Assembly: GCA_022825385.1 (NCBI GenBank)
Contig: JAJDWX010000030.1
Coordinates: 1-64,000 of the forward strand
DNA length: 64,000 nt
Direction: 5' to 3'
DNA from: Rhodothermales bacterium
GTDB taxonomy: Bacteria > Bacteroidota > Rhodothermia > Rhodothermales > VXPQ01
The notes under the pieces were generated by a model. That model ran no database searches, was not told the origin of the DNA, and saw only the letters and a program-made list of their open reading frames with translations. Both the position numbers and the translations under genes were made by a program. Below, piece after piece: positions 1 to 64,000 of this stretch (its first letter is position 1; each line of letters begins with the position of its first letter).

Positions 1-135
1 GTTCCAAACAGCGAGGAGAATACCTGTCCCAGTGGCTGCACCGATACAATTGGCATCGACCGCACGCCAGCCTCAAATACCAAACCCCCATCGAGTCCCT
101 CAAATTGCCAATGAATAATGTAGTGGGTTTACACA
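1..135 (+). mobile_element. Right end of an IS481-type insertion sequence
   Basis: The window opens inside an insertion sequence. Its transposase tail is described in the next entry. The stretch ending at about 135 reads GTTTACACA, so the mirrored end would begin TGTGTAAAC, which fits the TGT start usual for IS481-type ends. The other end lies outside the window, so the inverted repeats and a target duplication cannot be checked here. Confidence 0.5.
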
Positions 136-140
136 GTTAG
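3..140 (+). CDS. IS481-family transposase, C-terminal part (cut by window edge)
   Basis: Reading from base 3 gives 45 codons and a TAG stop. The peptide contains YNWHRPHASLKYQTP followed by NNVVGLH, the typical tail of DDE integrase-type transposases of the IS481 family: the last helix after the catalytic glutamate, with the RPH-S-L-TP signature. The catalytic residues themselves would lie upstream of the window. The stop codon overlaps the stop of the minus-strand epimerase gene by four bases. An IS3-family tail would look similar, but the NNVVGLH ending favours IS481. Confidence 0.7.
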   Translation, partial: SKQRGEYLSQWLHRYNWHRPHASLKYQTPIESLKLPMNNVVGLHS

Positions 141-991
141 CCGCCCGCCGCTTCGCGAAGTTGCCGCCGGATAAAGGCGTATCCCTGCTCCGCAATGTCC
201 CAGGGCTCGGAAAAGCTTCGCCACACATTGATTGCATTGGCGAAATCCGGGTCGGATCGGGTGAACGACTCGATGGTGAGCCATCCTTCGTAACCCACTT
301 CGGAAAGCGTTTCGAAAACTTCCCGCCAGGCTACGATCCCGTCGCCCGGCGTGCCCCGGTCGTTCTCGCTAATATGCACGTGAACCAGGTGCGGCGCCGC
401 CGTGCGGATCGCCCCGGCAAAGGATTTCTCCTCGATATTCGCATGGTGCGTGTCGAACATGACCTGAACGAACGGATGGTCCACCCTGCGCGTCAGTTCG
501 ACGAGTTGCTGCATGGTGTTGCATAAATAACATTCGAACCGGTTCAGGGCCTCCAGCGCCAGCAGTATGCCTGCCTGTTCTGCGTATTCGCCTGCTTCCC
601 GGAGCATGTCGGCGCTCCAGCGAACCTCGTCCGGCGTCGGCGCGGCCCTGGTGAACCAGGCGAAAGCAGAATGAAACGGGCCGCAAATCACCTCTGCGCC
701 GGTATCCGCAGCCCGGTCGATGGCCCAGCGAATTTTTTCCAGCCCCTGTTGCCGCACGGCGGCGTCGGAACTGGCCGGATTATGCTCCGGACCCAGGGCA
801 AGGCACACGGTGGACGCCATATCCAGATCGGCCAAAAACGCCCCCAGGCGGCGATAGGCCCTCGCGTCCTGCGCCCCCATGGAACACTCTATGCCGTCGT
901 ATCCTATCTCCCGGATGCGTTCGATATGCGGGTACAGCGCTTCGGATACGGTAGCGGACCAGGGAAGCAAGTTGAATCCGATGCGATGCAT
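137..991 (-). CDS. Sugar phosphate isomerase/epimerase (ketose 3-epimerase-like)
   Basis: A 284-residue single-domain TIM-barrel protein of the xylose isomerase-like/AP endonuclease 2 superfamily. It carries the pattern of D-tagatose/D-psicose 3-epimerases: a glutamate in EALNRFE (about residue 146), DTHHANIEE (about 180), HVHISENDRGTPGDG (about 205) and ESF near the C-terminus, which supply the E-D-H-E metal ligands of that family. It would epimerise a keto-sugar or inositol-type substrate using a divalent metal. No signal peptide is seen, so it is cytoplasmic. Its start is divergent from the restriction gene. Its 3' end meets the IS481 end, and the length is normal, so the insertion has not clearly damaged it. 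The exact substrate cannot be told. A second TIM-barrel isomerase gene sits at 13942-14970. Confidence 0.8.
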   Translation of the reverse strand: MHRIGFNLLPWSATVSEALYPHIERIREIGYDGIECSMGAQDARAYRRLGAFLADLDMASTVCLALGPEHNPASSDAAVRQQGLEKIRWAIDRAADTGAEVICGPFHSAFAWFTRAAPTPDEVRWSADMLREAGEYAEQAGILLALEALNRFECYLCNTMQQLVELTRRVDHPFVQVMFDTHHANIEEKSFAGAIRTAAPHLVHVHISENDRGTPGDGIVAWREVFETLSEVGYEGWLTIESFTRSDPDFANAINVWRSFSEPWDIAEQGYAFIRRQLREAAGG

Positions 992-1188
992 GGCAATCAG
1001 AAAACGATTCGAGGGCGCGCGGCCAGGAAAAATGCGGAGCGGAGGGAAGATACGGAAACCCCGGGCATTAATTCAGCGTGTCTTTTAAACCAAGGCTCTG
1101 TTTTGTATGTGCATTAGGCATATATCCTGATCTCTCTGACGACCGAATCAGGGCATATCAAGCCTCGTTTCATCAAACGCTCCAGAAC

Positions 1189-6330
<5,142 letters not shown>

Positions 6331-6361
6331 GGCCTATTTCTCCCCATCCGGCGGGAACGCA

Positions 6362-6389
6362 GCGCAAAAAGGGGCTTATGCCCTTGCGC
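6362..6389. repeat. Hairpin between the restriction gene and the Uma2 remnant
   Basis: GCGCAA (6362-6367) pairs with TTGCGC (6384-6389), and GGGC (6372-6375) with GCCC (6380-6383) around a TTAT loop. It sits 32 bases after the restriction gene stop and 30 bases before the Uma2 remnant. It aligns with the hairpin at 7345-7375 before the intact Uma2 gene, with paired base changes. No T-run follows, so a simple terminator is not clear. Confidence 0.6.
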
Positions 6390-6418
6390 CCCTTTGCCTG
6401 GCATCCGGGAGGTTCCCC

Positions 6419-6538
6419 ATGCCCGCAACCAGCCTCAGGAAGACGACCGCCCGCCCCCGAATGGGCATCAAGACCCCTCGGGCTGCAACGGCAAAAAATA
6501 CGTTGCGCCCCCCGATTTTTGTTATCAAAAAGGCTTGA
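6419..6538 (+). pseudogene. Truncated 5' remnant of an Uma2-family gene
   Basis: Begins with GGGAGG (6407-6412) and an ATG, and reads MPATS, then K-T, RPRMG, PR and TA-K, matching the first 30 or so codons of the intact Uma2 gene at 7402. The upstream DNA matches too. Homology stops at the CCCCGA step near 6515; the frame then runs out to a TGA that falls inside the -35 box of promoter A. None of the nuclease motifs are kept, so it is a dead fragment unless the 39-residue peptide has a role. Confidence 0.75.
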
Positions 6539-6682
6539 CTTTTCAGCGCCGGCGCCGTATAATGCTACTGCGTTCCGGTCGCGCCTTGCCGCGCCAGAAC
6601 GCCCAATCCCCCGATACGCAGACATCGGCCTAAACGGTTGTTCGCCGCCCCCCGGCAGGGCGAACCCGTTGAAAAACGGTGC
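6504..6682 (+). repeat. Module copy A: Uma2 fragment, promoter and structured leader
   Basis: Aligns with copy B (9537-9716). Shared parts in order: an A-rich step ending CCCCGATTTTT; TTGACT, 17 bases, TATA-T; a CAGACATCGG block closed by the hairpin CCGAT (6611-6615) with ATCGG (6624-6628); and GGCAGGGCGAACCCG followed by AAAAACGGTGC. In copy A the last block can form CCGTT-GAAA-AACGG. Each copy lies 60-70 bases before a membrane coiled-coil gene. The long leader suggests control at the RNA level, which is inferred. Confidence 0.75.
6535..6563 (+). promoter_or_regulatory. Near-consensus housekeeping promoter A
   Basis: TTGACT at 6535-6540, a spacer of exactly 17 bases, and a perfect TATAAT at 6558-6563. 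Transcription would begin near 6570, leaving a leader of about 177 bases before the coiled-coil gene at 6747. The consensus is of the classic sigma-70 kind, not the -33/-7 form usual in Bacteroidota. Confidence 0.8.
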
Positions 6683-6746
6683 AGAAACGATCCTGGCGAT
6701 CTGTACGATCACAGGTGTGACAAGAACCCGAAAACCGCTGAAAGCC

Positions 6747-7169
6747 ATGTCTGAAAACTTTTACTTCGCCGTATTGCTTGCCCCGCTTGTTGCCGTATTG
6801 ATTGCAATCGTTGGCTGGTTTTATCAACGTCACCGCAACAGGAAAACGGACAGGAGAGACGACAAACGGGCTATGGAAGCACAATTCGCGGCGCTTGGAA
6901 AGAAAATCGACCACGTCAACACGAACCTGAGCAAGCGAATGGACGACGGGAACACCAGCCTGGGCCAGCGAATCGACGATGTCAACGCGAATCTGAGTAA
7001 GCGACTCGACGACACGAACGCGAAAATCGATGACGTCAACGCGAGCCTCAGCAAGCGGATCGACGAGACGAACACAAACCTCGTCACTATGCAAACGGAG
7101 CTTTCCAAGCGCATTGACGGGGTCAATACCCGTATTGACGGCCTGTACGTCTCATCAGGAAAAAAGTAG
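6747..7169 (+). CDS. Small single-pass membrane protein with heptad/hendecad coiled coil (copy 1)
   Basis: A 140-residue protein that I do not recognise as a named family. Residues 5-26 form one hydrophobic membrane segment, followed by a basic, charged stretch (RHRNRKTDRRDDKR), so the long C-terminal part should be cytoplasmic. From about residue 50 it is a regular coiled coil of repeating units such as SKRLDDTNAKI and DDVNASL, mixing 11-residue and 7-residue steps. The ATG at 6747 was chosen because it starts just before the membrane segment and lies downstream of promoter A; the open frame extends further up but without coding character. It sits between the Uma2 remnant and the intact Uma2 gene. 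A protein of the same layout is encoded at 9774-10289. A role in the defence island, for instance as a membrane scaffold or sensor, is only inferred. Confidence 0.7.
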   Translation: MSENFYFAVLLAPLVAVLIAIVGWFYQRHRNRKTDRRDDKRAMEAQFAALGKKIDHVNTNLSKRMDDGNTSLGQRIDDVNANLSKRLDDTNAKIDDVNASLSKRIDETNTNLVTMQTELSKRIDGVNTRIDGLYVSSGKK

Positions 7170-7344
7170 TCCGCGCCCGATCCGAAACCAACAATACGGA
7201 TACGGGCGCGCTCGAAAGAAAGTCCCGTGCGGCGAGCGCCGCATGAAATTTCCCGGCGGACGTACACAACGCAAGGACACGCTGGCGCAAAGCCTGTCCC
7301 GGGAACTGTACAACCGCGCATTTTCCCATACGGCAGGGACCCAA

Positions 7345-7375
7345 GGGATACAAGAGGCTAATCCCCTTGTATCCC
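7345..7375. repeat. Hairpin before the Uma2 gene
   Basis: GGGATACAAGAGG (7345-7357) pairs with CCCCTTGTATCCC (7363-7375) across a CTAAT loop with one mismatch. It ends 15 bases before the GGAGG ribosome site of the Uma2 gene. The matching place before the Uma2 remnant (6362-6389) has a hairpin with different but still paired bases. It could be a leader structure of the Uma2 gene or the 3' end of the coiled-coil transcript. Confidence 0.65.
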
Positions 7376-7401
7376 CTGGTCCGACACCCTGGAGGCTGCC
7401 C

Positions 7402-8025
7402 ATGCCCGCAACCAGCGCCAAAAAGACGCATGACCGCCCCCGAATGGGCGGCGAGGCCCCTCGGGTCATGACCGCGGAGAAATACGTTACGCTCCCCGAC
7501 CGGCAAAACGGCGTCTCCTGTGAATTGGTGCAGGACGCGCTGGTCGTACGCGATCCGGGGGTGTCCTGGACGCATTCGTCCGTACAGGGCAAATTGTACC
7601 GCTATCTCGACGAATGGATGGAAAAATTCGGACACGGCGAAGTAGGCGTAGACGTAGACTGCCTCCTCAGCGAAGCCCCGGACACCATTCGCATCCCGGA
7701 CGTAGCCGTGCTGCTCCAGCCGTTCGATAAGAAAAATGCCTTCCATGGCCGTGTTCGAGGCGCGCCAGACATTGCGATCGAAGTGCTGTCCCCCTCGAAC
7801 AGGCCGCAGGAAATGCGCGACAAAACAAGCGATTACTTCAATGCCGGAGCGCTCCGGGTGTGGATCGTAGATCCGGAAACCCGAACTATCGTCATGCACA
7901 GGCCGGATGGAACAAACACCCGATTCAGCAGTGCAGATCGTCTCGAAGACCCTGAAATACTGCCGGGCTTTGCGCTGGAGATGCGGAAGGTATTCGGAGT
8001 ATACCACGCCCGCCCCACGCTATAA
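7402..8025 (+). CDS. Uma2 family (DUF820) PD-(D/E)XK nuclease-fold protein
   Basis: A 207-residue protein of the Uma2 family, which has a restriction-endonuclease fold and is common in cyanobacteria and FCB bacteria, often in many copies. The nuclease residues are present: D100 in IRIPDVAVL, E127 in DIAIEVLSPSN and K141 in MRDKTSDYF, followed by the family motif VWIVDPE. The biological target of Uma2 proteins is unknown. The ATG at 7402 follows GGAGG at 7391-7395 with good spacing, which decides the start within a longer open frame. It lies between the first coiled-coil gene and the convergent fic gene. A truncated second copy is at 6419-6538, and a short piece of the same sequence is found again near 9537, so this locus has been duplicated and broken. 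Confidence 0.88.
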   Translation: MPATSAKKTHDRPRMGGEAPRVMTAEKYVTLPDRQNGVSCELVQDALVVRDPGVSWTHSSVQGKLYRYLDEWMEKFGHGEVGVDVDCLLSEAPDTIRIPDVAVLLQPFDKKNAFHGRVRGAPDIAIEVLSPSNRPQEMRDKTSDYFNAGALRVWIVDPETRTIVMHRPDGTNTRFSSADRLEDPEILPGFALEMRKVFGVYHARPTL

Positions 8026-8087
8026 CCCACCCTTGCCGCTTCTTGCCGGTTCCCCTGCCCCGGGGACAAATCAGACTTTGACCATAA

Positions 8088-9386
8088 TCACAACCCCGCC
8101 TGGCTTTCGGGGCTGATGGCCTCAAGGTCCTCGGGCCGCAACTTGTAGCGTATTACATTGCCCTCGTGCAGGCCGCGAAACTCCTGTCCGACATAGGCGG
8201 CGACCTGTTCGCAATCCGCGTCGGGAACGCCGTCTGCGGCGGCCATGGCTATGACGTCCTCTGGGCGGAACGCCTGCCATTCCAGTACGCAGCGGCGTAC
8301 GGCCTTGCGCACGAAATCCCGGTACGCCAGCGCCGCCTTCTCCGGGCTTTCGACTTCGGCGCGCAGCACCCGATAATTCTCGGCCGAGCTCAGATAGGCG
8401 TCGATATACGCCTCGCGCAACAAGGAAACGTTGTTCAGTTCGTAGACGCCGATTAGTCCGTCGATATAGTCCCTGTCGTCCATGGTCAGGAACGACATCG
8501 GCGCAAGATCGGCCTTTAGAAGCGGGATGTTCGAGGCAATGCGCGAGGTCCGCTTGTTGATATCGGCGAAAGCCTGCAAATAGGGAATATGAACGAGAAG
8601 AAAGAAGGATTGCTCAAACGGATCGGGGATCGCCGCTGCCTTGCCGATCAGGATTTCAAACTCTTCCTCAATCTGATATTGGTCGTCAAGCGGCCTGTAG
8701 CTCGAATGCGCGATGGCGACAGGCATGCGGCGCAGCCGTCCCCCCATGGCGGGATCGGCAAGAAGGCCGCCCGCGAGGAGGGCGTGAATATTGAACATAT
8801 CCGGCCGGCTGATATGTATATCGTCAAGATGCTCGACGACATACTGAATCGCCTCCTTGTGGTTAAGGATCATCAGCGCTTCCTTGCGGTCCTTGCCGGA
8901 TGCCTCTTCCCCGAAGCGGATGAGCCGTTCGGTCTGAAGGATATCGTAGGTGTTTCCTTCCATGCGCGACGACGCCCAGGACAAGTCCACGAGCAGCCGT
9001 TCAAGAATACGCCGCGCATAGGTCCCTGCCGGGGGCGGCGGCTCCAGGCGCCCGGCCTCGCGCAGACGCCGCCGGTCCGCCGCGGCAAGGTAGAATGTCT
9101 TTCCGGGAATATACCGGTCGAAAAAACCCTTGTCGTAGCTTGCAGGCTTGCGACGATTATAAGGCGTTTGCAGATATGCGCGCACTGCGGACGCGCCCGC
9201 CAGGCGGTAGCCGGTGGCGCGGGCGTTGCCCGATATTTCCAGCCGGCCTTCGTCGACAAGCCGCTTGAGCGCCCGCCAGACCGTCGACAAACTTACATCC
9301 GCCGCGACATGGCGGCGAATATCCTCGCGGCCGGCGCCGGGGTGGTCCGCAATGTAATCGAGTATGGCCTGGTCCGTAAGCGGCAT
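8088..9386 (-). CDS. Fic family protein with N-terminal winged-helix domain
   Basis: 432 residues from the ATG at 9386; a TTG five codons earlier is also possible. Residues 1-65 look like a winged helix-turn-helix DNA-binding domain (TDQAILDYIADHPG, then STVWRALKRLVDEGRLE). The Fic domain follows, with an inhibitory-helix motif SSRMEGN (139-145; pattern S/T-x-x-x-E-G/N) placed before the core as in self-inhibited Fic proteins. The active loop is H266 with ADINKRTSR (274-282) instead of the canonical HPFxxGNGR; this variant is known in a Fic subfamily with a HxPYLQ-F-D-NKR loop. Fic proteins usually transfer AMP to target proteins. The C-terminal third is helical with no clear domain. The promoter is surrounded by TGAAACGAT repeats, so self-repression by the winged helix is likely. 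Convergent with the Uma2 gene. Confidence 0.85.
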   Translation of the reverse strand: MPLTDQAILDYIADHPGAGREDIRRHVAADVSLSTVWRALKRLVDEGRLEISGNARATGYRLAGASAVRAYLQTPYNRRKPASYDKGFFDRYIPGKTFYLAAADRRRLREAGRLEPPPPAGTYARRILERLLVDLSWASSRMEGNTYDILQTERLIRFGEEASGKDRKEALMILNHKEAIQYVVEHLDDIHISRPDMFNIHALLAGGLLADPAMGGRLRRMPVAIAHSSYRPLDDQYQIEEEFEILIGKAAAIPDPFEQSFFLLVHIPYLQAFADINKRTSRIASNIPLLKADLAPMSFLTMDDRDYIDGLIGVYELNNVSLLREAYIDAYLSSAENYRVLRAEVESPEKAALAYRDFVRKAVRRCVLEWQAFRPEDVIAMAAADGVPDADCEQVAAYVGQEFRGLHEGNVIRYKLRPEDLEAISPESQAGL

Positions 9387-9481
9387 GAAACGATTTTCCA
9401 AGTCTGTGAAACGATTATGTCTATAAAATACAAGGATTTTACCAAATTGTCAACATATCGTTTCACGATTTTTGAAACGAT
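9386..9481. promoter_or_regulatory. Operator array: four TGAAACGAT boxes around the fic promoter
   Basis: Boxes in + orientation at 9386-9394, 9407-9415 and 9473-9481, and in reverse (ATCGTTTCA) at 9457-9465. The last two form a perfect 9-bp inverted repeat with a 7-base gap just upstream of the -35 box. The first two are direct repeats 21 bases apart, two helical turns, one near the transcription start and one at the start codon. The layout suits repression by the winged-helix Fic protein or another local regulator. Confidence 0.75.
9425..9453 (-). promoter_or_regulatory. fic promoter
   Basis: On the minus strand TTGACA (9453-9448), a 17-base spacer, and TATTTT (9430-9425). Transcription would start near 9418, about 30 bases before the ATG at 9386. 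Operator boxes lie immediately upstream of the -35 box and just downstream of the -10 box. Confidence 0.7.
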
Positions 9482-9536
9482 ATAGCCTTCGCCGACCTCC
9501 CCCCCGATTCGCCGCGAGGCCTCCCGGAACAAGACG

Positions 9537-9716
9537 ACAAAAAACAGGCTGCGCTCCCCGATTTTTATTTCCCGAGGGCTTGACTTGCGGGCGGCGAGGC
9601 CGTATATTGTTATCGTCTTTCGGGCGCCCCGGAAGCCCGGTCCTCCGATGCCAGACATCGGCTGAAATCCCCGTTCTGAACCCCCTTGGCAGGGCGAACC
9701 CGCCTAAAAACGGTGC
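9537..9716 (+). repeat. Module copy B: Uma2 fragment, promoter and structured leader
   Basis: Second copy of the module at 6504-6682. It starts with a short piece alignable to the Uma2 5' coding region (AAAAAACAGGCTGCGCTCCC), followed by promoter B and a leader. The first leader hairpin is longer here: CCGATG (9645-9650) with CATCGG (9656-9661). The GGCAGGGCGAACCCG and AAAAACGGTGC blocks are kept. The coiled-coil gene begins 58 bases after the block. Bases between the conserved pieces differ a good deal, so the duplication is not recent. Confidence 0.75.
9580..9608 (+). promoter_or_regulatory. Near-consensus promoter B for the coiled-coil/mcrBC genes
   Basis: TTGACT at 9580-9585, 17 bases, TATATT at 9603-9608. 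Transcription would begin near 9616 and run through the coiled-coil gene at 9774 and into mcrB and mcrC, since no other promoter is visible before mcrB. Confidence 0.75.
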
Positions 9717-9773
9717 GTACGACGCTATGAACGCAAAACCCCTTTAGAGGCAATCCACGAAGTCCCTGGAACC

Positions 9774-10289
9774 ATGAAAAACTGGAATTGGAAACCAATC
9801 GTTGCCGGAATCGCGTTCCTTGGCGTGCTGGCTACCTTCTACGGAACGATCCGGGCGGATATGCGCGGAATCCGGACAGACATGCGAGTAGAAATGCAGC
9901 ATGTGCGAACGGAAATGCAGGGCGTACGGGCAGAAGTGCAGGACGTACGAGGAGAGATTCACGCTTTGCGTTCGGACGTGCGAGCAGACATTAAAGACTT
10001 GCGGTCGGAAATTAACGCCTTGCGTTCGGACGTACGGACAGACATTCAAGGCTTGCGGGCGGAAATGCGCGCCTTGCATGCCGTTGAAGCGTCCCCGCCT
10101 GCCAAAGCAACAGGAGAACAAGCCGCGCCTGCATCAACCCCTGCGACTACTAATTCCGTGCCTGCGCCCCACGCCAAACCGGAATCTGCTGCCTTGTCCG
10201 CCGCCGCACGCGAAATGCCCTGCGTCCGTTCCCCGCACCGATTAGCCCGGGTGATCGCAGCGGTTACCTTGTGGTATTATCATGTTTGA
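9774..10289 (+). CDS. Small membrane-anchored coiled-coil protein (copy 2), coupled to mcrB
   Basis: 171 residues, not a family I can name. Residues 7-25 form one membrane segment (PIVAGIAFLGVLATFYG). Residues 26-100 are a coiled coil built from units such as LRSEINA (7) and LRSDVRADIKD (11), the same mixture of 7- and 11-residue steps as the protein at 6747, with different residues. At DNA level the units around 9965-10070 are near-identical tandem repeats of about 54 bases. A Pro/Ala-rich tail follows, and the last residues are hydrophobic (RVIAAVTLWYYHV). The stop codon lies 8 bases inside mcrB, so the two are probably translated together. This suggests a subunit of the McrBC system, recalling the coiled-coil-containing Type IV (CoCoNuT) systems; that link is inferred from position and shape only. 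Confidence 0.7.
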   Translation: MKNWNWKPIVAGIAFLGVLATFYGTIRADMRGIRTDMRVEMQHVRTEMQGVRAEVQDVRGEIHALRSDVRADIKDLRSEINALRSDVRTDIQGLRAEMRALHAVEASPPAKATGEQAAPASTPATTNSVPAPHAKPESAALSAAAREMPCVRSPHRLARVIAAVTLWYYHV

Positions 10290-12543
10290 CTTATCTACCC
10301 CCGACGGACTAAAAGCCGCTTGCGAAGAGGCAGAACGCACGCAAGCACAAGATTATTCCGAATGGCGCGAACAGATATACGAGCTGTTAAAATATGTTAA
10401 GGAAGCCTCATTGGAAGAACGTGAAAGCGAGGAATTTCATGAAAAAATATGGAAGGAAAATAAAATAGCAAATCTTGCGTTGCGAGAAAATGAAGATGTT
10501 AGCCTTGCTATTACTGACCCTAATGTAAGAAAGAATATTTCAAAAAAATTGATAAAAATTTTACCAAATAATCGTCACGAAAGAATTGATTTTTTGAATA
10601 AAATTAGAGATTATATAATTCATGATGTTTTTAGAAATAAAACTTCAAAGCCTTGGGCAAATACTACTCGGACACTGGCAGCGCTTTTCCCTACAGAATT
10701 CGTTGCATTAGCCGTAGATAGAGGAAGAAATAATTATGCTCGAAAACTTCTAAACAAAATGAATGTCAAACCAGATAAAATATTTATCGGGCAACATCGA
10801 CAAATTCTTGACAAAATAGAAGAGGCTTTGGGATCCATATCAGATGGCGATCTCCGTAAGTTGGCCAATCGGATGACTTTACCAAGAATGCTGCTTAATC
10901 TAATGAACGGAAATGAAGAAAAGATAGAAATGAACGATACTAAAACTTCAAAATCACACCTTGCCCCTGCAAAACCAAATGGAAAAACCTCCGAAATGAA
11001 AACCACAGACGCCCAAAACATCATTCTCTACGGTCCGCCAGGCACGGGCAAGACCTACACTATCCGACAACGGGCGATTGAATTGATTTTGGGAGAAAAA
11101 GCCCCAAAAAATCCTTCGACACAGGAACTAACGAATCTTTTTTTAGAATACCAGAAGACCGGAAACATTGAATTCGTGACTTTTCATCAATCCTATGGAT
11201 ACGAAGAGTTTATCGAAGGACTTCGTCCCATTTTAGAGGATGATAACAAGGAAATACGCTACGAATTACATGATGGAATATTCAAGCGTATGGCCATGAG
11301 GGCTGATGAAGAGCGAAATAAAGTGATCCACAAGAAAGAATTAAATTTCGAACAATTATGGCAACGGCTCATGGATACGATTCGGAATTCTCCAGATCGT
11401 GTTTACCCAGGTAATGGAAAAATTTCTTATCGTATGGGTATATCAGATAGGGATGGCATAAAACTTTATCCTAAAAACACCCCATATACTGTTTCTACCA
11501 GTGTTTCCAAGGAGAAAATGAAAGATATTTGGGAAAAAATATATATTGATGCTTCAAAGCCATCAAAATTAACTTCTAATTTGCTTCGAGATAATATTAT
11601 TGGTCATAAAAATCATATTACAGCTCCCCGATTTGTTTATGACAGACTTATTGAATTAAATAACAAAATTGAATTAAATAACAAAATTACTCCCCCCGAA
11701 GACAAACCCACAGAGTACGTCCTCGTCATCGACGAAATAAACCGGGGCAACGTGAGCAAAATTCTGGGCGAGTTGATCACGCTGCTGGAGCCGGATAAGC
11801 GGCTCGGGGCCGAGAACGAATTGAGGCTGCCCCTGGCCTATTCGCCCGAATCGCGCTTTGGCGTACCGCCCAATCTGCATATCCTCGGCACCATGAACAC
11901 GGCGGATCGCTCCATTGCGTTAATGGATGCCGCGCTACGGCGCCGCTTCACTTTCGAAGAGGTTATGCCGGACAAGGAGTGCCTCCAGAGAATGCTTAAA
12001 GAAGCGCTGGGAGACGGTTCGCCCCTTGCGCAACTGGTTGTTGACCTGTTCGAGGTCCTGAATAAACGGATCCGCTTTCTCTACGACCGCGACCACCAGA
12101 TTGGCCATGCCTACTTCCTTCGCGTGAAGAGCCTGGACGATTTGCGCTTTGTTTTCGCCAAGCGGGTGATTCCCCTCCTCCAGGAATACTTCTATGGCGA
12201 CTGGAACAAGATATGCATGGTTCTTGGCTGTCCATACAGCGACGCTGGAAAGTCCCTCTCCAGTAAAAATCAGCATCCGATCATCCATGCGGATACATTT
12301 TCGGAAACGGACACGCTCGGCTTCGATCACGACGACTACGAAGACCGGGTGGATTTCAGCATTGCGCCGGCATTCCAGAATACTGAAAAGGAAATGAATA
12401 AAGATGACCTCGTCCGCGCATTTCTCGGCGTATTGCAACTCAAGCAGGAGGATTTCGATGAACGCCTTAAGGAACTTATGGACAACGAGGCCCCGCCGGA
12501 CAAGGAGGGCGGCGACAAAGAAACAGACGAGGAGGATTCGTGA
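10282..12543 (+). CDS. mcrB: McrB-type AAA+ GTPase of a Type IV restriction system
   Basis: 753 residues. The AAA+ core has Walker A GPPGTGKT (251-258), Walker B and sensor IDEINRGN (from 483) and the McrB signature MNTADRSI (538), followed by LMDAALRRRF. McrB binds GTP, forms a hexamer and drives the McrC nuclease onto modified DNA (RNA in some relatives). The N-terminal 230 residues should read the target; I do not recognise their fold. Base composition is mosaic: roughly 10330-10960 and 11090-11690 are very AT-rich, while the Walker A segment and everything after 11695 match the GC-rich surroundings. The AT-rich insert between Walker A and Walker B also holds an in-frame 18-bp tandem duplication (11650-11685). 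The start overlaps the coiled-coil gene; the stop overlaps mcrC. Confidence 0.9.
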   Translation: MFDLSTPDGLKAACEEAERTQAQDYSEWREQIYELLKYVKEASLEERESEEFHEKIWKENKIANLALRENEDVSLAITDPNVRKNISKKLIKILPNNRHERIDFLNKIRDYIIHDVFRNKTSKPWANTTRTLAALFPTEFVALAVDRGRNNYARKLLNKMNVKPDKIFIGQHRQILDKIEEALGSISDGDLRKLANRMTLPRMLLNLMNGNEEKIEMNDTKTSKSHLAPAKPNGKTSEMKTTDAQNIILYGPPGTGKTYTIRQRAIELILGEKAPKNPSTQELTNLFLEYQKTGNIEFVTFHQSYGYEEFIEGLRPILEDDNKEIRYELHDGIFKRMAMRADEERNKVIHKKELNFEQLWQRLMDTIRNSPDRVYPGNGKISYRMGISDRDGIKLYPKNTPYTVSTSVSKEKMKDIWEKIYIDASKPSKLTSNLLRDNIIGHKNHITAPRFVYDRLIELNNKIELNNKITPPEDKPTEYVLVIDEINRGNVSKILGELITLLEPDKRLGAENELRLPLAYSPESRFGVPPNLHILGTMNTADRSIALMDAALRRRFTFEEVMPDKECLQRMLKEALGDGSPLAQLVVDLFEVLNKRIRFLYDRDHQIGHAYFLRVKSLDDLRFVFAKRVIPLLQEYFYGDWNKICMVLGCPYSDAGKSLSSKNQHPIIHADTFSETDTLGFDHDDYEDRVDFSIAPAFQNTEKEMNKDDLVRAFLGVLQLKQEDFDERLKELMDNEAPPDKEGGDKETDEEDS
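11650..11685 (+). repeat. 18-bp tandem duplication inside mcrB
   Basis: Two exact copies of ATTGAATTAAATAACAAA (11650-11667 and 11668-11685), giving IELNNK twice. The unit is a multiple of three, so copy-number change would not break the frame. It marks the end of the AT-rich insert just before Walker B. Confidence 0.95.
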
Positions 12544-13913
12544 CGCGCACGTACAAACGCATCGTCATCCGGGAACACGAGCGGATCGTTCGAAGCGATC
12601 AGGACAGCGCAGGCCCGGGCGAGTATCAACGCCTCCATTCGCGCCTGTACGATCAGTTAAAGCGCTTCGACCAGCGCGAGCGCACAGCAAACGAGCAGGT
12701 ATTCGCCTGGGGAGATAATCGCGCCCAGGCGCAGCAATGGGTTGGCGTCATCCAGGTGCCCGGCCTTCAGGTGGAAATCCTTCCCAAGGTGGATAGCCCG
12801 GAATCCAGCGAGGACAGCCAGGGAGAACACGAGGCGCGCCATAACCTCCTCTATATGCTTGCTATCGCAGGCGACGTACCCGTAAGAGACCGCGACGTAG
12901 CGCATCTCGCAAACCGCAAGGCCCCGCTCTCCGAACTGCTCATCGCTATCTTCGCGTACCGACTTCGCGAGGAGCTGCTGCTCGGCGCCGAACATGCCTA
13001 CCTGCAACGGGAAGAAAACCTCCGACGATTCAAGGGCAAGTTAATAATCCCTGCGCAAATACTTCATAATTCGGCGCGCCGCGAACGTTTCTTTTGCCGG
13101 TTTGACGAATTTTCCAAAGACACGGCAATGAATCGCATCTTCCGATTCGCGTGCGCCACGCTGCTTAACTGGACGCATACCCCCTCCACCCAGGACAAAC
13201 TCCGGCATTGCCTGCTATTGCTGGACGGCGTTGCGTATGTACCGATCCATGACGAGCTGTTCGAGCAGATACCCATTACGCGACAAAACGAGCGCTTCGC
13301 GGACGCGCTCCATTTTTGCCGGCTCATCCTCCAGGCCCGTTCGCCGACGACGAATACAGGAAAACAGCGCAGTTTTTCGCTGTTGTTCGATATGAACGAG
13401 GTTTTTGAAGCCTTCGTGGCCGCCTTTATGAGAAAATGGGTGATGCCTTTGCCTGGTTTTCCCGAACATCGGCTCTATCCCCAGGCCAAACGACGGCAAC
13501 GCCATCTCATAACCCGCAACGGGAAAGGCGTACTTTCGCTTCGTCCCGACCTGCTCATAGAGGCCCCGGAAGACGACCGAAGGCTTGTTCTGGACACCAA
13601 ATGGAAAAGGCTCTCTGGAAGCGGCGGACGCGGCGGCGCAGGAGCCGCCGATATTTACCAACTCTATGCCTATACCCAGCGATATGGCTGCAAGCGCAGC
13701 ATGCTTCTCTACCCCCATGTATCGGGAGCCGAGGAACGCGATTTCGAGATTATTGATCGCTCCAACGAGCCTGCCGGGCAACAGATTCTCGTACGGTATG
13801 TCGATCTTCATCGCAACCTGCGCGCAAACCGGGAATCCCTTGCCAGGGAACTGAAGCAGATCGTAACAGAAGGCCTCGCCGCCAAATCGCAACCTGTTTC
13901 GTTGTCCGCATAG
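12540..13913 (+). CDS. mcrC: McrC nuclease subunit
   Basis: 457 residues, the usual length for McrC. The N-terminal part is the McrB-contacting beta-rich region; the C-terminal part is a PD-(D/E)XK nuclease with RPD at 335-337, LDTK at 351-354 and the family glutamine in IYQLYAYTQ. It cuts DNA when activated by the McrB GTPase ring. The GTG start at 12540 overlaps the mcrB stop (GTGA) and has a strong GAGGAGG ribosome site at 12529-12535, so the pair is translationally coupled. Composition is uniformly GC-rich, unlike the first half of mcrB. It is the last gene of the defence island; the next gene is convergent, 28 bases on. Confidence 0.92.
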   Translation: MTRTYKRIVIREHERIVRSDQDSAGPGEYQRLHSRLYDQLKRFDQRERTANEQVFAWGDNRAQAQQWVGVIQVPGLQVEILPKVDSPESSEDSQGEHEARHNLLYMLAIAGDVPVRDRDVAHLANRKAPLSELLIAIFAYRLREELLLGAEHAYLQREENLRRFKGKLIIPAQILHNSARRERFFCRFDEFSKDTAMNRIFRFACATLLNWTHTPSTQDKLRHCLLLLDGVAYVPIHDELFEQIPITRQNERFADALHFCRLILQARSPTTNTGKQRSFSLLFDMNEVFEAFVAAFMRKWVMPLPGFPEHRLYPQAKRRQRHLITRNGKGVLSLRPDLLIEAPEDDRRLVLDTKWKRLSGSGGRGGAGAADIYQLYAYTQRYGCKRSMLLYPHVSGAEERDFEIIDRSNEPAGQQILVRYVDLHRNLRANRESLARELKQIVTEGLAAKSQPVSLSA

Positions 13914-13941
13914 TCCGCCGCGCCACGCCCCCGCACCCCTC

Positions 13942-14970
13942 CTATATCCCGCGCCGCACCGCCTCCATGGTCCCAAGCACCCGGTTCCACGTCTCCGGGC
14001 GCTCCAGCACGGCGTTGGGAAACATACATCCGTCCCAGCAAATATGCCGGATGCCTTCCCGCAGTTCGCCGCGGTCGTCCAGCAACCACTGCCGACTGCA
14101 CCATACCGGGTCCAGTTTGCCTTCGGGGGCGTCGACCGGGCAATGCCTGCCCGTCTTGTCGTGCGAACCGCCCCCGAACACGGACCCGTCCGTCTGCGCC
14201 ACATGAAAATCGAACAGATAGGGCGCAAGAGAGGCGGTCATGGTTCGGTACGCCTCCCGGAACGCTTCTTCCGCGTACCCGTCCTCCAGTAAAGCGGCTT
14301 CGGGCGCATTGTATCCAAGCAAATACAAGTACGTGTGGGCCAGATCGGCCTGAAAACCCAGCGAGGCGGGACGATCCACCTCTTCCAGCAAGCGCAGCAT
14401 CTCCACCCAGGAATGCATGGCCGCCCAGCAAATCTCCCCTTCTGCGGCAATGCGTTCCCCGTACTCTTCCGCAACAAGCGCCGCCTCGCGAAAGGTATCT
14501 GCAATCTTCGTCGTATTCTCGACGGGATGCGCGGCCCATTCGACCGGGCTTGCCGCCGAATCGATCCGAATCACGCCGCAGGACCGAACGCCGTGCGCAT
14601 TCAGCGCGGACGCATATTCGCACGCAGCCCGGACCGCCTCCACGAAGCGGCGCCGGTCGTTGCGGCTGCCCATCGCGCTGCCCCCAAGCATGTCGGGGTA
14701 CACGGGAGCCACGACGGACCCTACCCCCAGGCCCAGCGCGGCGATGCGATCCGCAAGGGCGCGGATTTCGTCCGGCGAAGCATGAATATCGATATGGGGT
14801 TCGTACAAAAACAGGTCCACGCCATCGAAGCGAATGGACGGGTCCGCTTCGATCCGGGCATCCGCCGTAAGTCGAAGCATCCGCTCCAGCCCGATAGCGG
14901 GTTCGGACGCGCCCGCCCCCTTCCCCACCAGCCCAGGCCACATGGCGTTATGAAGCAATAATCGCCGCAT
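13942..14970 (-). CDS. Sugar phosphate isomerase/epimerase (TIM barrel)
   Basis: 342 residues, cytoplasmic, xylose isomerase-like TIM barrel. Family-type metal-site regions are visible: a glutamate in [29 protein letters not shown] in place of the usual D-H segment, [16 protein letters not shown] and CWDGCMF. It resembles isomerases found in planctomycete-like sugar catabolism clusters, but the substrate is not evident. The ATG at 14970 lies inside the last unit of a 42-bp tandem repeat; an in-frame ATG at 14943 (MWPGLVGKG) may be the original start. It is the last gene of a minus-strand run beginning with the SGNH hydrolase at 25907, and it ends facing mcrC. Confidence 0.75.
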
Positions 14971-15071
14971 TTTTTACGGAGAATAGATAATGAAGAGAAA
15001 TAATCGCCGCATTTTCTGCGTAGAATAGATTTTGTGAGGTAATAATCACCGCATTTTCTGCGTAGAATAGG
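14957..15071. repeat. Tandem repeat, 42-bp unit, 2.7 copies
   Basis: Units start at 14957, 14999 and 15041, each beginning AATAATC-CCGCATTTT and containing TGCGTAGAATAG or a close variant. Inside each unit CGCA-TTTTC-TGCG can form a small stem. On the minus strand every unit carries ATGCGG, and the copy nearest the isomerase gene provides its start codon. The period is 14 codons and one minus-strand frame stays open through all units as repeated ILRRKCGDY-type peptides. Confidence 0.9.
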
Positions 15072-15090
15072 GAGCGTCCGCCGCAAAAGG

Positions 15091-17727
15091 TCAGCGCCCG
15101 CGCCGCCGCGCGATGTCTTCCGCCTCCGCTTTCAACTGCCGGTAGACCTCGCGGGCCTCTTCGAATTGCCCGTAGACATGGTCTTTTTCCCGTTGCGAGC
15201 GCCAGCCGGGCCACTGCTCGGCCAGGGCGTGGAGCTTGTCGATCCAGGCTATTCCGTACTCGGCAGCCGCTATCGACCGAACCGGAACGCCGTCCGCAAT
15301 CACCCAAACCGGATTCGTCAAGGCGAACGCATACGCAATGTCCAGCGGCAAGCGCTCTTCGGGCGCGCCGCTTATCCGCAGATGATACCACCCCGACTGA
15401 TCGGGACGGAATGCGTCCTCGAAGGTCATGGACCTACGGTCGCCCTCGAACAGCATTTCCCGGACCACTTCTCCGTTGAACACCAGTTCGGCTTTCTCCA
15501 GCGGCGTAATCGACGTAACCTCGAAACGCACCGTTACCTCCGCCCCCGCGTCGATAGCGACCGTTTCGCCCGGAATGCGCCCGTCCACCGTAAAATCCAC
15601 GAGGGGGCCGCTCGTAACGAACGCATGTCCGGCGGCCATGCCCTCGAACCAGCTCCGCATGCCCAGCGCGCCGTCCGCCGGCTTGACGTACGTCCGCACC
15701 GACCCGACAAGCGGCGTTCGCTGCAGGTTGCTTATGGAATCCTCCCCGCCCACCAGCGCGGTCCGGATGCCGTTGTTCCACACGGCGTACAACGGCGGAT
15801 AGCCGTCCTGGGCCGTAGACCACTCCAGCGCATCCGTAGTCCCCAGCGCCGCGTCCACCATAAACCCGCGCGCATGGCTCAGGTCGTCTTCCAGCGGATC
15901 GCCAACAAAGAAGGAATGCACATACGCTGTCCAGGCGCCTTGCTCCTTCGCTTTTCTGAATATGTCCGTATTCGAGGGGTAGAGGCTCTCGATGGCCGTG
16001 CCCTCGTACCCGGTCACGTACGGGGAAATGAGGTGGTCCCGCATCCCGAACAGGAACACATGGCCATAAAACGGCGGACGATATTCCTGTCCGACCACCA
16101 GCGCCATATCCGGGGTGGACAAGGGATGCGCGCCCCCGCCCGGCACGAAAAATTGCTGATCCAGTATCCGATTGTCCTTGTTCGCCACTTGTTCGAGCAC
16201 CAGATCCTGGTCCTCCGCGGCAGACATCATCATCAGGTTCTCCAGCGTATTGTGCAAATTGCCCCCGTAGTTCATATGCACGTGCGTAGAGGCCCCGTAC
16301 CATCCTTTCGCCTCCATATCGATCGCCGGTTCAAGCGTCATCTCATGCCGAAGCGTTTCCCCCGCCGCGATATGCAGCGTATCCGTTACCGGAACGTATT
16401 CGAGTCCCTTGACGGCCCGGACCACCGCCTGCCCTTCCGGCAATTCCAGTTCGAACGTGCCCGTATGATGAAACGCCCACTGGGCGGCGCGCGGCGCAAT
16501 GCGCGCATAGGCGTCCGTGGGCGCATAGAATTTTCCGTCCGACGCGACCAGATGAATCCGGCTCCCCGCAGGCAATCCGCCCGCCCCCGTCGTGGTAACG
16601 GACAACCGGCCCACGGGATGCTTCCAGCGGCGCTCCGTAATTTCCACGTCCACGATTTTTCCGCCGTAGGTTTCAAGCAGTTTCAACTGGGGCAAACCAT
16701 CCCGGTTGTCGATATACGCGATCCATTCCCCGTCCGGCGACCAGCGCGGATGAAAGGCGTCGTGCTCGAAAAACGTGAGTTTGTACGGCTCGCCGCCCGC
16801 CGTCGGCTGCACGTAGAGGTTGTTGAACTGATCCGCTGCGCCGCGCGTAGACGAAAACACGAACCGCTTGCCGTCCAGCGACACGTCTGGCTGCGCGCGA
16901 TACAAGGTTTGCTCTGCCAGTACGAGCGCGCGGTCCGCAAACCCGTCCTCGCGGGCCGGTACGCGAAAGACGTTCCCGCTTCCGAGGGCCACGTCGCGAT
17001 TCGCCACCAGCAACAATTCTTCCCCGGAAGGCAACCAGGCCGGACTGGTGTGGATGTCCTGCGGCCCGAAATACAGCCGATCCCGCCCAAAATCGTTGTC
17101 CCGCGTGACCGGCACGGGCTCCCCGGCCCACGCCCCTTCCGAAACAGCCCGGATATACACGTTGAAATATCCGTTCGGCTCGGTCGAAACGTAGGCGATG
17201 CGGGTTCCGTCCGGGCTGAACCGGGGGTCCGCAACAAGGTGCTGCCCGCCGGGACCCAGCGCATGGGTTTCCCCGGTCTCGACATTCAGCATTTCCAGTC
17301 CGATGGCCGCGCCGTGGTCGTCGGCGGCGTAGACCAGCCAGCGTCCGTCGGGCGAATAATTCGGGGACGAATAATAGCGCGGCCCCGCCACCAGCTGCGT
17401 CGCGACGCCGGTAGCCGCCTCCACGCGCCAGATCGTCCCCTGCATGGCTACGGCGATGTGCTTCCCGTCCGGATGCCAGCTCGGATACCAGGGCGTGGAC
17501 GAAGGGGCGGGCGGGAGGTAGAAGTTCTGCATGTACATGCCGCCGGCGCGGGCGCCCGGATACCCCTCGAATATCCGCGTGACGGGCGCGGCGGCGGACT
17601 GCGCCCGCGCAGCGTCGGCGCCTGTCGGACCCAACCCTGCCGCGCAGAGAAAAAGGGCTGCGCAGGGCGTTCGGGCGAACGCCTTCCGCCAGGAGCGGCG
17701 GATGGAAACCCCGGCTTGCCGCATCAT
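15091..17727 (-). CDS. Secreted TolB-like beta-propeller fused to a CehA/McbA-type metallohydrolase
   Basis: 878 residues with an N-terminal signal peptide (to about residue 45, ending in ADAARAQSA). Residues 60-400 are PD40/TolB propeller blades with repeated SPDG motifs (YSPDGRWLVYAAD, FSPDGTRIAYVST, WSPDGEWIAYIDN). A beta-sandwich stretch follows, and from about residue 500 a PHP-like metallohydrolase domain begins with GWYGASTHVHMNYGG, where the H-x-H pair should bind metal, with later AYVHSFF and GGEDS. CehA/McbA proteins hydrolyse esters or carbamates, but most relatives have no known substrate. It probably acts in the periplasm or at the surface. It lies 10 bases from the ThuA gene and forms a co-directional run with the neighbouring catabolic genes. 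Confidence 0.75.
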   Translation of the reverse strand: MMRQAGVSIRRSWRKAFARTPCAALFLCAAGLGPTGADAARAQSAAAPVTRIFEGYPGARAGGMYMQNFYLPPAPSSTPWYPSWHPDGKHIAVAMQGTIWRVEAATGVATQLVAGPRYYSSPNYSPDGRWLVYAADDHGAAIGLEMLNVETGETHALGPGGQHLVADPRFSPDGTRIAYVSTEPNGYFNVYIRAVSEGAWAGEPVPVTRDNDFGRDRLYFGPQDIHTSPAWLPSGEELLLVANRDVALGSGNVFRVPAREDGFADRALVLAEQTLYRAQPDVSLDGKRFVFSSTRGAADQFNNLYVQPTAGGEPYKLTFFEHDAFHPRWSPDGEWIAYIDNRDGLPQLKLLETYGGKIVDVEITERRWKHPVGRLSVTTTGAGGLPAGSRIHLVASDGKFYAPTDAYARIAPRAAQWAFHHTGTFELELPEGQAVVRAVKGLEYVPVTDTLHIAAGETLRHEMTLEPAIDMEAKGWYGASTHVHMNYGGNLHNTLENLMMMSAAEDQDLVLEQVANKDNRILDQQFFVPGGGAHPLSTPDMALVVGQEYRPPFYGHVFLFGMRDHLISPYVTGYEGTAIESLYPSNTDIFRKAKEQGAWTAYVHSFFVGDPLEDDLSHARGFMVDAALGTTDALEWSTAQDGYPPLYAVWNNGIRTALVGGEDSISNLQRTPLVGSVRTYVKPADGALGMRSWFEGMAAGHAFVTSGPLVDFTVDGRIPGETVAIDAGAEVTVRFEVTSITPLEKAELVFNGEVVREMLFEGDRRSMTFEDAFRPDQSGWYHLRISGAPEERLPLDIAYAFALTNPVWVIADGVPVRSIAAAEYGIAWIDKLHALAEQWPGWRSQREKDHVYGQFEEAREVYRQLKAEAEDIARRRGR

Positions 17728-17737
17728 AAGCGCCTCC

Positions 17738-18817
17738 CTATTCTATCCATTCGGATGCTTCTTCGGCGGTCATGTCCAGGTCCGCCGGATACACCCCGAC
17801 GGCATGGGACCCAAACCCGTAGAACGTAGGGTCGTAGCGCCCTACGTAGCGCACGTCGGCTTCTTCCGGGATGCTGTCCTCCATGCCCAGGCCCCAGAAT
17901 ACCGCATTCGCCAGCAACCGGCGAACCCCCTCGCTTTCCAGGTCCACGGAAGCGCCCAGCGTCGTAGCGAAAACGCGCGTGGCGTTGCCGGTCTCCCCCG
18001 TCCAGAGGCGGCGCCAGGCAACGGGCACGATAGACGTTTCGTATTCGGGCGGGGCGTACGGGTCCAGGCCCTTCAGCGTCAATCCGTACAGCAGGACCTC
18101 TGTGCCCTCCGGCAAGTCGGTAAGTCCGTACACATCCGTATCGCCGTATACGTTGTCCCCGATCCCGTTCAAGATCGGATCCTCTTCGTACGCGTAATTC
18201 ACAAGGCCCCGCGTCCCTTCCACGGCATGCCGGCCATGGTGGTTAATCCAGGTTTCCCCCAGCACCTGCCTGCCCCATCCCCCTTCCCAGCCGGGGACTT
18301 CGCTCCACGTATCGTAGCGTATGAACGGGTGGTCCGGGTCCTCGAAACGGAAGGCGTGCGTAGCGGTGCGCAGTCCGATAATGGGCTTGCCGGAATTGGT
18401 GAACGCCTCGATATGCCGCATCTGCTCTTCCGGCAGATCGCGAAAGCGCGTAAACATAACCATCAGGTCCGCTTCTTCAAGGAGATGCAGCCCGGAAATA
18501 TTATGCGGATATTCCGGGTCGATCGCGCCGGTTTCCGGGTCGATGGCGTACAGGACGGTGGTTTTGAACCCATGCCGGAACGCCAGGATGCGGGCCAGCT
18601 GGGTCAGCGCTTCTTCGGAGCGATATTCTTCGTCTCCGGTTACGAGCGCGATATGCTTGCCCGCGCCAGGCCCGCCCGAGCCTTCGTAGACCACCCAGGG
18701 CGTATCGTCCTGCGCCTGCGCAAGCGCGAAAGGCGGCGTCGCGAGCGCCAACGCGGCGCACAAGGCGAAAAACGCGGCGCAAAACCCGGCGGCAAACGGA
18801 AAAAGTCGTGGATTCAT
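17738..18817 (-). CDS. Exported ThuA domain protein
   Basis: 359 residues from the ATG at 18817; the open frame extends 17 codons further up but this start gives a clean signal peptide (MNPRLFPFAAGF, hydrophobic to ALA near residue 30). The mature protein is a ThuA domain, a glutamine amidotransferase-like fold: KHIALVTGDEEYRSEEAL, HNISGLHLLEEADLMVMFTRFR, GKPIIGLRTATHAF, and WINHHGRHA in the middle. The cysteine of true amidotransferases is absent, as is normal in this family. ThuA proteins have been linked to trehalose and other disaccharide use, often with 3-keto-sugar chemistry. Found here beside dehydrogenase-like proteins, it probably helps process a sugar in the periplasm. The substrate is unknown. 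Confidence 0.8.
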   Translation of the reverse strand: MNPRLFPFAAGFCAAFFALCAALALATPPFALAQAQDDTPWVVYEGSGGPGAGKHIALVTGDEEYRSEEALTQLARILAFRHGFKTTVLYAIDPETGAIDPEYPHNISGLHLLEEADLMVMFTRFRDLPEEQMRHIEAFTNSGKPIIGLRTATHAFRFEDPDHPFIRYDTWSEVPGWEGGWGRQVLGETWINHHGRHAVEGTRGLVNYAYEEDPILNGIGDNVYGDTDVYGLTDLPEGTEVLLYGLTLKGLDPYAPPEYETSIVPVAWRRLWTGETGNATRVFATTLGASVDLESEGVRRLLANAVFWGLGMEDSIPEEADVRYVGRYDPTFYGFGSHAVGVYPADLDMTAEEASEWIE

Positions 18818-18923
18818 GATGCAAAATGCGATTCGGGAAACAGGGGGCATAAACAATTTCGGGGGCATAATGCAAGAATAAACATACTACGCCACGGAAT
18901 CAACGAACGCAACCCGTAGCAAA

Positions 18924-21662
18924 TCAGTCTGCGGGCACAGTATGCACGGTAAGATAAATGGCTTCCTGCAGGACGCCTCCCTCGGCGGACGGAACCTGCA
19001 TGCGCACCAGCATCTGGTCTGCGGGCTGCATATCCGCGAGCGCAAGGCGTACGCGACGCCCATCGACATGCGCCGCCTCCACGGGCACGACGTCGCGGCC
19101 TTCCCGTTCGGGGTCTTCTACAGACCAGTCTTCCGAACCGTACTGGCGTTCCCAGCGATAATTCCAGCGGCTTACCTCGTAACGAGCAGGGTCCGAAGCC
19201 GCCGCGTCCACCGGAAAGTTAAAGGCGAATTCGAGGCCGTCGGAGGTTACGCGGGTTTCCGTTACGTGGCGACCGGCCCCGCCCGTATGCCGGATGCGGT
19301 CCAGATGCGCGTAGCGCGTGGCGAATCCGTCGTCCCAGCCGGTCAGGCCCGTCAGGTAAATCTGCCCGTCCGCCGGGTTGACGCGGACGCGCTGCGTACC
19401 GGCGTCGAACTGGAAAGGCAGCGCCGCGGCGGCGGCCTGCGTCACGCCGTCCACTTCGTCGAACATCAAATAATACGCCCAGCCCTTGCCAAAACTGGTG
19501 TGCAGCATGCGATCGCCGAGCGGGCCCCAGGCGGGGTCCGTCCAGACGCCCCCGCCCGGCGAATTGTCGAATTCCTGCGGCAGCCAGAGCGCCGGCTCGG
19601 CGAACGCATCCGGCACGGCCGCCGTATCAATGACGGCGTACCATTCCCCTTCGGGAATTTCCACGTCCAATCCGTCGGGAGACCATCCGCGCTCGGCGAA
19701 ATTATTCACATATCCGTAGAACTTGCCGGGCTCGACCAGGCTGATTTTGTTTGCGGGGGTCCAGTTCCCCTGATTGTCCGTGACGAATACGCGCCCGTCC
19801 GGGGCTACGGTAAGCCCGTTCGGCGTACGGAACCCGGTCGCGATCGTGCCGCCGGTCCCGTCCGGGGCCACGCGCACCAGGTCGCCGGGCAAGGCGTTGT
19901 TCGTATACTGCCCGGACTTGGCGTAATAGAAATTACCCGCGGCGTCCGTCTGAAGGCCAAAGGAGAACGAATGGAAAAAATCCGACACGTCCTGGTCCGC
20001 GTAAAACGTTTCGTAATAGTCTGTTTCCATATCTCCGTCGAGGTCCCGTAGCCGCAGAATCCGGTCGCGGGCCGTCACATAAATGGCCCCATCCGCCACC
20101 TCGACCCCCATCGGCTCGTAGAGGCCCGTAGCGATGCGGCGCCACTGGACCGCATCGAGGGCGCCGTCCAGCCCGTCGGCAATCCATACGTCGCCGGGAT
20201 ACGTGGCGAGCGCAAGGCGTCCGTCCGGGAAAAAGGCAAGCGCCGTGGGGCGTATCCAGCTGTTCCACGGATTCGCAAACGGCAAGCCGATCCGATCCAC
20301 CGTGTAGGGATAATCTTCCGGCAACGCAACCAGTTTCTCCGGGATGTCCCGGTCCTCGTCTTCGTAATACAGCGGGTCGTAATGGGCGCGGGGCGCGTCC
20401 AGCTCGCCCGACGTCGCAACCGTCTCTTCCCATTGCGGCGGACCGCCCTGGATCATCGCGGAGAGGTCGGGCGCTTCTCCCGCGAACAGCGCTATCGCCC
20501 CCTCGCCCGGCGCGCCCGCCCGGCGACGAATCTCGACGGCGCGCACCCTGTCGCTGGCGGGAATATGCAAAAAAACATCGCCCGCCTCCCGCGACGACGT
20601 CATCCCATCGACGTCCCCGGTCGCCTCCACAAGCACATCCCGCCCCGCCAGCAAGCGAAGCGCCTCCTCCGAAGGACCGATGCGGAGCGCATGCACAAGC
20701 ACCAGGTCGTCTCCGTCCCGCCGCGCGGCAGGCCATTCCAGCACCTCCCGACCCAGAATCGAATAGGACAATACGGCCTCCTTGCCGTACCGGTAGTGCC
20801 CATGGAACGTCATCATGTCCGGCGGAAGCGGCGCGCGCCGCGAGGTTTGCGCGTCGCGCGCGGCGTAGGCTTCGGGAAATTCCCAGCCCCAGACAGCCAG
20901 TCCGCCCAGTTCCTCGCCCGCAACGACCGGCTGGCCTTCGCCCCGGTACTGCTCGAACTTCGTTTCGGAAAGGTCCAGCCCGCCTCGCCAGGCGGCGGCG
21001 AGACGCATGCGCAACACATTGTAGCTCAAATGGATTCCCTCGTCCAGTTTCAGGGTAAGCGCCGCGCTGGCCCGGTCAGCCAACTGGGAATACATCGCAT
21101 ATCCGTAGTCTCCCGGATACTGGCGCGCCCACCGCATCCCGGCCGCCTGCAGTCCGTCCGCCGCCGCAGCGACCACATCCAGCCCGGCCTCCTCCACGGC
21201 AGGCAGTCCCGCAAGGTATTCCTCGGTGATCTCGAAATACTGGCCGGGGTTCTTCGGCTTGACGAGTTCTTCCCGAATGTACTGAATGACGTAGTAGCGC
21301 TCTTCCGGCGTAAGCCAGTTCTGGGCGGTCATCTGCCCCTTTCCGTACGTAACCGTCTGCCACATGGCGTACGGATCGTTGCCGTACCGTAACGTATCCG
21401 CATCGAACGACCGGGCGGACGGCAATAGCGCGCCGCCCTCCGCGCCATGGCAGGCCACGCAAGCCCGTTCGTAAATCTCCCGGCCCGCCGCCAGCGTTTC
21501 GGCGTCGAGGCTGCGCAAAATAGCGGCGTGATCGTCGTTTTCGTCGGCGCGTTCGACGCCCGCTGCCATAAAACCGCCCCACGCCGACGCAAACAGCGCG
21601 AACAGGGCAAGCAGCGCGACGAACGATACCTTTGGGGAACGAACGAAACGAGACGACAGCAT
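18924..21662 (-). CDS. Exported c-type cytochrome fused to a glucose/sorbosone dehydrogenase-like beta-propeller
   Basis: 912 residues. An N-terminal membrane/signal segment (residues 12-34) is followed by a class I cytochrome c domain with the haem site CVACH (68-72) and a distal methionine likely in GKGQMTAQN. Residues 180-430 are a beta-rich region I do not recognise. From about 440 a propeller follows, with the pattern of sorbosone/glucose dehydrogenase-like proteins (PTALAFFPDGRLALATYPGDVWI, GLQTDAAGNFYYAKSGQY, PNGLTVAPDGRVFVTDNQGNW). Electrons from a substrate oxidised by the propeller, or by a neighbour, could pass to the haem. Located in the periplasm. The gene next upstream encodes a related propeller with a copper domain, so the two probably work together. 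Confidence 0.75.
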   Translation of the reverse strand: MLSSRFVRSPKVSFVALLALFALFASAWGGFMAAGVERADENDDHAAILRSLDAETLAAGREIYERACVACHGAEGGALLPSARSFDADTLRYGNDPYAMWQTVTYGKGQMTAQNWLTPEERYYVIQYIREELVKPKNPGQYFEITEEYLAGLPAVEEAGLDVVAAAADGLQAAGMRWARQYPGDYGYAMYSQLADRASAALTLKLDEGIHLSYNVLRMRLAAAWRGGLDLSETKFEQYRGEGQPVVAGEELGGLAVWGWEFPEAYAARDAQTSRRAPLPPDMMTFHGHYRYGKEAVLSYSILGREVLEWPAARRDGDDLVLVHALRIGPSEEALRLLAGRDVLVEATGDVDGMTSSREAGDVFLHIPASDRVRAVEIRRRAGAPGEGAIALFAGEAPDLSAMIQGGPPQWEETVATSGELDAPRAHYDPLYYEDEDRDIPEKLVALPEDYPYTVDRIGLPFANPWNSWIRPTALAFFPDGRLALATYPGDVWIADGLDGALDAVQWRRIATGLYEPMGVEVADGAIYVTARDRILRLRDLDGDMETDYYETFYADQDVSDFFHSFSFGLQTDAAGNFYYAKSGQYTNNALPGDLVRVAPDGTGGTIATGFRTPNGLTVAPDGRVFVTDNQGNWTPANKISLVEPGKFYGYVNNFAERGWSPDGLDVEIPEGEWYAVIDTAAVPDAFAEPALWLPQEFDNSPGGGVWTDPAWGPLGDRMLHTSFGKGWAYYLMFDEVDGVTQAAAAALPFQFDAGTQRVRVNPADGQIYLTGLTGWDDGFATRYAHLDRIRHTGGAGRHVTETRVTSDGLEFAFNFPVDAAASDPARYEVSRWNYRWERQYGSEDWSVEDPEREGRDVVPVEAAHVDGRRVRLALADMQPADQMLVRMQVPSAEGGVLQEAIYLTVHTVPAD

Positions 21663-21734
21663 GAAAAAACCGGGGGCGTTATTTCAAATTGGGAATAACG
21701 GGGACCCTGGAGACAGAACCCAAGGGGCAATCCG

Positions 21735-24700
21735 TTACTCGTCGTAGGCGACCACCTCCATGACCCCCTTCATCGTAATCCAGTGGGCGGGAAAGGTGCA
21801 GATGTACGGATAATTCCCTTCGCGTTCGGGCGCGGCGAACTGGAGCCGAACGGATTCGCCCGCCTGGAGCATCCGCGTAGCGTGCAGCACCGCCGGCGTA
21901 TCGGGAATGAATTCTTTCGCAAACGCGTCCGGGTCCGTCGCCATGGCGTCCGCCGCCCGGCCCACCAGTTCGCCGGCGCCCGGCCGCACGACGACCAGGT
22001 TATGCGGAAGCACGTCCTCGTTCCGGAAAACGATCTCGACCTGCTGTCCGGGCGCCACCCGGAACGTCGTAACGTCATAAGCCATTTGCGCCTCGACCGT
22101 CGCTATTTCCACGACCCGGGTCTGCAAAGCCCGAAGGGCCTCCGTCAGCGAGGCGGGATCGTCCAGGCGGGCCGCCGCTTTCTCCGCAAGGGAAACCCGT
22201 TGCCGAAACGCAGCCCCATGCCGATCCGCTGCGGGAACCTGGCTCGCCGCGTCGATGAGCCGCTGCGCCATGGTTGCGTAATCATGCGCGCCCCAGGCCG
22301 CTTCGGGCAGGGCGTCCGCCGCCGCGACCAGCGCGGAGTCGATTCGCCCCGCCTCGATATGTCCGGCGAAAAACGCAAACGTTTCGGCGGCGCCAACGCC
22401 CAGTCCGCTCAGCGTTTCCAGCGCGTCGTCCCGCCACGCCGCATCGTCCCAGGCGTCCATCCGCTGCAAAATCGCCCGATGCAATTGCAGGCGCAAGTCG
22501 TCCGAAGGAATGCGAAGGCCGCCTCGCAAGGCGGATATCATAAATGCAGGGTATTCTTCGGGAGCAATGCCAACATCGTCCGGATACGCCATGTCAGCGA
22601 GCACTTGCTCGGGACCTTCCAGTCGCATCCATCCGGCGAACCCTGTTTCCCTGACAATCTCCGTATCTCCTTCCAGCGCCATCAAGCCCAAACCAAACTC
22701 AAGGCCAAAAAAAGCGAGGCTGTCCTCAAACGCATCAACCGGCTCCGCCAGCAAAAGCGCGCTCAATGCCTCTGCGGCGTCTTCGGAAAGATTCTCCTCT
22801 GCAAATGCATCCATAATGGCCTCCGCACGGGCCCCCTCGTCCGCAAACAGCGGGGCATCGGACGAAATATCCGGCGGCGACGAAACATCCTCTACAAGCC
22901 GCGCCAGCGCCTGGGCCCGGTGCGCTTCCTCGAACCCCTCCTCCCGCAGCACGGATTCGTATACGTCCCGGGAGAATACGGGCCGCCCCATCAGAGACGG
23001 GTCGGCTCGCCGCAACAAGTATAAGACGCCTTCCGTAGAAACGGGCGGCGCCGTGTGCGCTATCGTCGGCTCCCACCTTGGCTTCAGGGCCCGAATGGTC
23101 TCGTTGAGGCCGTAGTCAAGGTAATAATCCATGTCGCTGTCCAGCGCCCCCAGCGCAAGAAAGGCCGCCTCCGCCGAATCCATGTAACTCAGCGCCACGA
23201 CCGCCTCCAGCCGCACCAGCGGGTGCGCATCCCGAATCTGCCGGGCAAACAACGCCAGCGGATCGTCGATATCCCGCCGCCAGTGCCGCAATACGCGGGT
23301 GGCGGCGGCGCGGGCGCGGTGATCGTCCGCCGCAAGCAACCGTTCAAGCGCCGCCGAATCGATCAGGCGATGCCCCTGGCGCACCCACAGCGCCTCCAGC
23401 AAGAGATGTTCGTACTGCTCGTCCTCCGGGTCGAGTCCGGCGACCCAGGTTTCAAGCGCTTCCCGAACCGCTTCCGCGTCGCGCGAACGCAATTCGCGGC
23501 GGGCGCGATAACGCGCCTGGTCCTCGTAGACCTTCAGTACATCCAGCAACGCGGAGATCGGACGGCCCGCAATATCCGGCGGCGCAAGCAATGGGCTTCC
23601 TTCGCGCGTAATCCGCCAGATGCGTCCATGCGTCTTGTCGCGGCGGGCGTCCCGAAGGGAATACTGCATGTGTCCCACCAGCGGATTGAACCAGTCCGCA
23701 ATATACAGCGCCCCGTCCGGCCCGAACTGCATATCGACCGGGCGAAAATTGATATCGACGGACGTAAGCAGCGGCTCGATTTCTTCGCCTGTGAAACCGG
23801 ACCCTTCCGGGCGAACGCGGTGCTGCTTGATTCCGTGAAACCCGATCACATTATTGTACAGAAAATTCCCCTGGGCTTCCTCGGGAAAATGCCGGCTGCT
23901 TACGAACTCCGATCCGGCGGTAGGCCGCACAACGGTCGTAAAGACCTTCATTCGGGGGTGCTTTTCGGGATACGGCAGATACCCCGTCAGCGGAAGCCCG
24001 AAATAATTGTTGCCGTTGGAGGCGTCCGAAATGAAATTCTGTCCCCACCGGTCGAATTCGTGGCCCCAGGGATTTGCGAAGCGGTAGCTCACGTAGCGCT
24101 CCAGAAAATGCCTGCCGGGTTCGTACCGGAACACGCCGGCGTACTGCATGCGGACGGGTCCGTACGGCGTTTCCACCTGCGAATGATGGAAGGTGCCCTC
24201 CTGAAAATAGAGCGCCCCGCCCGGTCCCCATACGAAACTGTGGATGGCGTGATGGCTGTCTTCCGTGCCGAAACCGTGCAATAACACCCGCCGCTCGTCG
24301 GCCACGTCGTCTCCGTCCGTATCCCGCAAAAAAAGCAGGTCGGGGGGCTGGGACACGTACGCGCCGCCGTGCCCCAGTTCGAACCCTACGGGCTGGTACA
24401 AGCCGTCGGCGAAAACGGTATGCTTGTCCGCCCGCCCGTCGCCATCCGTATCTTCCAGAATAATCAGCTTGTCGTCGGGCGCCACGCCGGGCTCCTGGTG
24501 CGGATACGTGGGTATGGAACTGACCCAGAGCCGCCCTTGCGCGTCAAAGGTCATGGCGACCGGATTGCCGATGGGAAAATCTTCTTCCGAGGCGAAAAGG
24601 TTCACGGCGTAGCCTTCCGCTGTCGTCAGGCGCTGCAAGGCCACGTCCGTATTCGTGGAGGACATATCCATGACGCCGCCCCGATTGGGTTCGTCGGCCT

Positions 24701-24839
24701 CCACGGAACGATTGATTTCCGAACGTTCCTGGCCATAGGCGCCACAGACAAGCGCCAGGCTGCAAACCAGCGCAAACCACGCAACCGGCGAGCGGCGCGA
24801 AACGAAACGGAGAAACGCAAGGCGATTTTTTTCGATCAT
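21735..24839 (-). CDS. Exported PVC-type dehydrogenase propeller with HEAT repeats and C-terminal cupredoxin domain
   Basis: 1034 residues with a signal peptide ending near residue 36 (CGAYGQ). Residues 60-420 form a membrane-bound-dehydrogenase-type propeller (GNPVAMTFDAQGRLWVSS, ILEDTDGDGRADKHT, DTDGDDVADERRV, FGPDGALYIADW). Residues 430-850 are helical HEAT-like repeats. The last 120 residues are a blue-copper (azurin/auracyanin-like) domain: a histidine in VLPHNLVVV, then C1014, H1019 and M1023 in YICTFPAHWITMKG, a complete type 1 copper site. It lacks the C-terminal cytochrome c seen in many relatives, so copper may replace haem as electron carrier. Co-directional with the cytochrome-propeller gene 72 bases downstream and the SGNH hydrolase 15 bases upstream. 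Confidence 0.82.
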   Translation of the reverse strand: MIEKNRLAFLRFVSRRSPVAWFALVCSLALVCGAYGQERSEINRSVEADEPNRGGVMDMSSTNTDVALQRLTTAEGYAVNLFASEEDFPIGNPVAMTFDAQGRLWVSSIPTYPHQEPGVAPDDKLIILEDTDGDGRADKHTVFADGLYQPVGFELGHGGAYVSQPPDLLFLRDTDGDDVADERRVLLHGFGTEDSHHAIHSFVWGPGGALYFQEGTFHHSQVETPYGPVRMQYAGVFRYEPGRHFLERYVSYRFANPWGHEFDRWGQNFISDASNGNNYFGLPLTGYLPYPEKHPRMKVFTTVVRPTAGSEFVSSRHFPEEAQGNFLYNNVIGFHGIKQHRVRPEGSGFTGEEIEPLLTSVDINFRPVDMQFGPDGALYIADWFNPLVGHMQYSLRDARRDKTHGRIWRITREGSPLLAPPDIAGRPISALLDVLKVYEDQARYRARRELRSRDAEAVREALETWVAGLDPEDEQYEHLLLEALWVRQGHRLIDSAALERLLAADDHRARAAATRVLRHWRRDIDDPLALFARQIRDAHPLVRLEAVVALSYMDSAEAAFLALGALDSDMDYYLDYGLNETIRALKPRWEPTIAHTAPPVSTEGVLYLLRRADPSLMGRPVFSRDVYESVLREEGFEEAHRAQALARLVEDVSSPPDISSDAPLFADEGARAEAIMDAFAEENLSEDAAEALSALLLAEPVDAFEDSLAFFGLEFGLGLMALEGDTEIVRETGFAGWMRLEGPEQVLADMAYPDDVGIAPEEYPAFMISALRGGLRIPSDDLRLQLHRAILQRMDAWDDAAWRDDALETLSGLGVGAAETFAFFAGHIEAGRIDSALVAAADALPEAAWGAHDYATMAQRLIDAASQVPAADRHGAAFRQRVSLAEKAAARLDDPASLTEALRALQTRVVEIATVEAQMAYDVTTFRVAPGQQVEIVFRNEDVLPHNLVVVRPGAGELVGRAADAMATDPDAFAKEFIPDTPAVLHATRMLQAGESVRLQFAAPEREGNYPYICTFPAHWITMKGVMEVVAYDE

Positions 24840-24854
24840 GGTATCCTGAACTGC

Positions 24855-25907
24855 TTATCTGCCTTCGGCAGGCGGAAAAATCCGGGGGCGAACGTTGCGG
24901 GCGAATGCATGAATCTGCTCTTCGGCGCGGGCTACGATCTCGTCCAGCGCAGCCATTTCGGAGGGGAAATTCGCAACGCCGAACGGACGGCGACGGCGGC
25001 CATATACATATTCGCCGTTCACCGGGCGGTATCGGTAAAAAAACCGCTCGTTTTTGTCGATAACCATGGACCGCAAGCGTTCGAAGTCGCTATCGTCCGG
25101 CAGCGATCCCAGCGCGTTGGCAGACGCCTCCATCAACGCGACGTCAGACAGGTCCGCCACCCCGAAGCCCCGGAGCAGCAACCCGGCCAGGACCAGATTC
25201 CCGTAGGCGTTGAAGTGCATCCCGTTGAATGTCAGGGGGCGATCCGACGCCTCCATGATGGCGCGGGTCGGCGCGAACAGATCCGTAAACCCTACGGACA
25301 ACTCCCCGGCGACTTCCTGCATGACGGCGACATACGAGGCCAGATCCTGGTTTCGCTGCGCAATATCCACCGCCACGCCCGGCGCTTCTTCCTGCGCCGT
25401 CGGGGAAATCAGCATAACCCGGGGCGGCGCCACGGCATTGAACCGCTGCGCCCGGATCCTGGCTGTCAAATCGCGCAACGCCTCCCGGTACGAGGCCAGC
25501 CCCTTGGCGCCCGCAAACGATTCGTTCGTCCCGAAAAACATCAGGACGACGTCCGGCTGCTGATGCGCAAGGTTCACCTCCAGCGAACCGAAATTGAGCG
25601 GGCGCGGGCGCAACGACACTTCGTCGCCGCTCCATGCAAGGTTTCTGAACGTCAGGGCGCTGTCGGGGTACTCGGCGGTAAGCAAGGCTTCGAAATACCC
25701 GAACCGCTGCATGCGCTCCGCGGAAGCGCTCCCCACCATGACAATATGGTCCCCCTCGGCGAACCAGGTCTCGCCATCCATAAGCGGCTGCCCGGAAAGC
25801 GGCGGAGACAGCAAAGCCGCGGCCAGCGCGAAAACCCCCGCGCAAATCCCGGGTCCGCAGGGCGGCAAAAGAAAAACCTGTGAAAAAAGGCGGAAACGCA
25901 AAGTCAT
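24855..25907 (-). CDS. Exported SGNH/GDSL-type hydrolase
   Basis: 350 residues from the ATG at 25907; the upstream in-frame extension of 17 codons lacks signal-peptide character, while this start gives a basic head and a long hydrophobic stretch ending near LSGQP. SGNH features: a degenerate block I (MVGSASAERMQRFGYFE, with serine in GSAS), block III FFGTNESF with the G-x-N glycine and asparagine, and block V GMHFNAYG with the catalytic histidine; the usual aspartate before it is replaced. Such proteins deacylate sugars or act as esterases and are common beside ThuA and propeller genes. The altered motifs make its activity uncertain. It is the first gene of the minus-strand catabolic run. Confidence 0.7.
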   Translation of the reverse strand: MTLRFRLFSQVFLLPPCGPGICAGVFALAAALLSPPLSGQPLMDGETWFAEGDHIVMVGSASAERMQRFGYFEALLTAEYPDSALTFRNLAWSGDEVSLRPRPLNFGSLEVNLAHQQPDVVLMFFGTNESFAGAKGLASYREALRDLTARIRAQRFNAVAPPRVMLISPTAQEEAPGVAVDIAQRNQDLASYVAVMQEVAGELSVGFTDLFAPTRAIMEASDRPLTFNGMHFNAYGNLVLAGLLLRGFGVADLSDVALMEASANALGSLPDDSDFERLRSMVIDKNERFFYRYRPVNGEYVYGRRRRPFGVANFPSEMAALDEIVARAEEQIHAFARNVRPRIFPPAEGR

Positions 25908-25984
25908 GACTGCGAATGATTCATCGAAATGTCGGCGCAGCGGGGGCGATCCCGGCATAAACGCGCTGGCCTCCGCATAGTCGC

Positions 25985-26671
25985 TTACGCCTCTTCGCGC
26001 AGCGCTACGTACGCCCTGCTGCGAATCATCGGCAGGGCCTCCGGCCCATAGTTGAACAGCAGGTCCAGCGCAGACATGCCCGGAAAAAATCCTTGGAAGT
26101 TTTGCCGGTATACAAGTTCCCGCAAATGCACGACCGCATCCACGCGCACAAGTTTTCTGTCCGCCGCCTCCGTATCCCGGGCCGAAAGAAAATCTCCGCC
26201 AGCCAGCCGGTGCGCATCGGGCACCGAAGCAGGCGCGCCTTCCATCCCGGACGCGCGCGCAAGCGGCGTTTCGATTTGGAATAATTCAGCGATTTTTTGC
26301 ACGGACGCGCACGTTATCTCGCCAAGCCACGCCCATTCCCGGTCGAAAAAAGACGCCAGTTCCGGCTCGTACAGCTCGAAAAAGGGCGTCGCGCGGTAGT
26401 TGTATGCGAGCGCCCGCCAGTGCTTGCGTATCCAGCGGTTCGACCCTTCGATGCGGGCTTCCCGAATCGCGCGCCCCTTCTTGCCTGCCGCAAGCGGCAC
26501 GCTCAACCATTGCGCGCCCGCAGGATTGCGGACCCGGGCCCGGTTCTGGTGGGACTGTCGGCTATACGGCAACGTATCCGCCAGCACCATCCTGTCGGCG
26601 ACGTCCATCAACGCCAGAAAAATCGGACGCGGCCAGTATTCAGGGGGGCGGACAGCAACCAGCGAACCCAT
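25985..26671 (-). CDS. WbqC family protein
   Basis: 228 residues, cytoplasmic, of the WbqC-like family. Typical points are an early PPEYWPRPIFLALMDVADRM segment, RARVRNPAGAQWLSVPL in the first third, and a C-terminal LDLLFNYGPEALPMI. Members occur in polysaccharide biosynthesis loci and have been proposed to act in modified-sugar assembly, but the reaction is not established. It lies 5 bases after the stop of the sorting-domain protein gene, so the two are probably transcribed together. No cell-surface sugar genes are adjacent here. Confidence 0.8.
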   Translation of the reverse strand: MGSLVAVRPPEYWPRPIFLALMDVADRMVLADTLPYSRQSHQNRARVRNPAGAQWLSVPLAAGKKGRAIREARIEGSNRWIRKHWRALAYNYRATPFFELYEPELASFFDREWAWLGEITCASVQKIAELFQIETPLARASGMEGAPASVPDAHRLAGGDFLSARDTEAADRKLVRVDAVVHLRELVYRQNFQGFFPGMSALDLLFNYGPEALPMIRSRAYVALREEA

Positions 26672-26676
26672 GGCGG

Positions 26677-28509
26677 CTATTTCAACAGCACCATGCTTTG
26701 CGTTTCGCGCCAGTCTTCCGTCGCCAGACGATAGAAGTACACGCCGCTCCGCACGGGCGCGCCCTGCGCGTCCGTGCCGTCCCAGCGCACCTGATAGCGT
26801 CCCGCGGGCTGCGACGCGCTAACCAGACGATCCACTTCCCGGCCCGCCGTGTCGTACACCGTCAGGGTCACATGGGCTTGCCGCGGCAACGAATACGCGA
26901 TTTCCGTAAACGGATTGAACGGGTTCGGATAATTTTCTTCCAGCGCAAAGTCCGACGGCAGCGTATCCTCCGCGTCTTCCGCGCTCGTGACCGTGCCCGT
27001 ATCGTTGACGACCACCGTAAGATCGGCGACCTGCACATCGCCGTACCCGCCGTCTGCCGCCTTGTGCGTAATCGTGGCCGTATCGGCGTTCGAATCGGCG
27101 TCCCGCAAGGCCTTGAGCACGATCTCCTGCGGCTCGTTCCAGTTCGCCGTCGTGAATCGCAAGGACGACGGCGTGACGGAAACCTTGTCCGGAACACTGC
27201 TTGTCGGCGTAACGACCACCGTGCTCAGAGGAAGCGAGCCCAGCACGACCGTATAGCCTGCTTCTTTTCCTTCGTCCATGACCAGGGCAAGTTCCGACAG
27301 CGTCACGCTGCGGGCTTCGTCGTCCCATACCTTCACAACAACGCTGGAAATGACGAGGCCGGCATAATCGCCGCTCGCGACGACGGTGTGATTGATCGTA
27401 ACCTCCTCAGAGAACGCATTGGGATCGTCCGGCGCCTGTACCGTAACCACATGCGGCGTCGACCAGTGCGTATCGACATTATTCGTCGTAAGGGCGCCCC
27501 CCGAAAATTGCAGCGTCACAGGAAGGCCATGCGCAGCCGCGTTATTCGACGATTGCGCCAGTATGACGACCGGGTTCACCGGATCCGTATCGAGCGTGAG
27601 CGTATACGTTGTCGATTGCCCCTCGTGCAGTTCCAGTTTCGACTCCGAAACCGTGACGCCCGGAACCGGAATGGCTGGATCGAGGTCAATAACGCGCACC
27701 TTCAGATCGGGAATGCTTACCGCGTCGTACCCGCCTCCAGTCGCCTTGTGGCTTATCGTAACGTTTTCCTCCGCGCCGTCGGCGTCGTCTACGGGCGCCA
27801 CGGCAACCGTCTGGGGGACAAACCAGTTATCCTCGGTAAATGTCAACTTTTTGGGCGTCGCATCCGCCGCCGCCGCGTCGCTGCTCTTGATCTCGACCGC
27901 TACGTCGCCCGAAGGATAGGAGGCAAGGCTCAACGTATACTCGCCAGCGATGGGGTTGGTCGTTGCGCTGGCCTCCGCAAGAATGAGTTCCGTCTTGCTG
28001 ACCGTGACGCCCGGAACCGGCGGCCCGCTATCGGTAACCGTAACGGTCACGGTTCCCCCCTCCGATTCGCAGCCGGTGAACAACACCGCATGGTTAATCT
28101 CTACCGTCCCCCCAACCGCGTCGTCGTCCGGCCGCACCCCCACGCTGAATTTCTTCATGGGAACGCCGCCGCCCTGGGGAAAATCGGCATCGGTGAATTG
28201 CATCTGCTTCGGCGAAAGAGATAGCTCGACGGAGGCGCTGGATTGCGCCACGGTAGGCACCACGTACACGGTTTCTCCTGCCTGCAGCGACGTCTTCAGA
28301 AGCGTAACTTCATATTCTCCAGGCAAACTGCTTTCCGCCAGAGACAGGGTTACAGGGGTCAAGCTCACGCACTTCGTAAGCGCTGGCTGCTGTCCGCTCG
28401 CCGTTTGCGGCGAAAACGACGCAAACGCGCCAACAAGCAGGCAGAATGCAAGGCAATACGACGAGCAATGCGCGCGCAATGCGTCAATATGCGAAATGCG
28501 GTTGTTCAT
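26677..28509 (-). CDS. Secreted Ig/Calx-beta-like repeat protein with type IX secretion sorting domain
   Basis: 610 residues from the ATG at 28509; the longer open frame has no coding character upstream. A signal peptide (AFCLLVGAFASFSPQTASGQ) is followed by four repeated units of about 110 residues, each with a V-T-VS-x-L-L-E start, a W-x-P-Q-V-V-A-D-D middle, and a (V/A)-TI-HK-A-GGGY-V end, as in Calx-beta-like or related adhesin repeats. The last 85 residues are the por/FlgD-like sorting domain: NYPNPFNPFTEI, LTVYDTAGREVDRLV, RWDGTDAQG, VRSGVYFYRL, ending SMVLLK. This marks it for export by the type IX system and fixation at the cell surface, and is the best lineage marker in the window. 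Likely an adhesin or surface-layer component. Confidence 0.85.
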   Translation of the reverse strand: MNNRISHIDALRAHCSSYCLAFCLLVGAFASFSPQTASGQQPALTKCVSLTPVTLSLAESSLPGEYEVTLLKTSLQAGETVYVVPTVAQSSASVELSLSPKQMQFTDADFPQGGGVPMKKFSVGVRPDDDAVGGTVEINHAVLFTGCESEGGTVTVTVTDSGPPVPGVTVSKTELILAEASATTNPIAGEYTLSLASYPSGDVAVEIKSSDAAAADATPKKLTFTEDNWFVPQTVAVAPVDDADGAEENVTISHKATGGGYDAVSIPDLKVRVIDLDPAIPVPGVTVSESKLELHEGQSTTYTLTLDTDPVNPVVILAQSSNNAAAHGLPVTLQFSGGALTTNNVDTHWSTPHVVTVQAPDDPNAFSEEVTINHTVVASGDYAGLVISSVVVKVWDDEARSVTLSELALVMDEGKEAGYTVVLGSLPLSTVVVTPTSSVPDKVSVTPSSLRFTTANWNEPQEIVLKALRDADSNADTATITHKAADGGYGDVQVADLTVVVNDTGTVTSAEDAEDTLPSDFALEENYPNPFNPFTEIAYSLPRQAHVTLTVYDTAGREVDRLVSASQPAGRYQVRWDGTDAQGAPVRSGVYFYRLATEDWRETQSMVLLK

Positions 28510-28880
28510 AATGTTTTCCGTAAGATGGCCGAATATGCCCGTGTGAGTACGACGAACGGATATCCCGGTCGCAAGGCAGGCCGCCCCGCAAGGACGCAAA
28601 GCCCGGCGTTTAACCGAAAAATCCGTATGGCGCAAAATGGCTTGAAACCAATATAATGACCTTAAAAAATGCGCGAAAACGATGCCCGAAAACCGACAGA
28701 GCGCGTTGCAGCCATGCCGCTGCGCTTGCCGGGCTTCGAATGTATTTTTGAGAATATACGAACGAAGAAGCAAAAAAGCAGGACGAATTTACGGAAAGAA
28801 ACGCAGCTTTATGCGTATGTTCACGCTTTCCGGCAACGCCGGAACCCCGCATTTCCCGCAAGAAAGACCTTCCCGACAGC
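28510..28880. other. Divergent intergenic region with a possible structured RNA element (28556-28626)
   Basis: 371 bases between the sorting-domain gene (minus) and ldcA (plus). ACGGAT (28556-28561) pairs with ATCCGT (28621-28626), enclosing CGGT/ACCG and CGC-GGC/GCC-GCG pairs around CCGCAAGGACGCAAAGCC, which resembles the core of the c-di-GMP-I (GEMM) aptamer on the plus strand. The second GEMM half is missing, so the match is weak. On the minus strand the same element lies about 47 bases before the start of the sorting-domain gene. No convincing -35/-10 pair was found. Confidence 0.3.
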
Positions 28881-29825
28881 GTGAAACCCCTTCCCCTCGA
28901 ACCGGGCGATACGATCGGCGTGGTCGCGCCGGCCAGCGCGCCCGCCAGCCTGGCCCGGTTCCGCGCCGGGATCGTGCAGCTGGAGCGACGGGGCTATCGG
29001 GTAGAAGCAGGCCGGTCCGTCTTCGCCGAGAAGGGCTATCTTTCCGGAACCGACGACGAGCGGCTCGACGAATTGAACGGGTTTTTGCGCCGGGACGACG
29101 TAAAAATGGTTATTGCAGCGCGGGGCGGATACGGCTGCCTGCGCTTGTTGCCGCGCCTCGATTACGCGGCGGCGCGGGCCTGCCCCAAGCTGCTTGTGGG
29201 ATACAGCGACGTCACCGCGCTGCATCTTGCGCTATGGCGCCACGCTGCGCTCCCGGGCATTTCGGGCCCGATGGTCGCCGTCGACTGGCCGGATCTGGAC
29301 CCCGCTTCGGAAGCGCAGTTCTGGTCGATCGCCCGCGGAGAAACCTGCGACGCCCTGACCGGACCCTCCGGAGAGCCGCTCCGTCCGCTTCGCGAAGGCG
29401 TAGCCGAGGGCCCCTTGCTGGGCGGCAACCTGTCCACGATCGCCCGGCTCGTCGGAACGCCGTACCTGCCCTCGTTCGAACAAGCGATCCTGTTCGTGGA
29501 AGACGTCGGCGAAGCCCCCTATCGCATCGACGCCCTGCTGGCGCAATTACGCCTCGCAGGCGCGTTCGACAAACTGGGCGGGCTGGTCGTTGGGGCCTTC
29601 ACGCGATGGCGGGCGGATACCGAGCCGGACCCCGCCGCGCCTTCGCCGGACGACATTTTTCGCGCGTATTTCGGCGACGCCCGTTTCCCCGTCGCCCGCG
29701 GACTGGTCTACGGCCATTTTCCGGTGAAAAGTTCGCTGCCTGTTGGCGTCCGCGCCCGCTTGCGGGTAACTTCCGCCATGGCGCAACTGAGCCTCCTCGA
29801 ACCGGTTGCGCACCCTCCCCTGTAA
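28881..29825 (+). CDS. ldcA: LD-carboxypeptidase (S66 family)
   Basis: 314 residues, full length. S66 serine peptidases trim the terminal D-alanine from tetrapeptides during murein recycling in the cytoplasm. Visible are the N-terminal GDTIGVVAPAS, the nucleophile region LLVGYSDVTALH (serine about 108), GPLLGGNLSTIARLVGTPYLP, FVEDVGEAPYRIDALL with the catalytic glutamate, and GHFPVK with the histidine. GTG start at 28881, chosen because it directly precedes MKPLPLEPGDTIG. No signal peptide. It is followed closely by purN and purH on the same strand, with no functional link beyond co-transcription. Confidence 0.88.
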   Translation: MKPLPLEPGDTIGVVAPASAPASLARFRAGIVQLERRGYRVEAGRSVFAEKGYLSGTDDERLDELNGFLRRDDVKMVIAARGGYGCLRLLPRLDYAAARACPKLLVGYSDVTALHLALWRHAALPGISGPMVAVDWPDLDPASEAQFWSIARGETCDALTGPSGEPLRPLREGVAEGPLLGGNLSTIARLVGTPYLPSFEQAILFVEDVGEAPYRIDALLAQLRLAGAFDKLGGLVVGAFTRWRADTEPDPAAPSPDDIFRAYFGDARFPVARGLVYGHFPVKSSLPVGVRARLRVTSAMAQLSLLEPVAHPPL

Positions 29826-29856
29826 CCTTCTGCACCATCATGCACACGCAGGTCGT

Positions 29857-30501
29857 ATGACGCGCTCCCGCCTCAGCGTAGCTGTTTTCGCTTCCGGACG
29901 CGGCTCGAACTTCAAGGCCATTCTGGACCATGCAGACAAGCCGGACCCGGACTTCAGGGTGGTTTGCTGCATATCGGACCGGCGCAACGCGGGCGCGCTC
30001 GACCTGGCCGCCGAGCGCAACCTCCCTGCGGTGGTCCTGCATCCGCGAGATTTCGCGACGGAAGAAGACTACAGCCGGATTCTTCTCGAAAAACTGCGCG
30101 CGTACGGCGCCGACTTCATCGCGCTGGCCGGATTTCTTAAAAAGATTCCGACGCATGTCATTGAGCCGTTCAAGGGGCGCATCGTGAATGTGCATCCGTC
30201 GCTCTTGCCTGCCTTCGGCGGGCCGGGCATGTACGGACGACGCGTGCACGAAGCCGTCGTGGAATACGGCGTTCACTGGACCGGCGCGACGGTTCATGTC
30301 GTAGAGGATGCGTACGATACCGGCCCTGTCGTTTTGCAGGAAGCCGTGCCCGTGTTTCCCGAAGACGATCCGGACGAGGTCGCGGCCCGCGTGCTTGCCG
30401 TGGAGCACCGGCTTTTGCCCGAAGCGTTGCGGCTATTCGCGCAGGGCCGGATATCCTTCGAGGGGCGCCGCGTACGCATTGCCGCCGCGCACACCCGCTG
30501 A
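29857..30501 (+). CDS. purN: Phosphoribosylglycinamide formyltransferase
   Basis: 214 residues, the normal size for PurN, which transfers a formyl group from 10-formyl-THF to GAR in the third step of purine synthesis. Motifs: VAVFASGRGSNF for phosphate binding, FIALAGFLKKIP, the active loop NVHPSLLPAFGG, and GATVHVVEDAYDTGPV with the catalytic aspartate. The ATG at 29857 gives the standard N-terminus; the open frame begins earlier but overlaps ldcA. It is followed by purH 34 bases later, a common pairing. Confidence 0.93.
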   Translation: MTRSRLSVAVFASGRGSNFKAILDHADKPDPDFRVVCCISDRRNAGALDLAAERNLPAVVLHPRDFATEEDYSRILLEKLRAYGADFIALAGFLKKIPTHVIEPFKGRIVNVHPSLLPAFGGPGMYGRRVHEAVVEYGVHWTGATVHVVEDAYDTGPVVLQEAVPVFPEDDPDEVAARVLAVEHRLLPEALRLFAQGRISFEGRRVRIAAAHTR

Positions 30502-30535
30502 TTCCACCGAAACCCAACGATCTGCCCGAAATTCA

Positions 30536-32143
30536 ATGATTTCCGCCAAGCGCCTGCCGCCGCCCGCCGATATCTTGCCCGTGCGCCGGGCCCTGCTCTC
30601 CGTATTCGACAAAACAGGCCTCGTTCCCTTTGCGCAACGCTTGCGAGAACACGGCGTCGAACTGATTTCCACGGGCGGCACGGCGCGCGCCTTGCGGGAA
30701 GCCGGTTTGCCGGTTATCGATGTGTCCGAACGCACGGGATATCCTGAAATACTGGACGGGCGCGTCAAAACGCTGCACCCCGCCGTGCATGGCGGCCTGC
30801 TCGCCCGCCGCAACGACGCAGAGGACATGGAAGCCCTCGAAGCGCTTTCCATTACTCCCATCGAACTCGTCGTGGCGAATCTGTACCCCTTCGAAAAAGC
30901 CGTATCCGAGGAAGTTTCGGAAGCGGAAGCCATCGAAAATATCGACATCGGCGGGCCGGCCATGATTCGCGCGGCGGCCAAAAATTATTTTTTCGCGGGG
31001 GTGGTTACTTCGCCTGCGCAGTACGAGGGCCTCGCGGACGAACTGGCCGAACGAAACGGCGGCCTGACCATGGCGACGCGGCGGGCGCTTGCCAGGGAAG
31101 CCTTCCGGCGAACCGGAACGTACGACCAGGCGATCGCCGCCTGGTTCGGGGACGGCGGGGCGGCGAACGACGACCGCAGCGCATCGGGCCTGCCGCCAAA
31201 CCTCCAGATCCGGGGGCCTCGGCAACGGTCGCTTCGCTATGGCGAGAATCCGCACCAGCAGGCAGCGGTATATGGCGACGCCCGCAATGGCTGGACGCAA
31301 ATCCATGGCAAGGAATTGTCCTTCAATAACCTGATAGACCTCGACGCCGCGCGGCGCCTCATTGGCGAATTCGGCGCGGACGAACCGGCCTGCGCCATCC
31401 TGAAGCACACCAATCCGTGCGGCGCGGCGGTCGCCGATACGCTGGAAAACGCCTGGGCCGGCGCATTCGCCACCGACCGCCAATCCCCGTTTGGCGGCGT
31501 GGTCGTCGTCAACCGCCCGCTGGACCAGGCCACTGCCGAAGCCATCGACAGCATTTTTACGGAAATCGTCATCGCGCCGGAATTCGAACCAGGCGCAGCG
31601 GCCTTGCTGAAGCAGAAAAAAAACCGACGGCTGATCCGCCTGGACGCCGCCGCAAGCGAAACGCCGGCGCTCGACCTGCGCAGCCTGTCCGGAAATATAC
31701 TCGCGCAAACGATGGACGCGCCGCTTCCCGATCCGGAAACGATGCGCGCCCGCCTGCAGGTCGTAACCGAACGCGCGCCCGGCGAACGCGAGTGGCAAGA
31801 CCTGGATTTCGCCTGGCGGATCGTCAAGCATGTCAAGAGCAATGCGATCGTATACGCCCGCGATCGGCGTACGCTTGGAATCGGGGCAGGCCAGATGAGC
31901 CGCGTCGACGCATCCGAAATCGCCGTAACGAAAGGCGAAAAATCGGAACTCGACTTCAAAAATTCCGTGATAGCGTCGGATGCCTTTTTCCCGTTCGCAG
32001 ACGGGGTGATCACCGCGGCCCAAAGCGGCGCCAGCGCGGTCATTCAGCCTGGCGGCTCTGTGCGAGACAAGGAAGTTACCGCCGCAGCGAACGAAAACGG
32101 CATGGCGATGGTACATACGGGGATACGCCATTTTCGCCATTAG
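30536..32143 (+). CDS. purH: Bifunctional AICAR formyltransferase/IMP cyclohydrolase
   Basis: 535 residues. PurH catalyses the last two steps to IMP. The N-terminal MGS-like IMP cyclohydrolase domain (about residues 15-150) has [38 protein letters not shown] and NLYPFEKAV; the transformylase part has [34 protein letters not shown] and [11 protein letters not shown]. The ATG at 30536 follows purN closely; the open frame extends up into purN but without sense. A run of eight A lies in the coding sequence at 31616-31623, without frame damage. Complete and apparently functional. Confidence 0.95.
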
Positions 32144-32245
32144 CCGCCTTGCGCAAAACGGGCCCCCGAACGCCCCCGTTTCGCCGCGCCGGGCAATACT
32201 GCGCGCAAGGCGCCCGGCGACCTCTTTTTGGACAGGACAAGCGTT

Positions 32246-33256
32246 ATGGGCTTTTTTAATTTTTCTTCGGATATCGCCATCGACCTCGGTACGGCGAACA
32301 CCCTGATTTATATAAAGGAACAGGGGATCGTGCTCGACGAGCCCAGCATCGTGGCCGTGCATCGAAACACGCGCAAGACCGTAGCCATCGGATACGACGC
32401 GCAAAAAATGCATGAGCGCACCCACAAGGACATAGAAACCATCCTTCCGCTCAAGGACGGGGTCATCGCCGATTTCGAGATAGCCGAGGAGCTGATCCGG
32501 GGCTTGATACGCAAGGTGCGCAAAGGTTTCCTGTCGTCCATTCAGAACATGGTCGTCTGCGTGCCCAGCGGCATTACCGAAGTGGAAAAACGGGCGGTGC
32601 GCGACTCGGCGGAGCACTCGGGCGCCCGCAAGGTCTATCTCATCGACGAACCGATCGCCGCGGCCATCGGGATCGGCCTGAACGTGAACGAGCCCATCGG
32701 CAACATGATCGTGGACATCGGGGGGGGGACCTCGGAAATCGCGGTGATTACGCTTTCGGGCATCGTGGTGAACGAATCCATACGCGTCGGCGGCAACGAA
32801 TTCGATAGCGCCATCGTGCAGTATTTCAAGCGGAACCACTCTTTCCTTATCGGCCAGCGCACCGCCGAACGCATGAAGTGCGAAGTAGGAAGCGCCTCCG
32901 CGCTGGACCCGGAGCTGGAAATTGCGGTGCGGGGCCGCGATCTGGTAAGAGGAATTCCCAAAGTGCGCAACATTTCGTCGGAAGAAATACGCGAGGCGTT
33001 GCGCGAACGGATCGACTTGATCGTGGCCGCCATTCTGCGCTGCCTGGAACGTACGCCCCCGGAACTTGGCGCCGACATCCTGGAACGCGGCATTATGCTG
33101 ACCGGCGGGGGAGCCAAGCTGAAAGGGCTCGACAATTTAATACGCAACCATATCGAACTGCCCGTGCATCAATCGGAAAATCCATTGCTCGCCGTGGCGG
33201 AGGGCACCGGAAAAGTGCTCGAAAACCTGAAGGAATACCAGAATGTCCTTACATGA
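32246..33256 (+). CDS. mreB: Rod shape-determining protein MreB
   Basis: 336 residues, actin-like ATPase that forms filaments under the membrane and guides side-wall synthesis. Motifs: phosphate 1 IAIDLGTANTLIY, VVCVPSGITEVEKRAV, YLIDEPIAAAIG, phosphate 2 MIVDIGGGTSEIAV, and LTGGGAKLKGLD. The ATG at 32246 preceded by AGGAC is preferred to a TTG six codons earlier. The glycine codons of the phosphate-2 loop form a run of nine G (32720-32728). The stop overlaps the start of mreC (ATGA), so the two are coupled. The pair shows the organism is rod-shaped. Confidence 0.96.
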   Translation: MGFFNFSSDIAIDLGTANTLIYIKEQGIVLDEPSIVAVHRNTRKTVAIGYDAQKMHERTHKDIETILPLKDGVIADFEIAEELIRGLIRKVRKGFLSSIQNMVVCVPSGITEVEKRAVRDSAEHSGARKVYLIDEPIAAAIGIGLNVNEPIGNMIVDIGGGTSEIAVITLSGIVVNESIRVGGNEFDSAIVQYFKRNHSFLIGQRTAERMKCEVGSASALDPELEIAVRGRDLVRGIPKVRNISSEEIREALRERIDLIVAAILRCLERTPPELGADILERGIMLTGGGAKLKGLDNLIRNHIELPVHQSENPLLAVAEGTGKVLENLKEYQNVLT

Positions 33257-34077
33257 ACACCCGTCTGACGCATATTCGGGATGGCTTATTGCTCGGCGGC
33301 CTCCTTTTCGTCGCCGGGTTCGCGATGCTGACGGCCAATCGGGGCGTCGTGCGCACCCTGCAGATCGGCGCGATGGAGGTCACGTCGCGGGTGGAAGCGC
33401 TATACGCGCGGGCGGTTCAGAATTTTAATGCAGTTTCTGAAAACAATGTCCTGCGCGAGGAAAACATCCGGCTTTCCAGCGAAATTGCGCGCGCTCGGGG
33501 GGCGCTGCTCGAAAACGAACGGCTCCAGCGGCTTATCGGGTATCGCGCCGAAACGCCGTACGCGCTGCTCCCCGCGCGCATCGTCAACAAGGACATCACC
33601 GGGCAATGGAACCATTTTACGCTCAACGTAGGCGAAGCGGACAGCGTAAAAAACCATATGGCCGTCGTCAACGAGCATGGCGTCCTCGGATATACCGCGC
33701 TGGTGGGCAAGCAGTACTCGAAAGCCATCTCGTATATCAATACAGAAGTATATATCCCGGCCAAGATTCTTCCTTCGCAAGCCTACGGAATCGTTCGATG
33801 GGACGGCGTCCGAACAGACCGATTGCATATCGAATCGGTGGTCAAGACAGAACCCGTGGAAACAGGGCAGCTGGTCGTCACGGCGGGATACAGCGGCATA
33901 TTTCCGCCGGGCCTCCCGATCGGCGCTATAGATTCTATCGCCGTCCGGCCCGGACGATACGACCTGAACATATTCGTCCGCCCCGCCGCATCCATATCGA
34001 CGGCGCGGCATGTGTTTGTCGTGCAGGAGCGACCGGACCCGGAGCGCATGGAATTCGAACGGCGGCCCATTCGTTAA
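33253..34077 (+). CDS. mreC: Rod shape-determining protein MreC
   Basis: 274 residues. One N-terminal membrane segment (residues 10-28) and a coiled coil (about 40-95, ENNVLREENIRLSSEIARARGALLENERLQRL) precede the two beta-barrel periplasmic domain with VNKDITGQWNHFTLNVG, VVNEHGVLGYTALVG, QLVVTAGYSGIFPPGLPIG. MreC links MreB filaments to penicillin-binding proteins. The start overlaps the stop of mreB. No mreD follows; the next gene is dacB, so mreD and mrdA/rodA must be elsewhere or replaced. Confidence 0.92.
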   Translation: MNTRLTHIRDGLLLGGLLFVAGFAMLTANRGVVRTLQIGAMEVTSRVEALYARAVQNFNAVSENNVLREENIRLSSEIARARGALLENERLQRLIGYRAETPYALLPARIVNKDITGQWNHFTLNVGEADSVKNHMAVVNEHGVLGYTALVGKQYSKAISYINTEVYIPAKILPSQAYGIVRWDGVRTDRLHIESVVKTEPVETGQLVVTAGYSGIFPPGLPIGAIDSIAVRPGRYDLNIFVRPAASISTARHVFVVQERPDPERMEFERRPIR

Positions 34078-34129
34078 AACCGGCGCGCTGGCGTCCTTTC
34101 CCTTCCCTCCCTCCCGAACCCGGATACCC

Positions 34130-35659
34130 ATGGCCTTGAAACGCTTCCTCGTCCTGCTGCTATTGTGCGGCGGCGCAAGCAGCCCTGCGGCGGCGCAAGA
34201 ACGCGAGGGGCCTCGCCGTCTCCGCAACGACATAAATCGGCTGCTGGACGCAGAAAGGTTCGAGCGCGGATTCTGGGGCGTGCATGTCCTGGACGTCGAA
34301 AGCGGACGCACCCTGTACGCCCGCAACGCCGGCAAATCTTTTGTCCCGGCCTCGAACGCCAAACTGTACTCGACGGCGGCGGCCCTGGACTTGCTGGGCC
34401 CGGACTACCGCTTCGAAACCCGCGTGTATATCGACGGCGTCGTGGACGAAGACGGCGCGCTCCAGGGCAATGTCATCGTGCGCGGCGGAGCCGACCCCAC
34501 GCTGGGCGGACATTATCTTGCCGATTCCGGCGACTGGGACGAGGACATCGACGCGCTCGCCGTCTTTCGCGCCTGGGCGGATTCGCTGCGCGCCGCCGGC
34601 GTACGCCGCATTGCAGGCGACGTCATAGGGGACGACGACGTAATCGACGACATACCGCTGGGCGCAAACTGGGCCTGGGACGACGAAACCTGGTACTATT
34701 CCGCGCAACTCGGGGGACTAACCTTCCACGACAACGTCATTCACCTGTATGTGAACGGGCAATCGCCGGGCATGCCCGCCGCGCTGAGCTGGGAACCGCT
34801 CAATACGGGGTACGTGCAGGTCGTCAACCGGACGCGCACGACCGAAGCGGGAACGCGGCTGAACGAAAGGTACCGTCGCCTGCGCGGCGGCAACATCGTC
34901 GAGGTCTCCGTCACGCTCCCGCCCGGGGCCAGCGAACTCGAAGAAATCACCGTCGAAAACCCCACGGCCTATACGGTATACGTGTTCCGGGAAGCCTTGC
35001 TGGCGTCGGGCATTGCCGTGGCGGGCGATCCCGTGGACGCAGACGACTTGTCCATCAAGCCTTCGTACGAAACGCCCGCGTACCGGCTGGTGGCGACCCA
35101 TCGTTCCGCGCCCCTGCCGGACGTGGCCGCCATGGTCAACAAGCCCAGTCAGAATCTGTACGCCGACCTGATCATGAAAATGATCGGCGCAGCGTTGCCG
35201 CAAGAAGACAGCGACCTTGCGCCGGGGTCGGCGGCCATGGGCCTCCAGACCGCCATGGGAACCTTTGCGCGCGCAGGCGTCGACACAAGCGCCATCCGGC
35301 TGGTGGACGGATCCGGGCTGTCCCGACTGAATCTGATTGCCCCCGAGATGACCACGTCGCTGCTGTCCTTCATGTGGACGCACCCGAACGAAAGGGTACG
35401 CGACGCCTTTTACGATTCGCTTCCGGTGGCGGGCGAAAGCGGTTCGCTCAAACGCCGCATGCGACAAGGGGCCGCGGCGGGAAACATGCGCGGCAAGACG
35501 GGCACGCTGACGTTTGCAAGCAGTTTGAGCGGGTACGTGCGGGCGCAGAGCGGGCGCATGCTCGCTTTTTCCATCATGTCCAACCATCATATACGAGGAT
35601 CAGGAGACGTTCGCAGAGCGCAGGACGCCATCGTGGAACGGCTGGCGCAATTCGAATAA
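34130..35659 (+). CDS. dacB: D-alanyl-D-alanine carboxypeptidase/endopeptidase (PBP4 type, S13)
   Basis: 509 residues with a signal peptide (MALKRFLVLLLLCGGASSPAAAQ). All three penicillin-binding motifs are present: S75-N-A-K78 (nucleophile serine and lysine), S340-Q-N342, and K456-T-G458. The large insert between the first two motifs (about 100-310) is typical of the S13/PBP4 family. It cuts peptide cross-links or terminal D-alanine of murein in the periplasm. It lies 52 bases after mreC, and the location with mreB-mreC suits a role in wall shaping. Confidence 0.92.
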   Translation: MALKRFLVLLLLCGGASSPAAAQEREGPRRLRNDINRLLDAERFERGFWGVHVLDVESGRTLYARNAGKSFVPASNAKLYSTAAALDLLGPDYRFETRVYIDGVVDEDGALQGNVIVRGGADPTLGGHYLADSGDWDEDIDALAVFRAWADSLRAAGVRRIAGDVIGDDDVIDDIPLGANWAWDDETWYYSAQLGGLTFHDNVIHLYVNGQSPGMPAALSWEPLNTGYVQVVNRTRTTEAGTRLNERYRRLRGGNIVEVSVTLPPGASELEEITVENPTAYTVYVFREALLASGIAVAGDPVDADDLSIKPSYETPAYRLVATHRSAPLPDVAAMVNKPSQNLYADLIMKMIGAALPQEDSDLAPGSAAMGLQTAMGTFARAGVDTSAIRLVDGSGLSRLNLIAPEMTTSLLSFMWTHPNERVRDAFYDSLPVAGESGSLKRRMRQGAAAGNMRGKTGTLTFASSLSGYVRAQSGRMLAFSIMSNHHIRGSGDVRRAQDAIVERLAQFE

Positions 35660-35814
35660 TCTCCCGAAAGCGAAAATAAACTGCATCCGCACGCAATTTA
35701 AACAGAACTTTTTTTCCCTTTTCCCGTCTAACGAAGGAATAGCGCGACGTATATCAAGGGTGAGTCAGATACTAAAAGAGCATTGTTTCGAGAATCGACC
35801 GACAAAGGGCCTGA

Positions 35815-36393
35815 ATGACATCCGCCAGCGATTCCGTATACCCTCCCCTGCATGGCACAACGGTTCTGGGGCTTCGTCACCGCGGAAAAGTCGTGCTTGG
35901 CTCCGATGGGCAGGCTACCATGAGCAATGTCGTCGTGAAGCATCGCGCGCAGAAGGTGCGTACGCTCTACGAAGGCAAAATTCTTGCAGGATTCGCAGGC
36001 GCCACCGCCGATGCATTCACGCTGTTCGAGCGCTTCGAGGAAAAACTGCATCAGTATGGCGGCAACGTAACCCGCTCGGCGGTAGAACTGGCCAAGGACT
36101 GGCGTACGGATCGCTATCTCCGACGACTTGAAGCGCTGCTTGCCGTCGGCGCCCCGGAACGCTTGTTGCTCGTAAGCGGCACGGGAGACGTCATCGAACC
36201 AGACGACGAAGTGGTCGCTATCGGGTCGGGCGGAGCCTATGCGCTGGCCGCCGCCCGGGCTACCCTGCTCCACGCGGACCATCTCGACGCCCGAGACATT
36301 GTCGAACAAGCGCTGCGCATCGCCGCCGGCATTTGCATATACACGAACGATCGCCTGTCCGTGCTCGAAATAGACGCAACGGACGCAGGCTAA
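35815..36393 (+). CDS. hslV: ATP-dependent protease proteolytic subunit HslV
   Basis: 192 residues. HslV forms a two-ring dodecamer with an N-terminal threonine nucleophile; HslU unfolds substrates into it. The sequence [23 protein letters not shown] contains the cleavage point, with Thr15 becoming residue 1 after removal of a 14-residue leader, longer than the one to few residues common elsewhere. Further family motifs are [24 protein letters not shown] and [17 protein letters not shown]. The ATG at 35815 follows AAAGGG. hslU lies 1247 bases downstream, after a NYN-domain gene. Confidence 0.93.
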
Positions 36394-36473
36394 AGGCGCG
36401 GGAGCGAACCGCGCCGGACGCCACCCGAAATTCCCCCATAAATATCTTTTATAACCAGCACACTGATGATACC

Positions 36474-37607
36474 ATGACCAGTACGAACAAAGCAAACCAG
36501 CCCGCCGGAAGCACCGCGCTTTTTGTCGATTACGACGATCTGCACCGGAATCTGGCCCGCCTTACCCGCAACGAAAGCGCCTCCGTAAAGGTGGTCGCGG
36601 AAATGATCGACACGCTCCGGAACAACGTAGCCGTGGAGCATAGCCCGCTCGCGGAAACGCGCGCGTACGGCGATTTCGCGTCCCTCCGCGCTGGAGACCA
36701 GGCCAAAAACATGCTCTACATGAAGGGCATCGAAACCCGCTATGCGCCGAGCGCAAACCGGGAAAGCACCATCGAGTTGCAAATTGGCGTAGACGCCATG
36801 GACCTGCTCCACAAGCGCCCGGACATCGCCCGGCTCGTGCTGCTCAGCGGGCAACGCCTGTACCTTCCGCTTGTGCAGGCTTTTCGAAAATACGGACGCA
36901 ACATTCTCGTCGCCGGGCTTGCCGATCCCGCTTCCCCGGAGCATGGTTTTTCCGGCGGCGACGACTGGTTTATGCCGGCCCGCGAACTGCTGAGCGCGTC
37001 CGCGCAAGAATTCCTGAACGCGCCTTTTTCCGCGTCGCCCGTCCGCAGCGCCGCGCCGCCCGCGCAACGCAGGGCGCGCATGGCCCCGCCGCCTCCCGTC
37101 GAACGCAAGCCCCGGCCCGCGCCGCCCCCCGCCATGGGACCCGTCGAAGAGCTGGACGACCCGATCCTCGTTCGCACCCTGGAGATCATCGACGATCATT
37201 TCGGGCAATACGACGAAGTATACCTGACGCCGCTGCTTCGGAAACTCTCCGATCTCGTGGACGAGCGCCGGTACGACCCGAAAAACCTCGTCAGCGACCT
37301 TGAGGCGCGGCAAGCGGTGCGGCTTGAAAAACGCAGCGGTTTCCCGCACGATTACACCGTGCTCATCCTGGACGAACGGCATCCGACCGTGGCGCGCATT
37401 TTGTCCGGCAAGCCACGCAGCGCAAGCCAACCGGACGCTTTCGCCGCCTCTTCGTCCTGGGACTACGACGAGGACGCCTCCGACGACGCCGAAGACAATG
37501 GCCGCATCGAGAACGACCAGGACGGCGATTCCGGGGACGACTACGACGATGCGTTCGGTTTCGACGAGTACGACGAATACGACCGGGACCTCGGCGCCAG
37601 CGCCTGA
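36474..37607 (+). CDS. NYN (LabA/DUF88, PIN-like) domain protein with acidic tail
   Basis: 377 residues. Residues 14-165 form an NYN domain, a PIN-like metal-dependent RNase fold: [13 protein letters not shown] with the first acidic pair, [17 protein letters not shown] with the central aspartate, and [28 protein letters not shown], where the usual SGDGD reads SGQRL, so one acidic position is lost. A proline-rich linker (about 195-225) leads to a small helical domain ([30 protein letters not shown]), possibly LOTUS/OST-like, and a very acidic tail rich in D and E. It stands between hslV and hslU, 80 and 32 bases from them, and should be co-expressed. No function in the protease complex is known; RNA cleavage or binding is the family expectation. 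Confidence 0.78.
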
Positions 37608-37639
37608 CGCCCGAAAAACCTGCGAACGGACCTTTGTTT

Positions 37640-39064
37640 ATGCATAGCGCGACCACAACGATCTCGAAGCCCGAGGAGATGACGCCCCGGGAAATCGTGA
37701 CGGAACTCGACAAGTATATCGTCGGGCAGCAAGACGCCAAGAAAAACGTGGCGATCGCGCTGAGGAATCGCTGGAGGAGACGGAATGCGGCAGAGGAGAT
37801 ACGCGACGAGATCATTCCGAACAATATTCTGATGATCGGTCCGACCGGCGTTGGGAAAACGGAGATCGCGCGGCGGCTCGCCAAGCTGTCCGGGGCCCCC
37901 TTCATCAAGGTAGAGGCCACCAAATTTACGGAGGTCGGCTACGTAGGGCGCGACGTAGACAGCATGATCCGGGACCTTGTCGATATCGCCATCAATATGG
38001 TGCGCGAGGAACAGACCGAGACGCTCAGGGAGCGCGCGCAGGAACTGGCAGAGGAACGCATTCTGGATATGCTCGTCCCCATGCCGCGCACGTCGGGAAC
38101 GACGGCAATCCAGGGCGCTTTTCCCATGCAGCAGTCCGAAAGCAATGGAGAAAACCCCGACGAAAGCGAAGACGATTCGGTACGCCGAACGCGGGAAAAA
38201 TTCCGCAAAAAACTGGCGGCAGGCGAACTGGAAGACCGGGAAATAGAGATAGAAGCCACCTCGGACAATACGCCCATGGTGCAGGTCTTCGGCCCTATGG
38301 GCATGGAAGAGATGGGGATGAATCTCCAGGATATTTTCGGGGAAATGGGCAACCGGAAGCGGAAAAGGCGCCGGGTAAAAATTTCCGAGGCCCGCGCGAT
38401 CCTGTCGAAAGAAGAAGCGCAAAAGCTGATCGACATGGACAAGGCGAAGCGGGAGGCGATCGAACGCGTGGAAAATTCCGGCATTGTCTTCATCGACGAA
38501 ATAGACAAGGTGGCGGGGCGCAGCGGGAAAAGGAGCGGCCCGGACGTGTCCCGGGAAGGCGTGCAGCGGGACTTGCTCCCCATGGTGGAAGGGTCCAATG
38601 TGACCACGAAGCACGGGATGGTGAAAACGGACCACATCCTCTTTATTGCGGGCGGCGCCTTTCACGTTTCGAAACCCAGCGACCTGATCCCGGAAATGCA
38701 GGGCCGCTTTCCGATCCGGGTCGAACTGCAAAGCCTGGACGAGGAAGATTTCTACCGAATCCTCACGGAACCGAGGAACGCGCTCCTCAAACAGTACGCC
38801 GCTCTGCTTGCTTCCGAAAACGTCCGCATCGAATTCACGGACGACGCGGTGCGGCGCATCGCCGCCGTAGCCGCCGAGGTCAACGCCGACGTGGAAAATA
38901 TAGGCGCGCGGCGGCTGCACACGATCCTGACCACCTTGCTCGAAGACATTCTCTTCGAGACGCCCGACGCGCAGCGGACCGAAATCCTGGTCGATGAGGA
39001 GATGGTGAACGACACGCTGAATGCCGTGGTCGAGAACCGGGACCTGAGTCAATATATTTTGTAA
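37640..39064 (+). CDS. hslU: ATP-dependent protease ATPase subunit HslU
   Basis: 474 residues, AAA+ unfoldase that partners HslV. Motifs: [21 protein letters not shown], Walker A GPTGVGKT (about 66-73), [20 protein letters not shown], Walker [15 protein letters not shown], and the C-terminal NRDLSQYIL that inserts into HslV. The I-domain between Walker A and B is present, with an acidic low-complexity part (about 170-200) and a Met-rich piece. The ATG at 37640 is preferred to a TTG two codons earlier. Third gene of the hslV-NYN-hslU set. Confidence 0.95.
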
Positions 39065-39147
39065 AGAAGCCTGTAAAGCATCCGTTGCATACTTCAGGCG
39101 CTACGCGTCGCCGTCCGGCGCAGGCAACATAATCTCCAGCCTATTCC

Positions 39148-40125
39148 ATGACCCGCGTCTGCCCGGACCATGCCCCGCCTGCGCAGGACGCCGAGGCGGT
39201 ACGCTGGAACGCATTGCATCAGGCCGCCGCCGTGCGTACGCCGTTCGCGCGCCTCGACTACGTGCGCGCCGTCGCCGCCGCAGCGAAATGGCGTCTCGGC
39301 GTGCACATCGTTCCCGGCGAACAGCAGGATCTGGCGGGCGCAGCGGTTACATGGAAGCGCCGCGGTCCCTGGCGCGAAGCCATGCCGCCGCCGTTTACGC
39401 CATTCTCGGCGGCGCTTCTTCGCGCGCTCCCGGACGCTTCCGACGTCCATGCGCGGACAACGCCGCTGGAATCCCTGCTGGCCGAACTGGAAACCGGATA
39501 CGACCGCGTGCACATGCACCTGAGCCCGGAATACGCGGACGTCCGCCCCGCCCAGTGGCGCGGATGGACCGTCCGCCCGCTGTATACGTACCGGCTGCGC
39601 GCCGCCGACGGGCCGGAAACATGGTCGAAAGGCGCTGCGCGAACCTTTCGGACCGGACAAGACGCCTACGATCTGCTCGAAGGAGACGAAACCGGCCAGG
39701 ACGCCGTCCGGCTCGCCGCAGCAAGCTACGCGCGGCAGCGCCGGAACATGCCCCTCGGCAGCGACGCGCTGGCTACGCTCGTGCAACGCGCCGAGCGCCT
39801 TGGACTCGCTTCTTCCTTCGCCGTACGCCATCGGGACAGCGGCGCAATCCATGCCGCCGTGGTAGCCCTCCGGTCGGATCGCCAGGCCTACTACTGGGTG
39901 GTAGGCAGCGTCCCCGGACCCTCCATGACCGTACTGCTTGGGAAAATGCTCCCTCGTCTGCACGCTTCCGGCGTCGATGCGTTCGACCTGATGGGCGCCA
40001 ATACGCCCGGCGTCGCCGAATTCAAACGGCGCTTCGGAGCCAGGCTCACGCCATACTACCGCATCGGGTTCTGCAAAAAACCTATGTTGCAGTGGCTTGC
40101 CGGGCTTCGGGAACAAAGCGGATAG
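39148..40125 (+). CDS. FemAB-like/GNAT acyltransferase
   Basis: 325 residues with no membrane segment. The layout matches FemAB-type proteins with a BioF2-like GNAT fold: an N-terminal half with WNALHQAAAVRTPFARLDYVRAV and a C-terminal half with LASSFAVRHRDSGAIHAAVVALRSDRQAYYWVVGS, LLGKMLPRLHASGVDAFDLMGANTPGVAEFKRRFGARLTPYYRI. Such proteins add amino acids or acyl groups to peptidoglycan or exopolysaccharide precursors. The following gene is a polysaccharide flippase, so a role in surface polysaccharide or lipid-linked sugar modification is likely. The acceptor is unknown. Confidence 0.72.
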   Translation: MTRVCPDHAPPAQDAEAVRWNALHQAAAVRTPFARLDYVRAVAAAAKWRLGVHIVPGEQQDLAGAAVTWKRRGPWREAMPPPFTPFSAALLRALPDASDVHARTTPLESLLAELETGYDRVHMHLSPEYADVRPAQWRGWTVRPLYTYRLRAADGPETWSKGAARTFRTGQDAYDLLEGDETGQDAVRLAAASYARQRRNMPLGSDALATLVQRAERLGLASSFAVRHRDSGAIHAAVVALRSDRQAYYWVVGSVPGPSMTVLLGKMLPRLHASGVDAFDLMGANTPGVAEFKRRFGARLTPYYRIGFCKKPMLQWLAGLREQSG

Positions 40126-40198
40126 CACGGCGCGCGCAGGCGCCCGTCCGAGAGGCGCGCAGATAATCAGAGCATCCTTACTTGACCACGGGAACGAT

Positions 40199-41698
40199 AT
40201 GCAGAAGTTGCAGGCGCGGATCGCACAGATGTATACGAAAGAAGGGTCCCGGGGGCCGGTCGTTACCCTGCTTTCCGGTACGGCGGTTACGCTCGTCATT
40301 TCGTACCTGGCCCTCCCCGTGCTTACCCGACTGTTCACGGACGAAGCCTTTGGCGTTTCGGATTATTTCGTGACCATCGTGAGCATCCTCGCCGCGTTCG
40401 CCGCCTTCCGGTACGACGACGCGGTCATGCTGCCCGACGACGACAGGAAAGCGTACGCCGTCCTGTGGCTGACCGGCGCGCTTTCGATGGGCACGGTGGC
40501 GCTCGTGGCGATCACCTCGATATGGAGCGAAGAAATCGCCGCCCTGCTGGGACTTCCCGAAATCGCGCCCTGGCTGTGGCTGGTGGCTCCCGTTTTGCTG
40601 CTCATCCGGTTCGCGCGGCTTGCCGAATCATGGCTTACCCGTAAACGGGCCTTTCGCACGATTACCGGCGCGGAAGCCACCAACAAACTGGGTATTCTGG
40701 CCAGCCGCATCGGGCTTGGGGCTACCACGAACCTTGGGGCAGGCGGACTGATTGGCGGATTCATTGCCGGACAGGCGGCGTGGGCGGGCTGGTTCGCGGC
40801 GGCGCTTCTGCGTCGCGCCGAAGCGGCAAGAGCATGGCGGCCTTCGATACGCGAACTCCGATCCGTAGCCGGACGCTACCGACGGTTTCCGCTGTACGCC
40901 ACCCCTTCCTCGTTGCTGAACACCGTCCTCGGACGGCTCCCGGTGCTGCTCTTGCCCGTATATTTCGGATGGGACGCGACAGGCTTGTACGGACGCGCCT
41001 TCGCCGCGCTGGCGATCCCGCTAAGTTTCATCGGAACGGCGGTGGCGCAGGTTTTTTTCGTGGACGGCGCGCAAGCTTACCGGGAAAATCGACTGGCCGG
41101 TTTTACGAAAAACGTACATGCCCGACTGGTCATGGTCGGAATGTTTCCCTGCATGCTGCTTATCGCCGCGGGGCCGGAATTGTTCGCTTTCGTCTTCGGG
41201 GCCAACTGGCGCGCAGCCGGCGTCTACGAACAATATCTTGCCTGCTGGTTCTTCCTGAGCGCCGTCGCCTCTCCGCTCACGCGGCTCTTCGACATCCTCG
41301 AACTTCAGCGGGCGGAACTGGCGATCAGCATTGGATCGTTCCTGCTGCTCGGCGCCGCGCTCGTCTGGGGAGGAGCCACCGGCAATATCCTGTTTGCGAT
41401 GGGCCTGATGGCTATCGCCGGATCGGCGGGGCGTATTTTCCAACTGGGCGCCATGCTGAAATACGCCGGGGTCTCCTTGCGAGACGCTGCAAGCGCCTAC
41501 GTACGCTATGCGCTGATTGCGCTGCCGCTCGTAGCGTGCGTTTGGCTCGCCCGCGGCATATGGCCGACCTGGGCTGTGGGGCTCGCAGCCATGACCGCGG
41601 GGGCGGTTTACTTCGGCTTCGTCGCATGGCGGGAAAAAATATGGCCCGGCGCAAACATGCCCCCGCCAGCAAGCGAACGGAGCGAAACCAGCGAATAA
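40199..41698 (+). CDS. Lipopolysaccharide/O-antigen flippase (Wzx-like, MOP superfamily)
   Basis: 499 residues with about 12 hydrophobic membrane segments spread along the whole length, beginning VVTLLSGTAVTLVISYLALPVLTRLFTDEAFGVSDYF, which is the usual N-terminal pattern of polysaccharide transport proteins of the MOP superfamily. These flip undecaprenyl-linked sugar units across the inner membrane. The ATG at 40199 was chosen because it precedes the typical amphipathic start and the first membrane helix; the open frame begins inside the FemAB-like gene. It pairs with that gene; no glycosyltransferases are next to it. Confidence 0.82.
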   Translation: MQKLQARIAQMYTKEGSRGPVVTLLSGTAVTLVISYLALPVLTRLFTDEAFGVSDYFVTIVSILAAFAAFRYDDAVMLPDDDRKAYAVLWLTGALSMGTVALVAITSIWSEEIAALLGLPEIAPWLWLVAPVLLLIRFARLAESWLTRKRAFRTITGAEATNKLGILASRIGLGATTNLGAGGLIGGFIAGQAAWAGWFAAALLRRAEAARAWRPSIRELRSVAGRYRRFPLYATPSSLLNTVLGRLPVLLLPVYFGWDATGLYGRAFAALAIPLSFIGTAVAQVFFVDGAQAYRENRLAGFTKNVHARLVMVGMFPCMLLIAAGPELFAFVFGANWRAAGVYEQYLACWFFLSAVASPLTRLFDILELQRAELAISIGSFLLLGAALVWGGATGNILFAMGLMAIAGSAGRIFQLGAMLKYAGVSLRDAASAYVRYALIALPLVACVWLARGIWPTWAVGLAAMTAGAVYFGFVAWREKIWPGANMPPPASERSETSE

Positions 41699-41733
41699 TT
41701 TCAGATACGCTGATCCGGGGCCGTTGCGATCCG

Positions 41734-42234
41734 CTACAAGATGGAGCGAAACGTCGGCGGCAATCCGTTCTCCGCGGCAGCCGGCTCCGAAGCCTCGGCA
41801 GACGCCTCTTCCGCCCCGCAATGCGCGTCGAACGCATGGACCAGGTCGGTGGCGATCGCGCTGGCGCTGCGCCCCTCGATATGGCGACGCTCCAGGACAT
41901 GCACCGGTTCGCCTTCCTTCAGCAACGCCACGAAAGGCGACGAGGGCGGAATGCCCGCAAGATATTCGCGCAAACGCGCCGTGGCGTCCAGGTCCTGACC
42001 GGCGAACACCGTGACTTTTCGGTCGGGCTGCACGGGATGGCGAAGCGCCATGGCGATGGCCGGGCGGGCGCTGGACGCCGCGCAGCCGCATACCGTGTTG
42101 ATAACGACCAGCGTGGTTCCCTGCTTGCTTTCGTCAAGCGCTTTCTCGACCGCCTCCGCGTCGAGCAATTCTTCGACGCCCAGTTGCGCGAGTTCGCGCC
42201 GCATGGGCGTTACAAGGGCTTCGGGATAGGGCAT
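41734..42234 (-). CDS. Bacilliredoxin (BrxA/BrxB family)
   Basis: 166 residues. The DUF1094/bacilliredoxin fold is recognised by VVINTVCGCAASSARPA, with the C49-G-C51 active site, and by MALRHPVQPDRKVTVFAGQDLDATARLREYL and SPFVALLKEGEPVHVLERRHIEG. In firmicutes these remove bacillithiol from mixed disulfides; in FCB bacteria, many of which also make bacillithiol, the same role is likely. The last 30 residues are an Ala/Glu-rich tail. Convergent with the flippase gene and divergent from greA. Confidence 0.88.
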   Translation of the reverse strand: MPYPEALVTPMRRELAQLGVEELLDAEAVEKALDESKQGTTLVVINTVCGCAASSARPAIAMALRHPVQPDRKVTVFAGQDLDATARLREYLAGIPPSSPFVALLKEGEPVHVLERRHIEGRSASAIATDLVHAFDAHCGAEEASAEASEPAAAENGLPPTFRSIL

Positions 42235-42540
42235 GAATATACCAGGAAAGTGGCGAAAGAAAGATCCGGAGCAATGCGGAAGCGCAATGCAAAACCAGCG
42301 CAGCCTTGCGGCATAAGATACCGGAAGCCCCCCGGTTTGATCCCGCCGCCGCGCAAAAAGACGCAGCGAAGCGACAGGTCCGAACGCTTGCTGCGCCGGA
42401 CAACGCCCGCGGGCGAAGCGCGGAACTGACCAGGCTTTGGATACGTTAATACGTTTCTTTTTTGAGGTTATCGTCCGGGCAACGCCCCGTCAGGGCCCGT
42501 CCGAATCGTTGTTTCGCCACCCGCTACCCCCTGAAAACCC
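42235..42540. other. Divergent intergenic region between the bacilliredoxin gene and greA
   Basis: 306 bases with no credible gene on either strand. The part nearest greA has a short AT-rich step around 42440-42470 that could hold a greA promoter, but no -35/-10 pair with good spacing was found. In the greA frame a TGA at 42532-42534 limits how far upstream greA can begin. Confidence 0.5.
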
Positions 42541-43026
42541 ATCGCTGCGCAGAACGGAAATATCGTATACCTGACCCGGGAAGGACTCGACCGGCTCAAG
42601 GAAGAACTGCGCTTCCTGAAAACGAAAGAGCGTACCCGTATTTCCAGGTCGATCCAGGAGGCGCGGGAAAAAGGCGACCTGTCCGAAAATGCGGAGTACG
42701 ACGCCGCCAAGGAAGCCCAGGGCCTGCTCGAAGCCCGCATCGCCAAGATGGAAGCGACCGTGGCGCAAGCCCGCCTCGTGGACGAAAAACAGGTGAACCC
42801 GGATAAGGCGTATATCTTGTCGAACGTCCGCGTCAAAAATCACGGGACGGGCGCCGAGCAAACGTTCCAGCTCGTTTCCGCGGCGGAAGCAGACATTCGC
42901 GCCGGAAAAATCTCCGTTACCAGTCCGGTAGGGAAAGCCTTGCTTGGCAAAGCCCCGGGAGACATCGTCGAGGTGGAGGTGCCCGCGGGCCAGGTCAAAA
43001 TGGAAGTCCTCGAAATAAGCCGGTGA
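42541..43026 (+). CDS. greA: Transcription elongation factor GreA, without a standard start codon
   Basis: About 161 residues, normal for GreA, which rescues backtracked RNA polymerase by stimulating transcript cleavage. The N-terminal coiled coil is intact: NIVYLTREGLDRLKEELRFLK, then ARE-GDLSENAEYDAAKEAQGLLEARIA with the acidic tip DLSENAEYDAA; the C-terminal FKBP-like part has ISVTSPVGKALLGKAPGDIVEVEVPAG. In frame there is a TGA at 42532, and no ATG, GTG or TTG between it and the conserved region. The ATC at 42541 sits exactly where the start is expected (I/M-AAQNGNIVYLT). Either ATC is used as a rare start or there is a single-base change or error; the first ATG is at 42748, in mid-gene. 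No clear ribosome site precedes it. Confidence 0.85.
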   Translation: MAAQNGNIVYLTREGLDRLKEELRFLKTKERTRISRSIQEAREKGDLSENAEYDAAKEAQGLLEARIAKMEATVAQARLVDEKQVNPDKAYILSNVRVKNHGTGAEQTFQLVSAAEADIRAGKISVTSPVGKALLGKAPGDIVEVEVPAGQVKMEVLEISR

Positions 43027-43042
43027 GCGCCGCGCGCAGGAT

Positions 43043-43702
43043 TCACAGCCGCCGCGCAGTCACCGCCAGTTCCTGCAAATCCGTTCCGGTCGCCACCAGC
43101 CGGTCGCCGTCTTCCACAGGCCCGACGCCTTCCGGCGTTCCCGTATAAATCAGGTCGCCCGGGAGCAAGGTGAAAATGGACGAAGCGTACGCGACGAGTT
43201 CGTCTACGCCAAACAGCATGCGCGCAACCGCCCCCTGCTGCCTAAGGACGCCGTTCGCATGGAGGGCAATCCGCAGGCGGCGGGGATCGGGAATGTCGCA
43301 GGCGGGCGTAAAGGCGCCCAGCGGAGCGAACGTATCGAACCCCTTGGCCACCGACCAGGGCAACCCGCCTCGCTTGGCGCGGGCCTGCAGATCCCGGGCC
43401 GTCACATCGATCCCGAGCGCGTACCCGTCCACGTACGCCAGCGCGTCGGATACAGGAATATGCTTGCCCGGCTTGCCGATCGCCGCCACCAGTTCGACTT
43501 CGTAGTGCACCTCGCGCGAGGCGGACGGCAGCAACACGTCGCCCCCGTCGCCAACCAGCGCGGTCGAAGGTTTCAGGAAAATGACGGGAGATTCGGGCAG
43601 GTCGCTCTGCATTTCGGCGGCGTGCGCGGCGTAATTGCGCCCAATGCACAGCACTTTTCCCGGACAAACCTCCAGCCCCGACGAGGGCAAGCGTATCTTC
43701 AT
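43043..43702 (-). CDS. Fumarylacetoacetate hydrolase (FAH) family protein
   Basis: 219 residues. FAH-family pattern: VLCIGRNYAAHAAEM, PVIFLKPSTALVGDG, VHYEVELVAAIGK with the metal-binding E-x-E pair, YALGIDVTARDLQ, FDTFAPLGAF and LLPGDLIYTGTPEGVGPV. Members hydrolyse or decarboxylate C-C bonds of acylpyruvates or oxaloacetate-like substrates; short ones like this are often acylpyruvase or oxaloacetate decarboxylase. The substrate here is not evident. Convergent with greA and divergent from rplU. Confidence 0.87.
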   Translation of the reverse strand: MKIRLPSSGLEVCPGKVLCIGRNYAAHAAEMQSDLPESPVIFLKPSTALVGDGGDVLLPSASREVHYEVELVAAIGKPGKHIPVSDALAYVDGYALGIDVTARDLQARAKRGGLPWSVAKGFDTFAPLGAFTPACDIPDPRRLRIALHANGVLRQQGAVARMLFGVDELVAYASSIFTLLPGDLIYTGTPEGVGPVEDGDRLVATGTDLQELAVTARRL

Positions 43703-43941
43703 CGCTTCCTCGTCGTCTTTCGCTGCGGGAAAGGATTGCGCTGCGTGGCCGCAGGGAACATGGCGTTTTCTGTGCGGTTATATTTTGCTGTGCATTCGAT
43801 GCCGCGGCGCGAAAATGCGCCTGCGCAAGCGCGGACAGGCTCCGAAAGCGCCTTTAACGCCGCAAGCGCGAATCCGTTGTCCGGAAAAATACCCTCTCGC
43901 GTCGGTACCCAATCCGGCGCCCAAAAGAAGAGATACAGACT

Positions 43942-44409
43942 ATGTACGCCATCGTAGACATCGCCGGAAAGCAATTTTCGGTTCGCGAAAAAGACCAGCT
44001 GGTCGTTCCCCGACTCAAAGGGAACGCAAAAGACGCCGTTACGCTCGACCGCGTATTGCTGGTTGCCGGAAACGGCGACGTGCATATCGGAACGCCTGTA
44101 GTGCCCGACGCTTCGGTCGAGGCCACGATCCTCGAACACGTGAAGGGCGACAAAATTCTCGTCTTTCGCAAAAAAAGGCGCAAGCGTTTCAAGGTAAAAC
44201 GCGGGCACCGTCAGCCCTGGACGCGCATCGAAATCAACGCGCTGTCCATAGGAGACCAGAAAGCGGACAAGAAAAAGGGCGCGAAAAAGGGCAAAAAACA
44301 AACGGCGGCCGCCGCCGGGAAAGCGGAAGGCAAGACGGACGAAAGCGCCGTCCCCGAGGCGCCGCCCGCCGCAGAAGCCCCGCACCCCGAAAGCGAAGCC
44401 GCTTCGTAA
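43942..44409 (+). CDS. rplU: 50S ribosomal protein L21 with C-terminal extension
   Basis: 155 residues. The first 103 are a standard L21 (MYAIVDIAGKQFSVRE, VLLVAGNGDVHIGTPVV, DKILVFRKKRRKRFKVKRGHRQPWTRIEI). The rest is a low-complexity tail, first Lys-rich (KADKKKGAKKGKKQ), then Ala/Glu/Pro-rich, probably unstructured and perhaps RNA-touching at its basic part. Paired with rpmA 51 bases downstream, the usual order. Confidence 0.95.
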   Translation: MYAIVDIAGKQFSVREKDQLVVPRLKGNAKDAVTLDRVLLVAGNGDVHIGTPVVPDASVEATILEHVKGDKILVFRKKRRKRFKVKRGHRQPWTRIEINALSIGDQKADKKKGAKKGKKQTAAAAGKAEGKTDESAVPEAPPAAEAPHPESEAAS

Positions 44410-44460
44410 AAAATCCGGCGCCCTCGACAACCCATTGCCAAACCAATCCGGTAAACCGTC

Positions 44461-44721
44461 ATGGCCCATAAAAAAGGCGTAGGCTCCACAAAGAATGGCC
44501 GCGATTCGAACCCTAAAATGCTGGGCGTCAAAGTCTATGCGGGCCAATCCATCCAGGCAGGCGGCATTATCGTCCGCCAGCGCGGAACCCGGTTTCATCC
44601 CGGACAAAACGTTGGACACGGCGGGGACGACACCCTCTTCGCCAAAGCGCGCGGCACCGTGCGTTTTTCGCGAGGCCGCGCAGGAAAACGGTTCGTGCAC
44701 GTGGACCTTGCCGAGGCATAG
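44461..44721 (+). CDS. rpmA: 50S ribosomal protein L27
   Basis: 86 residues, complete: [40 protein letters not shown] and the C-terminal GRKFVHV-like [10 protein letters not shown]27 reaches the peptidyl-transferase centre with its N-terminal tail. It begins directly with the mature AHKKG sequence, so no cleaved leader of the firmicute kind. Second gene of the rplU-rpmA operon. Confidence 0.97.
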
Positions 44722-44733
44722 CCGCGGCGCAGG

Positions 44734-45708
44734 CTACGTCCTCCAGGCCAGCGGATCGATCCGGAAAATATTTCTGAGCGCCGCAAACAATTCCGGGTGC
44801 CGCTCCGCCATGCGGTCGGGCCGCTCGAAAAAATTCTCCACGGCTACAGCGAATAATTCCGCCGGGTCTCGCGCTGCATAGCGGCGCAGCATTGAGCGTC
44901 CTATGCGTATGCGCCGGATTTCCCTGCGCACCAGTTCCCGCCATGCCGCGAGGGACTCCGAGGCCACCAGCGACGGCGCCCCATCGGCGAAAGCGCTTTC
45001 GTAATCCAGCAGGTGGGCCATCTCGTGCAGCACGACGTTGTGCCCGTCCGCGGGATGTTTCCAACCCTGCCAAACGGATTCCGCAACGAAAATCACGGGG
45101 CCCTGCGCATGCGCCATGCCGTCGAACTCCCCTTCCTCTCCGGCGGCGTACGTATCGTCGAAGCAATCCGGGTAGAACAGGATCGCATGGCGCGCGGGCC
45201 ATTCCCAGTCGGGGCGGCCATGCAACAACAAGGCGGCGCCCGCCGCAACCGCCGTCTTCAATTCGTCGGTAACCTCCACGTCCGCAACGCCTTCGAAAGT
45301 CCATTCGGCGAGAAGAATTTTTATATCGCGCTCAAGCCGCGCTTGCTCCAGGAAGCGATAAAACGGAAACTCCGCCCGAAGCCATCGGGCCGCTTCGGGC
45401 GACAACGGCCGGCGAACCGCCAGAAAGCGGCGTATCGGAGACCGGGCGCCCCACCCCGCCGCCAACAAAAACGCAGCCCCGCCGAACGCCCACCCCGCCG
45501 AGGTGGACGGCTCGGTCGCCACGCCGACGCCCGCGCCCGTCAACAGCGCCAGCGTCAGCGAAAACGTCGCGGTTTTTCGATTCCATATGCGCACGGCGCC
45601 GCTGTTTTCCCGAAACGGTTTTTTGAACAAAAGGGCTATCCGGTAGTGTAAGAAAGTTTGTAACGCCGAATTAAAGGATACGCTGGCCAAACGGTATGCA
45701 TGGACCAC
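44734..45708 (-). CDS. MtfA-like zinc-dependent peptidase (M90)
   Basis: 324 residues. The C-terminal 220 match Mtf[64 protein letters not shown], the zinc site [11 protein letters not shown] (HExxH at about 227-231), and [18 protein letters not shown] with the third ligand region. MtfA in E. coli binds the repressor Mlc and has peptidase activity. Here two membrane segments (about 50-66 and 73-89) precede the domain. The first 40 residues look weak, and a later GTG could be the true start. Convergent with rpmA, divergent from ppiD. Confidence 0.82.
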
Positions 45709-45742
45709 ATTTTCAACACCGTATTTTCAACGAGGTGACCTG

Positions 45743-47833
45743 ATGGGCACAATGAACAAAATGCGCGAGAATACGCACCTTGTCCTGTGGATTCTGGTGT
45801 TCGCGTTCGGAATAATCTGGGTGCTCCAGGATTCTGGCGGGCTGGACGCCGTGGGCATTGGCAGCGGCGTAGACATTGCGGTGGTGGACGGGGATCCCGT
45901 GCCCTATCAGACCTATGCGCAAACCGTACAGCAGCAGGCGCAGCAATATCAGCAGCAGACAGGCGAATCCATGTCCCCGCAAATGATGGAGCAGCAGCGG
46001 GAATTCGTCTTCCAGTCTCTGGTAGAAGACAAATTGCTTGAGCACGAGATGGACCGCCTGGGAATTTCCGTGACCGCCGGCGAAATCTACGAAATGGTTA
46101 CCGGCGACAATCCGCATGCGATTATCCGGGCCTATTTCAGCGACGAACAAGGCAATGTAGACCGCGATCTTCTTCAAAATTTCATCGAAAACCCGGACGC
46201 CAGCGAGGACTGGATTGAGATAGAGGACTATCTCCGCACGGAACGACGCCGCCAGAAAATGGATAACCTCATCGCGGCCACGGTCCATGTCACGGACCGC
46301 AACGTACAGGAAGAATACCGGCGGCGCAACCTGAACGTGTCCGTGGAGTGGGCCGGCTTGTCGTACGCATCCCTTCCGAATGACTCCGTAGCCGTATCGG
46401 AGCGCGACATCAGAGATTTTTACAACGATCACCGGGAGGAATACGCCCGCAGTCGCGCGTACGACATCGCCTACGTATCGCGGTCCAAACTGCCCTCCGC
46501 GGAAGATTCCGTCGCAATATTCAACGAACTGGAGCGCATGAAGGATAATTTTGCGGCGGCGGAGGACGACTCCCTGTTCCTCGCCCGCAACGTATCCCGG
46601 CGCCCTTTCTCCGACGCCTGGTTTAGCGCAAGCGACCTGGATACGGAAATCGCCTCCCTGATTTTCGGCGATCCGGCGGCGGAAGCGGGCGCCGTGCTGG
46701 GACCGGTCGCGGTAGGGGACGAAGCGCACCTGATCAAAATCAGGGACCTGCAAGCGGCCGACGACCTGAGCGTACGCGCGGCGCATATCTTGCTGCGCTC
46801 GCCCGAGGAAAACGAGGACATGCGCAACCAGCTGATCGATATTCGCGAGCGCATTCGTTCCGGCGAAGCCGATTTTGCGGACATGGCGAGGCAATATTCC
46901 GAGGACGGCTCGGCGTCGGAAGGCGGCGATCTGGGCTGGTTCGGTCCGGGGCAAATGGTGGCCCCCTTTGAAAACGCCGCCTTCGCCGCAGACATAAACG
47001 AGATCGCAGGCCCCGTGAAAAGCCAGTTCGGCTACCACTTGATTCAGGTGACGGCCCGCGCGGAAAACGAGGTCCGCATAGCCGATCTCGCGCTGGAAAT
47101 CGACGCGAACGTCTCCACGCTCAATCAGATTCAGGAAGAACTGGACGACCTTCGGTACTTTGCGGAAGAAACCGGCGATTTCGACCAGGAGGCCGGGCGC
47201 ATGAGCATGGACATCCAGCGGGTTCGCGTGGAAGAGGAACAGACGAACATTCCAGGGATCGGAACCGGCTACGCCGTGCTGGACTTTCTCGAAACGGCAA
47301 GCGCAGGCGACATAAGCGAAATCATCGAACTCGACGAAGCGTTTATCGTGGCGCGCGTCGAGGAAATTATCCCCGAAGGCTACCAGCCTTTCGAAGAGGT
47401 GCAGGCCGAGATCGAACCCCGGACGTACATCGAAAAGAAAAAGGAAGCGCTTGCCGAACGCCTCGAACAGGCCTACGAGGCCGGGGGCTTCGACAATCTT
47501 TCCAGCGTACCCGGCGTCCGCGTGCAAAACGCCTCCGTAACCTTCGGGTCAAGCGTAGTGCCCGGACTTGGCGCCGAACCCCTGTTCGCCGGCACGGCGC
47601 TGGGGCTCGCCGAAGGCGCCGCTTCAAGCGTTATCGCCGGGGACAACGCGGTCTTTGCGTTGCGGGCGACCCAGGTCAACGAGCCTGCGCCGATCTCGGA
47701 AAACGAACAGGAAAATATCCGCGGGCAACTCCTGCAACAGCGCCAAAACGCCCTGCGTACGCAATGGCTCGCCTCCCTGCGCGAACATGCGGACATAAAA
47801 GATTTCCGCAGGCGTTTCAGGCAACAGCAGTAG
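45743..47833 (+). CDS. ppiD: PpiD-type periplasmic peptidyl-prolyl isomerase
   Basis: 696 residues. One N-terminal membrane anchor ([15 protein letters not shown]) is followed by a SurA-N-like helical chaperone region (about 60-190), a parvulin domain (about 345-440) with [41 protein letters not shown] and [11 protein letters not shown], and a second, degenerate parvulin-like region toward the C-terminus. PpiD helps proteins emerging from the Sec channel to fold in the periplasm. The start is set by AGGTGA (45735-45740) before the ATG at 45743. Confidence 0.87.
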
Positions 47834-47845
47834 CGATCCGCCGCG

Positions 47846-48676
47846 TTACGCCTCGAAAGTTCCTCTGAACGCAGCCTCGGCGGGGCCTTCCAGATAGATA
47901 TCCCGTATGTCGCTGTCCGCGGGCGGAAAACCAACCGTGAGGCGCCCGCCGGGCATGTCTACGCATATGCGGTCGGATGTCGCGCGCCCCAGCAGGCGGG
48001 CCACGGCGGCGGACGCGATCGCCCCGGTGCCGCACGCCAGCGTTTCCGCCTCTACGCCTTTTTCGTAGGTGCGCGCCAGCAGGCGGTCCGCGCTCGCCAC
48101 TTCGACAAAGTCGATGTTGGCGCCGGCCGGCGCAAGCGCTTCGTCCCATCGAAGAAGAGAACCCCATTGCGTTGCGGGCACGTCCGCCACGCAATCCACA
48201 AAACACACCAAGTGCTCGGTGCCCGTCCAGATATAATGCGCATCGGCAATATCCATATTCGCCAGGCTGGCAAGCGCTTCCTGCGGCGCGTAATCGGCCA
48301 GCGCATCCTGGTATATCCGCACCAGCCCGGGGCTCGGCGATTCCGCCCTGAAAACGCCCGCGTCCGTCTCGAATCGCAGCGAGGGCGCGTCCATGCCGGC
48401 GCGGCGGGCGAAAAGCGCAAGACACCGGGCGCCGTTTCCGCACATCGTGCCGAACGCGCCGTCCGCATTCACGTAACGCATCCGAAAATCGGATTCGGCC
48501 TCGTTCGGCGGATTGAACGCAAGCAAACCGTCCGCCCCAATGCCCGTCCTGCGCGGACACAAGCGCTGCGCGAAACCGCTCAGCTCCTCGTCGGAAAAAC
48601 GATAAAATCGATTGTCGATCACGATAAAATCGTTCCCGGCCCCATTCATTTTCGTAAATTCCACAACGAGTTGCAT
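47846..48676 (-). CDS. dapF: Diaminopimelate epimerase
   Basis: 276 residues, full length. DapF converts LL- to meso-diaminopimelate for lysine and murein. Both catalytic cysteines are present: C79 in MCGNGARC and the second in ETLACGTGAIASAA near residue 220. Further motifs: EFTKMNGAGNDFIVID, RRTGIGADGLL, and DMPGGRLTVGF. Convergent with ppiD and divergent from phoH, with only about 20 bases between the starts of dapF and phoH. Confidence 0.95.
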   Translation of the reverse strand: MQLVVEFTKMNGAGNDFIVIDNRFYRFSDEELSGFAQRLCPRRTGIGADGLLAFNPPNEAESDFRMRYVNADGAFGTMCGNGARCLALFARRAGMDAPSLRFETDAGVFRAESPSPGLVRIYQDALADYAPQEALASLANMDIADAHYIWTGTEHLVCFVDCVADVPATQWGSLLRWDEALAPAGANIDFVEVASADRLLARTYEKGVEAETLACGTGAIASAAVARLLGRATSDRICVDMPGGRLTVGFPPADSDIRDIYLEGPAEAAFRGTFEA

Positions 48677-48695
48677 AGCAAGCTAAGGTGACCTC

Positions 48696-49688
48696 TTGAC
48701 GGAAAAGACAGTAACGATCGACAACGTCGAACCGCTCCTGATATACGGATTCAACGACGCATATCTACGCAAGATCGAACAGGTCTTTCCCGAAACGCGC
48801 ATCACGGCGCGAGGAAACGCGCTCATACTCCAGGGCGAGCAAACCGCCGTGGAGGAAATCGAGCGCATCGTTGCGGAGTTCGCGCGCGTGGTCGCGCGCA
48901 ACGGGGGCCTGACCGAAAACGACGTAGACACCATACTGGCCCTCTTCACCGCAAGCAACGGCGCGGGTTCCCTGTCTCTGGATGCGCACCAGGTTATTCT
49001 GTTTCCGCCCTCGGGCAAAGCGATCCGGGCCGCCATGCGCGGCCAGATTCGTTTGGTGGAGGCCGCCCGCTCGAACGACATCGTTTTCGCCATCGGGCCC
49101 GCGGGAACGGGGAAAACCTACACCGCCGTGGCCCTGGCGGTATCCGCGCTCAAATCGCAGCGCGTAAAGCGCATCGTGCTTTCGCGGCCGGCGGTGGAAG
49201 CCGGCGAGCGCCTCGGTTTTCTGCCGGGGGATTTTCGGGAAAAAGTCGATCCGTACCTGCGCCCGCTCTACGACGCCCTCGAAGACATGCTTTCCAGCGA
49301 AAAATTGCGGGAGCTTATGGAAAAGAAGGTGGTGGAAATCGTCCCGCTGGCCTACATGCGGGGGCGTACGCTGAACAATGCGTTCGTCATTCTGGACGAG
49401 GCCCAGAACGCCACCTCGTTGCAAATGAAAATGTTTCTGACCCGCCTCGGCGTCAACAGTCAGGCGATCGCGACCGGAGACATTACGCAAACGGACTTGC
49501 CCGCCCGCGAAGAAAGCGGCCTCGCGAACGTCCGGGACGTGCTCTGTGGCATAGACGGCATCGAGTTCGTGTATTTCGACCGCCATGACGTGATGCGGCA
49601 TCGCCTGGTGCAAAACATCATCGACGCCTACGAAAGCCGCAAGCCGGACCCTGCGGAGCGCGCCCCGGATCAGGACGCGGCGTCGTAG
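48696..49688 (+). CDS. phoH: PhoH-like ATPase/RNA-associated protein
   Basis: 330 residues. An N-terminal KH-like part (about 10-70) is followed by the PhoH P-loop domain: Walker [54 protein letters not shown], Walker [24 protein letters not shown], and [10 protein letters not shown]. PhoH proteins are linked to RNA handling and often neighbour ybeY, not seen here. The start is TTG at 48696, supported by AAGGTGA at 48686; no ATG fits. The last 19 bases overlap the 3' end of the convergent dehydrogenase gene. Confidence 0.93.
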
Positions 49689-50515
49689 TCGTAAAAGCCG
49701 CGCCCGGACTTGCGACCCAGCCGGCCCGCGTCCACCATCTCCCTGAGGAGCGGACAGGGGCGATACCGCTCGTCGGCCAGTCCCTTGTGCAGGACCTCCA
49801 TAATGGACAGGCACACGTCCAGTCCGATAAAATCCGCCAGCGCAAGCGGCCCCATCGGGTGGCGCATGCCAAGCGTCATCACCTGATCCACGCTCTCCGG
49901 CGGCGCCACGCCTTCCATCACGCACCGGCACGCCTCGTTGATCATCGGCATCAACACCCGGTTGGAAACGAAGCCTGGCGCGTCCCGCACCGCAACCGGC
50001 TCTTTCCCCAGGTCGCGCGCCAGCTGAAGCACTCGTTCGAAGACCGCTTCGCTCGTCGTCGGAGACCGCGCGACTTCCACCAGCTTCATCACGGGAACGG
50101 GATTGAAAAAATGCATCCCGACGACCCGTTCCGGGCGGGCGGTCGCCGAAGCAAGCGCCGCAATGGACAGGGAAGACGTATTGCTCGCCAGAATCGCGTC
50201 GGCTGGCGCAAAAGCGTCCAGTTCCGCGAACACCTTTTGCTTGAGCGCCAGGTCCTCCGGCACGGCTTCAATCACGAGATCGGCCTGCGCCACGGCGGCG
50301 GGCGTCCCGGAAACGCACGTTATGCGGCCCAGCGCATCCTCCGGATGGGCCACGCCCTGCCGATCCAGATTTCGCCGAATAGCAACGCGGGCTTGCTCAA
50401 GCGCGGCGGGCGACGAATCGACCAAATGCACGGAATGCCCTTTGAGGGCGAAAACATGGGCAATCCCGCGCCCCATTGCGCCGGCTCCCACGACACATGT
50501 CTTGCACCGGCTCAT
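49670..50515 (-). CDS. 3-hydroxybutyryl-CoA/3-hydroxyacyl-CoA dehydrogenase
   Basis: 281 residues, the size of stand-alone Hbd/PaaH enzymes. Rossmann motif [64 protein letters not shown] with the catalytic histidine, [18 protein letters not shown] and the C-terminal [11 protein letters not shown]. It oxidises 3-hydroxyacyl-CoA with NAD in fatty acid or butanoate metabolism. Chain-length preference is not clear. Overlaps phoH by 19 bases tail-to-tail. Confidence 0.9.
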
Positions 50516-50540
50516 AACCTGGCAACAGTGTAGGAAACCT

Positions 50541-50936
50541 TCAGAGGGCGAGCAGGCGTTCCGCTGCCTCTGCCGAAAGGTCTTTTATCTCCGTCACGCG
50601 GTTCGCCTCGTCCGCCAGCACCAGGCGGGGACGGTGTCGGCGGCCTTCCTCGGGCGTCATATCCGCATAGGCAATCACAATGACTTCGTCCCCGGGCGCC
50701 GCGGAACGGGCAGCCGGGCCGTTCATCTTGACGACGCCGCTGCCGGAAGGTCCCGGAATGGCGTAGGTTTCCAGGCGGGAACCGTTATTTACGTTCACCA
50801 CCTGCACCTTTTCGTAGGGCAGAATCCCGCTCGCCTCGAGCAGCGCTTCGTCCAGCGTAATGGAGCCTTCGTAATACAAATCGGCTTCGGTAACCCGAAG
50901 GCGCTGCAACTTCGCTTTGAACATCGTAACGGTCAT
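50541..50936 (-). CDS. panD: Aspartate 1-decarboxylase
   Basis: 131 residues. Makes beta-alanine from aspartate for pantothenate. The self-cleavage site is G24-S25 in [13 protein letters not shown], where the serine becomes the pyruvoyl group. Other motifs: [47 protein letters not shown]. An ATG four codons in (MFKAKLQR) may be the real start, as it gives the usual N-terminus. It follows panC on the same strand with a gap of 84 bases. Confidence 0.94.
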
Positions 50937-51020
50937 GCCTGATACGGCTATACGGTGATTTGTCTGCCTTGTTGCATACCCGGCTTGCGGCGCCGGCGTA
51001 GCGCATAGCAGAAAATTTCG

Positions 51021-51917
51021 TCAAGGTTTGCGGGGCGACGCCGAATCTGCGGCGGGGGCTTGCGTAAACACGCTGTCGATAAGCCGGGTGTTTCCGAAAT
51101 ACGCGGCGACGGCGGCCAGTACGCGCTGTCCAGGCGCTATGGCCTCCATGGGCTGCAACGTGTCCGCATCCACCACCTCGGCGTACTCGACGCGCGCATC
51201 GGCGGCGCGGCGCAATATCGAACGCATGGCTTCAACCAGCGCCGCCCGGCGCTGTTCCCCCCTGCCAATAGCCTCCTGGGCGGCGCGCACGGCCTGCGGG
51301 ACTGCGACGGCGGCCTTGCGCTCGGCGGGAGACAGATACGCGTTGCGAGACGAAAACGCGAGCCCGTCCGCCTCGCGAACCGTCGGGACGCCCATCACCC
51401 GGATACCCAGCAGCATGTCTTGCGCCAGCCTGCGCAGAATGACGAACTGTTGCGCGTCCTTCAACCCGAAAACAGCCACGTCCGGGCGGCACGCATGGAA
51501 GAGCTTCAGCACGACCGTAGCGACGCCGTCGAAGTGGCCCGGACGAAACGCGCCGCACAGACGCCGCCCCAGCGCGCCCGCGGAAACAGACAGGCGGTCT
51601 GCCTGTACGCCTTCCGGGTACATCTCCCCCGCCTCGGGCGCGAACGCGACTGCGTCGGGAGACCACGCGCCAAGCAATTTCACGTCCTTTTCGAAGGGCC
51701 GCGGATAGATATCGAAATCTTCTCCGGGACCAAACTGCGTCGGGTTCACGAAAATGGATACGACCGCATCGTCCGCCGAGGACGTCGCCGCCCGAACCAG
51801 CGCCTCGTGTCCTGCGTGCAAGGCTCCCATCGTGGGCACGAGCGCAATGCGGCGTCCGGCGGCGCGGCGTTTGCTGGCCCAGGCCTGCATCTTCCGTACA
51901 GAAGTGATTATCTTCAT
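51021..51917 (-). CDS. panC: Pantothenate synthetase
   Basis: 298 residues from the ATG at 51917; 41 extra open codons upstream lie over the fumC start region and are not needed. Joins pantoate and beta-alanine using ATP. Motifs: ALVPTMGALHAGHEALV (HxGH), VVSIFVNPTQFGPGEDF, GRRLCGAFRPGHFDGVATVV, VFGLKDAQQFVILRR and LAFSSRNAYLSPAER. Upstream of panD in one operon, giving the two last steps to pantothenate. Divergent from fumC. Confidence 0.95.
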   Translation of the reverse strand: MKIITSVRKMQAWASKRRAAGRRIALVPTMGALHAGHEALVRAATSSADDAVVSIFVNPTQFGPGEDFDIYPRPFEKDVKLLGAWSPDAVAFAPEAGEMYPEGVQADRLSVSAGALGRRLCGAFRPGHFDGVATVVLKLFHACRPDVAVFGLKDAQQFVILRRLAQDMLLGIRVMGVPTVREADGLAFSSRNAYLSPAERKAAVAVPQAVRAAQEAIGRGEQRRAALVEAMRSILRRAADARVEYAEVVDADTLQPMEAIAPGQRVLAAVAAYFGNTRLIDSVFTQAPAADSASPRKP

Positions 51918-51959
51918 GGCGTACGCCGTATATTTATTCCTTTGATCGTGGAGGTATCC

Positions 51960-53348
51960 ATGCCTGAATATCGTATTGAAACCGATTCGCTCGGCGAAGT
52001 TCGCGTACCGATCGGCGCGCGCTATGGCGCGCAAACGCAACGCGCCGCCGAAAATTTTCCGATCAGCGGCCTGCGTTTCCCGCGGGCCTTCATCCAGGCC
52101 CTCGGCATGGTAAAATACGCCGCGGCGCGGGCAAACGGGGCGCTAAATACGCTTTCGAAAGAAAAGGCGGACGCCATTGCAAGCGCGGCGAAGCGCGTCA
52201 TGGACGGACAGTGCGACGAGGAGTTCGTGCTGGATATTTTTCAGACTGGCAGCGGCACGTCCACCAACATGAACGCCAACGAGGTCATCGCCTCGCTGGC
52301 GAGCGAAGCGCTCAGCGGAAAGCCTGTGCATCCCAACGACGACGTAAACAAATCGCAGTCCTCGAACGACGTCATTCCGACCGCCATGCACGTGGCCGCG
52401 CGCATGACCATCGGGCGCGCGCTGATCCCGGCGCTGGAGCGGCTGGAAACATCGCTTGCGAACAAGGCCGCCTCGTTCGACGACATTGTCAAAAGCGGAC
52501 GCACCCACCTGATGGACGCCACCCCCGTACGGCTTGGGCAGGAATTCGGAGGCTACGCATACCAGGTCGCGCAGGGCGTTCGCCGGCTGCGCAACGCTTG
52601 CGCGGAACTGGAAGAACTGGCGCTGGGCGGTACGGCGACCGGCACCGGAATCAACCGGCCCGAAGCGTTCCCGGAACAAGCCATCGCCACGATTTCCGAA
52701 CTGACCGGCTTGCCGTTTCGCGAAGCGGAAAACCACTTCGAAGCGCAATCCGCACGGGACGCCTACGTGAGCGCCTCGGGCGCGCTCAATACGCTGGCCG
52801 TCTCGTTGATGAAAATAGCCAACGACCTGCGCTATCTGGGCGCGGGGCCCACGAGCGGGGCCGCCGAAATCCGGCTCCCCGCGGTGCAGCCCGGGTCGTC
52901 CATCATGCCGGGCAAAGTCAACCCCGTGCTGAGCGAAGCCATGATGATGACCTGCGCCCGCGTCATGGGCAACCATGCGACCATCTCCATCGGCGGACAG
53001 CACGGGAACCTCGAACTGAACGTGATGATGCCTGTGATGACGCACTGCATGCTGGAGAGCGTCTTGATCCTCGCGGGCGCGTGCGACGCATTCCGAACGC
53101 GATGCATAGACGGCGTCGAGGCGGATCGCGCGCGCTGCCGCGAATTGCTGGAACTGAATCCGTCGATCGCTACGGCGCTCAACGCCGCCATCGGGTACGA
53201 CAAAGCGTCGCAGGTCGCCAAAAAGGCGGCGCGCGAACGGCGCTCGGTCCGGGACGTTCTCGAGGAAATGAATCTGCTCCCGGAAGCAGATATCGACGCC
53301 ATCCTGGACGTACGACCGATGACGGAACCCGGCATACCCGGCGCGTAA
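51960..53348 (+). CDS. fumC: Class II fumarate hydratase
   Basis: 462 residues. Iron-independent fumarase of the citric acid cycle. Signature GSSIMPGKVNPV (about 313-324) with the catalytic serine, TGSGTSTNMNANEV, SQSSNDVIPTAMHV, and SGRTHLMDATPVRLGQE. The ATG at 51960 follows GGAGG. A longer open frame begins inside panC on the other strand and is ignored. Aspartase and argininosuccinate lyase relatives were considered, but the AENFPISG and ALGMVKYAAARAN starts fit FumC. Confidence 0.95.
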   Translation: MPEYRIETDSLGEVRVPIGARYGAQTQRAAENFPISGLRFPRAFIQALGMVKYAAARANGALNTLSKEKADAIASAAKRVMDGQCDEEFVLDIFQTGSGTSTNMNANEVIASLASEALSGKPVHPNDDVNKSQSSNDVIPTAMHVAARMTIGRALIPALERLETSLANKAASFDDIVKSGRTHLMDATPVRLGQEFGGYAYQVAQGVRRLRNACAELEELALGGTATGTGINRPEAFPEQAIATISELTGLPFREAENHFEAQSARDAYVSASGALNTLAVSLMKIANDLRYLGAGPTSGAAEIRLPAVQPGSSIMPGKVNPVLSEAMMMTCARVMGNHATISIGGQHGNLELNVMMPVMTHCMLESVLILAGACDAFRTRCIDGVEADRARCRELLELNPSIATALNAAIGYDKASQVAKKAARERRSVRDVLEEMNLLPEADIDAILDVRPMTEPGIPGA

Positions 53349-53477
53349 ACCAAACGATGGACGGCGCCATACCCTCCTTGCAATAATTTCGCGGCTGGCG
53401 CGTTTTTTCGGCGCAGGGCGACAGGGCGCCGCGCGCCCGTTGCAGCAGCCCTCGCGCGATTCCATCATTCCCCCTCA

Positions 53478-55070
53478 ATGCCCATTCGAAACATGCGCAT
53501 CGAAAAAAATCGTTTCGTTTCGCTGGCCGCCCTGGCGGCCGTATTCCTTTCCGGCGGACTTTTCGTGGCGATGGGAGCCAACGTATTCGGCTTCGGAAGC
53601 GCCGCCGACGCAGAAACCCGGGCCGCCGATACCGCGCCGCTTTCCGATGCGCCGTCCGGCGCCGCAACGCTTGAAGACGCCTTCACGCAAGTCGTCGAGC
53701 GCGTCAATCCGGCGGTGGTGCAGATACGGACCGAAAACATTCCCCAGGACCGGGATTCGGACGAACCCCGGGAGAATCCTTTCGAGAATACGCCCTTCGG
53801 GGATTTCTTCGGGGATTTTGAATTCCGGATGCCGCCCATGCCGCGCACCGGGCTGGGGTCGGGCGTAATCATCCGCCCGGACGGACACATTCTGACGAAC
53901 AACCATGTCGTCGAGAACATGGACGAATTGGCCGTAATCGCCATGGACGGCACGGAATACGAGGCGCAGGTCGTCGGGGCGGACCCGGTAAGCGACGTGG
54001 CCGTGATCAAGATCGAGGCGGACGCATTGCCGTTCGTCGAAATGGGCGACTCGGACGACGTCAAGGTCGGGCAATGGGTAATGGCGTTTGGATCGCCTAT
54101 CGAAGCCTCGCTGGGGAATACCGTTACGGCGGGCATTGTCAGCGCCACCGGACGGATTCGGGGCGGCAACGACATGCCGGGCAACGACGCAGGCGGAGGC
54201 CCGTCGCCCACGTATAATTTCATTCAGACGGACGCCGCCATCAATCCGGGAAATTCCGGCGGTCCGCTGGTTAATCTGCGCGGCGAACTGGTGGGCGTCA
54301 ATACGGCGATCATTACGCGCACCGGCGGATATCAGGGAATCGGTTTCGCCATTCCGGTCAATACGGCGCGGAACATAGCCGACCAATTGATGGCTACCGG
54401 GCGCGTACGGCGCGGGAAACTGGGCGTAAGCTACGGTCCCGCCAGCGAAGCCCTGATCGAAACCCTGGACTTGCCGCAGGGCGCCGCCGTGGTCGGATCC
54501 GTAATGGAAGGCTCCGCAGCCGAGAAAGCAGGCATTCGTCCGGGAGACGTTATTGTCCGCCTGGACGGGAAGGCCTTGCGAAATCACCAGCAACTTTCGT
54601 TGTGGATCGGGGCCATGAAGCCCGGCGAGCGGGCAGAGATAGAAGTAAACCGGGAGGGCGAATCGAAAACCTTCCGCGTGGAGCTGGGCGGTTGGGAAAA
54701 CGAGGAAAGCGCGCGGGCCGACAACGACGACGCGCCGCAGGCGATCGAGGAGCGCCTGACAGACGAACTCGGCGTCACGCTGGCCGACCTGACCCCGGAC
54801 CTGGCCCGCGAGGCGGGATTCGAGGAGGAATCGCCCGAGGGCGTGATCGTTACGGGAGTAGACCCCGCCAGCTACGCGGCGCGCGAAGCCAACCTTCGGC
54901 GCGGCGCCGTCATCTCGGAAATCGACCGGAAAAAAGTCCGCGACATGAAGGAATTCGAGGCGGTCTACAAGAATATAGAACCCGGAAAGGCCTTCATTGT
55001 CCGGCTGAATATGCCGAACGGAGGGGCGGGAATCACCGCGCTGAAAAAACCGGCGGCTTCCGACGAATAA
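53478..55070 (+). CDS. HtrA/DegP-type periplasmic serine protease
   Basis: 530 residues with an N-terminal signal/anchor segment (SLAALAAVFLSGGLFVAMGA). The trypsin-like domain has the full triad: H143 in LTNNHVVEN, D173 in VSDVAVIKIE and S260 in NPGNSGGPL. A long LA-like loop with repeated F/G/D (DFFGDFEFRMPP) lies before it. Two PDZ domains follow (about 330-415 and 440-525), each with a G-V carboxylate-binding loop (KLGVSYGP; ELGVTLADL). It degrades and refolds damaged proteins in the envelope. It could be called DegP, DegQ or MucD; I do not choose between them. Confidence 0.92.
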   Translation: MPIRNMRIEKNRFVSLAALAAVFLSGGLFVAMGANVFGFGSAADAETRAADTAPLSDAPSGAATLEDAFTQVVERVNPAVVQIRTENIPQDRDSDEPRENPFENTPFGDFFGDFEFRMPPMPRTGLGSGVIIRPDGHILTNNHVVENMDELAVIAMDGTEYEAQVVGADPVSDVAVIKIEADALPFVEMGDSDDVKVGQWVMAFGSPIEASLGNTVTAGIVSATGRIRGGNDMPGNDAGGGPSPTYNFIQTDAAINPGNSGGPLVNLRGELVGVNTAIITRTGGYQGIGFAIPVNTARNIADQLMATGRVRRGKLGVSYGPASEALIETLDLPQGAAVVGSVMEGSAAEKAGIRPGDVIVRLDGKALRNHQQLSLWIGAMKPGERAEIEVNREGESKTFRVELGGWENEESARADNDDAPQAIEERLTDELGVTLADLTPDLAREAGFEEESPEGVIVTGVDPASYAAREANLRRGAVISEIDRKKVRDMKEFEAVYKNIEPGKAFIVRLNMPNGGAGITALKKPAASDE

Positions 55071-55096
55071 CCCGGAATCGAAACGCCGGGGGAGCG

Positions 55097-55540
55097 CTAC
55101 TCCCGAATCAGCATGGTGAGGCCATACTCATGGTCCTCGATGCGCATGGGGTATTCGGAGAAGGGAATCTGGTATACCTCGTCCTTGCGCGGGAGGGTAC
55201 GCGCATCGTAGGTTTCCCCGTCGGCGGAACGGCTGCTCCAGAATCCCATACGAGCCTGGTCCCCTTCCGACGTGGCGGAAATGCCTATTTCGTACTTGCG
55301 AATCTCCTTGCCCCGCTGGAATAGCGTAACTTCGCGCGTTCCGTAGCTGCGATACAAGCGAAGGGTCCGGGGAACGGGGCCGGCGTCCTTGCCATCGACA
55401 AGCACGTATACGGCCTTGCCGTACAGGAGCGAATCCGGCGTGGCGTCTTCCCCCTCGGCGGCCATGTCTTTCGACGCGCTGCACCCGCCGACAAGGGCGC
55501 CCAGAACGGTTAACGTTACGACAAATCTTGCGATGGCCAT
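55097..55540 (-). CDS. Small predicted lipoprotein of unknown function
   Basis: 147 residues. Signal peptide with a lipobox LVGGC (cysteine at about 20), so it should be lipid-anchored in the envelope. The rest is beta-rich, with KAVYVLVDGKDAGPVPRTLRLYRSYGTREVTLFQRGKEIRKYEI resembling a PEGA-like carrier fold, and no catalytic pattern. I do not recognise a named family. It is convergent with the htrA-like gene and divergent from aroB; context gives no function. Confidence 0.7.
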   Translation of the reverse strand: MAIARFVVTLTVLGALVGGCSASKDMAAEGEDATPDSLLYGKAVYVLVDGKDAGPVPRTLRLYRSYGTREVTLFQRGKEIRKYEIGISATSEGDQARMGFWSSRSADGETYDARTLPRKDEVYQIPFSEYPMRIEDHEYGLTMLIRE

Positions 55541-55668
55541 GCGACGCCTCAGTGTGTTGCGTTCAATCCGTTCCTACATTACGACGTATGTTTCTTATGG
55601 CTCCGGCGGGGCGCGGTTCCCCCTGACCCGTTACATTTCTTATATTTCTTCAACACGCTCCGACGGCC

Positions 55669-56724
55669 ATGCCTGTACCTGTCTCTTTCGCTCCGCTCGA
55701 CACGCTGCCCCGGCTCATGCGCTCCAGGGGCGTCGAGGCCGGGCGGTGCCTCGTCGTCACGGACGAGCGCGTAGCGGCCCTGTACGGCGACGCCGTATGC
55801 AAAGGTCTCGCATCCGAACAGATCCGGCCGCGCCTCCTCGCACTGCCGCCTGGCGAAGCAACCAAGTCGCACGACCGCCTCGTTGAAATCTACGACCAGG
55901 CGCTGGCATGGGGCATGGAGCGCGGCGTCCCTGTCGTAGCGCTGGGCGGGGGCGTCGTGGGCGATTTGGCCGGTTTCGCCGCGGCCACGCTGCTGCGCGG
56001 GGTTCCGCTTTTTCAGGTTCCCACCACGCTCGTCGCGCAAGTCGATAGCTCCATCGGAGGCAAGACGGGCATTAACCACGCCACAGGCAAAAACCTGATC
56101 GGGGCCTTCTATCGACCTGCCGGCGTCCTGACGGATACGGCCGTGCTGACATCGCTCCCCGCCCGGGAATGGACCAGCGGCCTTGCGGAGGTATTCAAAC
56201 ATGGCCTCATTGCAGACGAGGCGCTGTTCGCGGAACTGGAAGCGGCGGCGGACGCCTTGTTCGAGCGCGACGAGGATACGGCGGGACGCATCGTGCCGCG
56301 CGCAGCCGACGTCAAAATGCGGATCGTACGGGAAGACGAATTCGAAACCGGGCGGCGGGCTATCCTGAATTTCGGCCATACGTTCGCGCACGCGATCGAA
56401 AAGGTCGCCGGATACGGCGCGTATACGCATGGCGAAGCGGTGGCGGCAGGCATGCGGGCCGCCTTGTATCTTTCCGCGCAGGTCTCGACGGATTTCGACC
56501 GCGCCCGCGCTGATCGGCTGGTCCGGCGCATCCCGATCCCTCCGGGGCTTGCCTCCCTCGCTATACCAGACCTCATGGAGGCAATGAAGCAGGACAAAAA
56601 AGTGCGCGGCGGCGGCGCGCGGCTCGTCCTGCTCGACCGGATCGGGCGGGCCTTCGTGGACGGAAGCGTACCGCCCCGCCTGGTGGAAAAAGCCTGGGCG
56701 TTCGCGCAGGAAGTCGTCGGCTGA
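55669..56724 (+). CDS. aroB: 3-dehydroquinate synthase
   Basis: 351 residues, full length. Second step of the shikimate pathway, NAD- and zinc-dependent. Motifs: ALGGGVVGDLAGFAAATLLRGV, QVPTTLVAQVDSSIGGKTGINH, KNLIGAFYRPAGVLTD, SGLAEVFKHGLIAD, and the metal-binding histidines of NFGHTFAHAIE and THGEAVAAGM. Unlinked to other aro genes in the window. Confidence 0.95.
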   Translation: MPVPVSFAPLDTLPRLMRSRGVEAGRCLVVTDERVAALYGDAVCKGLASEQIRPRLLALPPGEATKSHDRLVEIYDQALAWGMERGVPVVALGGGVVGDLAGFAAATLLRGVPLFQVPTTLVAQVDSSIGGKTGINHATGKNLIGAFYRPAGVLTDTAVLTSLPAREWTSGLAEVFKHGLIADEALFAELEAAADALFERDEDTAGRIVPRAADVKMRIVREDEFETGRRAILNFGHTFAHAIEKVAGYGAYTHGEAVAAGMRAALYLSAQVSTDFDRARADRLVRRIPIPPGLASLAIPDLMEAMKQDKKVRGGGARLVLLDRIGRAFVDGSVPPRLVEKAWAFAQEVVG

Positions 56725-56811
56725 TCGTAAGGGCGCCCTAACCAAAACCGTACCTGCGCAGGCACTATTTCGAGACAAGAGCGTACCTGTCTTATCAAAC
56801 TTCTCTGCGCC

Positions 56812-59800
56812 TTGCCCTCCAGCCACATCATACGCACCCTGGGCCGTCTCGCGCGGTTCGCCTTGTACGCGGGGCTGTTCGGGGTTCTGGCCTTCTTCGC
56901 CCTGGCCCGCACGGAGCAAGGCCGGGAAACGCTCCGCATGGGAACCGAGCGCCTGGTGAACAGCGCGCTGTCGGGACATTTGGAGATCGGCGAACTGTCG
57001 GGGAGCGTCCCCGGACGGCTTACCGCGCAGCATGTCGTCGTGCGCGACGCCGAAGGCGCCGCAGTCGCCCGCATCGATTCGGTGATTCTGCATCCGACCT
57101 GGCGTTCGCTGATTAACCGCACCGTGTCGATCGGGCGCGTTACGCTCGTGCGGCCCCGTTTCAGCCTGGAGCGAAACGCGTCGGGCGACTGGAATATCGC
57201 CGACGTTTTCCGGGCCGCCGCCGATACGTCCCGGTCGAATCCGAATCCCTGGTCGTTCCGGTCCAGCGTGGTGCATATCGCGGACGGCAGCATCCGAACG
57301 CAATCGGATCGGCCGGCCGCTTCCGACAATCGGTTCGACTGGAGCAACGCGTCCCTCGAAGAGGTGAACGCCCGCTTCGCGATCGACCTGGCGCCGGAAG
57401 CCAAAACCGTCGAGGCGCTCGATTTCAGCGCCCGGCTTGTCGAACCGGATATGGAAATCGCCCGCGCGCGCGGGCGGCTGACCGCGCAGGAAGGCCATAT
57501 CGCCCTTCGCGACATACAGGTGCGCACAGCCCGGAGCGATCTGCGCCTGGACGGCTCGATATCCCCTGCGGACGCGCTTTCCGGCGCGGCGACGTCTCGC
57601 GCGCTGGAGGTCCGCATGGATCGCAGTATGATCGACTTCGACGAAATGCGGCGGGCGTTTCCGGGCCTGCCCCCGCTCGAAACCGTTACGGTGGCTGCAA
57701 GCGTCCGGGGGCCGGTCGAAGCCCTGGTCGTGGACCGAATCGACCTGGAACGAAACGCTTCCGCGCTGGCCATCGAAGGAACGCTGCTGGGCCTGCCGGA
57801 TTCGCTGGACTACGAATTGGCCATTCGGGAAAGCCGCTTGTACGAGCGGGACATACGCTCCTTGCGGCGCGCCATGGACATCCCCTCCTTCGAACATCTG
57901 GACCGCATCGATTTCACAGGCTATGCCCGCGGCGCGGCGCATTTCCGCGACGGGGAAACGGCGGCGCGCTGGCGAGGCGTCCACGAATTCATGATCGAAA
58001 CCGAAGCCGGACGCGTTACAGGCGACGCCCGGATCGCCTTGGGCGAAGAAGGCATTTCCATAGAAAGCGCGCTGGACCTGGAGCATGTGGATCCCGGCCG
58101 CATCCTCAGAAAACCGGGCCTGACAAGCGACCTCACAGGACAATTGGCCTTGCAAGGATCGGGCGCGACGTTTTCGCAGCTGAGCGGGCAAGCCGAACTG
58201 TCGTTAATCCGATCCCATGCGGCTTTCCGCCGCCTCGATACGCTTCATGCCGTGGTAACCGGGACGCCCCGGGCCTTTCGGGGCGCGGTTATGGCCGCGG
58301 AGGGCGACGGCTTGCTGGAAGCGAATCTCGAAGCAGACCGGACAGCAACCCTTGCCCGATACCGCGCGGAAGGCGCAACGACCCGGCTGGACATAGGCAA
58401 TATCCTGCGCAACGATTCGCTGTTCTCCGCGCTCGACACGCGGTTCGAACTGGAAGGAAGCGGCGTATCGCGGACGAATTTCGAGGCGGCCGCGGAGATT
58501 GCATTCGAGCCGTCCGTCCTCGCTTCGGGAACAATCCGGAGGACGATTCCGGCCCATCGTTCCGCTTTGTCGATCCGGCAAAACAGCGCGGGCGACGGCG
58601 CAGAATCGCGAATCGCGCTGACGGGCGATATGGCGGACGTGCACATCGCAGGCGACGTGGCGCTGGAGCCGGTCGCGCAGCTTGCCCGGCGCTGGGGCAA
58701 AGCCATTGCCCGCGAAGCCGCGCGCGAAATATCGAAACCGTATCGCCCGACGGCGACGAACATACCTGCCCCGCCCTCCGGGCCACGCGCCGGAAGCCTT
58801 GCAGCGGACCCTTTGCAAGCAAGGCGACTCGAAGTACGCGCGCAGATGCTGCGCTCGGATATTCTGGCCGCGTTGTGGCCAGGCCTGCCCGTCGTGCACA
58901 CGGATCTCCGCGCCGAAGGCCGCCTCCTGCTGGCCCCCGACCGATTCGATCTCGACATGCAGCTGCACGCCGATTCGCTACGGATCGACGATATCCTGAT
59001 CGAGGGCATGGCAAGCGCCTTGTCCGCCGAAAGCAACGATGCAAACGCCATCGCGCGCACCTTGCAATCCGCCCTGTCCGCCACCGTTCGGGATATGCGC
59101 ATCCGGGGGCGGCGCCTCGGACAGACCTCCCTGGAGAGCGATTTTCAGAACAGGACCCTCGGCATTGCGGCAGAGGCAAGCATGCCCGGAGCCACGGAAC
59201 CATGGCAATTGCGCGCCCGCATGGATATGCTGCCGGATCGCAATCGCCTGTTTATCGAGCAGCTTCGGATCGCCGCCAAAAATCAGGTGTGGACCGCAAC
59301 CGAGAACCGGGGCGTCGATTTCTACAAGGAAGCGATTCGCATTGCCGACATCCGCATTGTCCGGGAGGGCAACCGCCTTTCGGAGGCGGAGGGACTGCAT
59401 ATTACCGGTACGCTCTCCGCAGCGCCGCAGGACACGCTGTTCGTCCATGCAGAAGCGATTCGGATGCAAGACGCGGGCGAACTGATCGGCCTGCGCAATG
59501 CCATCGATGGGCGGCTCGGGGGCCGGGTGGCCTTTACCGGCTGGGGGCGACAACCTGAACTCACGGGCCAGGTTTTCGTGGACGCCCTGACGTACCAAGG
59601 ACGTCCGCTGGGCTACCTGACGCTGGACAGCCGCTATATTCCCGGTTCGCCCAACATTGCCCTGCAAGCCCGCCTCGCGCCCTCGGCGACGAGCGACGGC
59701 GAACTCCTGCCCGACGAGAACGATCTGGCCGTGAACGGCTCCTTCCGGCTTCCCGGGCCGCAAAACGCTTCCCCGACCAGAGACCCGGGCGCCCTGGACC

Positions 59801-61479
59801 TGAACGCGCGCATCCGGCAAGCGAATGCTTTTTTCTTCGAACGCCTGTTCGGCAAAGCCATTGCGAACGTAACCGGATACGTCAACGGAAGCGGGCATAT
59901 CGGGGGAGATTTTTCAAGGCCGGTTTTCAGCGCGGACCTCGCTTTGCATGCAGTGCGATTTCGCGTTCCGGAATTTCAGCTCGCCTACGAAGCAAGCGGC
60001 CCCCTGGTCGTCGACAGGCGGGGCGTACACCTCGCCAACCTGAACCTGTCCGACACCCGCAACGGAACCGCTGTCGTAGGCGGATCCATCCTGTTCAACG
60101 ACTACCAGTTTTTCTCCTTCGACCTTGAAGGAACGCTCGACCGGCTCAATGTGATGAACGTGCGCCATTCGCGGGAATTGCCTTTCTACGGACGCATCTG
60201 GGCCTCCGGCGACATTTCGCTCCAGGGGGCCGCCTCCAGCGCGCTGCTGGCCTCCAGCGAATTAAGGACGACCTCGGGAAGCCAACTCTACATTCCGGTC
60301 GCCGAAACAGCCCAAAACACGGATACCGGATTTATCGTATTCGCAGACTCGACCGAGTACGCCCCGCTTGGGGGCGATCCTGCGCAACAGGGCCGGCGCC
60401 CGGAAGGCCTCTCCCAGGGGCGGCCCTTCGTGGACGGCCTCAGCATGGACGTAAACATCCTGAGCCCGGAAGGCACCACCGTACACCTGGTCATCGATCC
60501 GCTCCTCGGCGACGTTATCGTCGCGCGAGGAAACGGCCGCGTACAGCTGGGACGCACCCAGGGCGAATTCTATACGTTCGGCTCCTTCAACGTAACCTCC
60601 GGAGACTACCTGTTTACGGCAGCCGAACTGTTCTCCCGCCGATTCGCCATAGATAGCGGCGACATCTCCTGGGACGGCGATCCGCTCAACGCCCGCATGG
60701 ATATCGTGGCCTCCTACCGCACGCGCGCTTCCCCCGAAGGACTGGGATACGGTTCGCAACAGCGCCAGCTCATTCCGCTCGTCATAGAACTGGACGTAAG
60801 CGGCCGCGTGACAACCCCTGTCGTCGATCTGAGGCTCTCCGTGGACCGGGAGAAACGCGGCTACATAGGCAATTACGAAGGGCTGGAAGCGCTCCTCAAC
60901 CAGCCGGAGCGGGCGGCCGAGTACGCCACCAGCGTACTTCTTACGAATTCGTTCATACTGGTCGAGGAAAGACCGCTGACGGGAAAAAGCGGCGGGACCC
61001 TGGTGGCCCACAGTTTGTCGCAACTGGTCTCCGGACAAATCAACCGGTATATCAACAACGCCTTTCCGGGCGTGGAACTGGACCTGAACGTATATGGCGA
61101 AGACGCCCGGGACATTGGCCTGGCCCTTGGCGTGGCGCTTCAGTTGCTCGACGAGCGGCTCATCATCCGGGGAGAGGGCGTGGTGCACAACGACCAGACC
61201 CGACACCGAAACGGGCTGGAAGAATTCGTGGTGGAGGTGCGCCTGGGGCCGCACGTATCCATGGATGTGTTCTACCGGAAGGAAGACGGCCTCCTGCTGG
61301 GCGCAGAGGCGGACAACAGCGCGAATACAACCGGAGCGGGCCTTTCGTACACCACGGGATTCTCGACCTGGCGGCGCCTGTTCGTCCGCCTTTTCGGACG
61401 ACGAAACGAAGCGCAGGAAGACGAAGACGCAGCCGCAGCGGAAGACATGGCCCTCGGCGAACCGGAAATTCCCGAGTAG
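56812..61479 (+). CDS. tamB: TamB-like translocation/assembly module protein (AsmA-like, DUF490)
   Basis: 1555 residues. An N-terminal membrane anchor (LARFALYAGLFGVLAFFAL) and a long beta-helical body with many ALxLxG-type strands, typical of the bridge-like lipid transfer/AsmA group. The C-terminal 350 residues contain the TamB domain: VIVARGNGRVQLGRTQGEFYTFGSFNVTSGDYLFTAAELFSRRFAIDSGDISWDGDP, PVVDLRLSVDREK and QINRYINNAFPGVELDLNVYGE. It spans the periplasm and aids outer-membrane protein or lipid delivery. TTG start at 56812, needed to include the membrane anchor. An acidic tail ends the protein. No tamA gene is adjacent. Confidence 0.9.
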   Translation: MPSSHIIRTLGRLARFALYAGLFGVLAFFALARTEQGRETLRMGTERLVNSALSGHLEIGELSGSVPGRLTAQHVVVRDAEGAAVARIDSVILHPTWRSLINRTVSIGRVTLVRPRFSLERNASGDWNIADVFRAAADTSRSNPNPWSFRSSVVHIADGSIRTQSDRPAASDNRFDWSNASLEEVNARFAIDLAPEAKTVEALDFSARLVEPDMEIARARGRLTAQEGHIALRDIQVRTARSDLRLDGSISPADALSGAATSRALEVRMDRSMIDFDEMRRAFPGLPPLETVTVAASVRGPVEALVVDRIDLERNASALAIEGTLLGLPDSLDYELAIRESRLYERDIRSLRRAMDIPSFEHLDRIDFTGYARGAAHFRDGETAARWRGVHEFMIETEAGRVTGDARIALGEEGISIESALDLEHVDPGRILRKPGLTSDLTGQLALQGSGATFSQLSGQAELSLIRSHAAFRRLDTLHAVVTGTPRAFRGAVMAAEGDGLLEANLEADRTATLARYRAEGATTRLDIGNILRNDSLFSALDTRFELEGSGVSRTNFEAAAEIAFEPSVLASGTIRRTIPAHRSALSIRQNSAGDGAESRIALTGDMADVHIAGDVALEPVAQLARRWGKAIAREAAREISKPYRPTATNIPAPPSGPRAGSLAADPLQARRLEVRAQMLRSDILAALWPGLPVVHTDLRAEGRLLLAPDRFDLDMQLHADSLRIDDILIEGMASALSAESNDANAIARTLQSALSATVRDMRIRGRRLGQTSLESDFQNRTLGIAAEASMPGATEPWQLRARMDMLPDRNRLFIEQLRIAAKNQVWTATENRGVDFYKEAIRIADIRIVREGNRLSEAEGLHITGTLSAAPQDTLFVHAEAIRMQDAGELIGLRNAIDGRLGGRVAFTGWGRQPELTGQVFVDALTYQGRPLGYLTLDSRYIPGSPNIALQARLAPSATSDGELLPDENDLAVNGSFRLPGPQNASPTRDPGALDLNARIRQANAFFFERLFGKAIANVTGYVNGSGHIGGDFSRPVFSADLALHAVRFRVPEFQLAYEASGPLVVDRRGVHLANLNLSDTRNGTAVVGGSILFNDYQFFSFDLEGTLDRLNVMNVRHSRELPFYGRIWASGDISLQGAASSALLASSELRTTSGSQLYIPVAETAQNTDTGFIVFADSTEYAPLGGDPAQQGRRPEGLSQGRPFVDGLSMDVNILSPEGTTVHLVIDPLLGDVIVARGNGRVQLGRTQGEFYTFGSFNVTSGDYLFTAAELFSRRFAIDSGDISWDGDPLNARMDIVASYRTRASPEGLGYGSQQRQLIPLVIELDVSGRVTTPVVDLRLSVDREKRGYIGNYEGLEALLNQPERAAEYATSVLLTNSFILVEERPLTGKSGGTLVAHSLSQLVSGQINRYINNAFPGVELDLNVYGEDARDIGLALGVALQLLDERLIIRGEGVVHNDQTRHRNGLEEFVVEVRLGPHVSMDVFYRKEDGLLLGAEADNSANTTGAGLSYTTGFSTWRRLFVRLFGRRNEAQEDEDAAAAEDMALGEPEIPE

Positions 61480-61558
61480 TCAGCGTATCCTTGCACAAGG
61501 TTGCAAACCGCGGCGCGGATTGACCGAAGGCGTCCGGCAACCTGTCGTCGCCCCGGCC

Positions 61559-63466
61559 TTACAATTCGAAGGTCGTGACGTACGCCTCGGCCGCGTAAAA
61601 TTCGGGCAAGCCCAGTTTGTTCAGGGCGCGGGCCGTATTCGTATTCCGATCCCGCGCGCGCTGCCAGAACTCGCGCTCGTCGTACGCGCCCGGAAACATG
61701 GCGCGGTCTTTCTGGCTCTCGTGCTTGTAAATGGCTTCCACCTTGCGGTCCAGGTCCGCCTTGGAAAGCGGCAGGAAAACATCGGCCATGTGAATGTCCC
61801 ATTCCTGCCAGGCGCCACGGTACAGCCAGATGAGCGGCTGGCGGAAATCGTTCTCCTCCGCATAGCGGGCCACATACGCCCGATAAGCGGCCCCGATCGC
61901 TTCGTAGCACATGCGATGCGTTCCGTGCGGATCGGACAAGTCTCCCGCTACGAACACATGATCCGGGCGAACTTCCTCCAGCAAACGCAACACGACCTGC
62001 TCGTCCGCCGGCCCGACCGGGTCCTTCCGCACCCGTCCGGTCTTGTAAAACGGCATATCGAGGAAGCGCGCGTTATCCTTGCCAAGCCCCATCACTTCGA
62101 TGGCCTCGATGGCTTCGGCGTACCGAATGTTCGCCTTGATGGCGCGCACGTCCTCGGTGTCCACTTCGCCCGGGGCCTTGTTTTCCAGAAACGCCATGAT
62201 GGCGTCGCATCGTTTTTCGAAATCCGGGCAAACCCCGTCCTCCAGGCCCAGCGTATCCCGGCTGAATTCGAGAAACTGAAGATAGCGCCGCACGTCCGCG
62301 TCGAAAACGGCCACGGAACCGTTCGTCATGTAGGCCACGACGACGTCGTTCATGTTGTCCACCAGTTTGTCCAGCATGCCGCCCATGGAAATCACGTCGT
62401 CGTCCGGATGCGGGCTAAAAACGAGGGTCGACTGGCCTGATACGAGGTAGTCCGGGTAGGTGATGCGCTTGCGCAAATCCTCGAAAATCGTACGGCACAG
62501 ATTGTCGATGTTGTCGTACGCATAGACCAGTTCGTGCAGGTTATGCCGGTAGAAATCCGATTGGTCCAGCGTAAGAATCGCCTTCCCCAACTTCTCGCTC
62601 AGCCAGATCACCGCCCGCTTCGCCATCTGCCGATCCCAGGATACGGAACCGGCAAGCCAGGGCGTTTTCGTCCGAACAAGCGCCCCGGCGGCGGCGCTGT
62701 CCAGATAAAAAACGGCGTTCGGGTGTTCCTGCAAATAACTGGCGGTGACTTGCAGGTCGGGCGCTTCTTCCACCGCGCGGCGGACAATGGGGGCCTTGTG
62801 CTCTCCGGTCGCAAGCAGGACGATTTCGCGGGCGGCAAGGAGCGAGCGGACGCCTATCGTAATGGCTTGTCGAGGCACGTTTTCTTCCCCGAAAAAATCG
62901 GAGGCGGCGTCCTTGCGGGTAATTTCGTCGATCACGATGAGGCGAGCGGCGGTCCGGGGACCGGAACCGGGTTCGTTAAACCCGATATGCCCGCTTCGCC
63001 CAATGCCCAAAAGGAGAAAATCGAACCCGCCCGCTGCTTCTATCGCGTCTTCGTAGCGTTGGCAAAAGGCGATCGCCTCGTCTTCGGGAAGCGAACTGTC
63101 CGGCGCGTGCGTATGCTCGTCCGGGATGTTCACATGGTCGAAGAAATTCTCCCGCATGAACCGGTAATAACTCTGCACGCTATCCCGCTCGATGGGATAA
63201 TATTCGTCGAGGCTAAAGGTCTCCACGCCCGAAAAATCCAGTCCTTCCTCGCGGTGCATCCGGATCAATTCCTGGTATACGCCGATGGGCGTGGAACCGC
63301 TGGGCAGCCCAAGCACGAATTTTTTACCGGCGGCATGGTGTTCCCGGATCAGGCGGGCGATGCGCTCGGCTACCTTCCGCGTCAGCGACACAGGGTTGTC
63401 GAAAATTTCGACAGGGACGCGCTCGATGGAAGCGCCCGAACTCGAAATACCAGGTTCCTGCGGCAT
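61559..63466 (-). CDS. nagB: Glucosamine-6-phosphate deaminase fused to a PIG-L/LmbE-type deacetylase
   Basis: 635 residues. Residues 20-260 are a NagB-like isomerase-deaminase (FVLGLPSGSTPIGVYQELI, TFSLDEYYPIERDSVQSYYRFM, LLLGIGRSGHIGFNEPGS); the usual D-G-H reads S-G-H, as in other FCB members. Residues 360-600 are a PIG-L deacetylase: VFSPHPDDDVISMGGML (PHPDD zinc motif) and LSDPHGTHRMCY. One chain could remove an acetyl group from an amino sugar or related compound and deaminate it, but the substrate of the second domain is unknown. In the related bacillithiol pathway PIG-L proteins deacetylate GlcNAc-malate; a link to the bacilliredoxin gene is possible but speculative. Followed on the same strand after 15 bases by hemL upstream in the window order. 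Confidence 0.9.
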   Translation of the reverse strand: MPQEPGISSSGASIERVPVEIFDNPVSLTRKVAERIARLIREHHAAGKKFVLGLPSGSTPIGVYQELIRMHREEGLDFSGVETFSLDEYYPIERDSVQSYYRFMRENFFDHVNIPDEHTHAPDSSLPEDEAIAFCQRYEDAIEAAGGFDFLLLGIGRSGHIGFNEPGSGPRTAARLIVIDEITRKDAASDFFGEENVPRQAITIGVRSLLAAREIVLLATGEHKAPIVRRAVEEAPDLQVTASYLQEHPNAVFYLDSAAAGALVRTKTPWLAGSVSWDRQMAKRAVIWLSEKLGKAILTLDQSDFYRHNLHELVYAYDNIDNLCRTIFEDLRKRITYPDYLVSGQSTLVFSPHPDDDVISMGGMLDKLVDNMNDVVVAYMTNGSVAVFDADVRRYLQFLEFSRDTLGLEDGVCPDFEKRCDAIMAFLENKAPGEVDTEDVRAIKANIRYAEAIEAIEVMGLGKDNARFLDMPFYKTGRVRKDPVGPADEQVVLRLLEEVRPDHVFVAGDLSDPHGTHRMCYEAIGAAYRAYVARYAEENDFRQPLIWLYRGAWQEWDIHMADVFLPLSKADLDRKVEAIYKHESQKDRAMFPGAYDEREFWQRARDRNTNTARALNKLGLPEFYAAEAYVTTFEL

Positions 63467-63481
63467 AATCGTTCGTTAAAG

Positions 63482-64000
63482 TCAAGCGTGAATTTCCGCA
63501 AGCGCTTCGCGCTGAGCCGCAAGCGTTTGCTCGATTTCGTCGTCGCCATGCGCCGACGACAGAAAAAAGGCTTCGAACTGAGACGGAGGCAGGTAAATGC
63601 CCCGTTTCAGCATGGCGTGAAAATACTGCGCGTACCGCGCCATGTCGCAGGACCGGGCCCCTTCGTAATCCGTAACGCGGCGATCCGTAAAGAAAAGCGT
63701 TCCCATAGATCCAACGCGCGCGAAGCAATAAGGCAGGTTCCGGTCCCGGAGGTTCTTGCGGACGCCCTCTTCCAGTTTCTGCCCCAGCGCTTCCAGTCGG
63801 TCGTAGAGCGCAGCGTCTTTCAGAATGCGCGTCAGGGCAGCCTTTCCCGCAGCCATGGCCAGCGGGTTGCCAGAAAGCGTACCTGCCTGGTATACGGGAC
63901 CGGACGGCGCAAGATGCGCCATGATTTCGCGCCGTCCGCCATAGGCGCCCGCAGGCAACCCGCCGCCCAGCACCTTGCCCAGCGCGGTCAAATCCGGGAG
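63482..64000 (-). CDS. hemL: Glutamate-1-semialdehyde 2,1-aminomutase, C-terminal part (cut by window edge)
   Basis: The C-terminal 172 residues of HemL; the N-terminal part lies beyond the window. Reading from the edge, PDLTALGKVLGGGLPAGAYGG contains the PLP-binding lysine in GK-V-GGG, followed by YQAGTLSGNPLAMAAG and the C-terminal AMLKRGIYLPPSQFEAFFLSSAHGDDEIEQTL. It makes 5-aminolevulinate for haem, in line with the cytochrome gene in the window. Same strand as nagB and just upstream of it. Confidence 0.93.
   Translation of the reverse strand, partial: LPDLTALGKVLGGGLPAGAYGGRREIMAHLAPSGPVYQAGTLSGNPLAMAAGKAALTRILKDAALYDRLEALGQKLEEGVRKNLRDRNLPYCFARVGSMGTLFFTDRRVTDYEGARSCDMARYAQYFHAMLKRGIYLPPSQFEAFFLSSAHGDDEIEQTLAAQREALAEIHA

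Follow-up and report, generated by a model that had tools for sequence, protein, structure and literature searches.

Two control regions in a Rhodothermales bacterium, each followed by a gene for a small membrane coiled-coil protein, raise the question of whether they are a plain local duplication, a structured regulatory RNA, or members of a more widely copied unit of promoter, leader, and gene. The window, which is the whole 64,000-nucleotide stretch of DNA that was analyzed, is contig C35 of the 3.0-Mb genome G000. The nearest relative with the same locus is G001, the MAG 'Rhodothermales bacterium isolate jk18xAbins.31' (JAJECT010000028). The genus sample consisted of six genomes (G000, G001, and four other congeners), and wider samples covered the order (114 genomes) and the phylum (394 genomes).

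The initial annotation had described two regions that share their elements in the same order, and this description was borne out. Region A (6504-6682) and region B (9550-9716) were 70% identical (E 2.6e-12 in the 3.0-Mb genome), and both contained a promoter of the form TTGACT-17-TATA(A/T)T, followed by a hairpin with CCGAT/ATCGG arms and then by an identical block. Promoter spacing was 17 nt in both copies, and the hairpin of B was longer by one pair, as had been noted. The elements of the two control regions are as follows:

6389..6515, + strand: remnant of a Uma2 5' end, immediately before promoter A, from MAFFT alignment with the Uma2 gene at 7402
6535..6563, + strand: promoter A, TTGACT-17-TATAAT, 11/12 consensus matches, with an A/T-rich stretch upstream
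6570..6602, + strand: P1 hairpin of leader A, beginning where transcription is predicted to start; fold z -3.5; identical in the congener
6611..6628, + strand: P2 of leader A, a CCGAT/ATCGG hairpin found only in copies A and B
6654..6682, + strand: conserved block GGCAGGGCGAACCCGTTGAAAAACGGTGC of leader A, with one substitution in the congener
9580..9608, + strand: promoter B, TTGACT-17-TATATT, 10/12 consensus matches
9617..9635, + strand: counterpart of P1 in leader B, CTTTCGGG-CGC-CCCGGAAG, from folding; register shifted relative to A and fold z only -0.7
9645..9661, + strand: P2 of leader B, a CCGATG/CATCGG hairpin with one more pair than its counterpart in A
9688..9716, + strand: conserved block GGCAGGGCGAACCCGCCTAAAAACGGTGC of leader B

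Both promoters have hexamers close to consensus and a spacing within the 16 to 18 nt of sigma-70 promoters, and both ranked in the top three sigma-70-like sites of 6300-10320. The pattern TTGACTTN14-17TATAATG had two exact matches in the genome, one at promoter A and the other on C22 beside another coiled-coil gene. The combination GGCAGGGCGAACCCG-N3-AAAAACGGTGC was exact in A (6654-6682) and B (9688-9716) and was found nowhere else in the genome at up to 3 mismatches; the strict A/B block likewise had just two occurrences in the genome, those of A and B. The CCGAT hairpin accompanies an insertion that was found only in A and B, and other family members are without it. A Uma2-derived step had been proposed for both copies. 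This held for A, where the start region of the congener Uma2 gene matched both the remnant at 6389-6515 and the start of the Uma2 gene in the window, and the remnant appears to be the trace of a rearrangement. For B, likeness to A in this part was limited to a short segment immediately upstream of the promoter. Gene order in G001 was the same (leader A, ccA, Uma2, Fic in reverse orientation, leader B, ccB, mcrB, and mcrC), and CAGACATCGGC and GGCAGGGCGAACCCG-N3-AAAAACGG were invariant blocks, apart from single changes, in all four A/B leaders of the two species.

Behind each copy lies a gene for a small protein with one membrane segment and a 7/11 coil, which agrees with the initial annotation. 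TRF resolved the repeats of ccA and ccB into units of 33 bp and 54 bp, equivalent to 11 and 18 (7+11) residues. The genes at the locus are as follows:

6747..7169, + strand: ccA, 140 aa, N-terminal membrane helix and 7/11 coil with TRF repeats
7402..8025, + strand: Uma2 family gene downstream of ccA (Pfam PF05685, E 2.6e-28)
8088..9401, - strand: Fic/DOC protein with a winged helix (Pfam PF02661 and PF13412), between the modules and outside the unit
9774..10289, + strand: ccB, 171 aa, N-terminal membrane helix and 7/11 coil, with an 8-nt overlap with mcrB
10282..13913, + strand: mcrB (10282-12543; Pfam AAA_5, E 4e-13) and mcrC (12540-13913; McrBC, E 2e-77)

The orthologue of ccA in the congener was 77% identical over residues 1-124 and had a longer coil. 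The mcrB and mcrC genes form an operon behind ccB. The N-terminal domain of McrB was wholly different between the congeners (window 10282-12543 versus L011 10173-11930), with ccB, the AAA domain, and McrC kept, and the difference is probably a specificity-domain swap. The gene upstream of module A (1078-6330) encodes a single-chain restriction-modification enzyme of 1750 aa (PADLOC type IIG, E 4e-85); at this place the congener has instead a gene (L011 3302-5314) that was named from its sequence as a RecQ-like helicase. An inverted repeat, TATCGTTTCA...TGAAACGATA, at approximately 9457-9484 lies in the interval that separates the Fic/winged-helix gene from promoter B and could serve the Fic regulator as an operator.

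The extent of the family was assessed with two models. R1, built from the whole A/B leader, was too specific to serve as a family probe: over the 114 genomes of the order it returned only A and B, apart from three weak hits. The exact block pattern, searched in 84,980 genomes, was found in the congener only, in addition to five chance matches, of which at least two fall within other ORFs, RecA-like in one case. Searches of the genus with the ccA and ccB proteins returned many other genes for proteins with a membrane helix and a coil, and diverged versions of the promoter and leader were found upstream of such genes at C2 of G000 (two tandem genes) and at C21 and C12 of G001, and then also at C36 of G000. 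R2, built from the promoter and first hairpin of nine sequences, detected 11 copies in G000 and 10 in G001 at E≤0.01, so that the covariance-model search set by the initial annotation was positive; hits examined for their downstream gene reached E 0.13. In the four other congeners R2 found nothing better than E 0.2, and the single hit in the rest of the 114-genome order and the four hits in the 394-genome phylum sample were at chance level. These weak hits (E 0.002-0.009 for one genome) were discarded, their number being that expected by chance, and no copies were found in viral, plasmid, and phage collections. The promoter spacer and the blocks of the second half of the leader align across family members, and it is the promoter, rather than a folded RNA, that varies least across the family. 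A and B are two members, and the closest pair, of a dispersed, lineage-limited family of about ten copies in each of the two species.

Sixteen hits had not been used to build R2, and manual inspection placed a membrane coil gene (one helix, 7/11 coil) ∼60 to 260 nt downstream of 13 of them, which are not 13 independent events because the hits are partly paralogues. An automated criterion also accepted 13 of the 16, compared to 66 of 1,500 control points in the window (4.4%), and with stricter coil thresholds the values were 10/16 versus 2.6% and 9/16 versus 1.1%. The automated and manual sets differed by one swap, C4 being accepted and C28, truncated by a contig end, being rejected. The exceptions in the manual set were C15 (L127 2580-4761), in which a family-like promoter precedes a 72-aa coil without a membrane helix and, further downstream, a RecF/OLD-like ATPase; C4, which precedes a membrane protein with no clear coil; and C22:338, which has a broken frame near a contig end. 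The shared leader precedes proteins with the helix first (ccA, ccB, C22, C11, C24/C28, and C12) as well as proteins with the helix last (C2a/C42, C48, C46, C44, C21b, C17, and C11). The genes behind the dispersed copies differ in sequence and topology, yet belong to one structural class. With 13 of 16 downstream genes of this type and the helix at either end, the leader-like sequence therefore recurs with the gene class, and the proposed unit of promoter, leader, and membrane coil gene is supported by further copies, most of them before such genes.

The CCDC90-like/DUF1640 family (PF07798, cut-off 33.5 bits) also comprises short proteins that combine one membrane helix with a coil. The C49 gene (L058) of G000 was a clear member (39.7 bits), ccB (23.5 bits) and C21b (19.9 bits) were below the cut-off, and ccA had no match. 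Most copies precede single genes between unrelated neighbors. Three precede defense-type genes, namely, Uma2 at A, McrBC at B, and an ATPase (PADLOC PDC-S01) at C12/C36, and a defense role is not general because most of the other copies are solitary. The arrangement at B resembles CoCoNuT type IV restriction systems, in which a separate coiled-coil gene (CnuA) is likewise associated with mcrB and mcrC. It differs from them in that ccB has a membrane helix and most of the family has no McrBC neighbor. The signature that defines CoCoNuT systems is an NxD motif of their McrB-like GTPase (PMC11090510). CoCoNuT membership was rejected because the McrB of the window carries NTAD (MNTADRS), that is, NxxD rather than NxD.

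Approximately half of the membrane coil genes seen in G000 have other upstream sequences, and one that adjoins a Septu PtuA/PtuB pair has an upstream region unrelated to the leader. A separate membrane coil gene, MKNREWKD... (L055 156-2736; L061; L057), has its own conserved upstream region and is present in three copies near one contig end of G001 and in two copies in G000. One of its copies in each genome adjoins the same ATPase/HNH pair, identified in G000 by PADLOC as Septu PtuA/PtuB, and HTH genes are located near several copies. Lipoproteins with Ala/Glu-rich repeats of 21-bp units (L125 3133-4062 and 1082-1702) flank one family member. G000 seems to be rich in repeat-coil proteins.

The initial annotation had further proposed a selected unit with leader-level control. 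The first hairpin was paired in 83% of cells over nine sequences compared to 25 to 42% when slid, and in four of its pairs both sides had changed. Its fold z was about -3 or lower in A, C2a, C2b, C42, and C48 and -2.2 in C21b; it was weak or absent in B, C36, C12, C22, C11, C28, and C24. A second hairpin, GCCC-G(C/T)(C/T)CGG ... CCGG(A/G)(C/T)-GGGC, was paired in 65 of 70 cells over seven members, with one double change, and the arm-swap control was not significant. Between the two species, hairpin 1 of A was identical and hairpin 1 of B differed at 43% of ungapped positions; the flanking Fic gene differed by 7% and the conserved block by 3 to 7%. No fitting intrinsic terminator or attenuator was found in the leader. 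The search for paired base changes yielded few, which leaves leader-level control unproven, and the missing first hairpin in several members and the divergence of the B hairpin also speak against that part of the proposal. The statement that the leader matches no known class stood, in that no Rfam family reached gathering score over 6300-10300 and the sub-threshold hits were chance hits.

The coil genes change rapidly in length and presence. Syntenic copies encode 318 aa at C46 and 75 aa at C44, with repeats of 33, 66, and 99 bp. Behind the C36/C12 leader, G001 has a coil gene (L065 2817-3306) that is missing from G000 (L130 1638-1648), where 469 bp of the G001 sequence are gone at an 11-bp direct repeat and the leader is kept. 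C2b and C21a each occur in one congener only. In the congener, identity between the A and B copies is patchwork, which suggests gene conversion.

The best explanation, to which we assign a probability of roughly 0.6, is a lineage-specific family of promoters and 5' untranslated regions that was copied together with membrane coil genes, drifted, and provides strong expression. Each member would begin with a housekeeping-sigma promoter that is close to consensus and has kept its spacer, continue with a 5' untranslated leader, and end in a gene whose short membrane product combines a single helix with a long 7/11 coil. The unit may have spread along with these genes through tandem and dispersed duplications and probably also gene conversion, followed by drift. 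Transcription from the near-consensus promoters would be strong and largely constitutive, and the stable hairpin at +1, where present, may slow 5'-end-dependent decay of the mRNA, consistent with the finding that 5' hairpins stabilize mRNA and impede RppH (PMC3997798). The predicted product is a membrane-anchored, self-assembling (oligomeric) coil whose length would change through slippage of 33-bp repeats. At copy B the coil protein would be cotranslated with McrBC, and at copy A the coil gene would precede Uma2.

A different possibility, which we regard as rather unlikely, is that the promoter is a nonautonomous element that spreads by itself, so that its position before coil genes reflects tolerant spots or chance cotravel. 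Short repeats that act as promoters are described as 'mobile promoters' (cited in PMC8049555). The same promoter and leader before proteins of opposite membrane topology would fit such an element, as would the loss of the 469 bp at C36, which indicates that leader and gene can part; however, nearly all copies precede one gene class, terminal inverted repeats or target duplications were not established, and the phage and plasmid collections held no copies. A plain recent segmental duplication within a defense island, with no wider family, would account for the 3-kb distance between A and B, their shared upstream sequence, the confinement of the strict pattern to these two sites, and the patchwork identity in the congener, but it is contradicted by approximately nine further divergent copies per genome with the same type of gene behind them and is very unlikely.

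The leader could instead act as a cis-acting regulatory RNA, similar to a riboswitch or attenuator, that controls a regulon of coil genes. The invariant blocks in all four A/B leaders and the pairing of both hairpins point in this direction; the scarcity of two-sided pair changes, the nonsignificant arm-swap control, the lack of a terminator, the end of the conserved blocks short of the start codon, the members without the structure, and the absence of an Rfam match make it improbable. We also consider it improbable that the genes constitute a dedicated regulon of variable-length membrane coils, expressed jointly and controlled jointly through the leader RNA, with some serving as membrane anchors or sensors in defense operons (McrBC, Uma2, and the PDC-S01 ATPase). 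Finally, the conserved block is open in one frame in the four A/B copies, and several of its differences are synonymous (GGC/GGT, GGT/GGG, and GCA/GCG), as would be expected if it were a coding remnant, GRANPxKNGA, of a leader peptide or a former N terminus. This origin is highly improbable, and the leader peptide was rejected, since there is no common start codon, the stops differ, and the homologous leaders C21b, C17, and C46 break the frame.

For the preferred reading of a family copied together with its genes, promoter duplication and mobile promoters provide the closest general idea. Duplicated or mobile promoter regions of prokaryotes are similarly short promoter-bearing sequences with many dispersed copies in one lineage; the family described here differs in its long leader and in the position of its copies almost only before one gene class, and its autonomous movement is putative. 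The ompA and papA leaders are 5' stabilizing stem-loops. A stable hairpin at the predicted first nucleotide is likewise found in A and about five other members, but several members are without it and its stabilizing role is predicted.

These results describe a bacterial control region whose copies have increased in number along with a single structural class of protein, one in which coil length changes rapidly. Genes of the membrane coil class are hard to follow because their repeats defeat homology search, and the combination of promoter, leader, and gene provides a handle on them. Coregulation of membrane coiled coils, and the copying of promoter and gene as one unit, thereby become testable.
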